From the NCBI RefSeq assembly GCF_027484705.1, contig NZ_JAIXSL010000016.1:1-64000 (forward strand): a DNA stretch of 64,000 nt. Reading direction: 5' to 3'. The position numbers and the translations under genes were made by a program. Position 1 is the first letter of the stretch. Each line of letters begins with the position of its first letter. The notes under the pieces are model-generated. The model had not been told where the DNA came from. It ran no database searches and saw only the letters and a program-made list of their open reading frames with translations. This document shows, piece by piece, positions 1-64,000 of the stretch. The DNA comes from Flavobacterium sp. GTDB taxonomy: Bacteria > Bacteroidota > Bacteroidia > Flavobacteriales > Flavobacteriaceae.

Positions 1-110
1 CGACTTAAGGTGGTTATTGCGGCGGGGCTCACCTCTTCCCATCCCGAACAGAGTAGTTAAGCCCGCCTGCGCAGATGGTACTGCAATTTGTGGGAGAGTA
101 TGTCGTCGCC
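1..110 (+). rRNA. rrf: 5S ribosomal RNA (3' end of rRNA operon; 5' boundary at or near window edge)
   Basis: Recognisable Bacteroidota 5S sequence GGTGGTTATTGCGGCGGGGCTCACCTCTTCCCATCCCGAACAG...GGGAGAGTATGTCGTCGCC, followed by a terminator. Confidence 0.93.
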
Positions 111-117
111 TTTTTAA

Positions 118-156
118 GAAAAACCCGTTGTGAAAACAGCGGGTTTTTTGTTTTTA
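118..156 (+). terminator. Rho-independent terminator after 5S rRNA
   Basis: AACCCGTTGT gaaa ACAGCGGGTTTTTTG stem with T-run. Confidence 0.85.
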
Positions 157-188
157 ATAGGTGCGACGCAGTTCGGCTAACGCCTCGG

Positions 189-240
189 GTCGTCGCCTTT
201 TTTAGAAAACCCGTTGTGAAAACAACGGGTTTTTTGTTTT
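189..240 (+). repeat. Second copy of 5S tail plus terminator (tandem duplication of 102-156)
   Basis: GTCGTCGCCTTTTTTAGAAAACCCGTTGTGAAAACAACGGGTTTTTTG nearly identical to 102-154. Confidence 0.85.
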
Positions 241-305
241 AAGAATGTTTTGGGTTTTTTGTAAAATGGAATTACTACTTTTATAAATCCATAACAAACA
301 CTGCC

Positions 306-1004
306 ATGAGAAAATACTACTTCACCATAACCTCAATTTTAGTTTTAACCATCGGGATGAGTTCATGTTCTAACGAAGAAACCAAAACCCAAAACCAAGT
401 AGCTGCAAGACCATCAGTACCGATTTTGGATACTGAAGTAAGAATTGGCAACCAAATCTGGATGGCTAAAAACTTAAACGTAAATAAGTATAGAAATGGT
501 GATCCGATTCCTCAAGTGCAGCAAAGTGAAGCAATCGAATGGGAAACCCTTACGACAGGTGCCTGGTGTTATTGGCGGTCGGGTAATACTATTACTGATG
601 GGCGTATATATGGGAAACTCTATAATTGGTATGCAGTTAATGATCCGAGAGGACTGGCACCTGTTGGTTATCATATTCCTACGGAAGCTGAATGGAATAC
701 GCTGATTGCTTTTTTAGGTGGCGGAAACGTTGCAGGAGGAAAAATTAAAGCGATTTCTCCGTTGTGGAGAACCCCAAATACGGGAGCAACGAATAGTAGT
801 GGGTTTACGGCTCTACCTGGTGGTTTTTGCGATTCTTATACAGGTTCGTTTTATAATATAGGATTTAGTGCCGATTGGTGGAGTTCAACATCGTACGATG
901 CATCTACGGCTTTTCGTTGCGTAATCTACAACTATAGCAGTGCCATAAGCGAAGGAAGCATGGATAAACGTTTTGGAATTTCAGTTCGTTGTATCAAAGA
1001 TTAA
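306..1004 (+). CDS. FISUMP-domain (Fibrobacter succinogenes major paralogous domain) lipoprotein
   Basis: Lipobox ..GMSSCS; VRIGNQIWMAKNLNV...YGKLYNWYAV...GYHIPTEAEW...WWSST pattern. Confidence 0.88.
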   Translation: MRKYYFTITSILVLTIGMSSCSNEETKTQNQVAARPSVPILDTEVRIGNQIWMAKNLNVNKYRNGDPIPQVQQSEAIEWETLTTGAWCYWRSGNTITDGRIYGKLYNWYAVNDPRGLAPVGYHIPTEAEWNTLIAFLGGGNVAGGKIKAISPLWRTPNTGATNSSGFTALPGGFCDSYTGSFYNIGFSADWWSSTSYDASTAFRCVIYNYSSAISEGSMDKRFGISVRCIKD

Positions 1005-1009
1005 ACTGT

Positions 1010-1115
1010 TTCGCGTGAGGGATAGAGTTATTGTCTGAGCTCTTTTTCAGTGACGTGCAACGGCGCTGAAAAAAGCGAGTGCGAAAGCCCGACGGCGCCC
1101 GAAATGCTCTTTTGA
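1010..1115. repeat. Candidate structured intergenic REP-like element (single copy here)
   Basis: GCGTGAGGGATAG...CTTTTTCAG..CTGAAAAAAGCG...GCCCGACGGCGCCCGAAATGC; hairpin TTTTTCAG/CTGAAAAA. Confidence 0.5.
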
Positions 1116-1150
1116 AAAATTAAATATCGTCGCGCCGGCACGCCCAAACA

Positions 1151-1585
1151 TCACTCAATGTCTTTTATAAATTCATCATATTCTAGGTAAAACATCTCTA
1201 GCGCGTGCATTTTTTCAAAGAAGAAATCGTAAATAGCATCCCAATAAACGCGGTTGCTTACAGAGATTCCTAGTTTTTCAACCCATATTTTACTGATGGT
1301 TTTTCCGTTTTCCAATGTGTGGTTCTTTTGGTAGACCAAATCCTTAATGAATTCATCTTCCAGAATATTTTTCAGAGCCACAATCTTGTCAAAATAGGCG
1401 AGGCGTTTGTCTTCATTGCGATGCTCAATGTCAATGCTGACTTGCGCTTTGGTGTTATCGACAAAAAACTTAAAGGAAAAATCCTTGATTTTAGTATCGT
1501 ACAACACCCATTTGCGCGGATATTTCTCAGCGAAAGTGACCCAGAATTCTTGTTTAAGCCGTTGGTTTTCCTGTTTTGAATACAT
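1151..1585 (-). CDS. DUF4268 domain-containing protein
   Basis: ORF; YPRKWVLYDTKIKDFSFKFFVDNTKAQVSIDIEHRN resembles DUF4268. Confidence 0.75.
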   Translation of the reverse strand: MYSKQENQRLKQEFWVTFAEKYPRKWVLYDTKIKDFSFKFFVDNTKAQVSIDIEHRNEDKRLAYFDKIVALKNILEDEFIKDLVYQKNHTLENGKTISKIWVEKLGISVSNRVYWDAIYDFFFEKMHALEMFYLEYDEFIKDIE

Positions 1586-1698
1586 GAATTTTATTGGTTG
1601 CTTTGGTCAATTTTAAGGGAATGCTCCCGATGCGTTTTAATTTTTGTAAATTCGTACGCAACCGAACCGATTCCCAAGCTGCAAAAATACGCTTTGTT

Positions 1699-2337
1699 AT
1701 GGATTTTCAGACCTTTCTTGATTGTATTCCCAAACTCGAACGCGAAATATTGTTGGGCGAAGCGGCGCACGTACTGATGACGCCACCCGAACGCGCCGAT
1801 ATTATGAAGACGCTCGATATTGAAAAAGCCAATCCGCGCAAAGCCGCCGTGATGATGTTGTTTTATCCGCGTAATGAAAAAACGAATATCATCCTGATTT
1901 TGCGCAATTCTTATAAAGGCGTGCATTCCTCCCAAATCGCATTTCCCGGCGGTAAAGTAGAAGAAAGCGATGATTCTTTGATGCACACGGCGCTCAGAGA
2001 AACGCACGAAGAAATCGGAATTGCACCAGAACAAATTACCGTCATCAGACCTTTCAGTGAGGTGTATATTCCGCCGAGTAATTTTATGGTATCGCCTTTT
2101 TTGGGTTACAGCAATGACACGCTGATTTTTAAACCTGATCCATCGGAAGTTGCCGGTATCATTGAGTTTCCGATTGAAAATTTTCTCGATGATACCATTG
2201 TTGTCAACCGTATGATGGAAACCGCTTATTCAAAATCGATTGCGGTTCCGTCATTCAAAATCTACGACCATTATGTTTGGGGCGCTACGGCGATGATGCT
2301 CAGCGAATTGAAAGAAACCCTAAAAAACGTACTTTAG
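1699..2337 (+). CDS. NUDIX hydrolase, CoA pyrophosphatase-like
   Basis: Nudix box FPGGKVEESDDSLMHTALRETHEEIG; internal ATG at 1699 (MDFQTFLDC) preferred over the 1594 start. Confidence 0.88.
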   Translation: MDFQTFLDCIPKLEREILLGEAAHVLMTPPERADIMKTLDIEKANPRKAAVMMLFYPRNEKTNIILILRNSYKGVHSSQIAFPGGKVEESDDSLMHTALRETHEEIGIAPEQITVIRPFSEVYIPPSNFMVSPFLGYSNDTLIFKPDPSEVAGIIEFPIENFLDDTIVVNRMMETAYSKSIAVPSFKIYDHYVWGATAMMLSELKETLKNVL

Positions 2338-2386
2338 AATGCCATCTAATTTGTAAATTAGCCTCCTGTTTTCAAATTTAAGTTAC

Positions 2387-3196
2387 ATGGGGTTATTCAA
2401 AAGAAATCCTTTCGGACATATACTTTTCATCAAAAAATGGCTGATCCGCATTTTCGGCGCCATCACGCACAAACGTTACCGCGGTTTTAATGATTTGCAA
2501 ATTGACGGTTCTGAAATCATCAGGGCTTTACCAGACAGAAACGTGCTTTTCATTTCAAACCATCAGACTTATTTTGCCGATGTCGTGGCGATGTTTCACG
2601 TGTTCAACGCCAGTTTGAGCGGTCGTGAAGACAACATCAAAAACATAGGTTATTTATGGCAGCCCAAAATGAATATCTATTATGTGGCCGCAAGTGAAAC
2701 CATGAAATCGGGTTTACTTCCAAGAATTTTAGCTTATGTTGGGGCAATCTCCGTAGAAAGAACCTGGCGCGCCGGAGGAAAAGATGTCGCAGAGAAACGC
2801 GAAGTCAATCCGAACGATACTGAAAATATCGGTATCGCGCTCGAAGACGGTTGGGTGATTACGTTTCCGCAAGGCACCACCAAATCGTTCAAACCCGTAA
2901 GAAAAGGTACGGCGCACATCATCAAACAATACAAACCTGTGGTCGTTCCGATTGTTATTGACGGTTTCCGCCGTTCGTTTGATAAGAAAGGGTTGAGACT
3001 TAAGAAGAAAGGCATTTTGCAATCCTTCATCATCAAGGAACCGCTACACATTGATTATGAAAACGACACGATCGATCAAATTGTGGAAAAAGTGGAATAT
3101 GCTATAGAACAACATCCGTCATTTTTAAAAGTCATTCCGACAGAAGAAATTGAAGCGCAGGAAGAGCTCAATCAATTGAGGCAGTGGAAAGTTTAA
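2387..3196 (+). CDS. 1-acyl-sn-glycerol-3-phosphate acyltransferase (PlsC family)
   Basis: NHQTYFADV (HxxxxD-type) and FPQGTTKS motifs. Confidence 0.85.
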   Translation: MGLFKRNPFGHILFIKKWLIRIFGAITHKRYRGFNDLQIDGSEIIRALPDRNVLFISNHQTYFADVVAMFHVFNASLSGREDNIKNIGYLWQPKMNIYYVAASETMKSGLLPRILAYVGAISVERTWRAGGKDVAEKREVNPNDTENIGIALEDGWVITFPQGTTKSFKPVRKGTAHIIKQYKPVVVPIVIDGFRRSFDKKGLRLKKKGILQSFIIKEPLHIDYENDTIDQIVEKVEYAIEQHPSFLKVIPTEEIEAQEELNQLRQWKV

Positions 3197-3200
3197 TTTA

Positions 3201-3256
3201 ATTGATAATTGATAATTGATAATTGATAATTGATAATTGATAATTGATAATTGATA
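3201..3256. repeat. Tandem repeat, 8 x ATTGATA (7 bp)
   Basis: Direct reading: eight consecutive perfect ATTGATA units. Confidence 0.97.
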
Positions 3257-3278
3257 ATTTTTTAAAATAGACATCAAA

Positions 3279-3312
3279 AGAAAAAGACGCAATTCTTAAA
3301 CCGCGCCTTTTT
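3279..3312. terminator. Bidirectional terminator between convergent genes
   Basis: AAAAAGACGC...GCGCCTTTTT. Confidence 0.6.
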
Positions 3313-3332
3313 AATTATCAATTATCCATTGT

Positions 3333-3974
3333 TTAAAGCTCAATTTTCTTCAATTCCTTATAATTCGCAAATAATTTCTTGAGTAAAATTCCGTAAAGCA
3401 ATTTATAGAAGAGCCAGAAAACGCCAATGATTACGGCGATAAATACCAGCGAAATAGCAACACAGAAACAAAGGAACACAGACTTGTGTCCTTCGGAAAC
3501 CTGTTGGTTCATCAGCGAAATCATATCCGGATTGTGGTAGAACATCATCACGATTGAAATGACAATCGTCAGCGTCACGATGAATAAATTATACCAGATG
3601 TAATACTGCACCGTGCGACGCGTGCTCAAAATACTTTGCATCAGTTTTCTTGTAGAATCGAGTGTTGAGATCGAGCGGTAGTTTTTATAGAATACATAAA
3701 TAAATCCGACCACAACTACATAATTAAAGACATTCACAATCAGCATGATATCATCAATGCCGTAAGATTCCAATTTGCTTTGGTATTTTTCATCGCTGAA
3801 TAAGACCGAAATGATATTCCAGAACACAAATTCCAGGATGCTGATGATGAGAATCCATTTAACAATCGACGACGATTTCAGGTGCAACATGCCATAAATA
3901 TCCTTCTCCGTCACCTGATCGTACGAACGCTCCTCATTTTTCCAGGCTTTTTTTAGTACATCTAACTCTTCCAT
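3333..3974 (-). CDS. Membrane protein encoded downstream of ECF sigma factor (possible anti-sigma or regulator)
   Basis: 4 bp or so after sigma gene on same strand; several TM segments. Confidence 0.6.
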   Translation of the reverse strand: MEELDVLKKAWKNEERSYDQVTEKDIYGMLHLKSSSIVKWILIISILEFVFWNIISVLFSDEKYQSKLESYGIDDIMLIVNVFNYVVVVGFIYVFYKNYRSISTLDSTRKLMQSILSTRRTVQYYIWYNLFIVTLTIVISIVMMFYHNPDMISLMNQQVSEGHKSVFLCFCVAISLVFIAVIIGVFWLFYKLLYGILLKKLFANYKELKKIEL

Positions 3975-3979
3975 AATCC

Positions 3980-4474
3980 TTAAGGATTTAATATTTTTTT
4001 CAATTTCGTTTTAATTCTGTTCATCTTCACCCGGGCATTCACTTGACTGATTCCTAATGTTTCTGATATTTCTTCGTAATCCTTATCTTCGAGGTACATA
4101 TATACGAGCGCTTTCTCAATATCGTTCAACTGATAGACCGCTTCGTACATCAGTTTGATTTGTTCTTCTTCCTCGTAATTGTATTCTTCCTGTTTGATAA
4201 AGTGGTTGGTCGTGTCGAAAGACGAAGTAGCGATCGATCGCGTGCTCTTTCGATACAAAGTAATAGCCGTATTGAGCGCTACACGGTATGCCCAAGTTGA
4301 GAATTTGCTCTCGCCGCGGAATTTCGGAAACGCCTTCCAAAGCTGGATCGTAATTTCCTGAAACAAGTCTTTATGTGCATCTTCACCAGAAGTATACAAC
4401 CGACAAATCTTGTGGATGATATTCTGGTTTTCCTTCAATTGCTTGACAAAAGACTGCTCTAATTCCTGACTCAT
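3980..4474 (-). CDS. RNA polymerase ECF sigma-70 family factor
   Basis: DLFQEITIQLWKAFPKFRGESKFSTWAYRVALNTAI (region 2) and EISETLGISQVNARVKMNRIKTKLKK (region 4). Confidence 0.92.
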   Translation of the reverse strand: MSQELEQSFVKQLKENQNIIHKICRLYTSGEDAHKDLFQEITIQLWKAFPKFRGESKFSTWAYRVALNTAITLYRKSTRSIATSSFDTTNHFIKQEEYNYEEEEQIKLMYEAVYQLNDIEKALVYMYLEDKDYEEISETLGISQVNARVKMNRIKTKLKKILNP

Positions 4475-4554
4475 AACTGCGTTAGTAAACCGTTCGCGGA
4501 TTTTGTTACAAGGTACTTATTTTTTGTCAGGAGCACAACAGTCCGTTTCGGTTC

Positions 4555-4629
4555 ACGCCTGGACCCGCTATCCGCTAAATCTTTTATGCCGAACCCCGGC
4601 ACAAAAGGATACCGCTGCTATCGGGGCTA
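4555..4629 (+). repeat. 82-nt structured intergenic repeat, copy A
   Basis: CCCGCTATCCGCTAAATCTTTTATGCCGAACCCCGGCACAAAAGGATACCGCTGCTATCGGGGCTA. Confidence 0.85.
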
Positions 4630-4782
4630 ATGGTTGAACAATCATTTCCGAATCACTTTTTCAAAATTTGCGACGGTCAACCATTTTCAAAATTCCCACA
4701 TTCTGCAATACTGGTTTTGATGCCGAATCCAAACGTCGTATCTTAGAGCCAAACAACTTTATTTTCTTAGAACCACAAAAAA

Positions 4783-6084
4783 ATGAACATTCCAAACACT
4801 CAACTCCCAAGAATCGTCATCATAGGCGGAGGATTCGCCGGAATCTCGCTCGCCAAAAAACTCAAAAACAAAAACGTGCAAGTCGTACTCATCGATAAAC
4901 ACAACTACCATACGTTTCAACCTCTGTTATATCAAGTTGCTACCGGTGGGTTAGAAGCGGGTTCCATCGCATATCCCATCCGAAAAATCATTCAGGAATA
5001 TCCGGATTTCTATTTCCGATTGAGCCGCGTCAACGAAATCGATACCCAAAACCAAATTGTAAAATCAGATATAGGAGAACTGCATTACGATTATCTCGTG
5101 CTCGCGAACGGTTCCAAAACCAATTATTTCGGCAACAAGGAAATCGAGCGCAACAGCATGTCGATGAAGACGATCCCGCAATCGCTGAACATCCGCAGCC
5201 TGATTCTCGAAAATTTAGAACAAGCCTTATTGGTCAATGATGAGAACGAACGCAATGCTTATATGAATTTTTGCTTAGTCGGTGGCGGCCCAACAGGCGT
5301 AGAGCTCGCAGGCGCTTTAGCCGAAATGAAAAACGCGATCCTGCAGAAAGATTATCCGGATCTCAACATCGGCAATATGCAAATCAATCTGATTCAAGGT
5401 GATGATAGAATTCTCAATACGATGAGCCAAAACGCCTCTGATGAAGCTGAAAAATTCCTCATCAATCTGGGCGTCAAGGTGCACAAAAACGTACGTGTAT
5501 TGAATTATGACGGAAGAACCATCACAACCAATTCGAACTTAACTTTCGATTCAGCTACAGTCATCTGGACCGCTGGTGTTCAAGGCGCTATGATTCCGGG
5601 AATCAAATCAGAATCTATTGCAAAAGGCAACAGAATCCGTGTCAATGCGTTCAGTCAGGTTTTGGGTTACGACAATATTTTCGCGCTCGGCGATATCGCT
5701 TCGATGGAAACTAAAGAATACCCAAACGGACATCCCATGGTCGCGCAGCCCGCGATGCAACAAGGAAAATTATTAGGCGAAAACCTCCTCAAAAAAATTA
5801 AAAACCAACCAATGAAACCGTTCGAATACCACGACAAAGGTTCGATGGCCACAATCGGTAGAAACAAAGCCGTAGTCGATTTGCCTCACTACAAATTCAG
5901 CGGCGTCTTCGCTTGGTTCGTCTGGATGTTCGTGCATTTGTTTTCTTTAATTGGTTTCAAAAACAAAGCGGTGGTGTTTTTAAACTGGGTCTACAATTAC
6001 ATCATTTTTGACCGTGAAGGCCGATTGATCATCAGACCCTACAAGAAAAAAAGTTTTACCACATTCACCACCGACGAAGTCTAA
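4783..6084 (+). CDS. ndh: NAD(P)/FAD-dependent oxidoreductase, type II NADH dehydrogenase
   Basis: IVIIGGGFAGISLAKKL, VGGGPTGVELAGALAE, FALGDIA motifs; C-terminal hydrophobic anchor. Confidence 0.9.
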   Translation: MNIPNTQLPRIVIIGGGFAGISLAKKLKNKNVQVVLIDKHNYHTFQPLLYQVATGGLEAGSIAYPIRKIIQEYPDFYFRLSRVNEIDTQNQIVKSDIGELHYDYLVLANGSKTNYFGNKEIERNSMSMKTIPQSLNIRSLILENLEQALLVNDENERNAYMNFCLVGGGPTGVELAGALAEMKNAILQKDYPDLNIGNMQINLIQGDDRILNTMSQNASDEAEKFLINLGVKVHKNVRVLNYDGRTITTNSNLTFDSATVIWTAGVQGAMIPGIKSESIAKGNRIRVNAFSQVLGYDNIFALGDIASMETKEYPNGHPMVAQPAMQQGKLLGENLLKKIKNQPMKPFEYHDKGSMATIGRNKAVVDLPHYKFSGVFAWFVWMFVHLFSLIGFKNKAVVFLNWVYNYIIFDREGRLIIRPYKKKSFTTFTTDEV

Positions 6085-6093
6085 AAAACAACC

Positions 6094-6969
6094 ATGAAGC
6101 ACCACCAGAAAACAAAAATAAAAAGGCACATCAAAGACTTTATTCTTATCGTATCCGGAATTTTTTCGGCCGCTTTGGGATTTAAAGGTTTTCTGTTGAC
6201 GAATCATTTCATTGATGGAGGCGCCACAGGAATTTCATTATTGATTTCTGTAATCACGCCCATTCCTTTGTATATGTTGATTGTAGCGATTAATATTCCG
6301 TTTATCATTTTAGGGTACAACATCATTGGTAAAGCTTTCGCCATCAAAACCACACTGGCCATTATAGGTTTGGCTTTGGTCGTGGGCACTGTCACGTTCC
6401 CGAATGTTACCGACGATAATTTATTGGTCGCTGTTTTTGGAGGTTTCTTCCTGGGCGCCGGCATCGGATTATCGGTTCGCGGCGGTGCTGTCATCGATGG
6501 CACGGAAGTTTTAGCGATTTATCTGAGCCGGAAATTCGGAACTACGATTGGCGACATTATTATTGTAATCAATGTGGTGATTTTCTCCGCTGCGGCTTAT
6601 TTTCTGACGATTGAAATCGCACTTTATTCGATGATTACTTATTTGGCCGCTTCCAAAACACTCGACTTCATCATCGACGGCATCGAGGAATATATGGGCG
6701 TCACGATCGTTTCTCCAAAAAGTGAAGCAATCAAGAAACTCATTATTGAAGTGCTCGGCCACGGCGTAACAACCTACAAAGGAAAAAGCGGTTACGGCAA
6801 AAATGGCGAAAGCGGCAATGTTGAAATCGTTTACACCGTCGTAACTCGTTTAGAACTCAACCGACTCAAATCTGAAATCGAAAAGGTCGATGAGCACGCT
6901 TTTGTGATCATCAGCAGCGTGCGTGATACCAAAGGCGGTATGGTGCCCAAACGCGGATTGAAGTATTAA
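6094..6969 (+). CDS. YitT family membrane protein (DUF2179 C-terminus)
   Basis: GFLLTNHFIDGGATGISLLIS; GRGG-like GAGIGLSVRGGAVIDGTEVLAI; C-term YKGKSGYGKNGESGNVEIVYTVVTRLE. Confidence 0.87.
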   Translation: MKHHQKTKIKRHIKDFILIVSGIFSAALGFKGFLLTNHFIDGGATGISLLISVITPIPLYMLIVAINIPFIILGYNIIGKAFAIKTTLAIIGLALVVGTVTFPNVTDDNLLVAVFGGFFLGAGIGLSVRGGAVIDGTEVLAIYLSRKFGTTIGDIIIVINVVIFSAAAYFLTIEIALYSMITYLAASKTLDFIIDGIEEYMGVTIVSPKSEAIKKLIIEVLGHGVTTYKGKSGYGKNGESGNVEIVYTVVTRLELNRLKSEIEKVDEHAFVIISSVRDTKGGMVPKRGLKY

Positions 6970-7010
6970 AAAACACCACACGAATTGCAGATTAATCTGT
7001 GCGGTATTTT

Positions 7011-7703
7011 TTAATTAACGATATGGTACGAAACCAATCGGTTCTCCCAGTATACAGGACTTGAAACATAAGCATTGGTTTTTTTTACCAGTCCAATCTG
7101 TCTTTGATAGTCACTTTCAACAGATTTATTGATGATTGGCATAGTGCCTTCAGGAGAAGTATATTCAAGCACCAAAGGAGAAACTGTATAATTGTTCCCT
7201 TCGACGATGATATTGGTATTAGGATATACGCTGGCGAAATAAGTACCTGATTCTTGAACGACAGTGTTTTGATAGGTTGTATCATCTCCTGGATGTCTCA
7301 TAATGTTGAGCTGACCCGCTGTCGTTGGATCCTCATATAAGAAACCATTAGGGTTACTGCCCACAAGATGCCCGAATTCATCAACCCTCAGGTATTCGTA
7401 GTTGTACTGTGGATTCATGGTTTCTGTCGCATTTCCAATCTTATGGCGTAATTTGGAAAATTCAATTCCCTCAATATTGACGATCGATAGTACTTCAACA
7501 CTGTCGATTTTTCCGGTGAAATTATATTCATCCAGATTATCATAACTATTCTTATATTCTTTATAAACCCATTCATTTCCCACATTCAAATTGAAAAAAG
7601 CAGGTAAAGGTTCAGGTTCCGAATCGGAATTGCTGCTGCACGAACTGGCTGTTAGGGCCATCAAAACTAAAAAAGGCGTGGTTTGTCTGAAGTTGATTTT
7701 CAT
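7011..7703 (-). CDS. Hypothetical lipoprotein
   Basis: Signal peptide and lipobox LTASSCSS. Confidence 0.7.
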   Translation of the reverse strand: MKINFRQTTPFLVLMALTASSCSSNSDSEPEPLPAFFNLNVGNEWVYKEYKNSYDNLDEYNFTGKIDSVEVLSIVNIEGIEFSKLRHKIGNATETMNPQYNYEYLRVDEFGHLVGSNPNGFLYEDPTTAGQLNIMRHPGDDTTYQNTVVQESGTYFASVYPNTNIIVEGNNYTVSPLVLEYTSPEGTMPIINKSVESDYQRQIGLVKKTNAYVSSPVYWENRLVSYHIVN

Positions 7704-7766
7704 TATATTGGGTTTTTAAATTCCTAATACAACGACAATTATAAGTAAGTATTGTTTGGGTTTTAA

Positions 7767-8828
7767 CTATATTGGCTTGCCCTGATAATAATTCACCATC
7801 AGATTCACAAATTTGCTGTAACTGTCCAAGCCGTCTTTTTGTTGGTTGAATTTGAGTAAGTTGTCATAAAAAATCTTGAAACCGGTTTCTATGAAAGTCT
7901 CGTATTGCTTCCAGAAATTTTCACTTTCCTTGTAATTTTTGAGGATGCCGGGATTAACAGTTTTGAGTAACTGTTTTAAAATTTTAGGATTTCTAACTTC
8001 CCAATTGTGCAGGCAATACCGCAACGCAAACGCATAACCCGAATATTGAAAATACGGATCGTCATTTTTGATTGAAGCTAAAAAACCAATAAAGTTGCAT
8101 TCACTTTCACTCGCATAACCCAGTTGGTGTGCCATTTCATGCGTAGCTGTCGTCGGGAAAGTATACATCGGAAGCATGTAATTGACCTGAGCTTCATTCG
8201 TAAACGGATTCAGATAACCCGCAAAACCCATATAAGTCAAAGGCAAACTGATCAGCGATTTCTTGATGCTTTCGTGTTCGTACTTCAAATACGGATATTG
8301 TTGCGCTAAATGACCATAACCATTTAGGTTCATCTGAAAAACTTGTTCCTGCGAATAAGGAAAGTCAATTTTGGTGTTTTTGCTTTTGGCGATTTGAAGT
8401 TGGACGGCGTTGGTTTTGGCAATCAGTTTTGTGGTGAATTTCAATAAATCGGCGTCGGAATATTCCCGTTGGATATTCATCTTATCGAACAAAGGCACGC
8501 GGTAATAATTCGTCGCCCACGAGATATAAAACAAAAAATAAAACACCGAAACGAAACTTAACAATTGCAGGAAGTTGTCTTTTTTATAAAGTTTCCCTGT
8601 TTTTCTCTTGATCCAGAACCATCGCAACAATAAAAAAATGACAATCCCATAAAGGCAATCGCCGACAGAAAACGCAAGGCTTCCCAGACTGATACGCCAG
8701 ATATGTGAAATCCATACATAAAAACCTTTGCTGTAAAACCGCTCGACAAATTCAGGGAAAAACGAAACGACCTGCAAGACAATCACTTGGATTAACAGAA
8801 AAAACGGTAAGATATATTTGCGCCGCAC
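7767..8828 (-). CDS. DUF3810 family membrane protein with HExxH motif
   Basis: N-terminal TM helices; THEMAHQLGYASESECNFIGFLA. Confidence 0.82.
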   Translation of the reverse strand: MRRKYILPFFLLIQVIVLQVVSFFPEFVERFYSKGFYVWISHIWRISLGSLAFSVGDCLYGIVIFLLLRWFWIKRKTGKLYKKDNFLQLLSFVSVFYFLFYISWATNYYRVPLFDKMNIQREYSDADLLKFTTKLIAKTNAVQLQIAKSKNTKIDFPYSQEQVFQMNLNGYGHLAQQYPYLKYEHESIKKSLISLPLTYMGFAGYLNPFTNEAQVNYMLPMYTFPTTATHEMAHQLGYASESECNFIGFLASIKNDDPYFQYSGYAFALRYCLHNWEVRNPKILKQLLKTVNPGILKNYKESENFWKQYETFIETGFKIFYDNLLKFNQQKDGLDSYSKFVNLMVNYYQGKPI

Positions 8829-8921
8829 CCTTTTAATTTTGACTGTAAATATACACGGAAAAGGACATAAATTCTTTAACTTTGGCTTCCTGAATGAAAG
8901 AGTCGTCCTATGAATCGATTC

Positions 8922-8965
8922 AAAACCTCAGTAGCTTAGCACCTTACTAACTCAGAACCTTAAGA
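8922..8965. repeat. Degenerate repeat of CTCAGAACCTTAG type upstream of pepD
   Basis: AACCTCAGTAGCTTAGCACCTTACTAACTCAGAACCTTA; shares 14 nt AACTCAGAACCTTA with 59079. Confidence 0.75.
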
Positions 8966-8970
8966 AAAAA

Positions 8971-10428
8971 ATGGAAATCAGAAACCTCGAACCCAAAGCC
9001 CTTTGGAATAAATTTGCCGATCTCAACGCCGTGCCGCGTCCGTCGAAAAAAGAAGACCGCGTCATCGAATTCATGAAAAACTTCGGAAAAAGCCTCGGAT
9101 TGGAAACTTTTGAAGACGACATCCGCAACGTGATCATCCGCAAACCTGCAACGCCAGGCATGGAAAACCGCAAAACGGTCGTATTGCAAGGCCACCTCGA
9201 TATGGTGCACCAAAAAAATGCCGATACGAATTTCGACTTTGACAAACAAGGCATCGATATGTATGTCGATGGCGATTGGGTTCGCGCCAAAGGAACTACA
9301 CTCGGAGCAGATAATGGGCTAGGAGTGGCTGCGATCATGGCGATTCTCGAAAGCAAAGACATTCCGCATCCGGCGATTGATGCGCTGTTTACAATCGATG
9401 AAGAAACAGGAATGACGGGCGCTTTAAATCTGAAAGGCGACATTTTAAAAGGCGAAATCCTTTTGAATATGGATACTGAAGAAGACGACGAAATTGATAT
9501 CGGTTGTGCCGGTGGCATCGATGTTACTGCAACGAGAAGTTACCACGAAGAAGAAACACCCGAAGGTTCCGTAGGTTATACAATTACCGTAAAAGGCTTG
9601 AATGGCGGGCATTCCGGAATGGATATCCACAAAGGTTTGGGCAACGCGAATAAAATCATGAACCGTTTGCTATTTGACGGCTTTGAGAATTTTGGTTTGC
9701 AGATTGCTGAAATCAATGGTGGAAGCTTACGTAATGCAATTCCGCGCGAAAGTGTAGCTAAAGTGATTATCGCTTCGATGTATGATGAAGCTTACGTTTT
9801 CGATATGCAGGAAGTTATTGGCGAGATCAAAGCGGAATTTAAAACTACAGAACCTAATTTAACTATTGAAATCACCAAATCTGATTTGCCTTCAAAAATC
9901 ATGGAACTTGGTGTGCAGGAAGGTTTGTTGCGTTCGATTTACGCGGCGCACAACGGCGTTTACAGAATGTCTGCCGATATGGAAGATTTGGTTGAAACGT
10001 CGAACAATATTGCGCGTGTCATTGTGAAAGACGGCGAGATTTCAATCCAGAATTTAACGCGTTCTTCAGTAGAATCCTCCAAAATGGATTTGGCCAATGC
10101 GTTGCGCTCGGCTTACGAACTCTTCGGCTGCGAAGTCACTTTTACCGGCAGTTATCCGGGTTGGACACCGAATGTAAACTCTGAAATCTTAGATGTTCTG
10201 GTTTCAATTTATGAAAAGCAAAACGGCGATAAACCAAAAGTAGTCGCTTGTCACGCGGGATTGGAATGTGGCATTTTAGGAACGAATTATCCGGGAATGG
10301 ACATGATTTCTTTTGGCCCGACCATTCACGGAGCGCATTCACCCGATGAACGTGCGAGCATCAAATCATCGCAGAAATTCTGGAAATTCGTGTTGGAGAT
10401 TTTAGCCAGCATTCCGATGAAAAACTAA
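8971..10428 (+). CDS. pepD: Aminoacyl-histidine dipeptidase (M20 peptidase)
   Basis: VVLQGHLDMVHQKN, TLGADNGLGVAAIMA, DEETGMTGA, GLNGGHSGMDIHKG. Confidence 0.94.
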   Translation: MEIRNLEPKALWNKFADLNAVPRPSKKEDRVIEFMKNFGKSLGLETFEDDIRNVIIRKPATPGMENRKTVVLQGHLDMVHQKNADTNFDFDKQGIDMYVDGDWVRAKGTTLGADNGLGVAAIMAILESKDIPHPAIDALFTIDEETGMTGALNLKGDILKGEILLNMDTEEDDEIDIGCAGGIDVTATRSYHEEETPEGSVGYTITVKGLNGGHSGMDIHKGLGNANKIMNRLLFDGFENFGLQIAEINGGSLRNAIPRESVAKVIIASMYDEAYVFDMQEVIGEIKAEFKTTEPNLTIEITKSDLPSKIMELGVQEGLLRSIYAAHNGVYRMSADMEDLVETSNNIARVIVKDGEISIQNLTRSSVESSKMDLANALRSAYELFGCEVTFTGSYPGWTPNVNSEILDVLVSIYEKQNGDKPKVVACHAGLECGILGTNYPGMDMISFGPTIHGAHSPDERASIKSSQKFWKFVLEILASIPMKN

Positions 10429-10445
10429 TTCCAAAATAAAAAATA

Positions 10446-10475
10446 AAAACCCGTTTACTACTAAACGGGTTTTTT
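10446..10475. terminator. Bidirectional terminator
   Basis: AAAACCCGTTTACTACTAAACGGGTTTTTT. Confidence 0.85.
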
Positions 10476-10483
10476 ATTTGAAG

Positions 10484-10834
10484 TTATTTTACCTTGACCA
10501 ACCAGCCACGCGCGGTAGTTTTCGAAATGTCGATGTTGCTTTTCATCGTGAATTTCATCGAGTCTTTATTGAATTCACGGTTGTCGATTTCCATCGGATT
10601 GTCGTCTTTGCCGTAGCGAAGAAAAGCACGGTATTTCTCGTATTTGATTTTGCCTTTATACATCACGGCGTCGGGCATCACTTTCTTGAAAACACTGTCA
10701 GTGAACACCATCTGAAACGTTTGCTGTTCGTATTTCTTCTCAAACACAATGCGGTATTTCCCGTTGAGTTTAGCATTTTCCTGAGGCAATAAACTTGCTA
10801 AAAAAGTTAGGATTGCTATGATCAATATTTTCAT
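10484..10834 (-). CDS. Hypothetical exported protein
   Basis: N-terminal signal peptide MKILIIAILTFLASLLPQ. Confidence 0.6.
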   Translation of the reverse strand: MKILIIAILTFLASLLPQENAKLNGKYRIVFEKKYEQQTFQMVFTDSVFKKVMPDAVMYKGKIKYEKYRAFLRYGKDDNPMEIDNREFNKDSMKFTMKSNIDISKTTARGWLVKVK

Positions 10835-10905
10835 CTTGCCGGTATTTATTTTTGTTGAATCAAATGTAGAAAAAAACTCGCTTATTGCTAAACGAGTTCT
10901 TCAAT

Positions 10906-11451
10906 TTAAACAAACAATAAAATCAATAAGGGAAAAATAATGCCAGCCAGCGCCAGTTTCCAGCCTCTTTGCTTAAACGAAAATTTACCCGCCGGGATCA
11001 TAATCGCGCCTGTAATGGCAATCGTAATCAACGAAATCCCAAAAATGTCGCCATAATAAATCCACCAATTTGAGGTGTTTTTGTGCAGTTTCATCGTTTG
11101 GCTGATGATCGGTGTTTTGCTGAACGAAATGATTTCACCTTTGCCAGTTTTCATATCGATTTCGATGTCATTGTTCTCAAAAGAAATCTTGACTTCCCCT
11201 TTTTTGACTTTGCATCTTCTGAGTTTATCGTCGATGCCATAGGTTTTGGCTAAGTTTTCGGCGAATTTGTCATTGATCAGATCCTCATTCGGAAGGTTCA
11301 CTTTAATGAGTTTGGTTTCGGTCGTATACTTTTCCGGATGCCAGTCTTCGCGGTGGTTCATCAAAATGCCAGAAAAAGCAAAAGAGATGATGAGTCCGAT
11401 GTAGAAATAACCTAGATCGCGGTGGAGGTTTCTGATTTTCAGCGGATTCAT
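10906..11451 (-). CDS. PepSY-associated TM helix protein
   Basis: RDLGYFYIGLIISFAFSGILMNHREDWHPEKY; 2 nt from TonB receptor gene. Confidence 0.78.
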   Translation of the reverse strand: MNPLKIRNLHRDLGYFYIGLIISFAFSGILMNHREDWHPEKYTTETKLIKVNLPNEDLINDKFAENLAKTYGIDDKLRRCKVKKGEVKISFENNDIEIDMKTGKGEIISFSKTPIISQTMKLHKNTSNWWIYYGDIFGISLITIAITGAIMIPAGKFSFKQRGWKLALAGIIFPLLILLFV

Positions 11452-11453
11452 GT

Positions 11454-13703
11454 TTAGAAAGTATAATTTAATGAAACGGAATAATTCGTAGGCGCAATCG
11501 GATTGACACTGTTGTCGTCATGAACATTGTAGCTCAAAACGTTGAAGATGTTGCTCATCTTTCCTCTCAAGGTAATCTGATTGATCTTGTAACCCAACGT
11601 GAAATCGTTCTGGAAATAATCAGGCAAAGCTACCGGTTTTCTAGGGTCGTTCGACGTTATTAAATTAGTGGAACGTCCTGCGTATCTCGCTCCGATATAA
11701 GAATTTATCAGGCCTAAATTCAAACCTTTGAGTTTTCCTTTGTCGAAGTTGTAATTGAAATTTAGGTTTGCTGTGTTTTTCGGCATGTAAAGAATCGAAC
11801 TTCCTACAATAAAAATGTTGCTCGCCGTGTACTTGATTTCCGTGAAACTATAACCAGCCATTACTGACAATCCTTTTACGGGATAAGCTACGATATCGAT
11901 CTCAACGCCTTTACTTTTGGTGCCTCCGGCTAATTCTCTGAAGTTGGCATCAATCAGCGAATTTTGTGCTAAATTGTTGTTTTCAATTTGATATAACGTA
12001 AGGTTCGCATACAAACGATCATGGAATAATTCGTTTTTAGAACCGATTTCATATTGGTGAATTGTAGATGGTTTCAATGCTGCTTTAGTTTCATAATCCA
12101 GACCTGTGTTGGGCACAAACGAATTTGAATAACTCGCAAAAACCGATTGTTTGGCATTAGGCTGGAAAATCAAACCGATTCTGGGTGAAAAAGCGTCATC
12201 ATACTGGTTGGTCACGACAGTTTTCTCGGCTCTTGGCGTCGGATTGGTTGCGGCAAAAGTGTAGACTTCATTCTCTGTATCCTGATAACTGTAACGCACG
12301 CCCAATAAAGCTTTGAAATGCTGATTGAAATGAATCAAGTCCTGAATATAAGCGCCAACACGTTTTATAGGAGCCGTTGTCAAAGTGTTTTTATCCATGT
12401 TGGGAACGTCATTTCTGGCAGTGCTCAAATCGGTTGTAAAGATGTTGATGGTGTCGTATTCATTGGCGTAATTCTTCAATGGCAATGGATTTTTGTAGAC
12501 TGAAGCCAAGGTCGTGGTTTTATAAGTGTCTGTATCGATACCCACAAGCAATTGGTGGCTCACATTCCAAGTTTTGAAATTCCCTTTAACGTTGACTTCC
12601 TGCAACCAATAATTGTCTTTGGCTTCGCTGCGTTGCAGACCGCGTTTCCAGTTTCCATTAGCATCGACCGATAGGATAGGAGCAGCATTCGCAGGCGAAC
12701 TCAACACAGCATTTGGTCGGGTATTCGCAAATAAATCTGTCTTGTAATAACGGAACGAATTGATAAAATTGATATTCCAGTTTTCATTAAAATCATGCTT
12801 TAAAGTAGTCGTGAGCGAAGCTTGTTCAGCTTTATTGTAAGCCCAAGAAACCCCAACAAACCGGCTTCTCGGCAAATCAACGAGTTCGTAATTGATGATT
12901 CCGGCACCAAAATCGGCAGTTCTGAAATCTTTCTGATAATCGGCTTCGATCAAAAGAGAAGTCCTGTCATTGAAGTTGATCAAAAAAGACGGATTCACAT
13001 ATTTCGATTCGGAACTCACGCCAATCCTGAAACTGTTGGCCTGCGTATTGGAACCGTTCATGCGGAATGCCATTGTTTTTCCTTTTCCGATTCCGCCATA
13101 AACATCGAAAGTGGTTTTGTAGGTGTCAAAACTTCCTGCTGTGATTCCGGCATCGGCACCAAATTCGAATCTTGGTTTTTTGGTGATGATGTTCAGAACA
13201 CCGCCTGCTGTGACATTCCCGAATAAGATGGCGGCACTTCCTTTGAGGAATTCGACTTTTTCAATACCACTGGTTTCGGTTGGCATGCCATTGAAGTAGC
13301 GTACGCCATTCTTAAAAGTATTCGAACTTCCCATGGCATAACCTCTTGAGGCAATTTCTTCCTGAAAACCGCCGGTATTTCCCATGATGTAGACGCCGTT
13401 GGTGTTTTTAAGAATGTCCGTCATGTTGGCTATTTGCTGATTTTGCAAAGTCGATTGGTTGATTACGGCAACACTTTGTGGCAAATCGAGTGGTTTGATA
13501 TTCGACTTACCAACGTTGACAGGTACTTTTCGGGCACTAGCAGTAATCATAACCTCGGCTAGTATTTCGCCTTTTTTGGTTTTGACGGTGTCTGTTGTTG
13601 TGATAGATTCCCTTTGTTCGCTTTGGTTTGTTTTGTGTTCTTGCGCATAACTACAAAGGTTTGCAGAAAGAACGAGCGCTTGGATAAGTAGGTATCTGGA
13701 CAT
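11454..13703 (-). CDS. TonB-dependent siderophore receptor
   Basis: Plug domain (PLDLPQSVAVINQSTLQNQQ; ILFGNVTAGGVLNIITKKP) and terminal beta strand SVSLNYTF. Confidence 0.93.
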   Translation of the reverse strand: MSRYLLIQALVLSANLCSYAQEHKTNQSEQRESITTTDTVKTKKGEILAEVMITASARKVPVNVGKSNIKPLDLPQSVAVINQSTLQNQQIANMTDILKNTNGVYIMGNTGGFQEEIASRGYAMGSSNTFKNGVRYFNGMPTETSGIEKVEFLKGSAAILFGNVTAGGVLNIITKKPRFEFGADAGITAGSFDTYKTTFDVYGGIGKGKTMAFRMNGSNTQANSFRIGVSSESKYVNPSFLINFNDRTSLLIEADYQKDFRTADFGAGIINYELVDLPRSRFVGVSWAYNKAEQASLTTTLKHDFNENWNINFINSFRYYKTDLFANTRPNAVLSSPANAAPILSVDANGNWKRGLQRSEAKDNYWLQEVNVKGNFKTWNVSHQLLVGIDTDTYKTTTLASVYKNPLPLKNYANEYDTINIFTTDLSTARNDVPNMDKNTLTTAPIKRVGAYIQDLIHFNQHFKALLGVRYSYQDTENEVYTFAATNPTPRAEKTVVTNQYDDAFSPRIGLIFQPNAKQSVFASYSNSFVPNTGLDYETKAALKPSTIHQYEIGSKNELFHDRLYANLTLYQIENNNLAQNSLIDANFRELAGGTKSKGVEIDIVAYPVKGLSVMAGYSFTEIKYTASNIFIVGSSILYMPKNTANLNFNYNFDKGKLKGLNLGLINSYIGARYAGRSTNLITSNDPRKPVALPDYFQNDFTLGYKINQITLRGKMSNIFNVLSYNVHDDNSVNPIAPTNYSVSLNYTF

Positions 13704-13762
13704 TTATTTAGAATAATTAAAAATAATAATGCAAATATAAAATGCACTTTCGAAATAAAAAA

Positions 13763-13788
13763 GTTTATTTAGACTTATTATAAATAAA
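13763..13788. promoter_or_regulatory. Candidate Fur-like inverted repeat upstream of TonB receptor
   Basis: TTTATTTAGACTTATTATAAATAAA, arms TTTATTTA/TAAATAAA; related TTATTTAGAATAATT at 13704-13719. Confidence 0.4.
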
Positions 13789-13938
13789 ATTTTAAACAGT
13801 AATTTTAATTTTATGGCTTTCAGTAATTTAGAGGGAAAATTTTTTAAACAAATTTTATAAACAGAATGCTTCGTCTATTCAAGCATTATTTATTGAACTT
13901 GATGGCTTATCAATACAATAAAAAACTAATTTTATGCC

Positions 13939-14169
13939 GTGCAACCATCAACCTCAAAAGACCCGCTTCATGGCATTACACTCCAAAAAATTTTGGAGCA
14001 ATTGGTTGCATTCTATGGTTTTGATACTTTGGGCGAACTCATTAAAATTAAATGCTTTACGAAAAATCCGTCAGTGAAGTCGAGTCTGACTTTTTTAAGA
14101 AAAACCGATTGGGCGCGTCAGAAAGTAGAACAGCTTTACATTAGGACTTTGCCTAAATTTCCAAAATGA
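13939..14169 (+). CDS. VF530 family DNA-binding protein
   Basis: DPLHGITLQKILEQLVAFYGFDTLGELIKIKCFTKNPSVKSSLTFLRKTDWARQKVE. Confidence 0.88.
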   Translation: MQPSTSKDPLHGITLQKILEQLVAFYGFDTLGELIKIKCFTKNPSVKSSLTFLRKTDWARQKVEQLYIRTLPKFPK

Positions 14170-14733
14170 TTATTTGCGGAAGTTTCGTCTGAGCAACGAA
14201 TAAATGACAGTATCCCAAAACTTTCCATCAAAAAATTCATTTTCAAGAATGTGTGCTTCTTTGACAAAACCATTCTTTTGCAAAACCCTTTCTGAAGCGA
14301 TATTGTCTGGATCTATGATGGCTTCAACCGAATGCAGATTCATCACATCAAAACCATAAACGAGAATCGCTTCGATCGCTTCGGTTATGATTCCTTTTCC
14401 ATGAAATTCACGCGATAACATATAACCAATTTCCGAACGATAATGCTCCGGCTGGATGCGGTAGTGTCCAATAATGCCCAAAAGTTTAGGGTTTCCCTTA
14501 AGCGTGATGGCCCAGTTGATGCCTTCATTGTTTTCGATTTTGGCGTCAATCATTGCGAAATGATCTAAAGCCTGTTCTGTATTGGTTACCAACGGACGTG
14601 GAATAAAGCGCATATTTTCCGCATCGCCACGCAATACCATGATCTGTTCCGCATCATTCTTATCGAGACGGCGCAGCAACAAACGCGGCGTTTCTATTTC
14701 GGGAAATGGATTATTGAAATTAAAAGTCAGCAT
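14170..14733 (-). CDS. GNAT family N-acetyltransferase (RimJ/RimL-like)
   Basis: ETPRLLLRRL; EIGYMLSREFHGKGIITEAIEAI; SERVLQKNGFVKEA. Confidence 0.9.
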   Translation of the reverse strand: MLTFNFNNPFPEIETPRLLLRRLDKNDAEQIMVLRGDAENMRFIPRPLVTNTEQALDHFAMIDAKIENNEGINWAITLKGNPKLLGIIGHYRIQPEHYRSEIGYMLSREFHGKGIITEAIEAILVYGFDVMNLHSVEAIIDPDNIASERVLQKNGFVKEAHILENEFFDGKFWDTVIYSLLRRNFRK

Positions 14734-14736
14734 GGT

Positions 14737-15591
14737 TTAGTAGATTTCGATTTTAAAGCTACAAAGAAATTCTTGTTGTGCCGCCACGAATTGTATCGCT
14801 TCTTTGTCTTCGAGTTTTCCGTTGCTGTTTATAGTATCTGAATATCCCAGCCACGGCTCAAGACAAAGGAAAGGTGCATTGATTTTAGTCCAGATTCCGA
14901 AATTTTTGAAATCATTGAAATGAAAGCCAAGGAGCGGATTTCCATTTTCCAAGATGGTGATTTTTTTCGATTGCATTTCCTTAAAAATCAAAGCGTCGTT
15001 TTCAAACAGCGAATAGGCGAGCTGTACTTGCTTTTGGTGCATCGGAAGCAATGTTGTCTTCTTCGAAAGTAAATCATTTTCAAGTGAATAGCTTTTTAAG
15101 GCTTCCTGAAATTCAAACTCTAGACTGTAATGTTCAAAGAATTCTGACAAAGCGAAAGCCGGATGCGCGCCGATCGAAAAAGGCATCATAACGTCTGTTT
15201 TGTTGATGATTTTGTAAGCCACGACAAGTTCGTTTTCATTTAAAACGTAATGAAGTTGTAGTTCAAAATCAAAAGGATAAACAGCTCTGGTTTCTGTTGA
15301 AGATTGCAGTGAAAAAATGGCTGATGATTCGGTTTTTGAAATCAATTCAAATTCGTAATCCCTAGCAAATCCGTGCCTTGGCAAAGTATAATGTTTGTTT
15401 TTATATTCGAATTGATTGTTTTTCAAAGTGCCGACAATTGGAAATAAAACAGGAGAATGTTTGCCCCAGAATGTAGGATTTCCTTCCCAGATGTATTCGC
15501 GTTTGGTGCTGGTTTTTTGCAGCGAAATGAGTTCCGCGCCCTGCGAATTGATGACGACTTCTAATTGATTATTCTTTATTGATATCTTCAA
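14737..15591 (-). CDS. Aldose 1-epimerase family protein (LacX-like)
   Basis: GAELISLQ...EYIWEG; FSIGAHPAF; LCLEPWLGYSD. Confidence 0.87.
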   Translation of the reverse strand: MKISIKNNQLEVVINSQGAELISLQKTSTKREYIWEGNPTFWGKHSPVLFPIVGTLKNNQFEYKNKHYTLPRHGFARDYEFELISKTESSAIFSLQSSTETRAVYPFDFELQLHYVLNENELVVAYKIINKTDVMMPFSIGAHPAFALSEFFEHYSLEFEFQEALKSYSLENDLLSKKTTLLPMHQKQVQLAYSLFENDALIFKEMQSKKITILENGNPLLGFHFNDFKNFGIWTKINAPFLCLEPWLGYSDTINSNGKLEDKEAIQFVAAQQEFLCSFKIEIY

Positions 15592-15684
15592 AATATTGAA
15601 AAAATAATATGGTTTTTGTTAATTGTAAATATATTTTATTACATTCACAGTCCCTAATCTATTAATAATTAAAATTTGACTATT

Positions 15685-15966
15685 ATGGCAACTACCTATG
15701 AAACCATAGCGAAAGAAAAAATTCATGCTTTGAAATTTCCAAACCATGAAGTTCTCGAAGACAAAGATGCTATTTTTCAGCGAAACATCGATTTAAACCG
15801 CGCGCAATCTTTAGGCAATCTCGAGCATTCCAAAATTAAGATCTTTTTTGAAGACAACCAATCCAAAAAAATGGTGGAAACTACCGTTTGGGCTGTTACG
15901 GATAATCTGGTTGTGCTTAAGCAGGGCGTCGGAATTCCGATACATCGCATTTTTAAATCTTTTTAA
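15685..15966 (+). CDS. Hypothetical protein
   Basis: Intact ORF (alternative start 15676) with good codon usage. Confidence 0.6.
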   Translation: MATTYETIAKEKIHALKFPNHEVLEDKDAIFQRNIDLNRAQSLGNLEHSKIKIFFEDNQSKKMVETTVWAVTDNLVVLKQGVGIPIHRIFKSF

Positions 15967-15970
15967 ATAA

Positions 15971-16035
15971 GTTTATTTGTGGATTTGGTTATTTGGGCTT
16001 CGTGTACAAATAACCCAATAAGCAAATCCATAAAC
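15971..16035. repeat. Long imperfect inverted repeat built from GGATTTGGTTATTTG words
   Basis: GTTTATTTGTGGATTTGGTTATTTGGG versus AAATAACCCAATAAGCAAATCCATAAAC. Confidence 0.8.
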
Positions 16036-16047
16036 TCACAATTTGCT

Positions 16048-16055
16048 TATATTTG
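16048..16055 (+). promoter_or_regulatory. -7 box TATATTTG
   Basis: Exact TAnnTTTG match 22 nt upstream of GTG start. Confidence 0.55.
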
Positions 16056-16076
16056 TTCGCCTAAAACAGCATTCAC

Positions 16077-17312
16077 GTGAGTCAAATCAACAAACTGAAA
16101 ATCCTCAACGACCCGATTTACGGATTCATCACGATACCGAATCCGCTACTTTACGATCTCATTCAACATCCTTATTTCCAGCGTTTGCGGCGCATTTCGC
16201 AGATGGGTATGTCTTATTTAGTCTATCCGGGTGCACATCATACACGGTTCCATCATGCTTTGGGTTGCATGCACATGATGCAGAAAGCGATTGAAGTGTT
16301 GAAGTTTAAGGAAGTACAGATTTCCAAAGAAGAAGAAAATGCTTTGTTGATTGCGATTCTGTTGCATGATATCGGACACGGACCATTTTCCCACGCGATG
16401 GAGCACAGCATTGTCGAAGGTGTGAGCCACGAAGCGATTTCTTTGTTGTTTATGAACCGTTTGAATGTAGAATTCGACGGGCAACTTTCCTTGGCCATTA
16501 AAGTTTTTAAAGGCGAATACCATCGCAAGTTCATGCTGCAACTCATTTCGAGCCAGCTTGATATGGACCGTATGGATTACCTCAAACGCGACAGTTTTTA
16601 CACGGGCGTCGCGGAAGGCAACATCAATTCCGACCGTTTGATTCAGATGCTCAATGTCGTGGACGATGTTTTGGTGATGGAAGAAAAAGCCATCTATTCC
16701 ATCGAGAAATTCCTCATGGCCAGAAGGCTGATGTATTGGCAGGCTTACCTTCACAAAACAAGCCTCGTCGCCGAATTGATTCTTACCAAAACACTTAAAC
16801 GCGCTAAAGAACTTACACTTAAAGGAACTGAATTGCCATCGAGCAAACCTTTGGCATTTTTCATGAAAAACAAAATTGAGCTTCCCGATTTTACCGATGA
16901 TGTGCTAGACCAATTTGCGCAACTCGATGATTATGATATTGTCAGTGCTTTAAAATCATGGCAAACCGAAGATGATTTTATATTAAGTTCGCTAAGCAAA
17001 ATGATTATCAACCGCGATTTGCTCAAAATAAAGCTCAGCAGCGAAAAATTCCCGAAAGAGATGCTTCACGAACTGACTGAAAGATTTTCAAAAGCAAACG
17101 GAATCTCTGCTCATGACACTGAATACTTCATTTTTAAAGGAAAAATTAAAAATCAGGCTTACAGCAAAGACGCGGAACCGATCCATATTCTGAAGAAAGA
17201 CAAAACGATTGAAGACGTGGTTGAAGCTTCCGATCAGCTGAATTTGAAAGCCTTGTCGAAACCCGTCACGAAATATTATATTTGCTACCCAAAACAACTG
17301 CTAGAAAATTAA
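16077..17312 (+). CDS. HD domain-containing phosphohydrolase (dNTPase-like)
   Basis: HPYFQRLRRISQMG, HHTRFHHALGCMHM, LLHDIGHGPFSHAME. Confidence 0.9.
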   Translation: MSQINKLKILNDPIYGFITIPNPLLYDLIQHPYFQRLRRISQMGMSYLVYPGAHHTRFHHALGCMHMMQKAIEVLKFKEVQISKEEENALLIAILLHDIGHGPFSHAMEHSIVEGVSHEAISLLFMNRLNVEFDGQLSLAIKVFKGEYHRKFMLQLISSQLDMDRMDYLKRDSFYTGVAEGNINSDRLIQMLNVVDDVLVMEEKAIYSIEKFLMARRLMYWQAYLHKTSLVAELILTKTLKRAKELTLKGTELPSSKPLAFFMKNKIELPDFTDDVLDQFAQLDDYDIVSALKSWQTEDDFILSSLSKMIINRDLLKIKLSSEKFPKEMLHELTERFSKANGISAHDTEYFIFKGKIKNQAYSKDAEPIHILKKDKTIEDVVEASDQLNLKALSKPVTKYYICYPKQLLEN

Positions 17313-17333
17313 TATTTTAAAATCTATTTTTTA

Positions 17334-17341
17334 TATTTTTG
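17334..17341 (+). promoter_or_regulatory. -7 box TATTTTTG upstream of leader ORF and lpxD
   Basis: TAnnTTTG match. Confidence 0.5.
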
Positions 17342-17359
17342 TCGGCACTATTCAAACAA

Positions 17360-17446
17360 ATGAAACAAGCAGAATTATACAATAAGGAATGCAGCGCAAC
17401 GATTTGCGGGTTTCATTTTGTACCAACAAAAAATAGTTTGCTATAA
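17360..17446 (+). CDS. Putative 28-aa leader ORF abutting lpxD
   Basis: ATG...TAA encoding MKQAELYNKECSATICGFHFVPTKNSLL; stop codon immediately precedes lpxD ATG. Confidence 0.35.
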   Translation: MKQAELYNKECSATICGFHFVPTKNSLL

Positions 17447-18478
17447 ATGAAATTCAAAGCAGCGCAAATAGCGAACATCTTAGAAGGCGAGGTTGTTGGA
17501 AATCCCAATGCCGAAGTCTGGACGCTGTCTAAAATTGAAGAAGGCGAGAACGGTTCGATTTCTTTTCTGTCGAACCCGAAATATGAATCTTACATTTATA
17601 CTACCAAAGCGACGATTACCATTGTAAACCATTCTTTTACACCGGAATCTGAAATCAGCACTACATTGATTAAAGTCGACGATGCTTATCTGGCTTTTAC
17701 AAAATTGCTGACCTTTTACGATCAGGCCAGAAAAGACAGCAAAGTCGGTATCGAACAGCCTTCGGTCGTTTCCGAAAGTGTTCAGTATGGTGAAAATTTA
17801 TACCTCGGAAGTTTCAGCTATATCGGTTTGAATGTACGCCTTGGCAACAATGTGAAAATTTATCCGAACTGTTATATCGGCGACAATGTTGTGATTGGCG
17901 ATAATGTTACTGTTTTTGCCGGTGCTAAAATTTATTCAGACACTGTGATTGGAAACCATTGTGCGATTCATTCCGGTGCCATTATCGGAGCGGATGGTTT
18001 TGGTTTTGCACCGAATGCTGACGGGACTTACACGAAAATTCCACAAATCGGGAATGTGATCATAGAAGATCATGTAGATATCGGTGCCTCGACAACAATC
18101 GATCGCGCGACTATGGGATCGACGATTATCAGAAAAGGCGTGAAGCTCGACAACCAAATCCAGATTGCACACAATGTTGAGATTGGCGAACACACCGTCA
18201 TTGCCGCACAAACCGGCGTTGCGGGTTCGACCAAAATCGGAAAAAATTGTATCATTGGCGGTCAGGTTGGTTTTGCCGGACATATCGTCGTAGGCAATAA
18301 TGTACGCATTCAGGCGCAATCGGGTGTCGGACGCAATGTGAAGGACAATGAAGTGTTGCAGGGAAGCCCGTCATTCACGTATACGGATTACAGCAAATCG
18401 TATGTACATTTCCGCAATTTGCCGAAGATTATCTTAGAATTTGAAGAATTAAAAAAAACAATCAATAAAAACAATTAA
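17447..18478 (+). CDS. lpxD: UDP-3-O-(3-hydroxyacyl)glucosamine N-acyltransferase
   Basis: Hexapeptide repeats; GADGFGFAPN and LDNQIQIAHNVEIG motifs. Confidence 0.95.
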   Translation: MKFKAAQIANILEGEVVGNPNAEVWTLSKIEEGENGSISFLSNPKYESYIYTTKATITIVNHSFTPESEISTTLIKVDDAYLAFTKLLTFYDQARKDSKVGIEQPSVVSESVQYGENLYLGSFSYIGLNVRLGNNVKIYPNCYIGDNVVIGDNVTVFAGAKIYSDTVIGNHCAIHSGAIIGADGFGFAPNADGTYTKIPQIGNVIIEDHVDIGASTTIDRATMGSTIIRKGVKLDNQIQIAHNVEIGEHTVIAAQTGVAGSTKIGKNCIIGGQVGFAGHIVVGNNVRIQAQSGVGRNVKDNEVLQGSPSFTYTDYSKSYVHFRNLPKIILEFEELKKTINKNN

Positions 18479-18481
18479 GTG

Positions 18482-19870
18482 ATGGTGAAACAAAAAACCA
18501 TAAAGAGTGAAATTTCTCTTATTGGAGTTGGATTGCACACAGGGAAAGAAGTGAAAATGACTTTCAAACCTGCTCCTGAAAATAACGGTTATACTTTTGT
18601 ACGTGTAGATTTAGAAGGTGCCCCAATGATTGAAGCCGACGCGAATTACGTGGTCAATACCCAAAGAGGAACCAATTTAGAGAAACTGGGTGTCAAGATT
18701 CAGACTTCAGAACATGTGTTGGCCGCTTTTGTCGGTTGCGATGTAGACAATGTCATTATCGAACTCGACGCTTCGGAGCCACCGATTATGGACGGTTCTT
18801 CAAAGTTTTTTGTGGAAGCCATTGAAAAAGCAGGCATTGTAGAACAAGAAGCCAAAAGAAATGTATACGTCGTGAAAGACATTATTTCTTTCACAGATGA
18901 AGCAACAGGAAGCGAAATTCTGGTCATGCCTAGCGATGAATATCAAGTCACCGCAATGGTTGACTTCGGGACTAAAGTATTGGGAACCCAGAATGCAACT
19001 TTAAAAAATATGGCTGATTTCAAAACCGAAATTGCCGATGCGCGAACGTTTAGTTTCCTTCACGAATTGGAAACTCTTTTGGATGAAGGCCTTATCAAAG
19101 GCGGCGATTTGAATAACGCCATCGTTTATGTAGACAAAGACATTTCCGAAAAAACGATGAACAACCTTAAAGTCGCGTTCGGAAAAGAAAAAATATCCGT
19201 GAAACCAAACGGTATTCTGGACAACCTCACATTACACTATCCCAACGAAGCGGCGCGTCACAAACTGCTTGATGTTATTGGTGATTTGGCTTTGATTGGA
19301 ACCAGAATCCAAGGGAAAATTATAGCAAACAAACCGGGTCATTTTGTAAATACTCAATTTGCTAAGAAACTTTCAAAAATCATTAAGATTGAGCAGAGAA
19401 ATTTTGTACCGTCGTACGACCTCAATCAGGAACCGTTGATGGATATCCACAAAATCATGTCAATGTTGCCGCACAGACCACCATTTTTATTGGTTGATAA
19501 GATTTTCGAATTGTCGGATTCGCATGTAGTCGGGTTGAAAAATGTGACGATGAACGAACCGTTCTTCGTAGGTCATTTCCCCGACGCACCAGTAATGCCA
19601 GGCGTTTTGATTGTAGAGGCAATGGCGCAAACCGGAGGGATTTTAGTTTTGAGTACCGTTCCAGATCCTGAAAATTACCTGACCTTCTTTATGAAAATTG
19701 ATAATGTGAAGTTCAAACACAAAGTACTTCCCGGCGACACTTTAATATTCAAATGCGATCTGATCAGTCCTATCCGAAGAGGCATTTGTCACATGCAGGC
19801 CAACGCTTATGCGAATGGTAAACTCGTGGCGGAAGCTGAATTGATGGCGCAAATCGCTAAAAAACAATAA
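18482..19870 (+). CDS. lpxC/fabZ: Bifunctional UDP-3-O-acyl-N-acetylglucosamine deacetylase / 3-hydroxyacyl-ACP dehydratase (LpxC-FabZ fusion)
   Basis: N-term SLIGVGLHTGKEV, DGSSKFFVEAIE; C-term MLPHRPPFLLVD, GHFPDAPVMPGVLIVEAMAQTGG. Confidence 0.95.
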   Translation: MVKQKTIKSEISLIGVGLHTGKEVKMTFKPAPENNGYTFVRVDLEGAPMIEADANYVVNTQRGTNLEKLGVKIQTSEHVLAAFVGCDVDNVIIELDASEPPIMDGSSKFFVEAIEKAGIVEQEAKRNVYVVKDIISFTDEATGSEILVMPSDEYQVTAMVDFGTKVLGTQNATLKNMADFKTEIADARTFSFLHELETLLDEGLIKGGDLNNAIVYVDKDISEKTMNNLKVAFGKEKISVKPNGILDNLTLHYPNEAARHKLLDVIGDLALIGTRIQGKIIANKPGHFVNTQFAKKLSKIIKIEQRNFVPSYDLNQEPLMDIHKIMSMLPHRPPFLLVDKIFELSDSHVVGLKNVTMNEPFFVGHFPDAPVMPGVLIVEAMAQTGGILVLSTVPDPENYLTFFMKIDNVKFKHKVLPGDTLIFKCDLISPIRRGICHMQANAYANGKLVAEAELMAQIAKKQ

Positions 19871-19942
19871 ACAAAAAGGCGGTCAAAAAAGCATTTGAAA
19901 TTGCCAATATTTTGATCGAGTAAAAATAAATACCATCAGCAA

Positions 19943-20728
19943 ATGAATCAACCTTTAGCTTATGTCCATCCCGGAGCGAAAATCGCCAAAAATGTGGTGA
20001 TTGAGCCTTTTACCACCATTCATAACAATGTAGTGATTGGCGATGGCACCTGGATCGGTTCGAATGTCACCATTATGGAAGGCGCCCGAATCGGAAAAAA
20101 CTGTAATATCTTTCCAGGCGCCGTCATTTCTGCGATTCCTCAGGATTTGAAATTTGGTGGCGAAGATTCTTTGGTCATCATCGGTGACAACTGCACGATT
20201 CGCGAATGCGTTACAATCAATCGCGGTACTATTGCTTCAGGGCAAACCACGCTGGGCAACAATTGCTTGGTTATGGCTACCGCACACATCGCGCATGATT
20301 GTCATATCGGCGACAACGCGATTATTGTGAATGGCGTTGCTTTGGCGGGTCATGTAACCGTAGGAAATTATGCGGTAATTGGTGGTTTGGCTGCGATTCA
20401 TCAGTTCATTCATGTGGGCGATCACGCAATGGTTTCGGGTGGTTCGTTGGTCAGAAAAGACATTCCGCCTTACACGAAGGCTGCGAAAGAGCCGTTGTCG
20501 TATGTCGGTATCAATTCCGTAGGTTTGAGACGCCGCGGATTCACGACTGAAAAAATCAGGGAAATACAGGATATTTACAGAATTTTATACCAGAAGAATT
20601 ACAATACTTCGCAAGCGGTCAGTATCATTGAGGCTGAAATGGAAGCCACTCCGGAACGCGATGAAATATTGGATTTCATCAGAAATTCTTCGCGTGGTAT
20701 CATGAAAGGGTATTCCGGAAATTATTAA
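19943..20728 (+). CDS. lpxA: Acyl-[ACP]-UDP-N-acetylglucosamine O-acyltransferase
   Basis: Hexapeptide repeats; AHIAHDCHIGDN; LVRKDIPPYTKA; GLRRRGF. Confidence 0.95.
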   Translation: MNQPLAYVHPGAKIAKNVVIEPFTTIHNNVVIGDGTWIGSNVTIMEGARIGKNCNIFPGAVISAIPQDLKFGGEDSLVIIGDNCTIRECVTINRGTIASGQTTLGNNCLVMATAHIAHDCHIGDNAIIVNGVALAGHVTVGNYAVIGGLAAIHQFIHVGDHAMVSGGSLVRKDIPPYTKAAKEPLSYVGINSVGLRRRGFTTEKIREIQDIYRILYQKNYNTSQAVSIIEAEMEATPERDEILDFIRNSSRGIMKGYSGNY

Positions 20729-20766
20729 AATAGGAAACAAAATTGAATATAAATCAAATGGTTTCG

Positions 20767-20797
20767 AATAACCAAATTAACAAATAACCAAATTAAC
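20767..20797. repeat. Tandem repeat 2 x AATAACCAAATTAAC directly upstream of efp
   Basis: Perfect 15-nt units 20767-20781 and 20783-20797. Confidence 0.95.
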
Positions 20798-20802
20798 ATA
20801 CA

Positions 20803-21366
20803 ATGGCATCTACTTCAGATATTAAAAACGGATTGTGCATCAAATACAACAACGATATTTACAAAATTATCGAATTCCTTCATGTGAAACCAGGTAAAGG
20901 CCCGGCTTTCGTGAGAACCAAATTGAAAAGTCTAACCAACGGTAAAGTCCTCGACAACACTTTTTCAGCGGGTCACAAGATTGACGAAGTGCGCGTGGAG
21001 AACCATAAATTCCAGTTTTTGTATCCTGAAGGCAACCAGTTTCACTTCATGAATGTGGAGACTTTCGAACAGATTTCACTCAACAAAGACATCCTTGATT
21101 CGCCAGATTTACTTAAAGAAGGCGAAAGCGTGATGGTCAGCATCAACACGGAAACAGATTTGCCTTTATCGGTAGATATGCCTGCTTCAGTAGTTTTAGA
21201 AGTGACATACGCAGAGCCAGGAGTAAAAGGAAATACGGCAACCAACGCCACAAAATCTGCGACAGTTGAAACAGGAGCAACGATTAACGTTCCTTTGTTC
21301 ATCAATGAAGGCGACAAAATCAAGATCGATACGGCTTCAGGAAATTACATGGAACGCGTTAAGTAA
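20803..21366 (+). CDS. efp: Elongation factor P
   Basis: [35 protein letters not shown]. Confidence 0.96.
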
Positions 21367-21371
21367 ACCCT

Positions 21372-22301
21372 ATGAAATTCCCAAAAGTTCATTCCTTACA
21401 AGAAATTGCCAATTTGCTGCAATGCGAATTTGTCGGAGACGCTAGTTTCCCGGTTTCCGGTATGAATGAAATCCATGTCGTCGAACCCGGAGATATCGTT
21501 TTTGTTGACCATCCGAAATACTACGACAAAGCTTTGCAATCCGCTGCGACTATAGTTTTAATCAATAAAAAAGTCGATTGCCCTGACGGAAAAGCATTGT
21601 TGATTTCTGACGATCCGTTTAGAGATTTCAATACTTTGACGAAACATTTCAAGCCGTTTCAACATTCGAGTTTGTCAATCGCTCCTTCAGCTACAATTGG
21701 TGAAAATACTTTGATTCAGCCGAATACGTTTGTGGGAAACAATGTAGTGATTGGTAAAAATTGCCTGATTCATTCCAATGTTGCGATTTATGACAATACA
21801 ATCATTGGCGACAATGTGATCATTCATGCCGGTACTGTGATTGGCGGCGATGCGTTTTATTATAAGAAACGCCCAGAAGGATTTGACCAGTTGTTGTCAG
21901 GTGGAAGAGTAGTGATTCAGGATAATGTCGGAATCGGCGCTTTGTGTACCATCGATAAAGGCGTTACCGGCGACACGACGATTGGTGAAGGAACCAAACT
22001 CGACAACCAAGTGCATGTCGGCCACGATACTGTAATCGGAAAAAAATGTCTTATTGCATCGCAAACCGGAATTGCGGGTTGTGTCATTATTGAAGATGAA
22101 GTCACGATGTGGGGTCAAGTCGGCACCACGAGCGGTATAACTATAGGAACGAAAGCCGTCATAATGGGACAAACCGGAGTGACCAAATCCGTCGAGGGCG
22201 GAAAATCATACTTCGGCACACCTATAGAAGAATCACGTGAAAAGCTCAAGCAATTGGCGAACGTCAAACGAATCCCCGAAATTTTAAATAAATTAAAATA
22301 A
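21372..22301 (+). CDS. Second LpxD-like UDP-3-O-acylglucosamine N-acyltransferase paralogue
   Basis: Hexapeptide repeats; [14 protein letters not shown]; divergent [14 protein letters not shown] in place of GADGFGFAPN. Confidence 0.88.
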
Positions 22302-22303
22302 TA

Positions 22304-22663
22304 ATGTCTAAGAAATTAGTTCAGGATTTTTACAAATCCGATGCCTTGATCAACAGTGAAATTATGGATGCTTATCTGCATCCGGACGTTGTTTTGGATT
22401 GGAACAGCAGCACAGGTTTTAAACAATTGAAACGTAAAGATTTGCTTGCGTTGACCAATGAATTGGGCAAAGCTTATGTGCGTTCAAAAGCGAGGGTGAG
22501 CCATATCTTGAAAGAAGGAAACCTGATTACCGTTCGTTATTCACATTACATCAAAACCATTGAGAACCCGCGTGAAGAAATGCTATTGGCGCATTTTATG
22601 GTAATTTGGGAACTCAAGGATGACAAATTATACCGCGGATTTCAAATCAGCCAGTTGCCCTAA
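22304..22663 (+). CDS. NTF2-like/SnoaL-like nuclear transport factor 2 family protein
   Basis: MDAYLHPDVVLDWNSSTGFKQLKR...FMVIWELKDDKLYRGFQISQLP. Confidence 0.7.
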   Translation: MSKKLVQDFYKSDALINSEIMDAYLHPDVVLDWNSSTGFKQLKRKDLLALTNELGKAYVRSKARVSHILKEGNLITVRYSHYIKTIENPREEMLLAHFMVIWELKDDKLYRGFQISQLP

Positions 22664-22704
22664 ATAATTTCTGAAAAATAAATATAAAAGTAGGATCTAA
22701 TGCT

Positions 22705-22712
22705 TACTTTTG
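22705..22712 (+). promoter_or_regulatory. -7 box TACTTTTG upstream of sucD
   Basis: TAnnTTTG match. Confidence 0.5.
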
Positions 22713-22747
22713 CGTAGCCATTTAAAAAATTACAAAAAATAAATATT

Positions 22748-23620
22748 ATGAGTGTTTTAGTCAATAAGGATTCTAAAATAATTGTTCAAGGTTTTACCGG
22801 TAGCGAAGGAACTTTTCACGCTTCCCAAATGATTGAATACGGTACGAATGTAGTCGGTGGGGTTACTCCAGGAAAAGGTGGAACTACCCATTTAGACCGC
22901 CCAGTTTTCAACACGGTGCAAGATGCCGTTGAAAAAGCAGGAGCCGATACCACCATCATTTTCGTTCCGCCCGCTTTTGCCGCAGACGCGATTATGGAAG
23001 CCGCCGATGCCGGAATCAAAGTAATCATCACGATCACTGAAGGAATTCCTGTTGCGGATATGATTAAAGCCAACGAATATATCAAAGAAAGAAATTGTAC
23101 ACTTATAGGCCCAAACTGTCCTGGAGTCATTACACCGGGTGAAGCTAAAGTAGGTATCATGCCAGGTTTCGTTTTCAAAAAAGGAAATGTAGGTATTGTT
23201 TCAAAATCAGGAACATTGACTTACGAAGCCGCAGATCAGGTTGTAAAACAAGGAATGGGAATCACCACAGCCATCGGAATCGGAGGAGATCCAATCATTG
23301 GAACTACCACCAAAGCCGCTGTAGAAATGTTGATGAACGACCCCGAAACCAAATGCATCGTGATGATTGGCGAAATCGGTGGTCAATTGGAAGCTGATGC
23401 CGCCAAATGGATCAAAGCGGATGGAAACCGCAAACCTGTAGTTGGGTTCATTGCAGGTGAAACAGCTCCAAAAGGAAGAACGATGGGACATGCCGGAGCA
23501 ATTGTTGGCGGTTCAGACGATACCGCGGAAGCTAAGAAAAGAATAATGAAGGAATGTGGTATTCACGTGGTTGATTCTCCCGCTGAAATTGGAAAGAAAG
23601 TAAAAGAAGTAATGGGATAA
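22748..23620 (+). CDS. sucD: Succinyl-CoA synthetase subunit alpha
   Basis: [60 protein letters not shown]. Confidence 0.97.
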
Positions 23621-23642
23621 TATTCCCGATTTAATATAGAAG

Positions 23643-23672
23643 ATGCCTCACGACTTCGTGGGGTATTTTTTT
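23643..23672 (+). terminator. Rho-independent terminator
   Basis: CCTCACGACTTCGTGGGG followed by T-run. Confidence 0.75.
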
Positions 23673-23688
23673 TAATACAATAGAAAAT

Positions 23689-24117
23689 ATGTACAAAGAA
23701 TTAACGAAGTTCAAAACCAACAACCATTTCAATTTTACTGTAGATCATAGCCTCGAAGAAGTTTGCAACGCCTCAGAAAATGGGAGCGGAGTGTTCTTAG
23801 TATACGCTGCTGGCGTCGAAGATAAAGAACTGATTATGGTCGGTTCTACAGGAACGGTTCAGAACGATGGTTCGCTCAAAAGTAAGAACGGCGGGCTTTA
23901 CGATAAGATTGTCAATGGGCATCAATTTGCTAAAACGGGTCGTAAATATTCGTGGCCGGCGCAAATGAAACTTGAAAACATTGATCGTTTGGAAGTGTAT
24001 TGGTACGAAACCTTCAATGCCAAAAACAAATTCATCCCGACTTATGTGGAAGGTTTGATTTTGCAGAAATTTTTGGATGAAAACGGAAAGTTGCCTAGAT
24101 GGAATGTGGCGTTTTAA
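23689..24117 (+). CDS. Hypothetical protein with GIY-YIG-like features
   Basis: GVFLVYAAG...IMVGSTG...GGLYDKI...YVEGLILQKFLDENGKLPRWN. Confidence 0.55.
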   Translation: MYKELTKFKTNNHFNFTVDHSLEEVCNASENGSGVFLVYAAGVEDKELIMVGSTGTVQNDGSLKSKNGGLYDKIVNGHQFAKTGRKYSWPAQMKLENIDRLEVYWYETFNAKNKFIPTYVEGLILQKFLDENGKLPRWNVAF

Positions 24118-24338
24118 GCTAAACCCGTTTTTATTTTCTGCTGCAATTGATTCAACAACACCTGATATTTGCTGATTTCAATCAAATCCTCGTCGTCATC
24201 GGAATGGTCTAAAAGCTCGTCGAGGTATTCCGCTGCATCAAGCAATTTGAAGTTCGCGTTGATATATTGTTTGTTCGCCATCAAATCTATGATTTCCTGA
24301 ACGTCGCTCTTCAATGTAGTGAATTTTGAATCATCCAT
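24114..24338 (-). CDS. Small hypothetical protein
   Basis: Intact ORF overlapping next ORF by 8 nt. Confidence 0.5.
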   Translation of the reverse strand: MDDSKFTTLKSDVQEIIDLMANKQYINANFKLLDAAEYLDELLDHSDDDEDLIEISKYQVLLNQLQQKIKTGLA

Positions 24339-24531
24339 TGTTGTCAGTGTTGTTTTGATCGTTAAACTTTTTCACAATCGCTTTTAGTTTTTCCTTTCTG
24401 AGGATTTCAGCCTGTTTGGCTTTGTCCTGAGCTTTGTGCAATTTGTCATTGTGTATTTTGATGTTGCGTTCGTTGTTTCTTCCCATGTCATGTCGGTTAC
24501 GTGCGACTCCAAAAATAATCATAAAAAACAA
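24331..24531 (-). CDS. Small Lys-rich hypothetical protein (start uncertain)
   Basis: ORF, overlapping 24114..24338. Confidence 0.4.
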   Translation of the reverse strand: MFFMIIFGVARNRHDMGRNNERNIKIHNDKLHKAQDKAKQAEILRKEKLKAIVKKFNDQNNTDNNG

Positions 24532-24594
24532 CCCGCTGCTTTTTTTGGTTCGGTATTTGACAAGCCGAGGACAAACCTTTTAAACATCGTAATC

Positions 24595-25110
24595 ATGAAA
24601 AAAATAATTTTACTTGTAGCTGTGGTCGGTTCAATGATTTTCTCCAGTTGTGAAGGACCTGAAGGGCCACGTGGTGAAACGGGTTATAGCGCGGAAGCAA
24701 CTGTTTATGAAACAGACCCTATTAATTTTTTAGCGCCTAGTTTTGGAGTTTTTTTTACATTCCCAAATGAAGCAAAGACTTCAGATCATGTTTTGGTATA
24801 TAGGTTGTCAGGCGTTGATCAAGGAGAAGATGTTTGGCAGCTCATTCCACAGTATCGTTACTTTCCAAATGGAACACTAGATTTCGGATATAATTATGAC
24901 GCCACAAGATTTGATGTGAATATCTATTTAGAAGGAAATGATTTACAAAGCTTAAATGATAATTTAAGATTGGAGCAAATTTTCAGAGTAGTTATTATAC
25001 CGGGTCAATTTGCTAACAAAGGAACTAAAAGCAATATCGATTTAAGCGATTACAACGCTATCATAAAAGCTTATAAAATTGATGAAAGTAAAATCAAACG
25101 AATCAATTAG
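24595..25110 (+). CDS. Lipoprotein with short collagen-like GPEGPRGETG segment
   Basis: MKKIILLVAVVGSMIFSSCEGPEGPRGETG; ATG at 24595 preferred over 24436. Confidence 0.75.
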   Translation: MKKIILLVAVVGSMIFSSCEGPEGPRGETGYSAEATVYETDPINFLAPSFGVFFTFPNEAKTSDHVLVYRLSGVDQGEDVWQLIPQYRYFPNGTLDFGYNYDATRFDVNIYLEGNDLQSLNDNLRLEQIFRVVIIPGQFANKGTKSNIDLSDYNAIIKAYKIDESKIKRIN

Positions 25111-25117
25111 AAAAAAT

Positions 25118-25160
25118 AAGTCATAAAAAACCGTCTCACTAGGCGGTTTTTTTATGACTT
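25118..25160. terminator. Bidirectional terminator
   Basis: AAGTCATAAAAAACCGTCTCACTAGGCGGTTTTTTTATGACTT. Confidence 0.8.
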
Positions 25161-26103
25161 ATTTTTTAGTATTATCTCGATTCAAAGAAACTAATATACC
25201 AACAAGTAATGACAATCCAATAAAACTCAATGAAGCCCATTCCGGCAATTCGATGTAATCATGCAATAACATCTTCAATCCAACGAAAGTCAAAATGGCA
25301 ATGAGACTGTATTCCAGACAACTGAATTTTTCGAGCATGTTCGCCAGAAAGAAATACATCGAACGCAAGCCTAAAATCGCAAAAATGTTCGAACTGAACA
25401 CCAAAAAAGGATCGGAAGTAATCGCCAATATCGCAGGAACGCTATCGACTGCGAACAAAACATCCATCACTTCAATAATCACCAAAGCAACGAATAAAGG
25501 CGTTGCATAAGATTTGGAACCCTTTTGAATGAAAAAATGTCCTTTTTCAGTATCGGAAGTAATAGGGACAATCTTTCCTAAGATTTTATAGACTAGTGAT
25601 TCTTTAGGTTCAAATTCGTCTTCTTCATTGGTGAACAACATTTTTATAGCGGTGAAAATCAGAAAGGCTCCAAACAAATAAGTCGTCCAGCTGAATTTAT
25701 GGATCAGCATCACACCGAAGAAAATCATTAATCCTCTAAAGACGATGGCGCCAATGATGCCCCAAAACAGAATGCGGTGCTGGTATTTTTGAGCAATTTT
25801 AAACGCACTGAAGATAATAGCGATGACAAAAATATTATCAATACTCAACGACAACTCGATCAAATAACCCGTAATATATTTGATCATCGCCGTATGTGGC
25901 TTGAGTTGGTCCGGATTGGCAATATATCCACATTGATACAACCAATAAACAACCCCTGAGAATATAAAAGACAAAGTTACCCAAATGGCCGTCCATTTTC
26001 CGGCTTCTTTCGAGCTGATGATGTGTGGTGTTTTATTGAAAACGCCTAAATCCAAAGCCAGAAACACTAATATTAAAACCAAAAACAACGTCCAGACTAT
26101 CAT
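25159..26103 (-). CDS. TerC family membrane protein
   Basis: LIELSLSIDNIFVIAIIFSAFKI; AVDSVPAILAITSDPFLVFSSNIFAILGLRSMYF; start MIVWTLF preferred over 26163. Confidence 0.92.
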   Translation of the reverse strand: MIVWTLFLVLILVFLALDLGVFNKTPHIISSKEAGKWTAIWVTLSFIFSGVVYWLYQCGYIANPDQLKPHTAMIKYITGYLIELSLSIDNIFVIAIIFSAFKIAQKYQHRILFWGIIGAIVFRGLMIFFGVMLIHKFSWTTYLFGAFLIFTAIKMLFTNEEDEFEPKESLVYKILGKIVPITSDTEKGHFFIQKGSKSYATPLFVALVIIEVMDVLFAVDSVPAILAITSDPFLVFSSNIFAILGLRSMYFFLANMLEKFSCLEYSLIAILTFVGLKMLLHDYIELPEWASLSFIGLSLLVGILVSLNRDNTKK

Positions 26104-26231
26104 ATCATATATTAAAGGTGCAGTTACAAATATAATTCTTACAACTGCAACAACAAGAAACATTAACGAATATTGTTTTTAGTCTATAATTTTTTGCATT
26201 TCATCTAATTTATCAATTTGACCCATAAAAA

Positions 26232-26294
26232 AATAGGGTATATTTATTTTAAGTATCAATTTTTTATATATTTGCCTCGAATTAATAGGGTATA
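26232..26294 (+). promoter_or_regulatory. glnN promoter region: TATATTTG flanked by direct repeats AATAGGGTATA
   Basis: TATATTTG at 26267-26274; AATAGGGTATA at 26232-26242 and 26284-26294. Confidence 0.55.
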
Positions 26295-26313
26295 AAATCA
26301 AAAATAAATATTT

Positions 26314-28503
26314 ATGGCTACATTACGTTTTCAAGCTTTAAAAGAATCGTCCAACAGAACCCCGGTTAAATTTGAAGAAACCGGAAAAAAATCAGCGATT
26401 TTCGGATCGAACGTTTTTAACGACAAAGCAATGAAGCAGTTTTTGACTTCAGATGCTTTCAAAGGCGTAAGAGATGCAGTACAGCACGGCACAAAAATCG
26501 ACAGAAAACTTGCGGATTATATCGCGATGGGCATGAAAGAATGGGCTTTGTCTAAAGGTGTAACCCATTATACACACTGGTTTCAACCTTTGACTGGCGC
26601 TACTGCCGAAAAACATGATGCGTTTTTTGAAACTTCTTACGATGGCAGCGATCCGCTTGAAAAATTTGGTGGCGGACAATTGGTGCAACAAGAACCTGAT
26701 GCGTCAAGTTTTCCGAACGGAGGTATCAGAAATACTTTTGAAGCCAGAGGTTACACCGCTTGGGATCCGACTTCTCCAGCGTTTATCTTCGGAACTACTT
26801 TGTGTATTCCGACGGTTTTCATTTCGTATACCGGAGAAGCTTTAGATAACAAAATCCCATTGTTGCGCGCTTTATCTGCGATGGATGATGCTGCTACAGA
26901 AGTTTGTAAATATTTCGATAAGAACGTCAAGAAAGTAACCGCCACGTTAGGTTGGGAACAAGAATATTTTCTGGTTGATAAATCATTAGCGCAATCGCGT
27001 CCGGACTTGATGATGACCGGAAGAACTTTACTCGGGCATACTTCAGCCAAAGGACAACAATTGGACGACCATTATTTCGGTTCGATTCCAACGCGTGCAC
27101 TTACTTATATGAGAGATTTGGAACAGGAATGTATGTTGCTCGGAATTCCGGTAAAGACACGTCACAACGAAGTAGCGCCGAACCAATTTGAATTGGCACC
27201 GATTTTCGAAGAAACGAATTTAGCGGTAGACCACAACTGCCTATTGATGGATATCATGTCGAAAGTAGCCGAACGCCACGACTTCAAAGTCTTGTTGCAC
27301 GAAAAACCATTCAAAGGCGTCAACGGTTCCGGAAAACACAACAACTGGTCATTGGCTACTGATACAGGAGTCAATTTGTTGAGCCCGAGCAAAACACCAA
27401 TGAGCAACTTACAATTCTTAACCTTCTTCATTAATACCATTAAAGCGGTCAATGAATACGAAGCGTTGTTAAGAGGTTCGATTGCAACGGCTAGCAACGA
27501 CCACCGTTTGGGTGCCAACGAAGCGCCACCAGCCATCATTTCCGTGTTCATCGGAGAACAATTGACAAAAGTTTTGGCAGAACTTGAAGGCGTGACCAGC
27601 GGGAAATTGTCACCGGAAGAAAAGACAGATTTGAAATTGAATGTCGTTGGGAAAATTCCGGATGTATTGTTAGACAATACTGACAGAAACAGAACTTCAC
27701 CATTTGCTTTCACAGGAAATAAATTTGAATTCCGTGCGGTTGGTTCCTCTGCAAACTGTTCGAACGCGATGACTACCTTGAACACTATCGTAGCTAAGCA
27801 ATTGAAAGATTTCAAAAAAGAAGTCGATGCTTTGATTGATAAGAAAGATTTGAAAAAAGACGAAGCCATTTTCAATGTGTTGCGCGAATACATCAAACAA
27901 TCTAAAAATATCCTTTTCGAAGGCGACGGCTACAGCGATGCTTGGGAAAAAGAAGCAGCAAAAAGAGGGTTGAGCAATTTCAAAACCACTCCGCAAGCTT
28001 TGAAAGCAAGAGCATCAAAACAAGCGTTGGATTTATTCTCAGAAATGGGCATCATGAACCATGTAGAAGTGGAAGCGCGTTACGAAATCGAACTTGAAGA
28101 ATACACCAAGAAAATTCAGATTGAAGGTCGTGTGTTAGGTGATATTGCCAGAAATCACGTGATTCCAACGGCAATACGTTACCAAAATACTTTGATTGAA
28201 AACGTGCGCGGGCTCAAAGAAATCTTCGGAAAAGACTTCGAGAAAATCGCCAAAGAGCAAATCGTTTTGATTAAAGAGATTTCTTCACATATCGAAGGCA
28301 TCAACACCAAAGTAGAGGAAATGACCGAAGCCAGAAGAAAAGCCAACGCGCTGACTGATGGAGCAAAAATGGCTGACGCTTACTGCGAAAAAGTAAAACC
28401 TTATTTCGAAATCATCCGCGAGCATTGCGATAAATTGGAGCTTTTGGTCGATGACGAAATCTGGACCCTGACCAAATACAGAGAACTGTTGTTCACGAAA
28501 TAA
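26314..28503 (+). CDS. glnN: Glutamine synthetase type III
   Basis: about 729 aa; GWEQEYFLVD, RHNEVAPNQFELAPIFEE, NGSGKHNNWS, DRNRTSPFAFTGNKFEFRAVGSS. Confidence 0.96.
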   Translation: MATLRFQALKESSNRTPVKFEETGKKSAIFGSNVFNDKAMKQFLTSDAFKGVRDAVQHGTKIDRKLADYIAMGMKEWALSKGVTHYTHWFQPLTGATAEKHDAFFETSYDGSDPLEKFGGGQLVQQEPDASSFPNGGIRNTFEARGYTAWDPTSPAFIFGTTLCIPTVFISYTGEALDNKIPLLRALSAMDDAATEVCKYFDKNVKKVTATLGWEQEYFLVDKSLAQSRPDLMMTGRTLLGHTSAKGQQLDDHYFGSIPTRALTYMRDLEQECMLLGIPVKTRHNEVAPNQFELAPIFEETNLAVDHNCLLMDIMSKVAERHDFKVLLHEKPFKGVNGSGKHNNWSLATDTGVNLLSPSKTPMSNLQFLTFFINTIKAVNEYEALLRGSIATASNDHRLGANEAPPAIISVFIGEQLTKVLAELEGVTSGKLSPEEKTDLKLNVVGKIPDVLLDNTDRNRTSPFAFTGNKFEFRAVGSSANCSNAMTTLNTIVAKQLKDFKKEVDALIDKKDLKKDEAIFNVLREYIKQSKNILFEGDGYSDAWEKEAAKRGLSNFKTTPQALKARASKQALDLFSEMGIMNHVEVEARYEIELEEYTKKIQIEGRVLGDIARNHVIPTAIRYQNTLIENVRGLKEIFGKDFEKIAKEQIVLIKEISSHIEGINTKVEEMTEARRKANALTDGAKMADAYCEKVKPYFEIIREHCDKLELLVDDEIWTLTKYRELLFTK

Positions 28504-28519
28504 TTCGTGATAGCATATG

Positions 28520-28551
28520 AAAAGCCCGTTTCGATTGAAGCGGGTTTTTTT
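28520..28551 (+). terminator. Rho-independent terminator of glnN
   Basis: AAAAGCCCGTTTCGATTGAAGCGGGTTTTTTT. Confidence 0.8.
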
Positions 28552-28568
28552 GTTGTAGGTTTTAAGTC

Positions 28569-28650
28569 AGGAGCTGTTCCCGCTATCCGTTACAATCTTT
28601 TGTGTCGAACACCGCCACAAAAGGATTTTCACTACTATCGGGGCTAGGGC
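28569..28650 (+). repeat. 82-nt structured intergenic repeat, copy B
   Basis: AGGAGCTGTTCCCGCTATCCGTTACAATCTTTTGTGTCGAACACCGCCACAAAAGGATTTTCACTACTATCGGGGCTAGGGC. Confidence 0.92.
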
Positions 28651-28723
28651 ATTCCGTCGCAAAGAACGCAACTTATAACCTACAACTTTTTTCACTAACT
28701 TTCGTACTCCAAATAAATACCCC

Positions 28724-29617
28724 ATGAAAGCTGTTTTTCTTATTCTATTTTGCGTCGTTTCTGCCACTTTCATTTCCGCTCAGGAACAATTCTCCGTTTA
28801 TTTTGGCAGCAATAAATTCGAATTGACGCCAAAAGAAAAAAACAGCTTAAACCAATGGATGGCTTCACATGCCGATGTAAAAGTAGTCGGTATCCACGGA
28901 TTTACTGATGAAGATGGAAGCAACGGTTTCAATGATACGCTGGCCAAAAACAGGATCAATTTTATCTTCAATGCGATTCAAGGCAAAATCAAAATCAGGG
29001 AAGATTTCAAGACCAGAAGTTTTGGCGAACTGCACAAGCTTTCCAAAATCAAAGCTGAAAACCGCAAAGTGACATTGTTCTATATCGAAGCGAAAGATAT
29101 TCCAAGAGAAAATGAGATTCTCGGCATTAAGGAAGTGGCGGCTGCACCGATCGAAGAACTTAAGGAAATCATTCATTATCCCGAAAAATTGGTTTTCGAT
29201 AACCCTGACGGAACCAAATCTGAATACAAGCTCGATGTGGCTTTCATGCAAAAAATGAGTGAAGCCGCAGTAGGAGAGAAGCTTAAGATCGAGAATCTGA
29301 ACTTTAAAATCAACACTTTTATAGTGGTGCCCGAATCTAGAGGAAAAATGTATGAACTGCTCGTCGTGCTTCAGAAAAATCCGAAATTGGTCATTGAAAT
29401 TCAAGGCCATTTGTGTTGCATGCCCAATGATCGTTTGGATTTATCGACACAACGCGCCAAAGCCATCAATAATTTTCTAGTCGCTAATGGCATCAATGAA
29501 AAAAGGCTTACTTACAAAGGATTCGGAAGCACCCAGCCGATTTATCCGATTCCCGAAAAAGACGAAGCGCAACGTGCCGCCAACCGCCGTGTAGAAATTC
29601 TGATTGTATCGCGTTAA
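28724..29617 (+). CDS. OmpA family protein with two OmpA-like domains
   Basis: VYFGSNKFELTPKEKNSLNQW...GFTDEDGSNGFNDTLAKNR and IEIQGHLCCMPNDRLDLSTQRAKAI...NRRVEILI. Confidence 0.85.
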   Translation: MKAVFLILFCVVSATFISAQEQFSVYFGSNKFELTPKEKNSLNQWMASHADVKVVGIHGFTDEDGSNGFNDTLAKNRINFIFNAIQGKIKIREDFKTRSFGELHKLSKIKAENRKVTLFYIEAKDIPRENEILGIKEVAAAPIEELKEIIHYPEKLVFDNPDGTKSEYKLDVAFMQKMSEAAVGEKLKIENLNFKINTFIVVPESRGKMYELLVVLQKNPKLVIEIQGHLCCMPNDRLDLSTQRAKAINNFLVANGINEKRLTYKGFGSTQPIYPIPEKDEAQRAANRRVEILIVSR

Positions 29618-29636
29618 TCAAATCCATTCAATAGCA

Positions 29637-30437
29637 ATGAAAAATAGTTTAGCCTTTATTTTATTACTGCTGTTGCCTGCATTCGGACTTTCTGCGCAGG
29701 AAAAACTGACGGTGTTTTTTGATTTTGACAAACACAACCTCAATGATACTGCCCTCCAACAACTGCAAACCTGGATCGCCAACAATCCTAAAATTGAAGT
29801 GACTAAAATATACGGTTTCTGCGATTGGAAAGGCAATAATAACTACAACGATTCGCTTTCGTTGAAACGCGTCAATACGGTTTTTAATTACTTCAAAGAA
29901 AAGAATATCAAAGTTAAAGAAGGTTATGAAATTAAAGGCTTTGGCGAAGATTTTGAACAATCGAAAGTGCAGTCTGAAAACCGTAAAGTCCTCATCGTTT
30001 ATGAATTCAAAAAAGAGGAAACTTCAAAATCGGCTATGGAGAACAAAGACAGTTTGCCCTTAGCCGAACAATTCAAACAAGCCAAAACGGGCGATAAAAT
30101 CCGGTTGAAAAATATTTATTTTTATAATATGACGCCAAGGATTCTTCCAAAATCAAGACCGGTTTTGATTGAATTGTTGTGCGCTTTGGAAGACAATCCC
30201 AAACTCAAAATAGAAATCCGTGGGCACATTTGTTGTCAAAGAGGATTTGACATCAATGACCTTTCGGTGATGCGGGCGCGGGCGATTTACAATTATCTAG
30301 TCACCCAAAAAATTAACAGGAAACGCTTGTCTTATAAAGGTTTGGGAACCAGCGAACCCATTTATCCGATTCCTGAAAAATCGGAATTTGAGGAAGATGA
30401 AAACCGCCGTGTAGAAATTTTGGTGCTTGAGAACTGA
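29637..30437 (+). CDS. OmpA family protein with two OmpA-like domains (tandem paralogue)
   Basis: FFDFDKHNLND...GFCDWKGNNNYNDSLSLKR and IEIRGHICCQRGFDINDLSVMRARAI...NRRVEILVLEN. Confidence 0.85.
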   Translation: MKNSLAFILLLLLPAFGLSAQEKLTVFFDFDKHNLNDTALQQLQTWIANNPKIEVTKIYGFCDWKGNNNYNDSLSLKRVNTVFNYFKEKNIKVKEGYEIKGFGEDFEQSKVQSENRKVLIVYEFKKEETSKSAMENKDSLPLAEQFKQAKTGDKIRLKNIYFYNMTPRILPKSRPVLIELLCALEDNPKLKIEIRGHICCQRGFDINDLSVMRARAIYNYLVTQKINRKRLSYKGLGTSEPIYPIPEKSEFEEDENRRVEILVLEN

Positions 30438-30482
30438 TTTTAAAATCCTAAAATCTTATCCGTTAAAACGGAACAATCTCAT

Positions 30483-30490
30483 TATATTTG
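30483..30490 (+). promoter_or_regulatory. -7 box TATATTTG upstream of purM-like gene
   Basis: Exact TAnnTTTG match 23 nt upstream of ATG. Confidence 0.55.
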
Positions 30491-30512
30491 CCGGACAACA
30501 ACACAACAATCC

Positions 30513-31691
30513 ATGAGTTCAGCTACTTCCAAACGTTATGCGCAACGCGGCGTTTCCGCATCTAAAGAAGATGTGCATCAGGCCATCAAAAACATCGACA
30601 AAGGATTATTCCCGAAAGCTTTCTGTAAAATCGTTCCAGATTATCTGACGAATGACCAAGAGTATTGCTTGATCATGCATGCCGACGGCGCCGGAACAAA
30701 ATCATCATTGGCTTATCTGTATTGGAAAGAAACAGGCGATATTTCAGTTTGGAAAGGCATTGCGCAAGATGCACTCATTATGAATATTGATGATTTATTA
30801 TGTGTTGGCGCTACTGATAATATTTTGCTTTCCTCAACCATTGGTAGAAATAAAAACAGGATTTCGGGCGAAGTGATTTCAGCCATCATCAACGGTACTG
30901 AAGAGCTTATCGAAGAACTCAAACAGCACGGCGTCACGATCCATTCCACGGGTGGAGAAACAGCTGACGTGGGCGATTTAGTGCGAACGATTATTGTTGA
31001 TTCCACAGTTACGGCACGAATGAAACGTTCTGATGTGATCGATAATGCCAATATCAAGTCGGGCGATGTGATTGTCGGTTTGGCTTCTTTCGGTCAGGCC
31101 GTTTATGAAAAATCATACAATGGCGGTATGGGCAGCAACGGTTTGACTTCAGCACGCCATGATGTTTTCGCGCACGATCTGGCTAAAAAATACCCTGAAA
31201 GTTTCGATGATCTTGTGCCCGATGATTTGGTGTATTCAGGCCAGATGCAATTGACGGATGCTGTTGAGAATGCTCCGATTGATGCGGGTCAATTGGTGCT
31301 TTCGCCCACGAGAACCTACGCGCCGATTGTCAAAAAAATACTAGAAAAATATTCATCAAAAGACATTCATGGCATGGTGCACTGCAGCGGTGGTGCGCAG
31401 ACTAAGATTTTACATTTCATAGAAAACCTACATATTATTAAGGATAACTTATTTCCTGTTCCGCCTTTGTTTCAACTGATTCAACAGCAATCGAAAACGG
31501 ATTGGAAAGAAATGTATCAGGTTTTCAACTGTGGCCATCGCATGGAATTGTATGTTCCGGAAAGCATCGCGTCAGAGATTATCAACATTTCGAAATCTTT
31601 TGGTGTGGACGCACAAATTGTCGGTCGGGTAGAGGCGAGCCAACATAAAAAACTCACTATTGTCAGCGAATACGGAACTTTTGAATATTAA
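30513..31691 (+). CDS. purM: Phosphoribosylformylglycinamidine cyclo-ligase (AIR synthase)
   Basis: HADGAGTKSSLAY; MNIDDLLCVGATDNILLSSTIGRN; GGETADVGDLVRT; GMVHCSGGAQTKILHF. Confidence 0.9.
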   Translation: MSSATSKRYAQRGVSASKEDVHQAIKNIDKGLFPKAFCKIVPDYLTNDQEYCLIMHADGAGTKSSLAYLYWKETGDISVWKGIAQDALIMNIDDLLCVGATDNILLSSTIGRNKNRISGEVISAIINGTEELIEELKQHGVTIHSTGGETADVGDLVRTIIVDSTVTARMKRSDVIDNANIKSGDVIVGLASFGQAVYEKSYNGGMGSNGLTSARHDVFAHDLAKKYPESFDDLVPDDLVYSGQMQLTDAVENAPIDAGQLVLSPTRTYAPIVKKILEKYSSKDIHGMVHCSGGAQTKILHFIENLHIIKDNLFPVPPLFQLIQQQSKTDWKEMYQVFNCGHRMELYVPESIASEIINISKSFGVDAQIVGRVEASQHKKLTIVSEYGTFEY

Positions 31692-31724
31692 ATTTTTACC
31701 AGCGGTATGCAGTCTTAACAAGGC

Positions 31725-32858
31725 ATGAGAAACATATTAAAAATCGAATTCAATCCCGATAGAATATACGGACTTGATGTGCTCCGGGCTGCCGCGATTT
31801 TTTTTGTATTGGTTCCGCATGGTGGTTTTTTGCTTCCGCAACGGTTAAAAATGGCCAGTTATTTTTTTTCTTTAGATGGGGTTTCTATTTTTTTTGTGCT
31901 CAGCGGTTTTCTGCTCGGCGGAATTCTGATCAAAAACCTGGAAAAAGCAACATTTACCAAAACGGACTTAATCAATTTTTGGGTGCGAAGATGGTTCAGG
32001 ACTTTACCCAATTACTTTCTGATTCTAACGGTTCTCTGTATTTTTAGCTATTATACTGATGATGGTTTTGCGCTTGGCAATCTGGCAAAGTATTTTGTTT
32101 TTTCACAGAATTTATTCGAACCACAACCTGAAGGTTTTTTTCCGGAAGCCTGGAGTTTAAGTGTTGAAGAATGGTTCTATCTGCTGATACCGGTCATTAT
32201 TTTTTTACTGATTGTTTTTCTAAAAGTAAAACCGAAAAAGGCTGTTTTATCAACGGTCATATTAATTATTGCAACCATCACATTATTTAGATATATAAGG
32301 TTTGAGAACACAATCATTCTTAATTACGGTGATTGGGATATGTATTACAGGAAACAAGTATGCACGAGACTTGACAGTATTATGTTTGGCGTATTGGGTT
32401 CCTATTTTCAATTTTATTACCGTCAAAGTTGGATTCGTTATAAGTTTCAGTTGCTGATTGCAGGCATGATTTTATTAATATGCTCCACCCATTTTTTTTC
32501 ACGCTTATTCATCAGTTATGGAGGAATGTACTCCTGTGTTTTTTCGTTTACAGTGGTCTCATTGGCGGTACTTTTCCTGCTTCCGTTTTTGTCAGAACTC
32601 AGAACAGGTAAAGGTTGGATTTACCGCGGCGTTACATACACCAGTTTAATTTCCTATTCGATGTATTTATTGAATTTTTCGATTATTCAGCGCTGCATAG
32701 TCAATAAAATCAAATGGACGCTTTTTTTGGATTCCGAATATGCCATTTGCTTTGTCCAATATTTCCTATACTGGATTCTGGTGTTTGTGTTTTCCATTTT
32801 ACTGTATAAGTATTTTGAAATGCCTATGACCAGACTAAGAGAACGAATAAATAGATAG
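31725..32858 (+). CDS. Acyltransferase family 3 membrane protein
   Basis: GLDVLRAAAIFFVLVPHG; FFVLSGFLLGG; WSLSVEEWFYLLIP. Confidence 0.92.
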   Translation: MRNILKIEFNPDRIYGLDVLRAAAIFFVLVPHGGFLLPQRLKMASYFFSLDGVSIFFVLSGFLLGGILIKNLEKATFTKTDLINFWVRRWFRTLPNYFLILTVLCIFSYYTDDGFALGNLAKYFVFSQNLFEPQPEGFFPEAWSLSVEEWFYLLIPVIIFLLIVFLKVKPKKAVLSTVILIIATITLFRYIRFENTIILNYGDWDMYYRKQVCTRLDSIMFGVLGSYFQFYYRQSWIRYKFQLLIAGMILLICSTHFFSRLFISYGGMYSCVFSFTVVSLAVLFLLPFLSELRTGKGWIYRGVTYTSLISYSMYLLNFSIIQRCIVNKIKWTLFLDSEYAICFVQYFLYWILVFVFSILLYKYFEMPMTRLRERINR

Positions 32859-33005
32859 TTTATGAAAAAAGAATAAAATGCTGTGGGCGCCATTTCACAA
32901 ATTGCCTTTTCATGTGTTCATAAAACTGCTTAGATGGTAAAGAAGGTATTAGATAATCTAGTGTAAACAATAAAAATGGTCAAACAATAATTTAAGCATT
33001 CTGTT

Positions 33006-33032
33006 AAAAAGCCATCAAGAGGTGGTTTTTTT
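33006..33032 (+). terminator. Rho-independent terminator
   Basis: AAAAAGCCATCAAGAGGTGGTTTTTTT. Confidence 0.6.
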
Positions 33033-33087
33033 ATTTTTACAATTTTATTTTTACTACTTTTGACGTTATTAACTTAAAAAATAAATA

Positions 33088-35709
33088 ATGAAAAAAATTA
33101 CATTTAATCTTTTATTTGGAGTTGCTTTGCTATTGTCTTCATCGGGAATTATAGCTCAAGCCAATGACAATTTTGCCAATGCAGAAGCTATTTCCTGCGG
33201 AAATAACTATACAGGATCTACCGCTGCGGCAACGCTCGACGAGAACGATGCTCCTGACGGATTTGGAGCAGACATGGATGCTCCGAATGTATGGTACTCC
33301 TACACAGGTTCAGGTGCAGAGGAAACCATTACCCTTAATTTATGCGGTTCTTCTTATGACAGCTCTGTATTAGTTTATACAGGTTCTTCAGGAAGCTTGA
33401 CTTTAGTAGCGGGTAATGACGATGATGCTACTTGTGGTGTATTTCCGGCAACTACTCGTTCAAGAGTAAGTTTTACTTCAGATGGTTCAACAACATATTA
33501 TATTGCTATCGAAGGGTATAATGTTACAAGTACAGGAGCATTCACAATGGATGTAACTTGTTCTGCGGTTAACCCTCCAGCGGTCAGCAATCAAACGTGT
33601 TTGTCGGCTTTAGCAGTTGATGTTGATGCTTCCATCATTAGTTCCGATAATTCATACGGAGATGTAAGCCCGACACAAACTACTTGCGATCCTTTTGGTA
33701 ACATTCAGGATGTTTGGTTTTCATTCGTAGCCCCATCTGCAACAGTAAATTGTACGGTAACTAAAGGAACTATGACATCTGCTAATTTTGCTATTTATTC
33801 AGGAGCATGTGATGCATTGACCAGTTTAGCCTGCCGTATTGATTTGACAGCAGCAACTACGCAATCATTAACAACGCTAGTTCCAGGTGATACTTATTAT
33901 GTTCAGGTATGGAGTAATGGTGCTGAACAAGGAGATTTTACCTTAAGTTTATCTGATCCGTCACTCTGTTTGCCAGCAGCCACTTTTGCAAGTGTTGCGA
34001 ATTGTATTGACAACAACTTCACAATCAACGTTGATATTACAAGTTTAGCATCTGCTAGCTCCGTTACGGTTACTGACAATCAAAGTAGCCCATCACAATC
34101 AAGCAACTCGGCAGGAATTGTTACTTTCGGACCTTATGCCTTTGGAGCTTCTGTAGTTTTAACAGTAACCAATGATCAGAGCCCAGGTTGTGCTTTAGTT
34201 AGTCCAACTATATTGTTGGCAGGTTGTCCTCCTGTAAATGATGAATGTACTAATGCGATTGCATTAACAGTTAATCCTGATTTTAGCTGTGCAAATATCA
34301 CTGCCGGAACTGTGGCTGGAGCAACTGCCTCTGCAACAGATGCTACTGCTTGTTTCGGAACAGAAGATGATGACGTATGGTTTTCATTCGTAGCAACTGG
34401 TGCAACTCACACTGTAAGCTTGCTTAATGTAGCGGGTTCTGCAACAGATTTATTCCATTCATTATGGACTGGAGCTGATTGTTCTAGTTTAGCTTTAGTA
34501 CCAAATTCATGTTCAGATCCCAACACTAGTACTATCTCAGGTTTAACCGCTGGAGAAACTTATTATTTAAGAGTAAATACTTATACAGCTACTGCCGGAC
34601 AAACTACTACTTTTAATGTATGTATCGGAACACCACCACCACCACCAGCCAATGACGAATGTGATGCTGCGATTGCTTTAACTGTAAACCCAGATGATTC
34701 TTGTGCAGCTGTAACATCAGGGACAATTGCTTCAGCCACAGCTTCAGCCACTGATGCCACTTCTTGTTTCGGAACAGAAGATGACGATGTTTGGTTTTCT
34801 TTCGTTGCTACTGATACCGTTCAAACAATTAGTTTATCTAATGTTACAGGTTCTACTACAGATTTATTCCATTCATTATGGGAAGGTGATTGTTCAGGTT
34901 TAACATTGGTTCCAAACACTTGTTCTGATCCAAACAGCAGTTCTCCTTCAGGATTAAACATTGGTCAAACTTATTATTTAAGAGTATATTCTTATACAGC
35001 CACTGCCGGACAAACTACTTCTTTTGATGTTTGTATTGGAACACCACCAGCACCACCAGCGAATGACGACTGTGCAAGCGCAGAAGCATTGACTTTGAAT
35101 ACTCCGGTAACTGGTTCAACAGCTAGTGCTTCAACAACAACTTTAGGAATTACACCTTCATGTCAAACAAATCGTAAGAATGATGTTTGGTATAGTATAG
35201 AAGTTCCAGCTTCAGGAACTTTAACAGTAACAACAAATCCAGCTCAGGTTACAGCTATGACTGATTCAGTAGTAAGTGTGTTTACTGGTTCTTGTGGATC
35301 ATTTACTGAAGTGGGTTGTGATGATGATAATACTTCAGACAACTTTTCTACAGTAGAAATGACAGGTTTAACTCCTGGCGATATAGTACTTATTGGAGTA
35401 TGGACATATGGAACTACTGCAGATGGAAGGTTCATTGTGAACGCATTTGATCCTACACTAGCAACGAATACTTTTGATAATACAACTTTTGCTTACTACC
35501 CAAGTCCTGTGAAAGATGTTTTGACTTTGTCTTACAACAAAAACATTACAGCCGTAGCAGTATACAATTTGTTAGGACAAGAGGTGATTACAAAATCAGC
35601 AAATGCTAATTTATCACAAATTGATATGTCTAACTTAGCTAAAGGTACCTACCTTGTAAAAGTTACAGCAGACAATCAAATAAAAACGATTAAAGTTATT
35701 AAAGAGTAA
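33088..35709 (+). CDS. T9SS type A sorting domain-containing surface protein, array member 1
   Basis: Signal peptide; repeated PPC-like domains; C-terminal YYPSPVKDVLTLSYNK..VAVYNLLGQEV..GTYLVKVTADNQIKTIKVIKE. Confidence 0.9.
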   Translation: MKKITFNLLFGVALLLSSSGIIAQANDNFANAEAISCGNNYTGSTAAATLDENDAPDGFGADMDAPNVWYSYTGSGAEETITLNLCGSSYDSSVLVYTGSSGSLTLVAGNDDDATCGVFPATTRSRVSFTSDGSTTYYIAIEGYNVTSTGAFTMDVTCSAVNPPAVSNQTCLSALAVDVDASIISSDNSYGDVSPTQTTCDPFGNIQDVWFSFVAPSATVNCTVTKGTMTSANFAIYSGACDALTSLACRIDLTAATTQSLTTLVPGDTYYVQVWSNGAEQGDFTLSLSDPSLCLPAATFASVANCIDNNFTINVDITSLASASSVTVTDNQSSPSQSSNSAGIVTFGPYAFGASVVLTVTNDQSPGCALVSPTILLAGCPPVNDECTNAIALTVNPDFSCANITAGTVAGATASATDATACFGTEDDDVWFSFVATGATHTVSLLNVAGSATDLFHSLWTGADCSSLALVPNSCSDPNTSTISGLTAGETYYLRVNTYTATAGQTTTFNVCIGTPPPPPANDECDAAIALTVNPDDSCAAVTSGTIASATASATDATSCFGTEDDDVWFSFVATDTVQTISLSNVTGSTTDLFHSLWEGDCSGLTLVPNTCSDPNSSSPSGLNIGQTYYLRVYSYTATAGQTTSFDVCIGTPPAPPANDDCASAEALTLNTPVTGSTASASTTTLGITPSCQTNRKNDVWYSIEVPASGTLTVTTNPAQVTAMTDSVVSVFTGSCGSFTEVGCDDDNTSDNFSTVEMTGLTPGDIVLIGVWTYGTTADGRFIVNAFDPTLATNTFDNTTFAYYPSPVKDVLTLSYNKNITAVAVYNLLGQEVITKSANANLSQIDMSNLAKGTYLVKVTADNQIKTIKVIKE
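34240..35045 (+). repeat. Two tandem intragenic domain repeats of about 400 nt
   Basis: NDEC..AIALTVNPD..SC...CFGTEDDDVWFSFVAT...TDLFHSLW...LVPN(S/T)CSDPN...YYLRV..YTATAGQTT.F.VCIGTPP occurs twice. Confidence 0.85.
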
Positions 35710-35735
35710 TCTTTTTTAAACTGTTTGTAATTTTT

Positions 35736-35758
35736 AACCACCTTCGGGTGGTTTTTTT
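35736..35758 (+). terminator. Rho-independent terminator (UUCG tetraloop)
   Basis: AACCACCTTCGGGTGGTTTTTTT. Confidence 0.9.
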
Positions 35759-35818
35759 GTTTTTTAGAGATTATTTTTTCTACTTTTATGAAATATTAAC
35801 TTATCAACAATTATTTAT

Positions 35819-38377
35819 ATGAAAAAAATTACCTTTAAAATTTTACTGGTTTTTGCATTACTGCTCTCCGCGTATGCCAATTCCCAATGTTTAGTGGCAA
35901 CCAACGGACAGTGGCCGACTGACCCCGTACCTGCTGCCACGTGTGATGGCTTAACTGCAACAATTGCAACAGCATTTGGTTATGCGAGCGAATATTCTGC
36001 AGTGGAACTTGTAGCGGGCGAAACTTATACTTTCAAAAGTTCAATAGCTACGGATTACATCACCATCAGTACGGATGATGGCGCAACTGCTGCAACTTTT
36101 GGTGCAACGCCACTTATGTGGGTTTCTGACTTCACTGGTGTAGCCCGTTTCTATACGCATGTTAGTGATGCTTGTGGCGGAAATACGAATGAAAGAACCA
36201 GATCTTTTATATGTGGTGTTCCACCATGTATAGCTCCAATGGTAACATTCACCAAAACCTTTGATTGTGGAAATTCAAATTTTGGCATTGATGCAAACAT
36301 CACAAGTATAGGCGATGCGGCTTCTGTTACAGTAACTGATGATCAGGGAAGTCCTTCACAAACCGTTTCTTCAACAGGTTTGGTAAGTTTTGGCCCATAT
36401 GCTTTCGGTACTTCTGTAGTATTTACTGCGACCAATGATCAAAACTCAATTTGTAATCTCGTAAGTGAGGCTCAAGTTGTAAATGCATGTCCTCCGACCA
36501 ATGATACTTGCGATACTGCGATTGTATTGAATTGCGGTGATGTATTGACTAATCAAACTACAGAAGGAGCTACTGGTGGTAGTGCTACTTCTTGTGTTGG
36601 AACTATTGGAGACGATATATGGTATACCTTTACTGGAGACGGAAAAATCTACACCTTGACAGCTACAGCTTTGGGTACTAGTGATGGTGCACAAGTTGAA
36701 GTTTACGCAAGCACAGACGGAAGCTGCGCTGGTTTTACTCCGGGTAATTGTTTTGCAAGCAACGGAACAGGAGATGCGGTTGTATCAGTAGCTTTTGCGT
36801 CTACAGATGGTACGGTTTATTATGCTCATATCGGAAATTGGATTAATGGTGATCCGGCCATTACTTTTGATCTGGCATTAACTTGTCAAACTCCTTCAAC
36901 TCCACCAGCGAATGATGACTGTACAGGCGCCTATGCTGTGACTGTGAATTCAGATTTGACTTGTACTTCAGTTACGGCTGGAGATTTAACTGGCGCAACA
37001 GGCTCAACGCTTGTTGATGGTGTTTGTTTTGGAACCGCTGACGATGACGTTTGGTTTTCATTCACAGCCACAGAAGTAGTACACTCGATCAGCCTTAATG
37101 ATGTAACCGGAAATACAGATTTATACCACTCTTTATGGACAGGTGATTGTGCTAATTTGACATTAGTGCCAAACTCTTGTTCTGATGCTAATAGCAGTAT
37201 TCCAACAGGACTAACAGTAGGGCAAACTTATTATTTAAGAGTTTATTCTTATACTGATTTACCTTTGCAAACCAGTACTTTTAATGTTTGTATAGGAACA
37301 TTACCTCCAACACCTGCTAATGATGAATGTGATGGTGCCGTAGCATTAACTTGTGGAGATACCCTAAGCGGACAAACAACATTATCAGCAACAGGTGGAA
37401 CGGCTACCTCTTGTATCGGAACTATCGGAAATGATATATGGTATAGTATTCCAGGTAATGGACAATTGATCACATTGACTGCTGTGGCTTCTTCGGAATT
37501 TCCACAGATTCAGGTTTACGAAAGTACTGATGGAACTTGTGCTGGATTTACACCAGGAACTTGTTTTGCTAGCGCAGGAACAGGAGAAACCACAGTTAAT
37601 GTAACTTTCCCTTCGACTATTGGAACAACATATTATGTTCAAATCGGAAACTACATCAACGGTAATCCGGGTGTTGTTTTTGACTTATCTGCTACTTGTG
37701 CCGATGCGCCTCTACCTCCAGCAAATGATGATTGTGGAAGTGCAGAAGCTTTAACCTTAAATACTGAGGTAACTGGAACAACAGCGGGTGCGACTACTAC
37801 GGCTTTAGGAATAACACCTTCATGTCAGGTAAATCGTGCCAATGATGTTTGGTACAGCATTCAAGTCCCAGCCTCAGGAGTTTTAACGGTAACTACTAAT
37901 CCAGCTCCTGGAACCGCTATGACCGATTCAGTATTAAGCGTATTTACAGGTTCATGTGGCTCATTCACAGAAGTGGGTTGTGACGATGATAATGCTGCAG
38001 ATAACTTTTCAACTGTTGAAATGACAGGATTAACTGCGGGTGATACCGTATTGATCGGAGTATGGAGATACAGTTTAGGAACCGGCGTAGATGGCGAGTT
38101 CATTGTGAAAGCATTCGATCCTACATTGGCCACGAACACTTTTGATAATGCTGCTTTTGATTACTATCCAAGTCCTGTGAAAGATGTTTTGACATTGTCT
38201 TATAACAAAAACATTACATCTGTAGCAGTATTCAATTTGTTAGGACAAGAAGTAATGACTAAGTCTACTAGCGCCAACTTATCACAAATTGATATGTCAA
38301 ATCTGGCTAAAGGAACTTATTTAGTAAAAGTTACCGCTGACAATCAGTTGAAAACCATTAAGGTTATCAAAGAATAA
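35819..38377 (+). CDS. T9SS type A sorting domain-containing surface protein, array member 2
   Basis: Same domains and near-identical C-terminal domain as member 1. Confidence 0.9.
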   Translation: MKKITFKILLVFALLLSAYANSQCLVATNGQWPTDPVPAATCDGLTATIATAFGYASEYSAVELVAGETYTFKSSIATDYITISTDDGATAATFGATPLMWVSDFTGVARFYTHVSDACGGNTNERTRSFICGVPPCIAPMVTFTKTFDCGNSNFGIDANITSIGDAASVTVTDDQGSPSQTVSSTGLVSFGPYAFGTSVVFTATNDQNSICNLVSEAQVVNACPPTNDTCDTAIVLNCGDVLTNQTTEGATGGSATSCVGTIGDDIWYTFTGDGKIYTLTATALGTSDGAQVEVYASTDGSCAGFTPGNCFASNGTGDAVVSVAFASTDGTVYYAHIGNWINGDPAITFDLALTCQTPSTPPANDDCTGAYAVTVNSDLTCTSVTAGDLTGATGSTLVDGVCFGTADDDVWFSFTATEVVHSISLNDVTGNTDLYHSLWTGDCANLTLVPNSCSDANSSIPTGLTVGQTYYLRVYSYTDLPLQTSTFNVCIGTLPPTPANDECDGAVALTCGDTLSGQTTLSATGGTATSCIGTIGNDIWYSIPGNGQLITLTAVASSEFPQIQVYESTDGTCAGFTPGTCFASAGTGETTVNVTFPSTIGTTYYVQIGNYINGNPGVVFDLSATCADAPLPPANDDCGSAEALTLNTEVTGTTAGATTTALGITPSCQVNRANDVWYSIQVPASGVLTVTTNPAPGTAMTDSVLSVFTGSCGSFTEVGCDDDNAADNFSTVEMTGLTAGDTVLIGVWRYSLGTGVDGEFIVKAFDPTLATNTFDNAAFDYYPSPVKDVLTLSYNKNITSVAVFNLLGQEVMTKSTSANLSQIDMSNLAKGTYLVKVTADNQLKTIKVIKE

Positions 38378-38400
38378 TTTTAAAAAAAATAGTCATTTTT

Positions 38401-38425
38401 AAGCCACCTTCGGGTGGCTTTTTTT
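38401..38425 (+). terminator. Rho-independent terminator (UUCG tetraloop)
   Basis: AAGCCACCTTCGGGTGGCTTTTTTT. Confidence 0.9.
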
Positions 38426-38490
38426 ATGTGGAATGTTTTCGCACCGTATTTTTTATTACTTTAGAAAAAAAATTAATAAAACGATAAGCT

Positions 38491-40881
38491 ATGAGAAAAA
38501 TTACATTAGTCTTTTTTATTTTATGCGCATTTATTGGTAAGGCACAGTCAGTTTCTGAATATATATTCACCCAATCAACGGAAGTATATACACCGGTTGC
38601 TGGAATAAATTCTACTGCTGTTGGGGATGATGGCTCAGAAGATATCCTCTCTATAGGTTTTAATTTCAGTTATGGCGGTGGTACTTATTCCACATTCAGT
38701 ATTAGTACCAATGGTTTTATTCGGTTAGGGAATGGAGTCGCCGGTCAATCTTATACCAATATATTAGCGATTACTGCCCCTCAAAGCCCTTTAATTGCTC
38801 CTTTTTGGGACGATCATAACAGGAGTACCGGATCCATTCAATACTTACTTTCAGGAACGGCGCCTGATAGAGTATTAGAAATAGGATGGGACAACATCAA
38901 TTTAGGTGGAGGAGGAGCTCAAAGTACTACTGCTTTCGGATCGTTTAAAATGAGGTTGCACGAAACGACAGGAGCAATCGAATTCGTCTACGGACCAACA
39001 ATGAATCTGGCTGGTAATTTAACGGCTTCCATAGGATTAAATGATCTGAATAGTTTTTTAAGTGTTTCACCAGATTCATCAACCGCAACAACCTCATTTC
39101 TAACGGCCAATAACGGTATAACCACTAGCCAGTTTCTTTTAGGTCAGAAATTTACATTTGCACCAGGGAGTCACTGTGAAGGAACACCAGTTCCCGGTAA
39201 CACAATTTCAAATTTCGCAAGTGTTTGTGATAATTATCCATTAAATTTAAGCCTTCAAAACCAAACATCTGGATTTGGTGTTAGTTACCAATGGCAAATT
39301 TCTTCAGATGGTATAAGTTTCACAGATATCGGAGGAGCAACAAATCCAATATATATTACATTCCAAAATACTGCTTCAACATATCAATGTATCGTAACCT
39401 GTAGCGGTGTGAGTGTCACAAGTAATCCTGTTGAAGTCACTATGAATGATATAAATTTATGTTACTGTGTCCCAACTTATACCAATGGCATAACGCAAGG
39501 AGATTTGATTTCGAATGTTGTAATTACGGATACTACTTTGGCTAATAATTCAGGAACTTCAACAGCTGGTTCGGCTTACAATTATTTTGCAGGTCAGCCC
39601 AATTATACCGCTTCACTACATATCGGACAAACTTATGAGGTAAATGTAACAGTAGGAACTTTTGCTCAACAAAATGTTACTGTTTGGATTGATTACGATG
39701 ATGATGGAATTTTTGCAGCTAACGAAAGGGTAGGCAGCAGTGCAGAAATAGGAGCCAATGGAACAGGAATTTTTTCAATAGTATTAGATTGTAACGCTAT
39801 TCCCGGATTACACAGAATGAGGGTTCGCGATGTATGGAATACTCTTTCATCAGGAATAGAACCTTGTACCAATTATACCTATGGAGAAACCGAGGACTAC
39901 ACTATTACGATTGAAGATGGTATTGTGTGTGTAGCACCATTTAGTTTAGGAACACTATCTGTCAATGCCACCAATGCGGAAATTACTTGGGCTTCTGCTT
40001 GCAACCCAATTGGTTTTGATGTTCATGTCGGATTGGCTGGCAGTGGTTTACCCGTTGGTAATCCTTCACATCCAAATGCCACAAGCCCTTTGTTGGTAAC
40101 AAATTTGACTGAACTCACCGGTTATGAGTTTTATGTAAGATCATTATGTGCAGATAATCAAATCAGTGATTGGAGCGGTCCGTATAATTTCATGACGCTT
40201 CCACCGGCCATCTCTAATGATGAATGCAACAATGCGATTGCTTTGGTTCCCGGTACTAGTTTCAGCGAACATGCTATTGTGGGTAGTAATGTTGGGGCTA
40301 GTAAGTCTATCGGACCACCGAATCCTACCTGTGCCTCATTGGGCTTTGGAGGTGATGTTTGGTTTAGTACGATTGTTCCAGCGGACGGAAAGATTACTAT
40401 AGAAGTTCAGGCAAATCAAGGCTCACTATTTACAGATTCAGGAATGACAGTGTTTACCGGAACCTGTGATAATTTAATTGCTATCGGTTGCAGTGATGAT
40501 GAAGGAATCGGTTCGTTTTCAAAGTTGAACTTAACAGGTTTGACTTCTGGCCAGACAATCTATGCAAGAGTATGGGAATATGGTAATAATGTTCACGATG
40601 CTTTCCAGATTTCAGCTTGGAGTGCCACACTTGCTAATGCCGGTTTCGATCAATCGACTTTTAAGTATTATCCGAATCCAGTTAAAGATTATCTGAATCT
40701 TTCCTACACGCAACCTATCATTAAGATAATTGTTTACAATATGCTAGGGCAAGAAGTTTTTGCTCAAGAACCAAAATCCAGAGAAAGCAAAATGGATATG
40801 AGTAGCTTGCCTGTTGGTTCTTATCTTGTAAAGGTTTATACCAATGAGCAGCAGCAAACGATAAAAGTGATTAGAGAATAA
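38491..40881 (+). CDS. T9SS type A sorting domain-containing surface protein, array member 3 (GEVED and FnIII-like regions)
   Basis: VWIDYDDDGIFAANERVG...YGETEDYTITI; C-terminal YYPNPVKDYLNLSYTQPIIKIIVYNMLGQEVF..GSYLVKVYTNEQQQTIKVIRE. Confidence 0.88.
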   Translation: MRKITLVFFILCAFIGKAQSVSEYIFTQSTEVYTPVAGINSTAVGDDGSEDILSIGFNFSYGGGTYSTFSISTNGFIRLGNGVAGQSYTNILAITAPQSPLIAPFWDDHNRSTGSIQYLLSGTAPDRVLEIGWDNINLGGGGAQSTTAFGSFKMRLHETTGAIEFVYGPTMNLAGNLTASIGLNDLNSFLSVSPDSSTATTSFLTANNGITTSQFLLGQKFTFAPGSHCEGTPVPGNTISNFASVCDNYPLNLSLQNQTSGFGVSYQWQISSDGISFTDIGGATNPIYITFQNTASTYQCIVTCSGVSVTSNPVEVTMNDINLCYCVPTYTNGITQGDLISNVVITDTTLANNSGTSTAGSAYNYFAGQPNYTASLHIGQTYEVNVTVGTFAQQNVTVWIDYDDDGIFAANERVGSSAEIGANGTGIFSIVLDCNAIPGLHRMRVRDVWNTLSSGIEPCTNYTYGETEDYTITIEDGIVCVAPFSLGTLSVNATNAEITWASACNPIGFDVHVGLAGSGLPVGNPSHPNATSPLLVTNLTELTGYEFYVRSLCADNQISDWSGPYNFMTLPPAISNDECNNAIALVPGTSFSEHAIVGSNVGASKSIGPPNPTCASLGFGGDVWFSTIVPADGKITIEVQANQGSLFTDSGMTVFTGTCDNLIAIGCSDDEGIGSFSKLNLTGLTSGQTIYARVWEYGNNVHDAFQISAWSATLANAGFDQSTFKYYPNPVKDYLNLSYTQPIIKIIVYNMLGQEVFAQEPKSRESKMDMSSLPVGSYLVKVYTNEQQQTIKVIRE

Positions 40882-40902
40882 ATAAACGACAAATCAATAA
40901 TC

Positions 40903-40930
40903 AAAAGCCACCCAAAAACGGTGGTTTTTG
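40903..40930 (+). terminator. Rho-independent terminator
   Basis: AAAAGCCACCCAAAAACGGTGGTTTTTG. Confidence 0.7.
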
Positions 40931-40967
40931 TTTTTTATAAAGTTTATCTTTGTTAAAATTATACAGT

Positions 40968-41966
40968 ATGTTTTTTTCAATTATTATTCCTGTATACAAT
41001 CGACCGGACGAAACTGACGAGCTCTTGGACAGTTTGTCGAAATTAGAATTTGAAAGCGACTTTGAAATCGTCATAGTTGAAGATGGATCTGCAATCAAGT
41101 CAGATAAAGTGATAGAAAAGTATGCGGAAAAATTAAACATTTCGTATTACTTTAAGGACAACACCGGCCCGGGGGATTCTAGAAATTTCGGGATGAAGCA
41201 TGCCAAAGGTGATTACTTCATCCTTTTTGATTCGGATTGTATCATCCCCAAAAATTACTTGACCGAAGTTGAAAAAGCATTCAGAATCAATTATGTGGAC
41301 TGTTTCGGTGGACCTGATAAGGCTCTGGATTCGTTTTCAGACGTACAGAAAGCCATCAATTTCTCCATGACTTCTTTCCTCACTACCGGTGGTATTCGAG
41401 GTGGTTCGGAAGCGATTAATAAGTTCCAGCCCAGAAGTTTCAATATGGGCATTTCCAAAAAAGCGTTTGAAGCCTCAGGCGGATTTGGAAATATTCACCC
41501 CGGCGAAGATCCTGATTTGTCGATCCGTTTGTGGAATTTAGGTTTTGAAACCAAATTGTTCCCCAATGCGTATGTATTCCATAAACGTAGAATCGATTGG
41601 GGTAAGTTTTCGCTTCAGGTCAATAAATTCGGGAAGGCCAGGCCGATTCTGAACAGTTGGTATCCTGAGCATGGCAAACTGACTTATTTTTTTCCGTCAT
41701 TATTTATTTTGGGATTGTACGCTTCAATAGTTTTATTGGTTTTTGCAGAGGATTATGTATTGAAATTATATTGTTTATATTTTTTCGTTTTGTTTATTGT
41801 AGCCACTATTCAGAACAGAAGTATAAAAATCGGATGGCTGGCCATTGTAGCAACATGGAAGCAATTCCACGGGTATGGGCTCGGTTTTATGCAATCTTTC
41901 ATCAAGATCAACGTTCTCAAACAAAAACCGGAAGCAGCCTTTCCGGAATTATTTTTTAAGCCATGA
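40968..41966 (+). CDS. Glycosyltransferase family 2
   Basis: FSIIIPVYNRPDETDELLDSL; NTGPGDSRNFGMKHAKGDYFILFDSDC; HPGEDPDLSIRLWNLG. Confidence 0.9.
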   Translation: MFFSIIIPVYNRPDETDELLDSLSKLEFESDFEIVIVEDGSAIKSDKVIEKYAEKLNISYYFKDNTGPGDSRNFGMKHAKGDYFILFDSDCIIPKNYLTEVEKAFRINYVDCFGGPDKALDSFSDVQKAINFSMTSFLTTGGIRGGSEAINKFQPRSFNMGISKKAFEASGGFGNIHPGEDPDLSIRLWNLGFETKLFPNAYVFHKRRIDWGKFSLQVNKFGKARPILNSWYPEHGKLTYFFPSLFILGLYASIVLLVFAEDYVLKLYCLYFFVLFIVATIQNRSIKIGWLAIVATWKQFHGYGLGFMQSFIKINVLKQKPEAAFPELFFKP

Positions 41967-42547
41967 CAAAAATTATCGGACTTACCGGAGGAATAGGAAG
42001 TGGGAAAACTACCATAGCGCAGTATTTCAAATCATTGGGTATTCCGGTTTATATAGCTGATGATGAAGCCAAAAAAATGCTTGATGTTCCGACGATTCAA
42101 AAGGAAATTAAAGAAACATTCGGAGAAGTTGTGTTTGAAAATGGAGCTATATCCAGACCAAAACTAGCTTCGGTAGTATTTGAAAACCCTGAAAAACTGA
42201 AGGTCTTAAATGGCATCATTCATCCCGCAGTAAAGGAACATTTTAAAGATTGGTTTGTGCAACATTCGAATAATCCGATTGTTATTAGAGAAGCGGCCAT
42301 TCTTTTTGAAAGCGGAAGTTATTTGGATTGTGATAAGATTATTACCGTTGTAGCTCCATTGGAGACAAGAATTCAAAGAGTGCTTTCAAGAGATAAAACG
42401 ACCAGAGAAGCTGTTTTAAATCGAATCAAAAACCAATGGACCGACGAGATGAGAATCGCCAAAAGTGACTTTGTTATTGAAAATAATGACCTTTCTAATG
42501 CGAAAGAGCAAGTGGATAAAATTCTAAAAAAACTGACAAATCCATAA
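41963..42547 (+). CDS. coaE: Dephospho-CoA kinase
   Basis: IGLTGGIGSGKTTIAQYFKSLGIPVYIADDEAK. Confidence 0.95.
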   Translation: MTKIIGLTGGIGSGKTTIAQYFKSLGIPVYIADDEAKKMLDVPTIQKEIKETFGEVVFENGAISRPKLASVVFENPEKLKVLNGIIHPAVKEHFKDWFVQHSNNPIVIREAAILFESGSYLDCDKIITVVAPLETRIQRVLSRDKTTREAVLNRIKNQWTDEMRIAKSDFVIENNDLSNAKEQVDKILKKLTNP

Positions 42548-42615
42548 AATTCACTTTTGATGTTAATCTTTGGTTAATGTATTAATGGCTTAAATGTTAA
42601 AATGTTAATTTTGAT

Positions 42616-44202
42616 GTGATGAATAAATTGTTTTTCCGACTGCTTGTATTGTTGATGAGTTTGTCCTTGATAGGCATCATTCTCGTTCAGGTTTATTGGT
42701 TCAACACTTCGTTTAAGAATAATGAAGAACAGTTCAGGTTTCACGTCAAGCAAGTCATCGGCAATGTCGCTGACAAGCTACAAAAGGAAGAAGCTTTTAG
42801 TTTTATTGACAAATACAAAAAACTAAAAGACAGTATCGGAAAAGAACCTCAGAAAAGCGATTTTCTGGAGTTCGGTTACTATCAGAGAGATTCCCGCACT
42901 AATGAAACCATTATCTATTCCAATAATATTATTTCTGAGGATTACAATATTTCATCTTCGTTCTTTGATAAGAAATCCGACAGTATAAAACTTAAAAACT
43001 TTTCATCCAAAAGGGTTACGGAAGTTTTCAACAACGGCAATATCGATAAATCGGGCATGGATCAAAAAATCACACCCGACATCAAAATCCGTAAAGCTGG
43101 TAAACTTGAAATTCTCGACAATGCGCAGTTTGAAATTTTCTTTAAAGACATCGCAGCCGCAAAACCTTTGCAGGATCGCGTTTCAAAAGAAAAGCTATAC
43201 AAGTTGTTGAAAATCGAACTTGATGAATACGACGTGAAAACGCCTTTTGAGTTCAGTGTATATAGCAACGGCTTAGCAACCAAAATCCAATCGGAGAGTT
43301 TTAAGTTCGATAAAGACAATACGTATTCGATTCCCGTTTTTACGGACAATGAAGGCAACAACAAATACCAGTTGCTCGTAAGTTTTCCACACAAAGAAAA
43401 GTTTTTATTCTCAGAATTGGTAGGAATTACATTGTTGTCGATCATATTCACGTTGGTTATCGTGATTGCTTACACCAGCGCTTTGAATCAGCTGATCCGT
43501 CAACGCCAGATTTCGGAAATCAAAACCGATTTCATCAACAATATGACGCACGAATTCAAAACGCCGATTGCCACGATCAACTTGGCTTTAGATGCGATCA
43601 AGAATCCGAAAGTCATTGATGATAAGGAAAAGATACAACGTTACCTGCAAATGATCCGCGATGAAAACAAACGCATGCACGCGCAAGTTGAAAATGTTCT
43701 AAGGATTTCCAAACTTGAGAAAAAAGAATTGGAAATCACCAAAGAATCCTACAGCATCCACGATATCATCGAAGAAGCTATAGAACATGTCAACCTGATC
43801 ATCGAAGATCGACAAGGAACGATAGAAACGCATTTGGACGCCAACAGAACAACAGTATTGCTCAACGATGTCCATTTTACCAACGTGATTGTAAACGTAC
43901 TGGACAACGCCATTAAATACTCAACCGAACCGCCAAGAATCGATATTTATACTGAAAACATTAAAGATTTCGTTATCATTAAAATAAAAGACCAAGGCGT
44001 CGGAATGAGCAAAGTGGCCCAAAAGAAAATTTTTGAAAAATTCTATCGCGAACATACCGGCGATTTGCACAACGTCAAAGGACACGGACTAGGATTAGCC
44101 TACGTCAAAAGAATTGTAGAAGACCACAACGGTCAGATATTTGTAGAAAGTGAAAAAGGAAAAGGAAGCACATTTATTATTAAATTACCACTAATCAACT
44201 AA
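42616..44202 (+). CDS. Sensor histidine kinase (RprX-like)
   Basis: NNMTHEFKTPIATINLALDAI (HisKA); NVLDNAIKYS; GHGLGLAYVKRIVEDHNGQI. Confidence 0.92.
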   Translation: MMNKLFFRLLVLLMSLSLIGIILVQVYWFNTSFKNNEEQFRFHVKQVIGNVADKLQKEEAFSFIDKYKKLKDSIGKEPQKSDFLEFGYYQRDSRTNETIIYSNNIISEDYNISSSFFDKKSDSIKLKNFSSKRVTEVFNNGNIDKSGMDQKITPDIKIRKAGKLEILDNAQFEIFFKDIAAAKPLQDRVSKEKLYKLLKIELDEYDVKTPFEFSVYSNGLATKIQSESFKFDKDNTYSIPVFTDNEGNNKYQLLVSFPHKEKFLFSELVGITLLSIIFTLVIVIAYTSALNQLIRQRQISEIKTDFINNMTHEFKTPIATINLALDAIKNPKVIDDKEKIQRYLQMIRDENKRMHAQVENVLRISKLEKKELEITKESYSIHDIIEEAIEHVNLIIEDRQGTIETHLDANRTTVLLNDVHFTNVIVNVLDNAIKYSTEPPRIDIYTENIKDFVIIKIKDQGVGMSKVAQKKIFEKFYREHTGDLHNVKGHGLGLAYVKRIVEDHNGQIFVESEKGKGSTFIIKLPLIN

Positions 44203-44212
44203 ACTATAAGCT

Positions 44213-44929
44213 ATGGAAACAGACAACAAAAAAATCCTCTTAGTAGAAGACGACCAGAACTTTGGCGCCATACTAAAGGATTACCTCATGCTCAATGACT
44301 TCGATGTCACGCTCGCCAAGAACGGCATGGAAGGTTTCGAAAAATTCAAAAAAGACACTTACGATCTTTGCATCCTGGATGTTATGATGCCTTATAAAGA
44401 CGGCTATACATTAGCTAAAGAAATCCGCGAGAAAAACAAAGACGTGCCGATTATTTTCTTAACGGCCAAATCGATGAAAGAAGATGTGCTCAAAGGCTAC
44501 AAAGTAGGCGCAGACGATTATCTCAACAAACCTTTCGATTCGGAAGTATTGCTGATGAAAATCAAAGCCATCATCCAACGAAAAGCCAACGATGTCAAAA
44601 CCGATCACGTAAAATTCGAGTTCCAGATTGGGAATTTCCACCTGAACTCAAAATTGCGTTTCCTGACGTTCAAAAACGAGGAACCGATCAAACTCTCGCC
44701 AAAAGAAAACGAATTGCTTAAAATGCTCGCAGTATACGAAAACGATTTGATGCCAAGAGAATTAGCGCTCACTAAAATCTGGAGAGACGATAATTACTTC
44801 ACGTCAAGAAGTATGGACGTTTACATTGCCAAACTCAGAAAATACCTCAAACTCGATGAAGACGTAGAAATACTCAACATCCATGGCGAAGGTTTCCGTT
44901 TGGTAGTCAAAAACAAAATCGCCAGTTAA
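44213..44929 (+). CDS. OmpR-family response regulator (RprY-like)
   Basis: ILLVEDDQNFGAIL; DLCILDVMMPYKDG; GADDYLNKPF; winged helix C-terminus. Confidence 0.94.
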   Translation: METDNKKILLVEDDQNFGAILKDYLMLNDFDVTLAKNGMEGFEKFKKDTYDLCILDVMMPYKDGYTLAKEIREKNKDVPIIFLTAKSMKEDVLKGYKVGADDYLNKPFDSEVLLMKIKAIIQRKANDVKTDHVKFEFQIGNFHLNSKLRFLTFKNEEPIKLSPKENELLKMLAVYENDLMPRELALTKIWRDDNYFTSRSMDVYIAKLRKYLKLDEDVEILNIHGEGFRLVVKNKIAS

Positions 44930-44934
44930 AACAC

Positions 44935-44962
44935 AAAGCCCTGAGAAATCGGGGCTTTTTTT
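44935..44962 (+). terminator. Rho-independent terminator
   Basis: AAAGCCCTGAGAAATCGGGGCTTTTTTT. Confidence 0.8.
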
Positions 44963-44964
44963 AT

Positions 44965-45048
44965 GAGAAGCTATTCCGGCTATCATTCCAATCTTTTGCT
45001 TTTTAAAGAAAAAAGCAAAAGGATTTTCCCTTCTATCCGGGCTATGAC
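44965..45048 (+). repeat. 82-nt structured intergenic repeat, copy C (divergent)
   Basis: GAGAAGCTATTCCGGCTATCATTCCAATCTTTTGCTTTTTAAAGAAAAAAGCAAAAGGATTTTCCCTTCTATCCGGGCTATGAC. Confidence 0.85.
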
Positions 45049-45067
45049 ATTACGTTATCGCAGAACC

Positions 45068-45808
45068 TTATTTAAAATTCAATTCCAAAGCAAATACCGA
45101 TTTAGCATCTTTAGTAATGCTGAAAGTAGTTTTGTTTTTCAGTTGAAATTGGTGAATCTCCACCTTGTCTTTCAACGAAAGTTCCTTAAGGAAATTCATT
45201 TCGAGTGAAACAATTTTCTGCTCCAATATATAATTCTCATCCACCAAATCAAGGCACCATTCTAAATATTTCACGTTATTCACGTGGTTTACAATATCCA
45301 AATCTGACAACATCACTTTACGTTCAAATACCTTTTCTTTTTCTTCCAGAATAGTAATCTTAGAGAACGGAAGCAAAGTAGCCCGATCATACGGATATTT
45401 TTCGCAATGGTCGTGTACTAATGCCATGCCTTCAGGTCGGCGAGTTCTGGTGTTGAAAACCGCCCAGAAGGTTTCTGCTCCAATATATTTCTCACCATTG
45501 ACTGATACTTCCATAGCCCGCACCGAGCGTGAATTCTCAAGCGAGTTGATCCAGGTTTTGATGGTAATTTTATCTTTCCATTTTGGGAGTTTTGCAATTT
45601 CCAACCGCATTCTGCTGAGTACCCAAGCCTGATCGAATTCCTGCATGTCCACAAAGCTAAAACCACCTGATTCCGAATGTGCGGCAGCGGTCAATTGCAA
45701 CAGATTGCACAATTCGGTATAACGCAAATCGCCCTTAGGTGTGCATTGCATAAAATTGATTTCCCAATCCTGAGAATGTATCGACTTAAAATCGGGTGCT
45801 ATGGGCAT
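45068..45808 (-). CDS. Acyl-ACP thioesterase
   Basis: WVLSRMRLEIAKLPKWKDKITIKTWINS; LSDLDIVNHVNNVKYLEWCLD. Confidence 0.88.
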   Translation of the reverse strand: MPIAPDFKSIHSQDWEINFMQCTPKGDLRYTELCNLLQLTAAAHSESGGFSFVDMQEFDQAWVLSRMRLEIAKLPKWKDKITIKTWINSLENSRSVRAMEVSVNGEKYIGAETFWAVFNTRTRRPEGMALVHDHCEKYPYDRATLLPFSKITILEEKEKVFERKVMLSDLDIVNHVNNVKYLEWCLDLVDENYILEQKIVSLEMNFLKELSLKDKVEIHQFQLKNKTTFSITKDAKSVFALELNFK

Positions 45809-46724
45809 CTTTTTCGGTTTCTATGTATTGTATGATTTCTTCTGTCTTCACATTGAAATCAAACCATTTGGTGTTTTCTTTTCGTTTGAACCACGTCAGT
45901 TGTCGTTTGGCAAAACGTCGCGTGTTTTTTTTAATTTCTTCAATCGCTTCGGGCAAGGAAATTTTGTTCTCAAAATGATCAAACAATTCCCGATAGCCTA
46001 CGGTTTGCAGCGCATTTAGTTCTTTATGTTGAAATAATGCTTTGGCTTCTTCAAGCAATCCGGCTTCCATCATCAAATCAACGCGTTGGTTGATCCGATT
46101 ATATAAAACGTTTCTTTCCGCTTCCAAACCAATCACAATAGGCGTGAAGCTGCGTTCATTTTGTTTTTGGTTTAAAAACGAAGAATACGGTTTTCCTGTT
46201 CCCAGACAAACTTCTACAAAGCGCATCAGACGTTGAGGATTCTGCAAGGTTTGCGGATTTTCAGCAGATAGTTTTTCGTAATAATCCAGATCGTATTTTT
46301 TCAATTCCTGCTGAAGATAATCTATCCTAAATTCTTGATAGTGTGAATTAACGCTGTCTCGAATTACATTAGGGATTTCAGGAAAATCATCAAAACCTTT
46401 CAGTACGGCATCCACATACAAACCCGAACCGCCAACCAAAATAGCGTAATCATTTTTGGAGAATAATTCGTCAAGTTTAGCAATGGCTTCCTTTTCAAAT
46501 TCGCCTACAGTATAGTTTTTAAATACCGATTGGTTGTGGATGAAATGATGCGGCGCGCCTGCCAATTCTTCTGCTGATGGAACCGCTGTGCCAATAGTCA
46601 TTTCCTGATAGAATTGCCGGCTGTCACACGAAACAATCTCACAACCGAAATGCTTCGCCAACTGAATGCTCAGTGCTGTTTTTCCGATAGCAGTCGGGCC
46701 GACAATGGTAATCAGATATTTCAT
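45786..46724 (-). CDS. miaA: tRNA dimethylallyltransferase
   Basis: ITIVGPTAIGKTALSIQLAKHF; EIVSCDSRQFYQEMTIGTA; start at MKYLITIV; the ORF-track extension is repeat-encoded. Confidence 0.94.
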   Translation of the reverse strand: MKYLITIVGPTAIGKTALSIQLAKHFGCEIVSCDSRQFYQEMTIGTAVPSAEELAGAPHHFIHNQSVFKNYTVGEFEKEAIAKLDELFSKNDYAILVGGSGLYVDAVLKGFDDFPEIPNVIRDSVNSHYQEFRIDYLQQELKKYDLDYYEKLSAENPQTLQNPQRLMRFVEVCLGTGKPYSSFLNQKQNERSFTPIVIGLEAERNVLYNRINQRVDLMMEAGLLEEAKALFQHKELNALQTVGYRELFDHFENKISLPEAIEEIKKNTRRFAKRQLTWFKRKENTKWFDFNVKTEEIIQYIETEKDAHSTRF

Positions 46725-46735
46725 GCAGTGATGAG

Positions 46736-46816
46736 GTTTAGCCCCGATGGCAATGATATCCTTTTGGGCCGGAGTTCGGCGCAAAAGATTTAATGGACAG
46801 CGGGAAACAGCTTCTA
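46736..46816 (-). repeat. 82-nt structured intergenic repeat, copy D
   Basis: Minus strand TAGAAGCTGTTTCCCGCTGTCCATTAAATCTTTTGCGCCGAACTCCGGCCCAAAAGGATATCATTGCCATCGGGGCTAA. Confidence 0.88.
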
Positions 46817-48175
46817 AAAATACAACAATTTCAAACTTTTACTTCTTCTGATTTGGCTCTGAATAATCGTTCTCGTATCGCGATTGCTCGGCATATGCAC
46901 CAAAATGTTTCTGAGAATTTCGATGTTTCTGATCTGGTAATTCAAATCGTAAAAGGCGTAACCTTTATAGATTCCGTTTTCAATCAAAACTGCTGAACGC
47001 TCATTAATCGTACGTCCGCGATCGGTGAGTACGATGGTTTTGTTGTCAAATAAGTTTTTGTCGATGAATTCCTGCACTCGTAAATTATAAACTTCAGGAG
47101 CAACATTGCCAATACAGGCACCGTCACATTCTTTGATGGTGTATTGAAAACAATGCGTTTTTGTGTCGTAAATCCCATTGAGTTTCTGGCACAATTGGTA
47201 AGCCGCCGAAATTCTGTACAGCGCATTTTTGCCTTCCTGAAAAGTCGTGAACGAAGTGATTTCTTTTTTGCGTCCATCGGCTTTCTGGAGTTTCAAATTG
47301 ATGTAACCGTTCTCGTCTATCTCGTCATACAAAGCCCATTGAAAAATGCTTTTTCTTTGCGAACGGTTGTAAACGGGTTGATTGACTTTGATTTCCTGAC
47401 TTTCTTTTAAGAGCGCGATGAGTTCGCTTCCAGTCTCGTCAAAAGTCACGGCAAACACTTCGAGTTGTATCTTTTTGCATTTGTTTGTCGTTCCGGTAAA
47501 ATGTTGGTTTACACGTTTTTTGATGTTCTTACTTTTACCGATATAGATGATTGATCCGTCTTCGCGATGGATGTAATAAACGCCGGTTCTTGAAGGCAAT
47601 TGATCCACAATATCGAGCAATTTCGGAGCAATGCCTTTCACGACTTCAGATTGCACCAATTCTTTGACGATGGTTTTTTCGACGTCTTTCTCCAACAGCA
47701 TTTTAAACAACTTTACGGTTGCCAATGCGTCGCCGCTCGCACGGTGCCGGTCGGCCATCGGAATCCCTAAAGCGCGAACCAATTTACCAAGACTGTACGA
47801 AGGTTGTTCAGGCATCAGCACTTTTGCAAGTTCTACGGTACAGAGCGTTTTGCATTCAAAATCGTAACCCAAACGGCGGAACTCTGTGCGTAAAATGCGA
47901 TAATCGAACGAAGCGTTGTGCGCCACGATGATACAATCCTGCGTGATTTCGATGATTCGTTTTGCCACTTCGAAAAACTTCGGAGCCGAGCGCAGCATGG
48001 CGTTGTTGATTCCGGTGAGCTTGACCACGAAAGGCTGGATCGGGATTTCAGGATTGACCAGGCTGATGAATTGGTCTACGATCTCATGACCGTCGAATTT
48101 GTAGATGGCGATCTCAGTAATGCCTTCTTCATTATATTGTCCTCCGGTGGTTTCTATGTCGAGTATTGCGTACAA
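46814..48175 (-). CDS. DnaQ-like 3'-5' exonuclease fused to GIY-YIG (UvrC N-terminal/Cho-like) nuclease domain
   Basis: YAILDIETTGGQYNEEGITEIAI...HNASFDYRILRTEF and RTGVYYIHREDGSIIYIGKSKNIKKRVNQHF. Confidence 0.92.
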   Translation of the reverse strand: MYAILDIETTGGQYNEEGITEIAIYKFDGHEIVDQFISLVNPEIPIQPFVVKLTGINNAMLRSAPKFFEVAKRIIEITQDCIIVAHNASFDYRILRTEFRRLGYDFECKTLCTVELAKVLMPEQPSYSLGKLVRALGIPMADRHRASGDALATVKLFKMLLEKDVEKTIVKELVQSEVVKGIAPKLLDIVDQLPSRTGVYYIHREDGSIIYIGKSKNIKKRVNQHFTGTTNKCKKIQLEVFAVTFDETGSELIALLKESQEIKVNQPVYNRSQRKSIFQWALYDEIDENGYINLKLQKADGRKKEITSFTTFQEGKNALYRISAAYQLCQKLNGIYDTKTHCFQYTIKECDGACIGNVAPEVYNLRVQEFIDKNLFDNKTIVLTDRGRTINERSAVLIENGIYKGYAFYDLNYQIRNIEILRNILVHMPSNRDTRTIIQSQIRRSKSLKLLYF

Positions 48176-48186
48176 ATTGTGTAATC

Positions 48187-48240
48187 AGTGTTCAGTAAGT
48201 TAGTGTTCAGTTATTGTCATCCCGAGCGCAGTCAAGGGGA
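48187..48240. repeat. Degenerate AGTGTTCAGT repeat plus CATCCCGAGCGCAGTCAAGGGG element
   Basis: AGTGTTCAGT at 48187-48196 and 48202-48211. Confidence 0.7.
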
Positions 48241-48241
48241 A

Positions 48242-48892
48242 TTATCGTCCGCCAAAGATACTACTTCCGATGCGAACCATCGTACTGCCACATTCGATCG
48301 CTAATTGGTAATCGCCGGACATACCCATCGAAAGTATTTTGAATGATGAATTTTGAATTTTGAATGTATCGAAAATAGTTTTCAAATGTTGGAATTCCTT
48401 TCGGATTTGAGATTGACTTTCGGTAAACGTTGCCATGCCCATCAAGCCAACTACTTTGATGTTGTGTAAATTTTTGAAGGTTTCGGATTGCAGTAATTCG
48501 ATAAGTTCTGCTTCGTTGAGTCCGAATTTGGTTTCTTCTTCAGCGATGTGTATTTGAAGCAAACAATCGATGATTCTGTTGTTTTTGAGTGCTTGTTTGT
48601 TAATTTCTTCGAGCAGTTTCAAACTGTCAACGCCATGAATTAACGAAACAAAAGGCGCCATGAATTTGACTTTGTTCGTCTGCACATGCCCAATCATATG
48701 CCACTCGATATCTTTCGGCATCTGCTCGTACTTCTCGGTCATTTCCTGGATTTTGTTTTCCCCGAAAATGCGTTGTCCGGCCTCATAGGCTTGCATCAGA
48801 TCACTTACTGGTTTGGTTTTGGAAACCGCTACCAGTGTCACTTGCGCAGGCAATGATTGTTTGATTTGTAATAGATTATCTTGTATTGACAT
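48242..48892 (-). CDS. YggS family pyridoxal phosphate-dependent enzyme
   Basis: TLVAVSKTKPVSDLMQAYEAGQRIFGENKIQEMTEK; LSMGMSGDYQLAIECGSTMVRIGSSIFG. Confidence 0.94.
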   Translation of the reverse strand: MSIQDNLLQIKQSLPAQVTLVAVSKTKPVSDLMQAYEAGQRIFGENKIQEMTEKYEQMPKDIEWHMIGHVQTNKVKFMAPFVSLIHGVDSLKLLEEINKQALKNNRIIDCLLQIHIAEEETKFGLNEAELIELLQSETFKNLHNIKVVGLMGMATFTESQSQIRKEFQHLKTIFDTFKIQNSSFKILSMGMSGDYQLAIECGSTMVRIGSSIFGGR

Positions 48893-48899
48893 GGTTTTG

Positions 48900-50114
48900 C
48901 TATAATTCATAAATCACCAAACCACTGCGGAATTTCGGTTCGATGTAAGTGCTTTTCGGCGGCATGATCAAATCGTTGTCGGCCAAAGCTTTGATTTCAT
49001 TGATGTCTGAAGGGAAAAGGATAAACCCGACTTCAAATTCTTCATCGTCAATTTTTTGTTTCAAATCCTGCAGCGATTGCTTTCCGGAAACGTATTCGAT
49101 GCGTTCGTCGTTGCGTAAATCTACGATGTTTAAAATCGGCAACAGCACTTTATCATATAGGATCTGCGTATCCAAAGCATTCAGAATCGAGTCAAAATGT
49201 TTGTTTTTTAAAGTCAGGCTGTAGAACTGATGGTCAAGATACATTCCGAATTCATGCTTATTTGCCGGTTTGAACGGATGGTCGTCATAACTTTTGATGA
49301 TGAAGTCGTCAGCGAGCTTTTTGATGAAGGCTTCTTTGGACAAACCGTTCAAATCCTTAATGAGCCGATTGAATTCATAAATTTTGACATTGTTCTCGGA
49401 AATTAAATAGCTCAACAGATAATCTTTAGCTTTGTTGTTCGGATCGTCGTTTTCTTCGGCAAGCAATTTAGCGGCTTCACAACGGTGATGGCCGTCAGCG
49501 ATATAAAGATGATCGGTTTTTTTGAAAATATTCTGCAGCCAATTAATTTCTAATTGGTCATCGATTTTCCATAAATAATGCGTTTCCTTTTTGGTCGTCG
49601 AAAATTCAAAATCAGCCAGTTTCTGTGTGCAGTTGAAAATCCAGTTTTCGATCGTTTTGTTATCGGGATAAGACATCAGAACGGGTTCGGTGTTGAATTC
49701 CGAATATTTCATATATTCCTTGAGCAATCGAACCCTGAACGCAATCGTGTCTTCGTGTTTGCGAATGATATTGTTGCGGTATTCTTCGACGGAAGTTCCG
49801 ACGATAATGCCTGTATAAGATTCAGTTTTGGTGATGATTTTATGAATGTAGATCGCAGGTTTATCATCTTTTACCAATATCACTTCGTTTTTGAAATCCT
49901 GGTATTTCTGATGTACCTGACGATAGCGTTTCTCATAAGCAATCGATTGTTGGTTGACAAAAGCCGGTTTCAACACATGCAGGAATGACAACGGATTGAA
50001 ATCGAGTTGCGCCGCGAGTTCCGCATTGACATATTCATCGTAAGAGCGACAGGTCACCAGACACACTTTGTCGCGTGTCGGCCGGACTGCCTGAAAAGGA
50101 ACTATTGTCGCCAT
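48900..50114 (-). CDS. DUF1015 family protein
   Basis: PFQAVRPTRDKV; YIADGHHRCEAAKLLAEE. Confidence 0.88.
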   Translation of the reverse strand: MATIVPFQAVRPTRDKVCLVTCRSYDEYVNAELAAQLDFNPLSFLHVLKPAFVNQQSIAYEKRYRQVHQKYQDFKNEVILVKDDKPAIYIHKIITKTESYTGIIVGTSVEEYRNNIIRKHEDTIAFRVRLLKEYMKYSEFNTEPVLMSYPDNKTIENWIFNCTQKLADFEFSTTKKETHYLWKIDDQLEINWLQNIFKKTDHLYIADGHHRCEAAKLLAEENDDPNNKAKDYLLSYLISENNVKIYEFNRLIKDLNGLSKEAFIKKLADDFIIKSYDDHPFKPANKHEFGMYLDHQFYSLTLKNKHFDSILNALDTQILYDKVLLPILNIVDLRNDERIEYVSGKQSLQDLKQKIDDEEFEVGFILFPSDINEIKALADNDLIMPPKSTYIEPKFRSGLVIYEL

Positions 50115-50121
50115 TTTTTAA

Positions 50122-50149
50122 TTGATAATTGATAATTGATAATTGATAA
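50122..50149. repeat. Tandem repeat 4 x ATTGATA upstream of DUF1015 gene
   Basis: Perfect units; same unit as 3201-3256. Confidence 0.95.
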
Positions 50150-50174
50150 TTTGTTCCGCTACGCTCCACACAAT

Positions 50175-50192
50175 TTGGCTGTGCCTCGGGTG
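50175..50192. repeat. GGCTNNGCCTCGGGT motif copy
   Basis: TTTGGCTGTGCCTCGGGT; related copies at 172-190 and 52181-52198. Confidence 0.7.
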
Positions 50193-50224
50193 ATAATTGA
50201 TGATTTTTGCAATGAATTGCGACG

Positions 50225-51118
50225 TTAATTTTTCTGAAACATTTTGGCGACTTTCTCGGCTTTTTTACTTTCGCTGTAATCGTAAAAACCTTCTCCCGAT
50301 TTCACGCCCAATTTGCCGGCGCGAACCATATTCACGAGCAATGGGCAAGGAGCGTATTTAGGATTTTTGAAACCGTCGTACATTACATGCAGAATCGCCA
50401 GACAAACATCAAGGCCAATAAAATCAGCCAGTTGCAACGGTCCCATTGGATGTGCCATGCCTAATTTCATCACGGTGTCAATTTCATAAACGCCAGCCAC
50501 GCCATTATACAACGTTTCAATCGATTCGTTGATCATCGGCATCAGAATGCGGTTGGCGACAAATCCCGGATAGTCATTGACTTCCACTGGCACTTTTCCT
50601 AATGCGACCGACAAATCCATGATCGTTTTGGTGACTTCATCAGAAGTGTTGTAACCGCGTATGATTTCGACGAGTTTCATAATCGGCACCGGATTCATAA
50701 AGTGCATTCCAATCACGCGTTCCGGATGCGTCACGACTGCACCAATCTGTGTAATCGAAATCGAAGAAGTATTCGTGGCCAGAATCGTATTGTGCGAACA
50801 AGCTTCATTGAGTTGCTTGAAGATATTGAGCTTTAAGTCTACATTTTCAGTCGCAGCTTCGACTACCAAATCAACACCAACGACACCATCTTTGATGTCC
50901 GTGTAAGTGATGATGTTGCCAATGGTTTTGAGTTTGTCGGCTTCGGTAATCGTTCCCTTTGCAACCATTCGGTCAAGGTTTCCGGCGATGGTCGCCATGC
51001 CTTTATCGAGTGATTTTTCTGAAACGTCGATAAGTTTTACGGTAAATCCGCTTTGTGCAAAAGTGTGTGCAATTCCGTTGCCCATGGTTCCGGCTCCGAT
51101 GACAGCTATAGTTTTCAT
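50225..51118 (-). CDS. 3-hydroxybutyryl-CoA dehydrogenase
   Basis: IAVIGAGTMGNGIAHTFAQSGF; ATNTSSISIT; HFMNPVPIMKLVEII. Confidence 0.94.
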   Translation of the reverse strand: MKTIAVIGAGTMGNGIAHTFAQSGFTVKLIDVSEKSLDKGMATIAGNLDRMVAKGTITEADKLKTIGNIITYTDIKDGVVGVDLVVEAATENVDLKLNIFKQLNEACSHNTILATNTSSISITQIGAVVTHPERVIGMHFMNPVPIMKLVEIIRGYNTSDEVTKTIMDLSVALGKVPVEVNDYPGFVANRILMPMINESIETLYNGVAGVYEIDTVMKLGMAHPMGPLQLADFIGLDVCLAILHVMYDGFKNPKYAPCPLLVNMVRAGKLGVKSGEGFYDYSESKKAEKVAKMFQKN

Positions 51119-51131
51119 ATATGTGAATTAA

Positions 51132-52097
51132 TTAGTTCTTAAAGCAATCTATAATTTGATAAGCAACGCGAAGTGCTTCTGTTCCTTGTTCTAAAGTTAC
51201 GATTGGTGTAGTATTGTTGTTGATCGCATCGGCGAAAGTTTCGAGTTCGTCTAAAATGGCATTGTTCGGTGCGACTTCAGGATTCGCGAAATAGATTTGT
51301 TTTTTGACGCCTTCTGCATTTTGAAGGATCATATCGAAATCGCCGGGAACTTCAGGCGCGTCTTTCATTTTGACGACTTCACAGATTTTATCAAGGAAAT
51401 CAACAGAGATGTAGGCATCCTTCTGGAAGAAACGCGATTTGCGCATGTTCTTCATCGAAATACGGCTTGAAGTCAAATTCGCAATGCAACCATTTTCAAA
51501 CTCAATCCTCGCATTGGCGATATCCGGAGAATCCGAAATTACGGAAACGCCGCTCGCATTGATTTTTTTTACTTTGGAATGGACGACACTCAAAATCGCA
51601 TCGATATCGTGAATCATCAAATCCAAAACCACCGGAACATCAGTCCCACGCGGATTGAATTCCGCTAAACGATGTGTTTCGATGAACATCGGATTGTCGA
51701 TCATATCTTTGGTTGCGATGAAAGCCGGATTGAAGCGTTCTACGTGTCCGACTTGACCTTTGACGTTGAATTCCTTAGCCAGTGCGATGATTTCTTCAGC
51801 TTCTTCGACGGTATTCGAAATCGGTTTTTCGATGAAAACGTGCTTGCCCGATTTGATGGCGACTTTGGCACATTTGTAATGCGAAAGCGTCGGCGTCACG
51901 ATATCGATGACATCCACAGCATGAATCAGCGTTGCGATGGTGTTGAATTGTTTGTATCCGAATTCCTCAGCGATTTTTTTTCCGTTCTCGAGATTTTCGT
52001 CGTAGAAGCCCACGAGCTCATATTTTTCGGACTGTTGCAGTAATTTCAAATGTATTTTTCCGAGATGGCCAGCACCTAAAACACCCACTTTTAGCAT
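51132..52097 (-). CDS. Gfo/Idh/MocA family oxidoreductase
   Basis: KVGVLGAGHLGKIHLKLL; GKHVFIEKPISNTVEEAEEII; GHVERFNPA. Confidence 0.92.
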   Translation of the reverse strand: MLKVGVLGAGHLGKIHLKLLQQSEKYELVGFYDENLENGKKIAEEFGYKQFNTIATLIHAVDVIDIVTPTLSHYKCAKVAIKSGKHVFIEKPISNTVEEAEEIIALAKEFNVKGQVGHVERFNPAFIATKDMIDNPMFIETHRLAEFNPRGTDVPVVLDLMIHDIDAILSVVHSKVKKINASGVSVISDSPDIANARIEFENGCIANLTSSRISMKNMRKSRFFQKDAYISVDFLDKICEVVKMKDAPEVPGDFDMILQNAEGVKKQIYFANPEVAPNNAILDELETFADAINNNTTPIVTLEQGTEALRVAYQIIDCFKN

Positions 52098-52180
52098 AAA
52101 ATGTATTTTGAACAAAAATAGAAATAAATTTGCTTCGTACAATCTATTTTATCGCTAAGGTTTTTTATGTCTCAGCACAG

Positions 52181-52224
52181 CTCGGCTGCGCCTCGGGTGA
52201 TAATGGATAATTGATAATTGACAA
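52181..52224. repeat. GGCTNNGCCTCGGGT motif followed by degenerate ATTGATA repeat
   Basis: CTCGGCTGCGCCTCGGGTGATAATGGATAATTGATAATTGACAA. Confidence 0.75.
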
Positions 52225-52311
52225 TTATTTAGCCCATTCAAAATTTATAATGCAAAATTCAGAATAGAGAATTACTTTCTTATTTTTACCGAAAATTTTA
52301 CCTCCAATATT

Positions 52312-52953
52312 TTGAAAGATACATCGAAACACCAAGGCCTTCGCAACCAGCTCGTCGCTTTGCTCAAAGAAAAAGGCATTACCGATAAAGCCGTTCTTGA
52401 AGCGATTAAAAAAATCCCAAGACATTTGTTTCTGAATTCGGGTTTTGAGGATTACGCTTATCAGGACAAAGCGTTTCCGATTGGTGCGGGCCAGACGATT
52501 TCGCAACCTTATACAGTAGCTTTCCAAAGTCAGTTGCTCGAAGTGAAGAAAGACCAAAAAATCCTTGAGATTGGCACAGGTTCGGGTTATCAAACCGCTG
52601 TATTGTGTACGATGGGCGCAAAAGTATACAGTGTAGAAAGACAAAACGAACTGTTCAAACAGACTTCCGTATTGCTTCCGAAATTAGGGATTCGTCCGAA
52701 ACATTTGTCGTTTGGTGACGGCTACAAAGGATTGCCGAACCACGCGCCATTTGATAGTATTATTGTAACTGCGGGTGCGCCGATCATCCCAAAACCGTTG
52801 ATGGCACAACTCAAAATAGGAGGCAGACTAGTGATTCCGTTGGGCGAGGAACATCAGATTATGACTTTGCTGATTCGCAAAAATGAAACGCAATTTGAGA
52901 AACATGAGTTTGGGGAATTCCGCTTCGTGCCTTTGTTGGAGAATAAAAATTAA
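52312..52953 (+). CDS. pcm: Protein-L-isoaspartate O-methyltransferase
   Basis: IPRHLFL; GQTISQPYTVAFQSQLL; ILEIGTGSGYQTAVL. Confidence 0.95.
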   Translation: MKDTSKHQGLRNQLVALLKEKGITDKAVLEAIKKIPRHLFLNSGFEDYAYQDKAFPIGAGQTISQPYTVAFQSQLLEVKKDQKILEIGTGSGYQTAVLCTMGAKVYSVERQNELFKQTSVLLPKLGIRPKHLSFGDGYKGLPNHAPFDSIIVTAGAPIIPKPLMAQLKIGGRLVIPLGEEHQIMTLLIRKNETQFEKHEFGEFRFVPLLENKN

Positions 52954-53315
52954 GGATTTTGTCGGTTTCTGAAAGCTTCCATTTTGCTTTTTAAAAGATC
53001 CATTTCTGAGAATAAATCATCAATCGAATCTTTGGTGATTTGGGGTTGCAGTTCGCGATGCACTTCTGCGAGCGCCTTAAAACCGTATTCTTCCCCTGAA
53101 ATCTGATTTAGGATTTTTTCTTTGAGCCAGGCTACCATCAAAGTTTCAAAATCTATTTCCAGCAATTGGGCTAACTCCAAGATTTGTTTTTTGGTCGGTT
53201 GGCGTTGGCCACTTTCAAATTTGCTGATCAATGCTTGGTCGATAGACAACAGCTTCGAGACTTCACGCGTTTTGAGCCCTTTTTGTTCGCGGGCATTTTT
53301 AAGAAGCGCTTTCAT
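52950..53315 (-). CDS. XRE-type helix-turn-helix regulator (orphan, controller-like)
   Basis: LKNAREQKGLKTREVSKLLSIDQALISKFESGQRQPTKKQILELAQLLEIDFETLMVAWL. Confidence 0.88.
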   Translation of the reverse strand: MKALLKNAREQKGLKTREVSKLLSIDQALISKFESGQRQPTKKQILELAQLLEIDFETLMVAWLKEKILNQISGEEYGFKALAEVHRELQPQITKDSIDDLFSEMDLLKSKMEAFRNRQNP

Positions 53316-53329
53316 ATTCAGATTATTTA

Positions 53330-53348
53330 TATGACAAATCTAGTCATA
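53330..53348 (-). promoter_or_regulatory. Palindromic operator spanning -7 box TAGATTTG of HTH gene
   Basis: Minus strand TATGAC TAGATTT GTCATA; TAGATTTG at 53335-53342 (minus) matches TAnnTTTG. Confidence 0.6.
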
Positions 53349-53368
53349 AAATAAGAAACAAAACAACC

Positions 53369-53821
53369 CTAAAAACTTTTCTTGATGCGGTCAATATCGC
53401 GCTTAGTATCTTGCTCTTTGAGAGATTCGCGTTTGTCGTAGGTTTTCTTTCCGCGGCATAAAGCGATGTCAAGTTTTGCCAATCCTTTTTCCGTAGTATG
53501 TAATTTTATCGGGATGATCGTCAATCCTTTAACCTGAACATTTTTGAAAAGACTTTTCAATTCTCGCTTGTTGAGCAACAATTTGCGCTCGCTTCTGGCT
53601 TTGTGGTTGAATTGGTTTCCGAAAGCGTATTCTTCAATATAAGTGTTGATGGCGAAGAGTTCGCCGTTGCTAAATTCACAAAACCCTTCAGTGATATTGG
53701 CTTTGCCCAAACGGATTGATTTGATTTCTGTTCCGGATAACACAATACCTGCCGTGTAGGTTTCGAGGATTTCATAATCGAAACGCGCCCTTTTATTGAG
53801 AATGTTGACTGTTTTTAGCAT
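53369..53821 (-). CDS. smpB: SsrA-binding protein
   Basis: ILNKRARFDYEILETYTAGIVLSGTEIKSIR; ALCRGKKTYDKRESLKEQD; start MLKTVNIL. Confidence 0.96.
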   Translation of the reverse strand: MLKTVNILNKRARFDYEILETYTAGIVLSGTEIKSIRLGKANITEGFCEFSNGELFAINTYIEEYAFGNQFNHKARSERKLLLNKRELKSLFKNVQVKGLTIIPIKLHTTEKGLAKLDIALCRGKKTYDKRESLKEQDTKRDIDRIKKSF

Positions 53822-53987
53822 AGCGTGGCAAATGTATAAAAATGTCGATTCAAAGTGCGCCTTTTTACCCAATAAGGGATGAAAAAAATATTTAAACTAT
53901 GATTTAAGTCAGTTTTTATGATAAAGTACCACAATAAATTTGTCGTATAAATTTTAAACTATCATTAATTTTAAAACTGAAAACAAA

Positions 53988-54590
53988 ATGAAAAAACTTT
54001 TATTGATTGCCGGAATCGCATTATTGAGCTTCAAAGGTTTCTCACAAGACAAAGGATTACAAGGAACATGGTGGGTTGCAGGACAACTTTCTACAAGCTC
54101 GGTAAAAACTGGAGATGAAAAATCTACTTCAACCATGATTTTGCCTATCGTAGGATACTTCTTTGCTCCATCGGTAACTGCGGGTGTCGGAATCGGAACG
54201 ATGGGTTCTAAAAAAGATAATGCGGCCGGTGTGACTACAGAAGACAGTAATACTTTTGTAGTAAAACCATTAATCAGAAAATATTGGAACATCAAAGGTG
54301 GTTTGTTTTTCTATGGTCAGGCTGCTTTGCCAATCATGTCCGGTAAAGAGAAAATTTCTGATTCAAAATCAATGTCTGTAGGGTTAGAATTGGCTCCAGG
54401 TTTTGATTATGTGATTAACAAATGGTTGACGGTTGAAACTTCTTTCACGGTGTTTAATGTTAGCAGCACTACGATTACTCCGGATACTGGCGACAAAACC
54501 ACTAAATTTAATTTCAATGCAAATCCGATGAACTCTGTTGCCGATAGAATGTTGGGCGATTTGCAGGTAGGTGTTAAGTTTTTGTTTTAA
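53988..54590 (+). CDS. Outer membrane beta-barrel protein
   Basis: Signal peptide; alternating strand pattern ending LQVGVKFLF. Confidence 0.78.
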   Translation: MKKLLLIAGIALLSFKGFSQDKGLQGTWWVAGQLSTSSVKTGDEKSTSTMILPIVGYFFAPSVTAGVGIGTMGSKKDNAAGVTTEDSNTFVVKPLIRKYWNIKGGLFFYGQAALPIMSGKEKISDSKSMSVGLELAPGFDYVINKWLTVETSFTVFNVSSTTITPDTGDKTTKFNFNANPMNSVADRMLGDLQVGVKFLF

Positions 54591-54739
54591 TTAATATTGT
54601 TAGATTTGGTTGATTCGTTGACCGAAGATTAAAGGTTGTTATCTTTTTGATAATGACCTTTTTTCTTTTTATTAACATTTTTAAAATCAAGAACTTTTAT
54701 TATTATATTCGTTGTACTAACCTTAAAAATCAAGACGTT

Positions 54740-56248
54740 ATGATGACGAAATTATTAAAGTTATGTTTTTTTTTATTGCTGATTGTAGGCTGCTCCAGAG
54801 ATGATTCGGAACAGGAAAGTATCTCGGTCAGTCCTGCCCAAAAAAATCCTTTGACTACCAATGAAATCAATGCTACTATTGATGAAACCATGCAAACAAA
54901 AGGAACTTTCAATTGGAAAAATGCGTCAAACCATGTCATTTGGAGTGCTGCAGTTCATGGGAATAATTTGATTACCATCGGTTTTGGAAATTCAAAAGAT
55001 GATTTTGACCGTTCCAAATCAGCAAACAATCAAGCCATTCAGGAAGAATTATTACAAATCATTAAAAAGTACGAAGGCTTCGACGAAGATAAAATCTTAG
55101 TTTCTTCAGACCGGTATTTGAATATTATCAACGTCATCATTACCAAACAAGAAACGATTATCGCTTTGAGAAAAAACAAATACATACGATATATAGAACC
55201 CGCCGATTATAAATATGTTTCGATAAGCAATGCGCAAATGCGTTCGGCATCGAGTTCAGGATCTTCAGGCTGTGGTTACGAATCTGAAACCTTAAGCACT
55301 TCCGATTATACAGTGGTAACACCCAATGCCAAAGCACCCTGGACGTTTTATCAGCACAACATTCCCAATGCCTGGAATTATAGTACCGGGAGAGGAATTA
55401 CTATCGGTATTGTCGATACCGGAATTTCACCCAATCAAACCTTATTGGGGTCCAATTTTAATACCGGCGATTCCTCAGGAAGAACCGTACAAAAAATTGG
55501 TGTTTATGTTGATTCCGTCTGGCCGTGGAGTACGACTACCGACGGACCTAACGACCTATGCGGACACGGAACCAGCATGGCTTCGGTAGCCACGGCGCCA
55601 AGAAACAATAACGGTTTGCCGGTTGGTGTTGCTTATAATGCAAATTTAATAACCTACAGAGCCGCTTCTAATGTCGTCATTGATGGTTATCAGGAGCAAG
55701 AAGGCGTTAAAAAAGCATTTACCGCTTTAGGAAATAATGCCAACGTCAAAATCATTTCGATGTCGATGGGTTATGTTTTTTCGGTTGGAAAAATTGAAGA
55801 TGCTATTAAATATGCTTACAGTAAAGGAAAACTGATCTTTTGTGCCGGCGGAACTTCAACAAGCTTCACCACTTTTGTAGGGGTTATTTTTCCCGCATGG
55901 ATGCCTGAAGTGGTTGCTGTTACCGGTGTCAAAGAAGGAAGCACCTATCAAAAATGTGATGTCTGCCACACCGGAAATAAAATTGATTTTACCGTAGCTA
56001 TGGAACGTCTCGGAAGTGGGAACAGCGTTCCAGTGAATAGTTATTATAACAGCCAATCGGATTATGTTGGAGGTTCCTCAGTCGCTACAGCAACCACAGC
56101 TGGAATTGCTGCCTTGGTGTGGGCCAAAAATCCTACATGGACACGAGATCAGGTACTCACAAAAATGCGTCAATCGGCAGCTTTTTATCCGAATAAACAC
56201 CCTGAATTTGGCTATGGCAATATCAATGCATTGTTGGCGGTTCAGTAA
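54740..56248 (+). CDS. S8 family (subtilisin-like) peptidase, lipoprotein
   Basis: LLIVGCSRDD lipobox; GIVDTGISPNQ, GHGTSMASVAT, GGSSVATATTAGIAALV. Confidence 0.92.
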   Translation: MMTKLLKLCFFLLLIVGCSRDDSEQESISVSPAQKNPLTTNEINATIDETMQTKGTFNWKNASNHVIWSAAVHGNNLITIGFGNSKDDFDRSKSANNQAIQEELLQIIKKYEGFDEDKILVSSDRYLNIINVIITKQETIIALRKNKYIRYIEPADYKYVSISNAQMRSASSSGSSGCGYESETLSTSDYTVVTPNAKAPWTFYQHNIPNAWNYSTGRGITIGIVDTGISPNQTLLGSNFNTGDSSGRTVQKIGVYVDSVWPWSTTTDGPNDLCGHGTSMASVATAPRNNNGLPVGVAYNANLITYRAASNVVIDGYQEQEGVKKAFTALGNNANVKIISMSMGYVFSVGKIEDAIKYAYSKGKLIFCAGGTSTSFTTFVGVIFPAWMPEVVAVTGVKEGSTYQKCDVCHTGNKIDFTVAMERLGSGNSVPVNSYYNSQSDYVGGSSVATATTAGIAALVWAKNPTWTRDQVLTKMRQSAAFYPNKHPEFGYGNINALLAVQ

Positions 56249-56270
56249 ATCGCAACTTTAAAATACAATC

Positions 56271-56302
56271 AAACCACTATCATTTTTCTTTGGTAGTGGT
56301 TT
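56271..56302. terminator. Bidirectional terminator
   Basis: AAACCACTA...TAGTGGTTTTATTTTTT. Confidence 0.75.
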
Positions 56303-56772
56303 TATTTTTTCTTCATCGGATAACTTTCCGAACTTACTTTTCCTTGTTGCATTCCTGAAATCGTAGCTACCAAACTGTCAGCGGTGATCTGCTGGTAAAC
56401 AATTTTTTGAGGGAAATCGTGTTTTGGGTTTTCAAAGACCAATTGTTTCGGCGTTTGGGCTGTCAGTTGAAATGTAACCGGCTGGTTGTTGTTCTGGCCT
56501 TTGACCGTTGGTACATATAAAATAACTTCTCCTTTTTGCTTGAGTTCAATGCTTTCCGAATGTAAAGTGTCTTTTTGTTTAATGTAATAACTTACACCCA
56601 AATACAAACTGTCGTTGGTTTTGCTCCAGGTTTCGATCATGTCGCCTTCGTCGGATTTGTTTTCCCAAGTGCCGATGAGCCATTGCACCGATTCGAGTTT
56701 GTTTTCCTTTTTGGATTTTTTGCACGAGACACAAAGCGAGATTGCAGCTAGAATGATCAAGGTTTTTTTCAT
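56302..56772 (-). CDS. DUF6265-like lipoprotein
   Basis: MKKTLIILAAISLCVSCKKS; WLIGTWENKSDEGDMIETWSK; FENPKHDFPQKIVYQ; ORF-track upstream extension is repeat-encoded. Confidence 0.75.
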   Translation of the reverse strand: MKKTLIILAAISLCVSCKKSKKENKLESVQWLIGTWENKSDEGDMIETWSKTNDSLYLGVSYYIKQKDTLHSESIELKQKGEVILYVPTVKGQNNNQPVTFQLTAQTPKQLVFENPKHDFPQKIVYQQITADSLVATISGMQQGKVSSESYPMKKK

Positions 56773-56818
56773 GAGAAGAAGGTTTACTGTTTTTACCGAT
56801 ACAATATTAGGAAAAAAA

Positions 56819-56902
56819 GCCATAGCCAGGATAGCAGTGGAAATCCTTTTGCGGCGTTGTTCGGCGCAAAAGATTGGGAACGTATAGCCTGAACAGCTCC
56901 TC
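56819..56902 (-). repeat. 82-nt structured intergenic repeat, copy E
   Basis: Minus strand GAGGAGCTGTTCAGGCTATACGTTCCCAATCTTTTGCGCCGAACAACGCCGCAAAAGGATTTCCACTGCTATCCTGGCTATGGC. Confidence 0.9.
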
Positions 56903-56947
56903 AAAAAAACCATCAACCAAGAACTCACAACTATCAACTATTTTTTC

Positions 56948-56955
56948 TAAATTTG
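56948..56955 (+). promoter_or_regulatory. -7 box TAAATTTG upstream of prfA
   Basis: TAnnTTTG match 26 nt upstream of ATG. Confidence 0.5.
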
Positions 56956-56980
56956 CACACCAAAAAAAGGAAATAATACC

Positions 56981-58054
56981 ATGTTAGATAGATTACAATA
57001 TGTAAAACAGCGTTTCGACGAAATTTCAGACTTGATTATCCAGCCTGATATCATTGCCGATCAGAAACGTTATGTGCAACTCAATCAAGAATATAAAGGC
57101 CTCAAAGGCTTGATGGAAAAACGCGATGAATATGTTTTGTTGGTGGCCAATATCTCCGAAGCTAACGAAATCATTGCCGACGGTTCCGATGCTGAAATGG
57201 TAGAAATGGCCAAAATGCAATTGGATGAAGCCAAAGGTCGTTTGCCAGAGTTGGAAGAAGAAATCAAATTTATGCTGATTCCCAAAGATCCGGAAGATGC
57301 TAAAAATGTCATGGTGGAGATTCGCGCCGGAACGGGTGGAGACGAAGCCTCGATTTTTGCTGGTGATTTGTTTCGTATGTATACCAAATATTGCGAAGCG
57401 CGCGGCTGGAGAACTTCTGTCGTGGATATGAACGAAGGAACTTCAGGCGGATTTAAAGAAGTTATTTTTGAAGTGACCGGTGAAGATGTCTACGGAACGC
57501 TCAAATTTGAAGCAGGCGTTCACCGTGTGCAACGTGTGCCACAAACCGAAACACAAGGGCGAGTACATACTTCTGCTGCTACGGTAATGGTTTTGCCAGA
57601 AGCTGAAGAATTCGACGTTCAAATTGATATGAATGATGTACGTGTCGACTTTTTCTGTTCTTCAGGACCAGGCGGACAATCGGTAAATACTACAAAATCT
57701 GCGGTGCGTTTGACCCACATTCCAACCGGATTGGTGGCGCAATGTCAGGATCAAAAATCACAACATAAGAACAAAGACAAGGCGTTAACAGTTTTACGTT
57801 CACGTCTTTACGAGCAAGAATTGGCGAAAAAAGAAGCCGAAGATGCGGTAAAACGTACCTCGCAAGTGAGTTCAGGTGACCGTTCCGCGAAGATTCGTAC
57901 TTACAATTATGCGCAAGGTCGTGTCACCGATCACAGAATCGGATTAGACGTTTTTGATATGGATGGGGTGATGAACGGGAAAATTCAAAAATTTGTTGAT
58001 GAACTCCAATTGGTCAACAATATGGAGAAGCTAAAAGAAAGTGAAGTTTTCTAA
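56981..58054 (+). CDS. prfA: Peptide chain release factor 1
   Basis: [47 protein letters not shown]. Confidence 0.97.
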
Positions 58055-58109
58055 AAATAAAGATGCAAGAATCAAGATGCCATACGTTATTCAGTGTGGC
58101 ATTTTTTTT

Positions 58110-58190
58110 AGGAGCTGATTCCCGCTGTTCGCTAAATCTTTTGTGTCGAACACCGCCACAAAAGGATATCGCTGCCATCGGGGCTAGGGC
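58110..58190 (+). repeat. 82-nt structured intergenic repeat, copy F
   Basis: AGGAGCTGATTCCCGCTGTTCGCTAAATCTTTTGTGTCGAACACCGCCACAAAAGGATATCGCTGCCATCGGGGCTAGGGC. Confidence 0.92.
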
Positions 58191-58215
58191 AATAGTTTTC
58201 AAAACAACATAGCGG

Positions 58216-58244
58216 ACTTTGCGAAAAACTTTGCGAACTTTGCG
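58216..58244. repeat. Three ACTTTGCG units upstream of pyrF
   Basis: ACTTTGCG at 58216, 58228, 58237. Confidence 0.85.
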
Positions 58245-58258
58245 GTTAAATAAAACAC

Positions 58259-59077
58259 ATGACTACAACAGAACTCACACAACAAATCCAACACAAAAAA
58301 TCCTTTCTCTGCATTGGCCTCGACGTCGATTTGGCAAAAATTCCACAGCATTTATTGCAACTCGAAGACCCGATTTTCGAATTCAACAAAGCCATCATCG
58401 ATGCCACACATGATCTCGCTGTAGCTTATAAACCCAACACTGCTTTCTATGAAGCCTACGGAATCAAAGGCTGGCAATCATTGCAAAAAACCATCAATTA
58501 TCTTAACGAAAACTATCCCGAAATCTTCACGATCGCTGACGCCAAACGCGGGGATATCGGCAACACTTCATCAATGTACGCCAAAGCCTTTCTCGAAGAT
58601 TTGAATTTTGATTCCGTAACCGTCGCGCCATACATGGGCAAAGATTCCGTCGAACCTTTTTTAGCTTTCGAAAACAAACACACCATTTTATTAGCTCTGA
58701 CTTCCAACGAAGGTGCTTTCGATTTTCAAACCTTAAACACTAGCGAAAAACCATTATACCAGCAAGTTTTAGAAACCTCAAAAACATGGAAAAATGCTGA
58801 AAATTTGATGTATGTAGTAGGCGCCACCAAAGCAGAATACTTCAAAGAAATCCGAAAAATCGTTCCCGATAGCTTCTTATTGGTTCCGGGCGTCGGTGCT
58901 CAAGGCGGCAGTTTATCCGAAGTTTTTCAACACGGAATGAATAATTCTATAGGATTGATAATCAATTCTTCACGAGCGATTATCTATGCTTCTGATGGAG
59001 AAAATTTTGCAGCAAAGGCTAGGGAAGAAGCGCAGAAAATCCAAAGCGAAATGCAGCGAATTTTGCAAAACAGATAA
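58259..59077 (+). CDS. pyrF: Orotidine 5'-phosphate decarboxylase
   Basis: [46 protein letters not shown]. Confidence 0.96.
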
Positions 59078-59078
59078 T

Positions 59079-59116
59079 AACTCAGAACCTTAGTGCCTCA
59101 GTTCCTTAGTACCTCA
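59079..59116. repeat. Degenerate repeat of CTCAGAACCTTAG type upstream of 59118 gene
   Basis: AACTCAGAACCTTAGTGCCTCAGTTCCTTAGTACCTCA. Confidence 0.8.
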
Positions 59117-59117
59117 A

Positions 59118-59912
59118 ATGAAAACACTCACAGATCAAATCGGAACGCAACACAACTTAGAATCTTCGCCAAAAAAAATCGTTTCGCTCGTTCCATCACA
59201 AACCGAATTGCTTTACGAACTTGGTCTGGAAGATCGCATCATTGGCATCACCAAATTCTGCGTGCATCCGTATCATTTCAAATCCACCAAGAAAGTTGTC
59301 GGTGGCACCAAGAAAGTGCATGTAGAGAAAATCAGATTGCTAAACCCTGACATCATCATCTGCAACAAAGAAGAAAACACCTTAGAAATCGTCGAACAAT
59401 TAAAAGAAATTTGTCCGGTTTGGGTTACTGATATCCGCACTATTGAAGATAATTTCCAAATGATTATCGATTTCGGACAATTGTTCAACTGCCGCACTGA
59501 AGCCCAAAAATGGAACGACAAACTTGCTTTTGCTTTAACGGATTTCAAGAAGTTCATTCAAGAAAAACCAATTCAGAAAGTAGCCTATTTTATTTGGAAA
59601 GATCCTTACATGGTGGCAGGTTCCGACAATTACATCAATGAGGTTTTAAAGCTCAACCATTTCCAAAACATCTATATTGACAAAGGCCGTTATCCCGAAG
59701 TTGAAATCCGGAAAATGCGTCTCGAAGGCGATCCAGATTTGCTTTTCTTATCCTCGGAACCTTTTCCGTTCAAAGACGAAGACGCCTTCGAAATCGGCCG
59801 TTTCACGCACCACGCCAAAACCATTTTCGTTGACGGCGAAATGTTCTCATGGTATGGCAGCAGGTTGTTAAAAGCGTTTCCATACTTCAAAATGTTGCAC
59901 AGCAAACTTTAA
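59118..59912 (+). CDS. ABC transporter substrate-binding protein, BtuF-like helical backbone metal receptor
   Basis: KIVSLVPSQTELLYELGLEDRIIGITKFCVHP; LLNPDIIICNKEENTLEIVEQL; no signal peptide seen. Confidence 0.85.
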   Translation: MKTLTDQIGTQHNLESSPKKIVSLVPSQTELLYELGLEDRIIGITKFCVHPYHFKSTKKVVGGTKKVHVEKIRLLNPDIIICNKEENTLEIVEQLKEICPVWVTDIRTIEDNFQMIIDFGQLFNCRTEAQKWNDKLAFALTDFKKFIQEKPIQKVAYFIWKDPYMVAGSDNYINEVLKLNHFQNIYIDKGRYPEVEIRKMRLEGDPDLLFLSSEPFPFKDEDAFEIGRFTHHAKTIFVDGEMFSWYGSRLLKAFPYFKMLHSKL

Positions 59913-59949
59913 TTTCTTCCAAAACGACTACATTTACAAAAAAAATAAA

Positions 59950-60735
59950 TTGATCCATTATACCCTATATCCAAACCAAGCCAGCAATCAGTGGGTTACT
60001 TTTGTTCACGGTGCCGGTGGCAGTTCTTCTATTTGGTACAAACAGATCCGCGATTTCCAAAAGCACTATAATGTTTTGTTGTTAGACTTGCGCGGCCACG
60101 GAAATTCGGCTCCGACGCTCAAAGAAGCATTCCAAAAAAAGTATACGTTTTCTGCTTTAGCCAATGATATATTGGACGTTTTGGATCATTTGAAAATCGA
60201 AAAATCACATTTCGTAGGCATTTCGCTGGGCACGATTTTAATCCGGCAACTGGCGGAAATGTATCCAAGTCGTGTGCAAAGCATGATTTTGGGCGGTGCC
60301 ATTCTCAAAATGAATTTCCGATCACAAATCCTGATGAAGCTTGGAAACGTCTTCAAATACGTTTTGCCTTATCTAGTGCTCTATCGTTTTTTTGCTTTTG
60401 TGATTATGCCTAAGAAAAACCACAAACAATCGAGGTTGCTGTTCATCAACGAAGCCAAGAAATTATACCAGAAAGAATTCATCAAGTGGTTTAAGCTTAC
60501 CGCCGAAATCAATCCTGTTTTAAAATGGTTCCGCCAAGTAGAATTGCACATCCCAACGCTTTACGTGATGGGCAATGAAGATTATATGTTTTTGCCTTCG
60601 GTCAGGAAAGTGGTCGAGAAGCATTATAAATCCTCAAAGTTGTTTGTCATCGAACACTGCGGTCATGTCGTCAATGTGGAGCAACCAGCAATCTTCAATA
60701 AAAACGTAATCGCGTTCCTTCAAACCGTCACATAA
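59950..60735 (+). CDS. Alpha/beta hydrolase
   Basis: TFVHGAGGSSSIWYKQ; DLRGHGNSAP; HFVGISLGTILIRQLAEMYP; HCGHVVNVEQP. Confidence 0.9.
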   Translation: MIHYTLYPNQASNQWVTFVHGAGGSSSIWYKQIRDFQKHYNVLLLDLRGHGNSAPTLKEAFQKKYTFSALANDILDVLDHLKIEKSHFVGISLGTILIRQLAEMYPSRVQSMILGGAILKMNFRSQILMKLGNVFKYVLPYLVLYRFFAFVIMPKKNHKQSRLLFINEAKKLYQKEFIKWFKLTAEINPVLKWFRQVELHIPTLYVMGNEDYMFLPSVRKVVEKHYKSSKLFVIEHCGHVVNVEQPAIFNKNVIAFLQTVT

Positions 60736-60766
60736 AAAAAACCGCGTCGTGAAACGCGGCTTCCTT
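60734..60766 (+). terminator. Rho-independent terminator
   Basis: AAAACCGCGTCGTGAAACGCGGCTTCCTT. Confidence 0.6.
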
Positions 60767-60908
60767 ATTAAACTAACTCTAAACCAAAATAATAAAAACC
60801 TTTTTTTTATTACATTACAAATGTCAGACACTTAGCGGACTATCGTAGTTAAAGCTTTGTTATATATTTGTTTGGGTTGTGTTAAGTTTTAAAAAAAGGT
60901 TATTCGTG

Positions 60909-60950
60909 GATTTGGTTATTCGGTTATTTGTAACTCCGAATAACCAAATC
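60909..60950. repeat. 15-bp perfect inverted repeat built from GGATTTGGTTATT words
   Basis: GATTTGGTTATTCGG (60909-60923) and CCGAATAACCAAATC (60936-60950). Confidence 0.9.
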
Positions 60951-60956
60951 ACAAAT

Positions 60957-61679
60957 CTACTTTTTGTCTTGCATCGCAAACACTTTTTTGAGCAGATCCG
61001 AAGTTCGCGATTTCAAATTGGTCCGAATATCTTTTTCTTCGACCGAAATCATTTTGAAAACGCCATCCATCGATTTGTTCGTCACATAGTCCGTAATATC
61101 AGGATTGACTTTAGAAACCATCGGAATCGTATTGTATTTTTTGATGATCGACGCCCAGATCTTATCCGCGCCGACTTTCCCAATCGATTGCTGCACCACC
61201 GGACTGAACTTCGCATACAAAGCGCTCGAAGTCGTGCCTTTCAGATAATCCGTCGCCGCAGTTTCCTTGCCTAAAAGAATCGATTTCGCGTCGGTGAACG
61301 ACATATTCTTAATCGCGTCCACAAAAATCGGAGTCGCTTCCTTCACGGCATCTTCAGCGGCACGGTTCAACGATTTGATGCCGCTGTCGGCGAGTTTGCT
61401 CATGCCCATTTTACGCAAAGTTTTATCGACTTTCTGCAATTCGGCTGGCAACAGAATCTTGACCATCTCGTTCTTATAAAAACCATCGGTCGCGGTCAGT
61501 TTCGTCACTTGTTTCGTGATTCCGTTGTTCAAAGCTTCTTTCAAACCACCAGCAATATCAACCGTTCCCGAAGCATTCACTCCGTTGAGTTTGTCTTTCA
61601 CTTGGTTCAGAATATCCTGCCAATCCTGCGCCATACCAACACACGGAATCAGAAGAAAGAGGAATACGATTTTTTTCAT
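60957..61679 (-). CDS. DUF4197 domain-containing exported protein
   Basis: Signal peptide MKKIVFLFLLIPCVGMAQ; GLKEALNNGITKQVTKLTATDGFYKNEMVKILLP; ORF-track extension is repeat-encoded. Confidence 0.88.
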   Translation of the reverse strand: MKKIVFLFLLIPCVGMAQDWQDILNQVKDKLNGVNASGTVDIAGGLKEALNNGITKQVTKLTATDGFYKNEMVKILLPAELQKVDKTLRKMGMSKLADSGIKSLNRAAEDAVKEATPIFVDAIKNMSFTDAKSILLGKETAATDYLKGTTSSALYAKFSPVVQQSIGKVGADKIWASIIKKYNTIPMVSKVNPDITDYVTNKSMDGVFKMISVEEKDIRTNLKSRTSDLLKKVFAMQDKK

Positions 61680-61692
61680 AGTTATATTTTTT

Positions 61693-61774
61693 AGGAGCCG
61701 GGAACCTGCTGTACGCTCATATCTTTTGTGTCGAACGCCGCCACAAAAGGATAACCGCAACATCAGGGCTAGGG
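61693..61774 (+). repeat. 82-nt structured intergenic repeat, copy G
   Basis: AGGAGCCGGGAACCTGCTGTACGCTCATATCTTTTGTGTCGAACGCCGCCACAAAAGGATAACCGCAACATCAGGGCTAGGG. Confidence 0.9.
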
Positions 61775-61918
61775 TTTTCGTTTACATTAACGCCCAAATC
61801 TAAAATTAATTTCCCCGAAAAAACAGACTTTATTATAATTTTATGTTTTAGCTTATTTAATAGGCAAATTTTTGAAAATTCTGTAAATTGCACGCTCTAA
61901 AAAGCGAATCTTTTAAAC

Positions 61919-64000
61919 ATGGAACAAGCCCTACCGTATATTCCCGTACACAAAGTCCGAATCGTAACCGCAGCCTCACTTTTCGACGGCCACGATGCCG
62001 CGATCAATATCATGCGCCGCATCATCCAATCCACCGGTGTTGAAGTCATTCATCTCGGGCACGACAGAAGTGTCGAAGAAGTTGTCAATACTGCAATCCA
62101 GGAAGACGCGAACGCGATTGCAATGACATCCTACCAAGGCGGACACAACGAATATTTCAAATACATGTACGACCTGCTTAAAGAAAAAGGAGCAGGGCAT
62201 ATCAAGATATTCGGCGGTGGCGGTGGTGTGATTTTACCGTCTGAAATTGCGGAGCTCCACGAATACGGCATCACGAGAATCTATTCGCCAGATGATGGTC
62301 GCGCCATGGGTTTGCAAGGCATGATCAACGATTTGGTGAAGCGATCCGATTTTGCAGTCGGCGATGTGCTCAACGGCGAAGTCAACCATCTTGAAGAGAA
62401 AAACCCAACGGCGATTGCACGCGTGATTTCATCAGCGGAAAATTTTCCTGAAGTCGCCAAAGGAACGTTAGACATCATCCACACTAAAAATAAAGATTGT
62501 AAAACGCCTGTGTTAGGAATAACAGGAACTGGCGGCGCAGGAAAATCATCCTTGGTCGATGAACTCGTTCGTCGTTTCCTAATCGATTTTCCAGAAAAAA
62601 CAATCGGTTTGATTTCTGTCGATCCGTCAAAAAGAAAAACCGGCGGCGCTTTGTTAGGCGACAGAATCCGGATGAATGCGATCAACAATCCCAGGGTTTA
62701 TATGCGTTCGCTCGCTACCCGTCAATCTAACTTAGCCTTATCAAAATATGTAGCTGAAGCCATTCAGGTTTTGAAAGCTGCCAGATATGATATCATCATT
62801 TTAGAAACTTCAGGAATCGGACAATCTGACACTGAAATCATGGACCATTCGGATGTTTCGCTTTACGTGATGACACCAGAATTCGGAGCGGCAACCCAAC
62901 TCGAAAAAATCGATATGTTGGATTTCGCAGATTTAGTCGCAATCAACAAATTCGACAAACGCGGTTCGCTTGACGCCTTGCGCGATGTGAAAAAACAATA
63001 CCAAAGAAACCACCAGTTGTGGGATGCGGATTTAGATACTTTACCGGTTTTCGGCACGATTGCCTCGCAGTTCAACGATCCGGGAATGAACACGCTTTAC
63101 AAAGCGATCATGGACAAAATCCATGAGAAAACACAATCCGACCTAAAATCGACGTTCCAGATTACGCGCGAAATGAGCGAGAAAATCTTCGTGATTCCGC
63201 CCCACAGAACGCGTTACCTTTCTGAGATTGCCGAAAACAACCGCAAGTATGACGAAATCGCTTTAAGTCAGGAACAAGTGGCTCAGAAATTATACGGAAT
63301 TTTCAAAACCACAGAAACCGTTTCGAGAAAATTACCGCTTCTGAACAAAGCCGGAATCGTGGAAGAATCTTTAAACATCAACGAACAGAACAAAGATTTT
63401 CTTTCGTTACTGACCAAAGAATTCGACCGCGTCAAAATGGATCTCGATCCGTACAACTGGGAAATCATCCTAACCTGGGACGAAAAAGTCAATAAATATA
63501 AAAATCCTGTTTATTCGTTTAAAGTACGTGACAAAGAAATCAGGATTGCCACGCATACTGAATCGCTTTCGCATTCACAGATTCCAAAAGTCGCTTTGCC
63601 GAAGTATCAGGCTTGGGGCGATATTTTGCGTTGGTGTCTGCAGGAAAACGTTCCGGGCGAATTTCCTTTTACATCGGGATTGTATCCGTTCAAGCGAGAA
63701 GGCGAAGATCCGTCGAGAATGTTTGCCGGAGAAGGCGGACCAGAAAGGACGAACAAACGTTTTCATTACGTAAGCGCCGGATTGCCCGCAAAAAGACTTT
63801 CGACCGCTTTCGACAGTGTTACTTTATATGGAAATGATCCGCACATCCGCCCTGATATTTATGGAAAAATCGGTAATGCCGGTGTTTCGATCTGTTGTCT
63901 TGACGATGCTAAAAAATTGTATTCCGGTTTCGATCTGGTGCATGCGATGACTTCTGTAAGTATGACCATCAACGGTCCGGCGCCGATGTTGCTTGGTTTT
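61919..64000 (+). CDS. icmF: Fused isobutyryl-CoA/methylmalonyl-CoA mutase with B12-binding and G-protein chaperone domains (IcmF type), truncated at window edge
   Basis: Not in ORF track because no stop in window; [38 protein letters not shown] (B12 domain), [17 protein letters not shown] (P-loop), mutase domain following. Confidence 0.92.

Follow-up and report, generated by a model that had tools for sequence, protein, structure and literature searches.

How does one copy of a repeated hairpin come to carry an apical stem of different sequence while its flanks stay the same, and what does such a copy tell about the positions that selection holds? The question is raised by copy C (plus-strand sequence, AGAAGCTATTCCGGCTATCATTCCAATCTTTTGCTTTTTAAAGAAAAAAGCAAAAGGATTTTCCCTTCTATCCGGGCTATGAC), which lies in the window, that is, the whole 64-kb stretch of DNA analysed here. 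The original prediction described copy C as a hairpin rebuilt with new sequence that separates constrained positions from free ones.

Identity and anatomy of copy C

Copy C belongs to a known family, Flavo-1 (Rfam RF01705), and has an informative variant tip. It matched the covariance model of the family over the full length (model positions 1–76); the score of 65.0 bits (gathering score, 42) and the E-value of 5.9e-12 for the window scan put the match far beyond chance. Copy C agrees with the family in foot, arms, fold and strand, but has a class II (TTCTTTA) tip where the common tip is GNGTTC, and its inner module is GAAGGGA/TTGGAATG. The 2010 description of Flavo-1 (PMC2864571) gave it no function. 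The perfect 12-bp apical stem that had been reported is present (CTTTTGCTTTTT/AAAAAGCAAAAG, closed by a 5-nt loop), and the segments reported as retained (AGC, CTAT, ATCTTTTG/CAAAAGGAT and GGGCTA) are those that stay constant throughout the family; the fold had been read on the plus strand, but is conserved on the minus strand. Folded as single-stranded DNA (ssDNA), each strand of copy C gave a z-score of about −2.9, and 1 of 200 shuffled sequences folded equally well; folded as RNA, copy C gave only −1.3 to −1.7. A terminator scan inside copy C returned one weak plus-strand match over the apical stem (tail ATTTTCCCTT, 3 GC pairs), and comparison of the flanks of copies in the same genome found no T-run after the element on either strand.

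Seven Flavo-1 copies, copy C included, were found in the window with the Rfam covariance models (Table 1). The genome as a whole (3.35 Mb, 24 contigs) holds at least 150 copies, at least 149 of them among the matches listed; the weakest window copy is absent from those matches, so the true number is higher than 149. Our genome-wide comparisons use the 149 copies with their flanks, for 141 of which the lower-stem pairs were parsed. Across the genus, the number per genome ranges from 0 (G018 and G020) to at least 65, and two complete genomes contain 59 and 81 copies.

Table 1. Flavo-1 copies in the window, parts of copy C and its neighbouring features.
Feature	Position	Strand	Remarks
Flavo-1 copy	4557..4632	-	70.4 bits
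Flavo-1 copy	28572..28649	-	76.5 bits
Response regulator gene (ORF, 238 aa)	44213..44929	+	Upstream neighbour, reads toward copy C
Intrinsic terminator of response regulator gene	44935..44962	+	From terminator scan; end of T-tract abuts copy C
Copy C (Flavo-1 element)	44966..45048	-	RF01705 match 44969-45047, 65 bits
H1 foot (CCGG), right arm when read in sense	44976..44979	-	Pairs with 45037-45040
Inner module, right side, sense GATTGGAATGAT	44983..44992	-	Common to the 15-copy C-type subfamily
Apical stem arm, CTTTTGCTTTTT on plus strand	44993..45004	-	12 perfect pairs with 45010-45021
Terminal loop, class II	45005..45009	-	AAAGA on plus strand; TTCTTTA-type on sense strand
Apical stem, other arm, AAAAAGCAAAAG on plus strand	45010..45021	-	12 perfect pairs with 44993-45004
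Inner module, left side, sense GATAGAAGGGAAAATCC	45022..45036	-	Common to the 15-copy C-type subfamily
H1 foot (CCGG), left arm when read in sense	45037..45040	-	Pairs with 44976-44979
Acyl-ACP thioesterase-like gene (ORF, 246 aa)	45068..45808	-	Convergent neighbour; predicted, named from sequence
Flavo-1 copy	46736..46811	+	69.2 bits; between miaA and exonuclease-domain gene
Flavo-1 copy	56820..56898	+	66.3 bits
Flavo-1 copy	58114..58189	-	70.8 bits
Flavo-1 copy	61698..61774	-	47 bits

Exchangeable tips on a constant frame

Comparison of the 149 copies shows that Flavo-1 consists of a constant frame of foot and arms with an exchangeable tip. Most tips are of class I (GNGTTC loop; 119 copies), 17 including that of copy C are of class II (TTCTTTA loop), 6 are of class III (TTTACTTCGTCAGTTC inserted in the class I loop) and 7 are of other kinds. 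The inner module of copy C (GATAGAAGGGAAAATCC...GATTGGAATGAT) is common to 15 copies in the genome, whose tips are mixed (class I in 4, class II in 6 and other in 5), indicating that modules combine freely. The best matches of copy C, paralogs at C12:296707 and C12:228396, are 93–95% identical to it over the element only. The tip of copy C thus does differ from the common form, as had been claimed, but 'new' it is not, given that both paralogs carry the same module. Elsewhere in the genus, about a dozen species also have C-like stems, with a core TTTTTTCTTTAAAAA and covarying ends, and a scan of a genome collection found the exact C module in one metagenome-assembled genome of Flavobacteriaceae. 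The genome-wide comparison that the original prediction called for therefore identifies a subfamily of C-like stems, given the 15 module copies, the 17 loop copies and the genus-wide occurrence, and other copies with alternative apical stems do exist. Judged from these sequence comparisons, the tip of copy C is not freshly invented and belongs to this genus-wide subfamily.

Two further kinds of variation were observed among the copies. A short repeat (TTTACTTCGTCAGTTCGC..GCTCG) lies inside the Flavo-1 loop at C7:72982, C17:84429, C7:63375, C9:8637, C14:12520 and C8:134983, and relatives carry a GAGCTTCC..GGTCGCTC repeat at the same loop position. A different foot (..GTGAGGGATAGC...AATAGCCCGACCCTTGTGGTCACGCC or similar) is found in the Flavo-1-like copies at C18:74239, C8:134983, C11:57880, C20:160288 and C17:153003, which look as if a Flavo-1 body had been joined to another palindromic repeat.

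Pairing is maintained on one strand

The foot of the element covaries strongly. Among the 141 parsed copies, the pair n1:n1' is Watson–Crick in 137 and G.T in 3, against at most 92 with shuffled partners, and its types are C:G (64), T:A (50), G:C (22) and A:T (1); n2:n2' is Watson–Crick in 140, with all four types represented, against at most 94 in the shuffles. Compensatory change is therefore evident, each of the two pairs being standard in 140 of 141 copies. The change of H1 to CCGG:CCGG, which had been singled out, is indeed present in copy C but is not special: 22 of the 141 copies carry it, and it is one state of an N:N' pair that covaries through the four Watson–Crick types. Pairing is less strict at two inner pairs, R (standard in 124 of 126 copies) and Y (in 102 of 126). 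The proposed distinction between constrained and free positions holds up, as the pairing columns separate cleanly and the sequence of the apical stem is free while its pairing is kept; copy C shows that the tip and the inner module are freely exchangeable and that pairing is not.

Non-standard pairs reveal which strand is folded. Among class I tips of standard length, of which 73 are distinct, G.T pairs outnumber A.C pairs by 42 to 1 on the Rfam strand (p about 1e-11); the Y inner pair runs opposite to this apical trend, with 6 A.C and 1 G.T. The Rfam strand gives the more stable fold in 142 of 149 copies under DNA parameters and in 114 under RNA parameters. The asymmetry between G.T and A.C indicates that the folded form of the Rfam sense strand is what is kept, and shows that selection maintains the pairing of this particular strand. 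The counts of G.T and A.C fit RNA as well as ssDNA; we consider selection at the level of ssDNA somewhat more likely. Our preferred reading, held with about even confidence, is that Flavo-1 is a REP-like, modular, dispersed palindromic repeat that acts as folded sense-strand ssDNA, and that the interior of copy C arose by conversion.

Gene context and the case for RNA

Rather doubtful, in our judgement, is the alternative that Flavo-1 is RNA, either a structured transcript or a 3'-UTR element made from the sense strand, with a free apical stem and a protein-bound frame. Such a molecule would account for the strand-specific tolerance of G.T, the strong covariation and the conserved loop classes, and the discovery paper scored the family as 'probably' RNA and not cis-regulatory (PMC2864571). 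Gene context speaks otherwise. On simple ORF calls, copies between tandem genes run antisense to those genes in more cases than sense (55 versus 29, p = 0.006), and a further 23 lie between divergent and 15 between convergent genes; action in neighbouring transcripts would put copies in sense, so the antisense excess counts against RNA. Folding energy and pairing are the same across gene settings (Kruskal p = 0.76), with pairing equally intact in divergent and antisense positions. In the flanks of the copies of this genome, no promoter-like sequence is conserved before the element, and the only conserved feature outside it is an A-rich tract after the 3' end. RNA-seq of F. psychrophilum likewise gives no consistent strand or transcription, its Flavo-1 matches being indistinctly sense or antisense and many of them outside transcribed regions, and the study was unable to assign the element a function (PMC9723704). 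Rfam files Flavo-1 as 'Gene; sRNA', whereas here it behaves like a dispersed repeat.

The copies do have preferred seats. Where the gene on the 3' side reads toward the copy (n = 69), its stop codon lies within 17 bp of the element in 42 cases, and a run of at least five A is found near the 3' end in 92 of 141 copies. The nearness of stop codons and the A runs suggest gene ends or T-tracts as seats, and point to seating through target choice or through purging elsewhere. A general association with terminators was considered and rejected: a clear hairpin precedes the T-tract in only 15 of 141 copies (control, 0.7), and 'inserts after terminators' is too narrow a description because copies at gene ends mostly lie directly against the stop codon.

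The same junction in related species

The junction between the response regulator and thioesterase-like genes was compared in 40 species in which the two neighbour genes face each other, with states coded by hand. Flavo-1 or a remnant of it occupies this position, with unchanged orientation, in 31 of the 40 (the genome of copy C included), and the other 9 junctions are without it, so that the locus forms a natural experiment of filled and empty relatives; the compared species also agree in the position of the response regulator terminator. Mapped on a tree of the two neighbour genes, changes of occupancy number at least 7, those of the foot pair 12, those of n2 11 and those of the tip class about 17, which shows that tips turn over faster than feet at this junction. 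The orthologous foot pair takes all four Watson–Crick types; in addition, T.G occurs twice, each time on the sense strand, and a mismatch once. Tips are common to sister species (G317/G224, G235/G289, G123/G158 and G013/G164/G092), indicating that the element is mostly inherited in place. In G308, a separate element of ~170 bp with long terminal inverted repeats (TACCATTTACACTTATAAAATAG) and a MITE-like look lies at the copy C site (L193), between the terminator T-tract and Flavo-1.

Copy C departs from this inheritance. It scores 69–70 against its own paralogs and, on the same scale, about 20 against its orthologs in G123 and G158, yet its outer junction TTTTTTTATGAGAAGC is also found in G123, G158, G310 and G143, and in its own genome occurs in only 2 of 149 copies (copy C and one other). 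Because copy C matches paralogs rather than sisters while its edge is kept, replacement of the interior in place is the simplest account: by sequence, copy C was probably replaced by a paralog module through gene conversion. The donor would be the paralogous subfamily, and the old junction with the response regulator terminator would have been retained.

Another way to the same state, which we regard as unlikely, is that an older copy was lost and a fresh one then transposed into a favoured target beside the terminator T-tract. Identity to the paralogs does end at the element ends, the T-tracts and gene ends counted above may be targets, and the repeated changes of occupancy on the tree would fit. 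But a newly inserted copy does not explain why TTTTTTTATGAGAAGC, so rare in its own genome, is the same in sister species with other interiors, and the search described below found no transposase partner.

Turnover at a second site was compared upstream of miaA, where the window copy at 46736–46811 has counterparts in several relatives. There, G317, G224, G315, G140 and G019 keep the Flavo-1 foot and have a different inner helix, with the interior GGAAACCCCG...CGAGGAGTTGYARYG and a GAGCGACC/GGAAGCTC tip. This variant gives 0–2 exact pattern matches per genome and, being so rare, seems tied to its own sites; such foot-keeping variants may lie outside the Rfam model. In other species, nested palindromes interrupt a Flavo-1 arm at this site; in G123 (L173), a small palindrome (CCTGCCTCGCGGCAAGGCGGG) interrupts one arm and an unrelated stretch interrupts the other.

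Mobility and the search for an acting protein

Under our preferred reading of Flavo-1 as a REP-like ssDNA repeat, the unit that matters would be the sense strand in its folded, single-stranded DNA form, which replication, repair or transposition would expose and a putative protein would recognise. The element would behave as REPs do, spreading and taking seats next to T-tracts and gene ends, and RecA-type conversion would mix its modules. The fuller proposal is tentative and less likely than not: that Flavo-1, instead of an RNA family, is an ssDNA hairpin that moves or recombines and has exchangeable tips, served by a putative Bacteroidota protein, persisting at fixed gene junctions over times on the scale of the genus and reshuffled by conversion in place.

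The Y1 transposase family (RAYT, IS200/IS605; PF01797) had no match in the genome of copy C in a search in which 5 of 14 controls were positive. Mobilisation by RAYT or IS200 proteins was rejected on this ground and on the lack of correlation between Y1 and Flavo-1 numbers in the genus (rho = −0.06). The foot lacks a GTAG or CGTC tetranucleotide, the constant ends being CCCTAGCC...AGCTCCTAAA, and collections of plasmids and phages contained no Flavo-1 matches. The complete genomes G010 and G036 have no replication-strand bias (p = 0.51 and 0.37), with a GC skew too weak for placing the origin, and close strains offered no example of an insertion. Two nearly complete genomes of the genus, G018 and G020, have no Flavo-1 matches at all, and their comparison with other species should be useful for finding a partner gene of Flavo-1.

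A cruciform or protein-binding palindrome without strand preference, such as a site for supercoiling, gyrase or a nucleoid protein (as in BIMEs), would also be palindromic, intergenic and near gene ends; we hold it to be very improbable, as the excess of G.T over A.C is unexpected if both strands fold alike. That the apical stem of copy C arose by chance decay of an ordinary copy can be dismissed almost with certainty, in view of its perfect 12-bp stem, its two near-identical paralogs and its genus-wide subfamily.

Relation to known repeats and significance

In RAYT systems, one strand of the REP is the relevant one. REP and BIME repeats are high-copy, intergenic, imperfect palindromes near gene 3' ends (PMC3733652). 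Flavo-1 is like RAYT-associated REPs and BIMEs in all of these traits, the single strand included, but it is about 80 bp long and has no tag at its foot, whereas REPs are 20–40 bp and carry a GTAG/CGTC tag; it also differs in that its genome is without a Y1/RAYT gene and its copy number has no link to Y1 genes. MITEs and ERIC-type repeats are dispersed, non-coding and palindromic and accept nested insertions, as Flavo-1 does; in Flavo-1, however, base pairing is conserved, and not terminal sequence alone. The attC sites of integrons are imperfect ssDNA hairpins with a conserved foot and a variable terminal structure, of which one strand is recognised; Flavo-1 shares these ssDNA hairpin traits, a likeness only in the way of working, but does not lie in cassette arrays.

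The wider result is that Flavo-1 resembles a modular, strand-specific repeat more than it does an RNA gene, a view that we did not find in the papers naming Flavo-1 that we consulted. Its strand-specific wobble bias, together with its independence of transcription context, is a concrete ground for testing Flavo-1 as a DNA hairpin.
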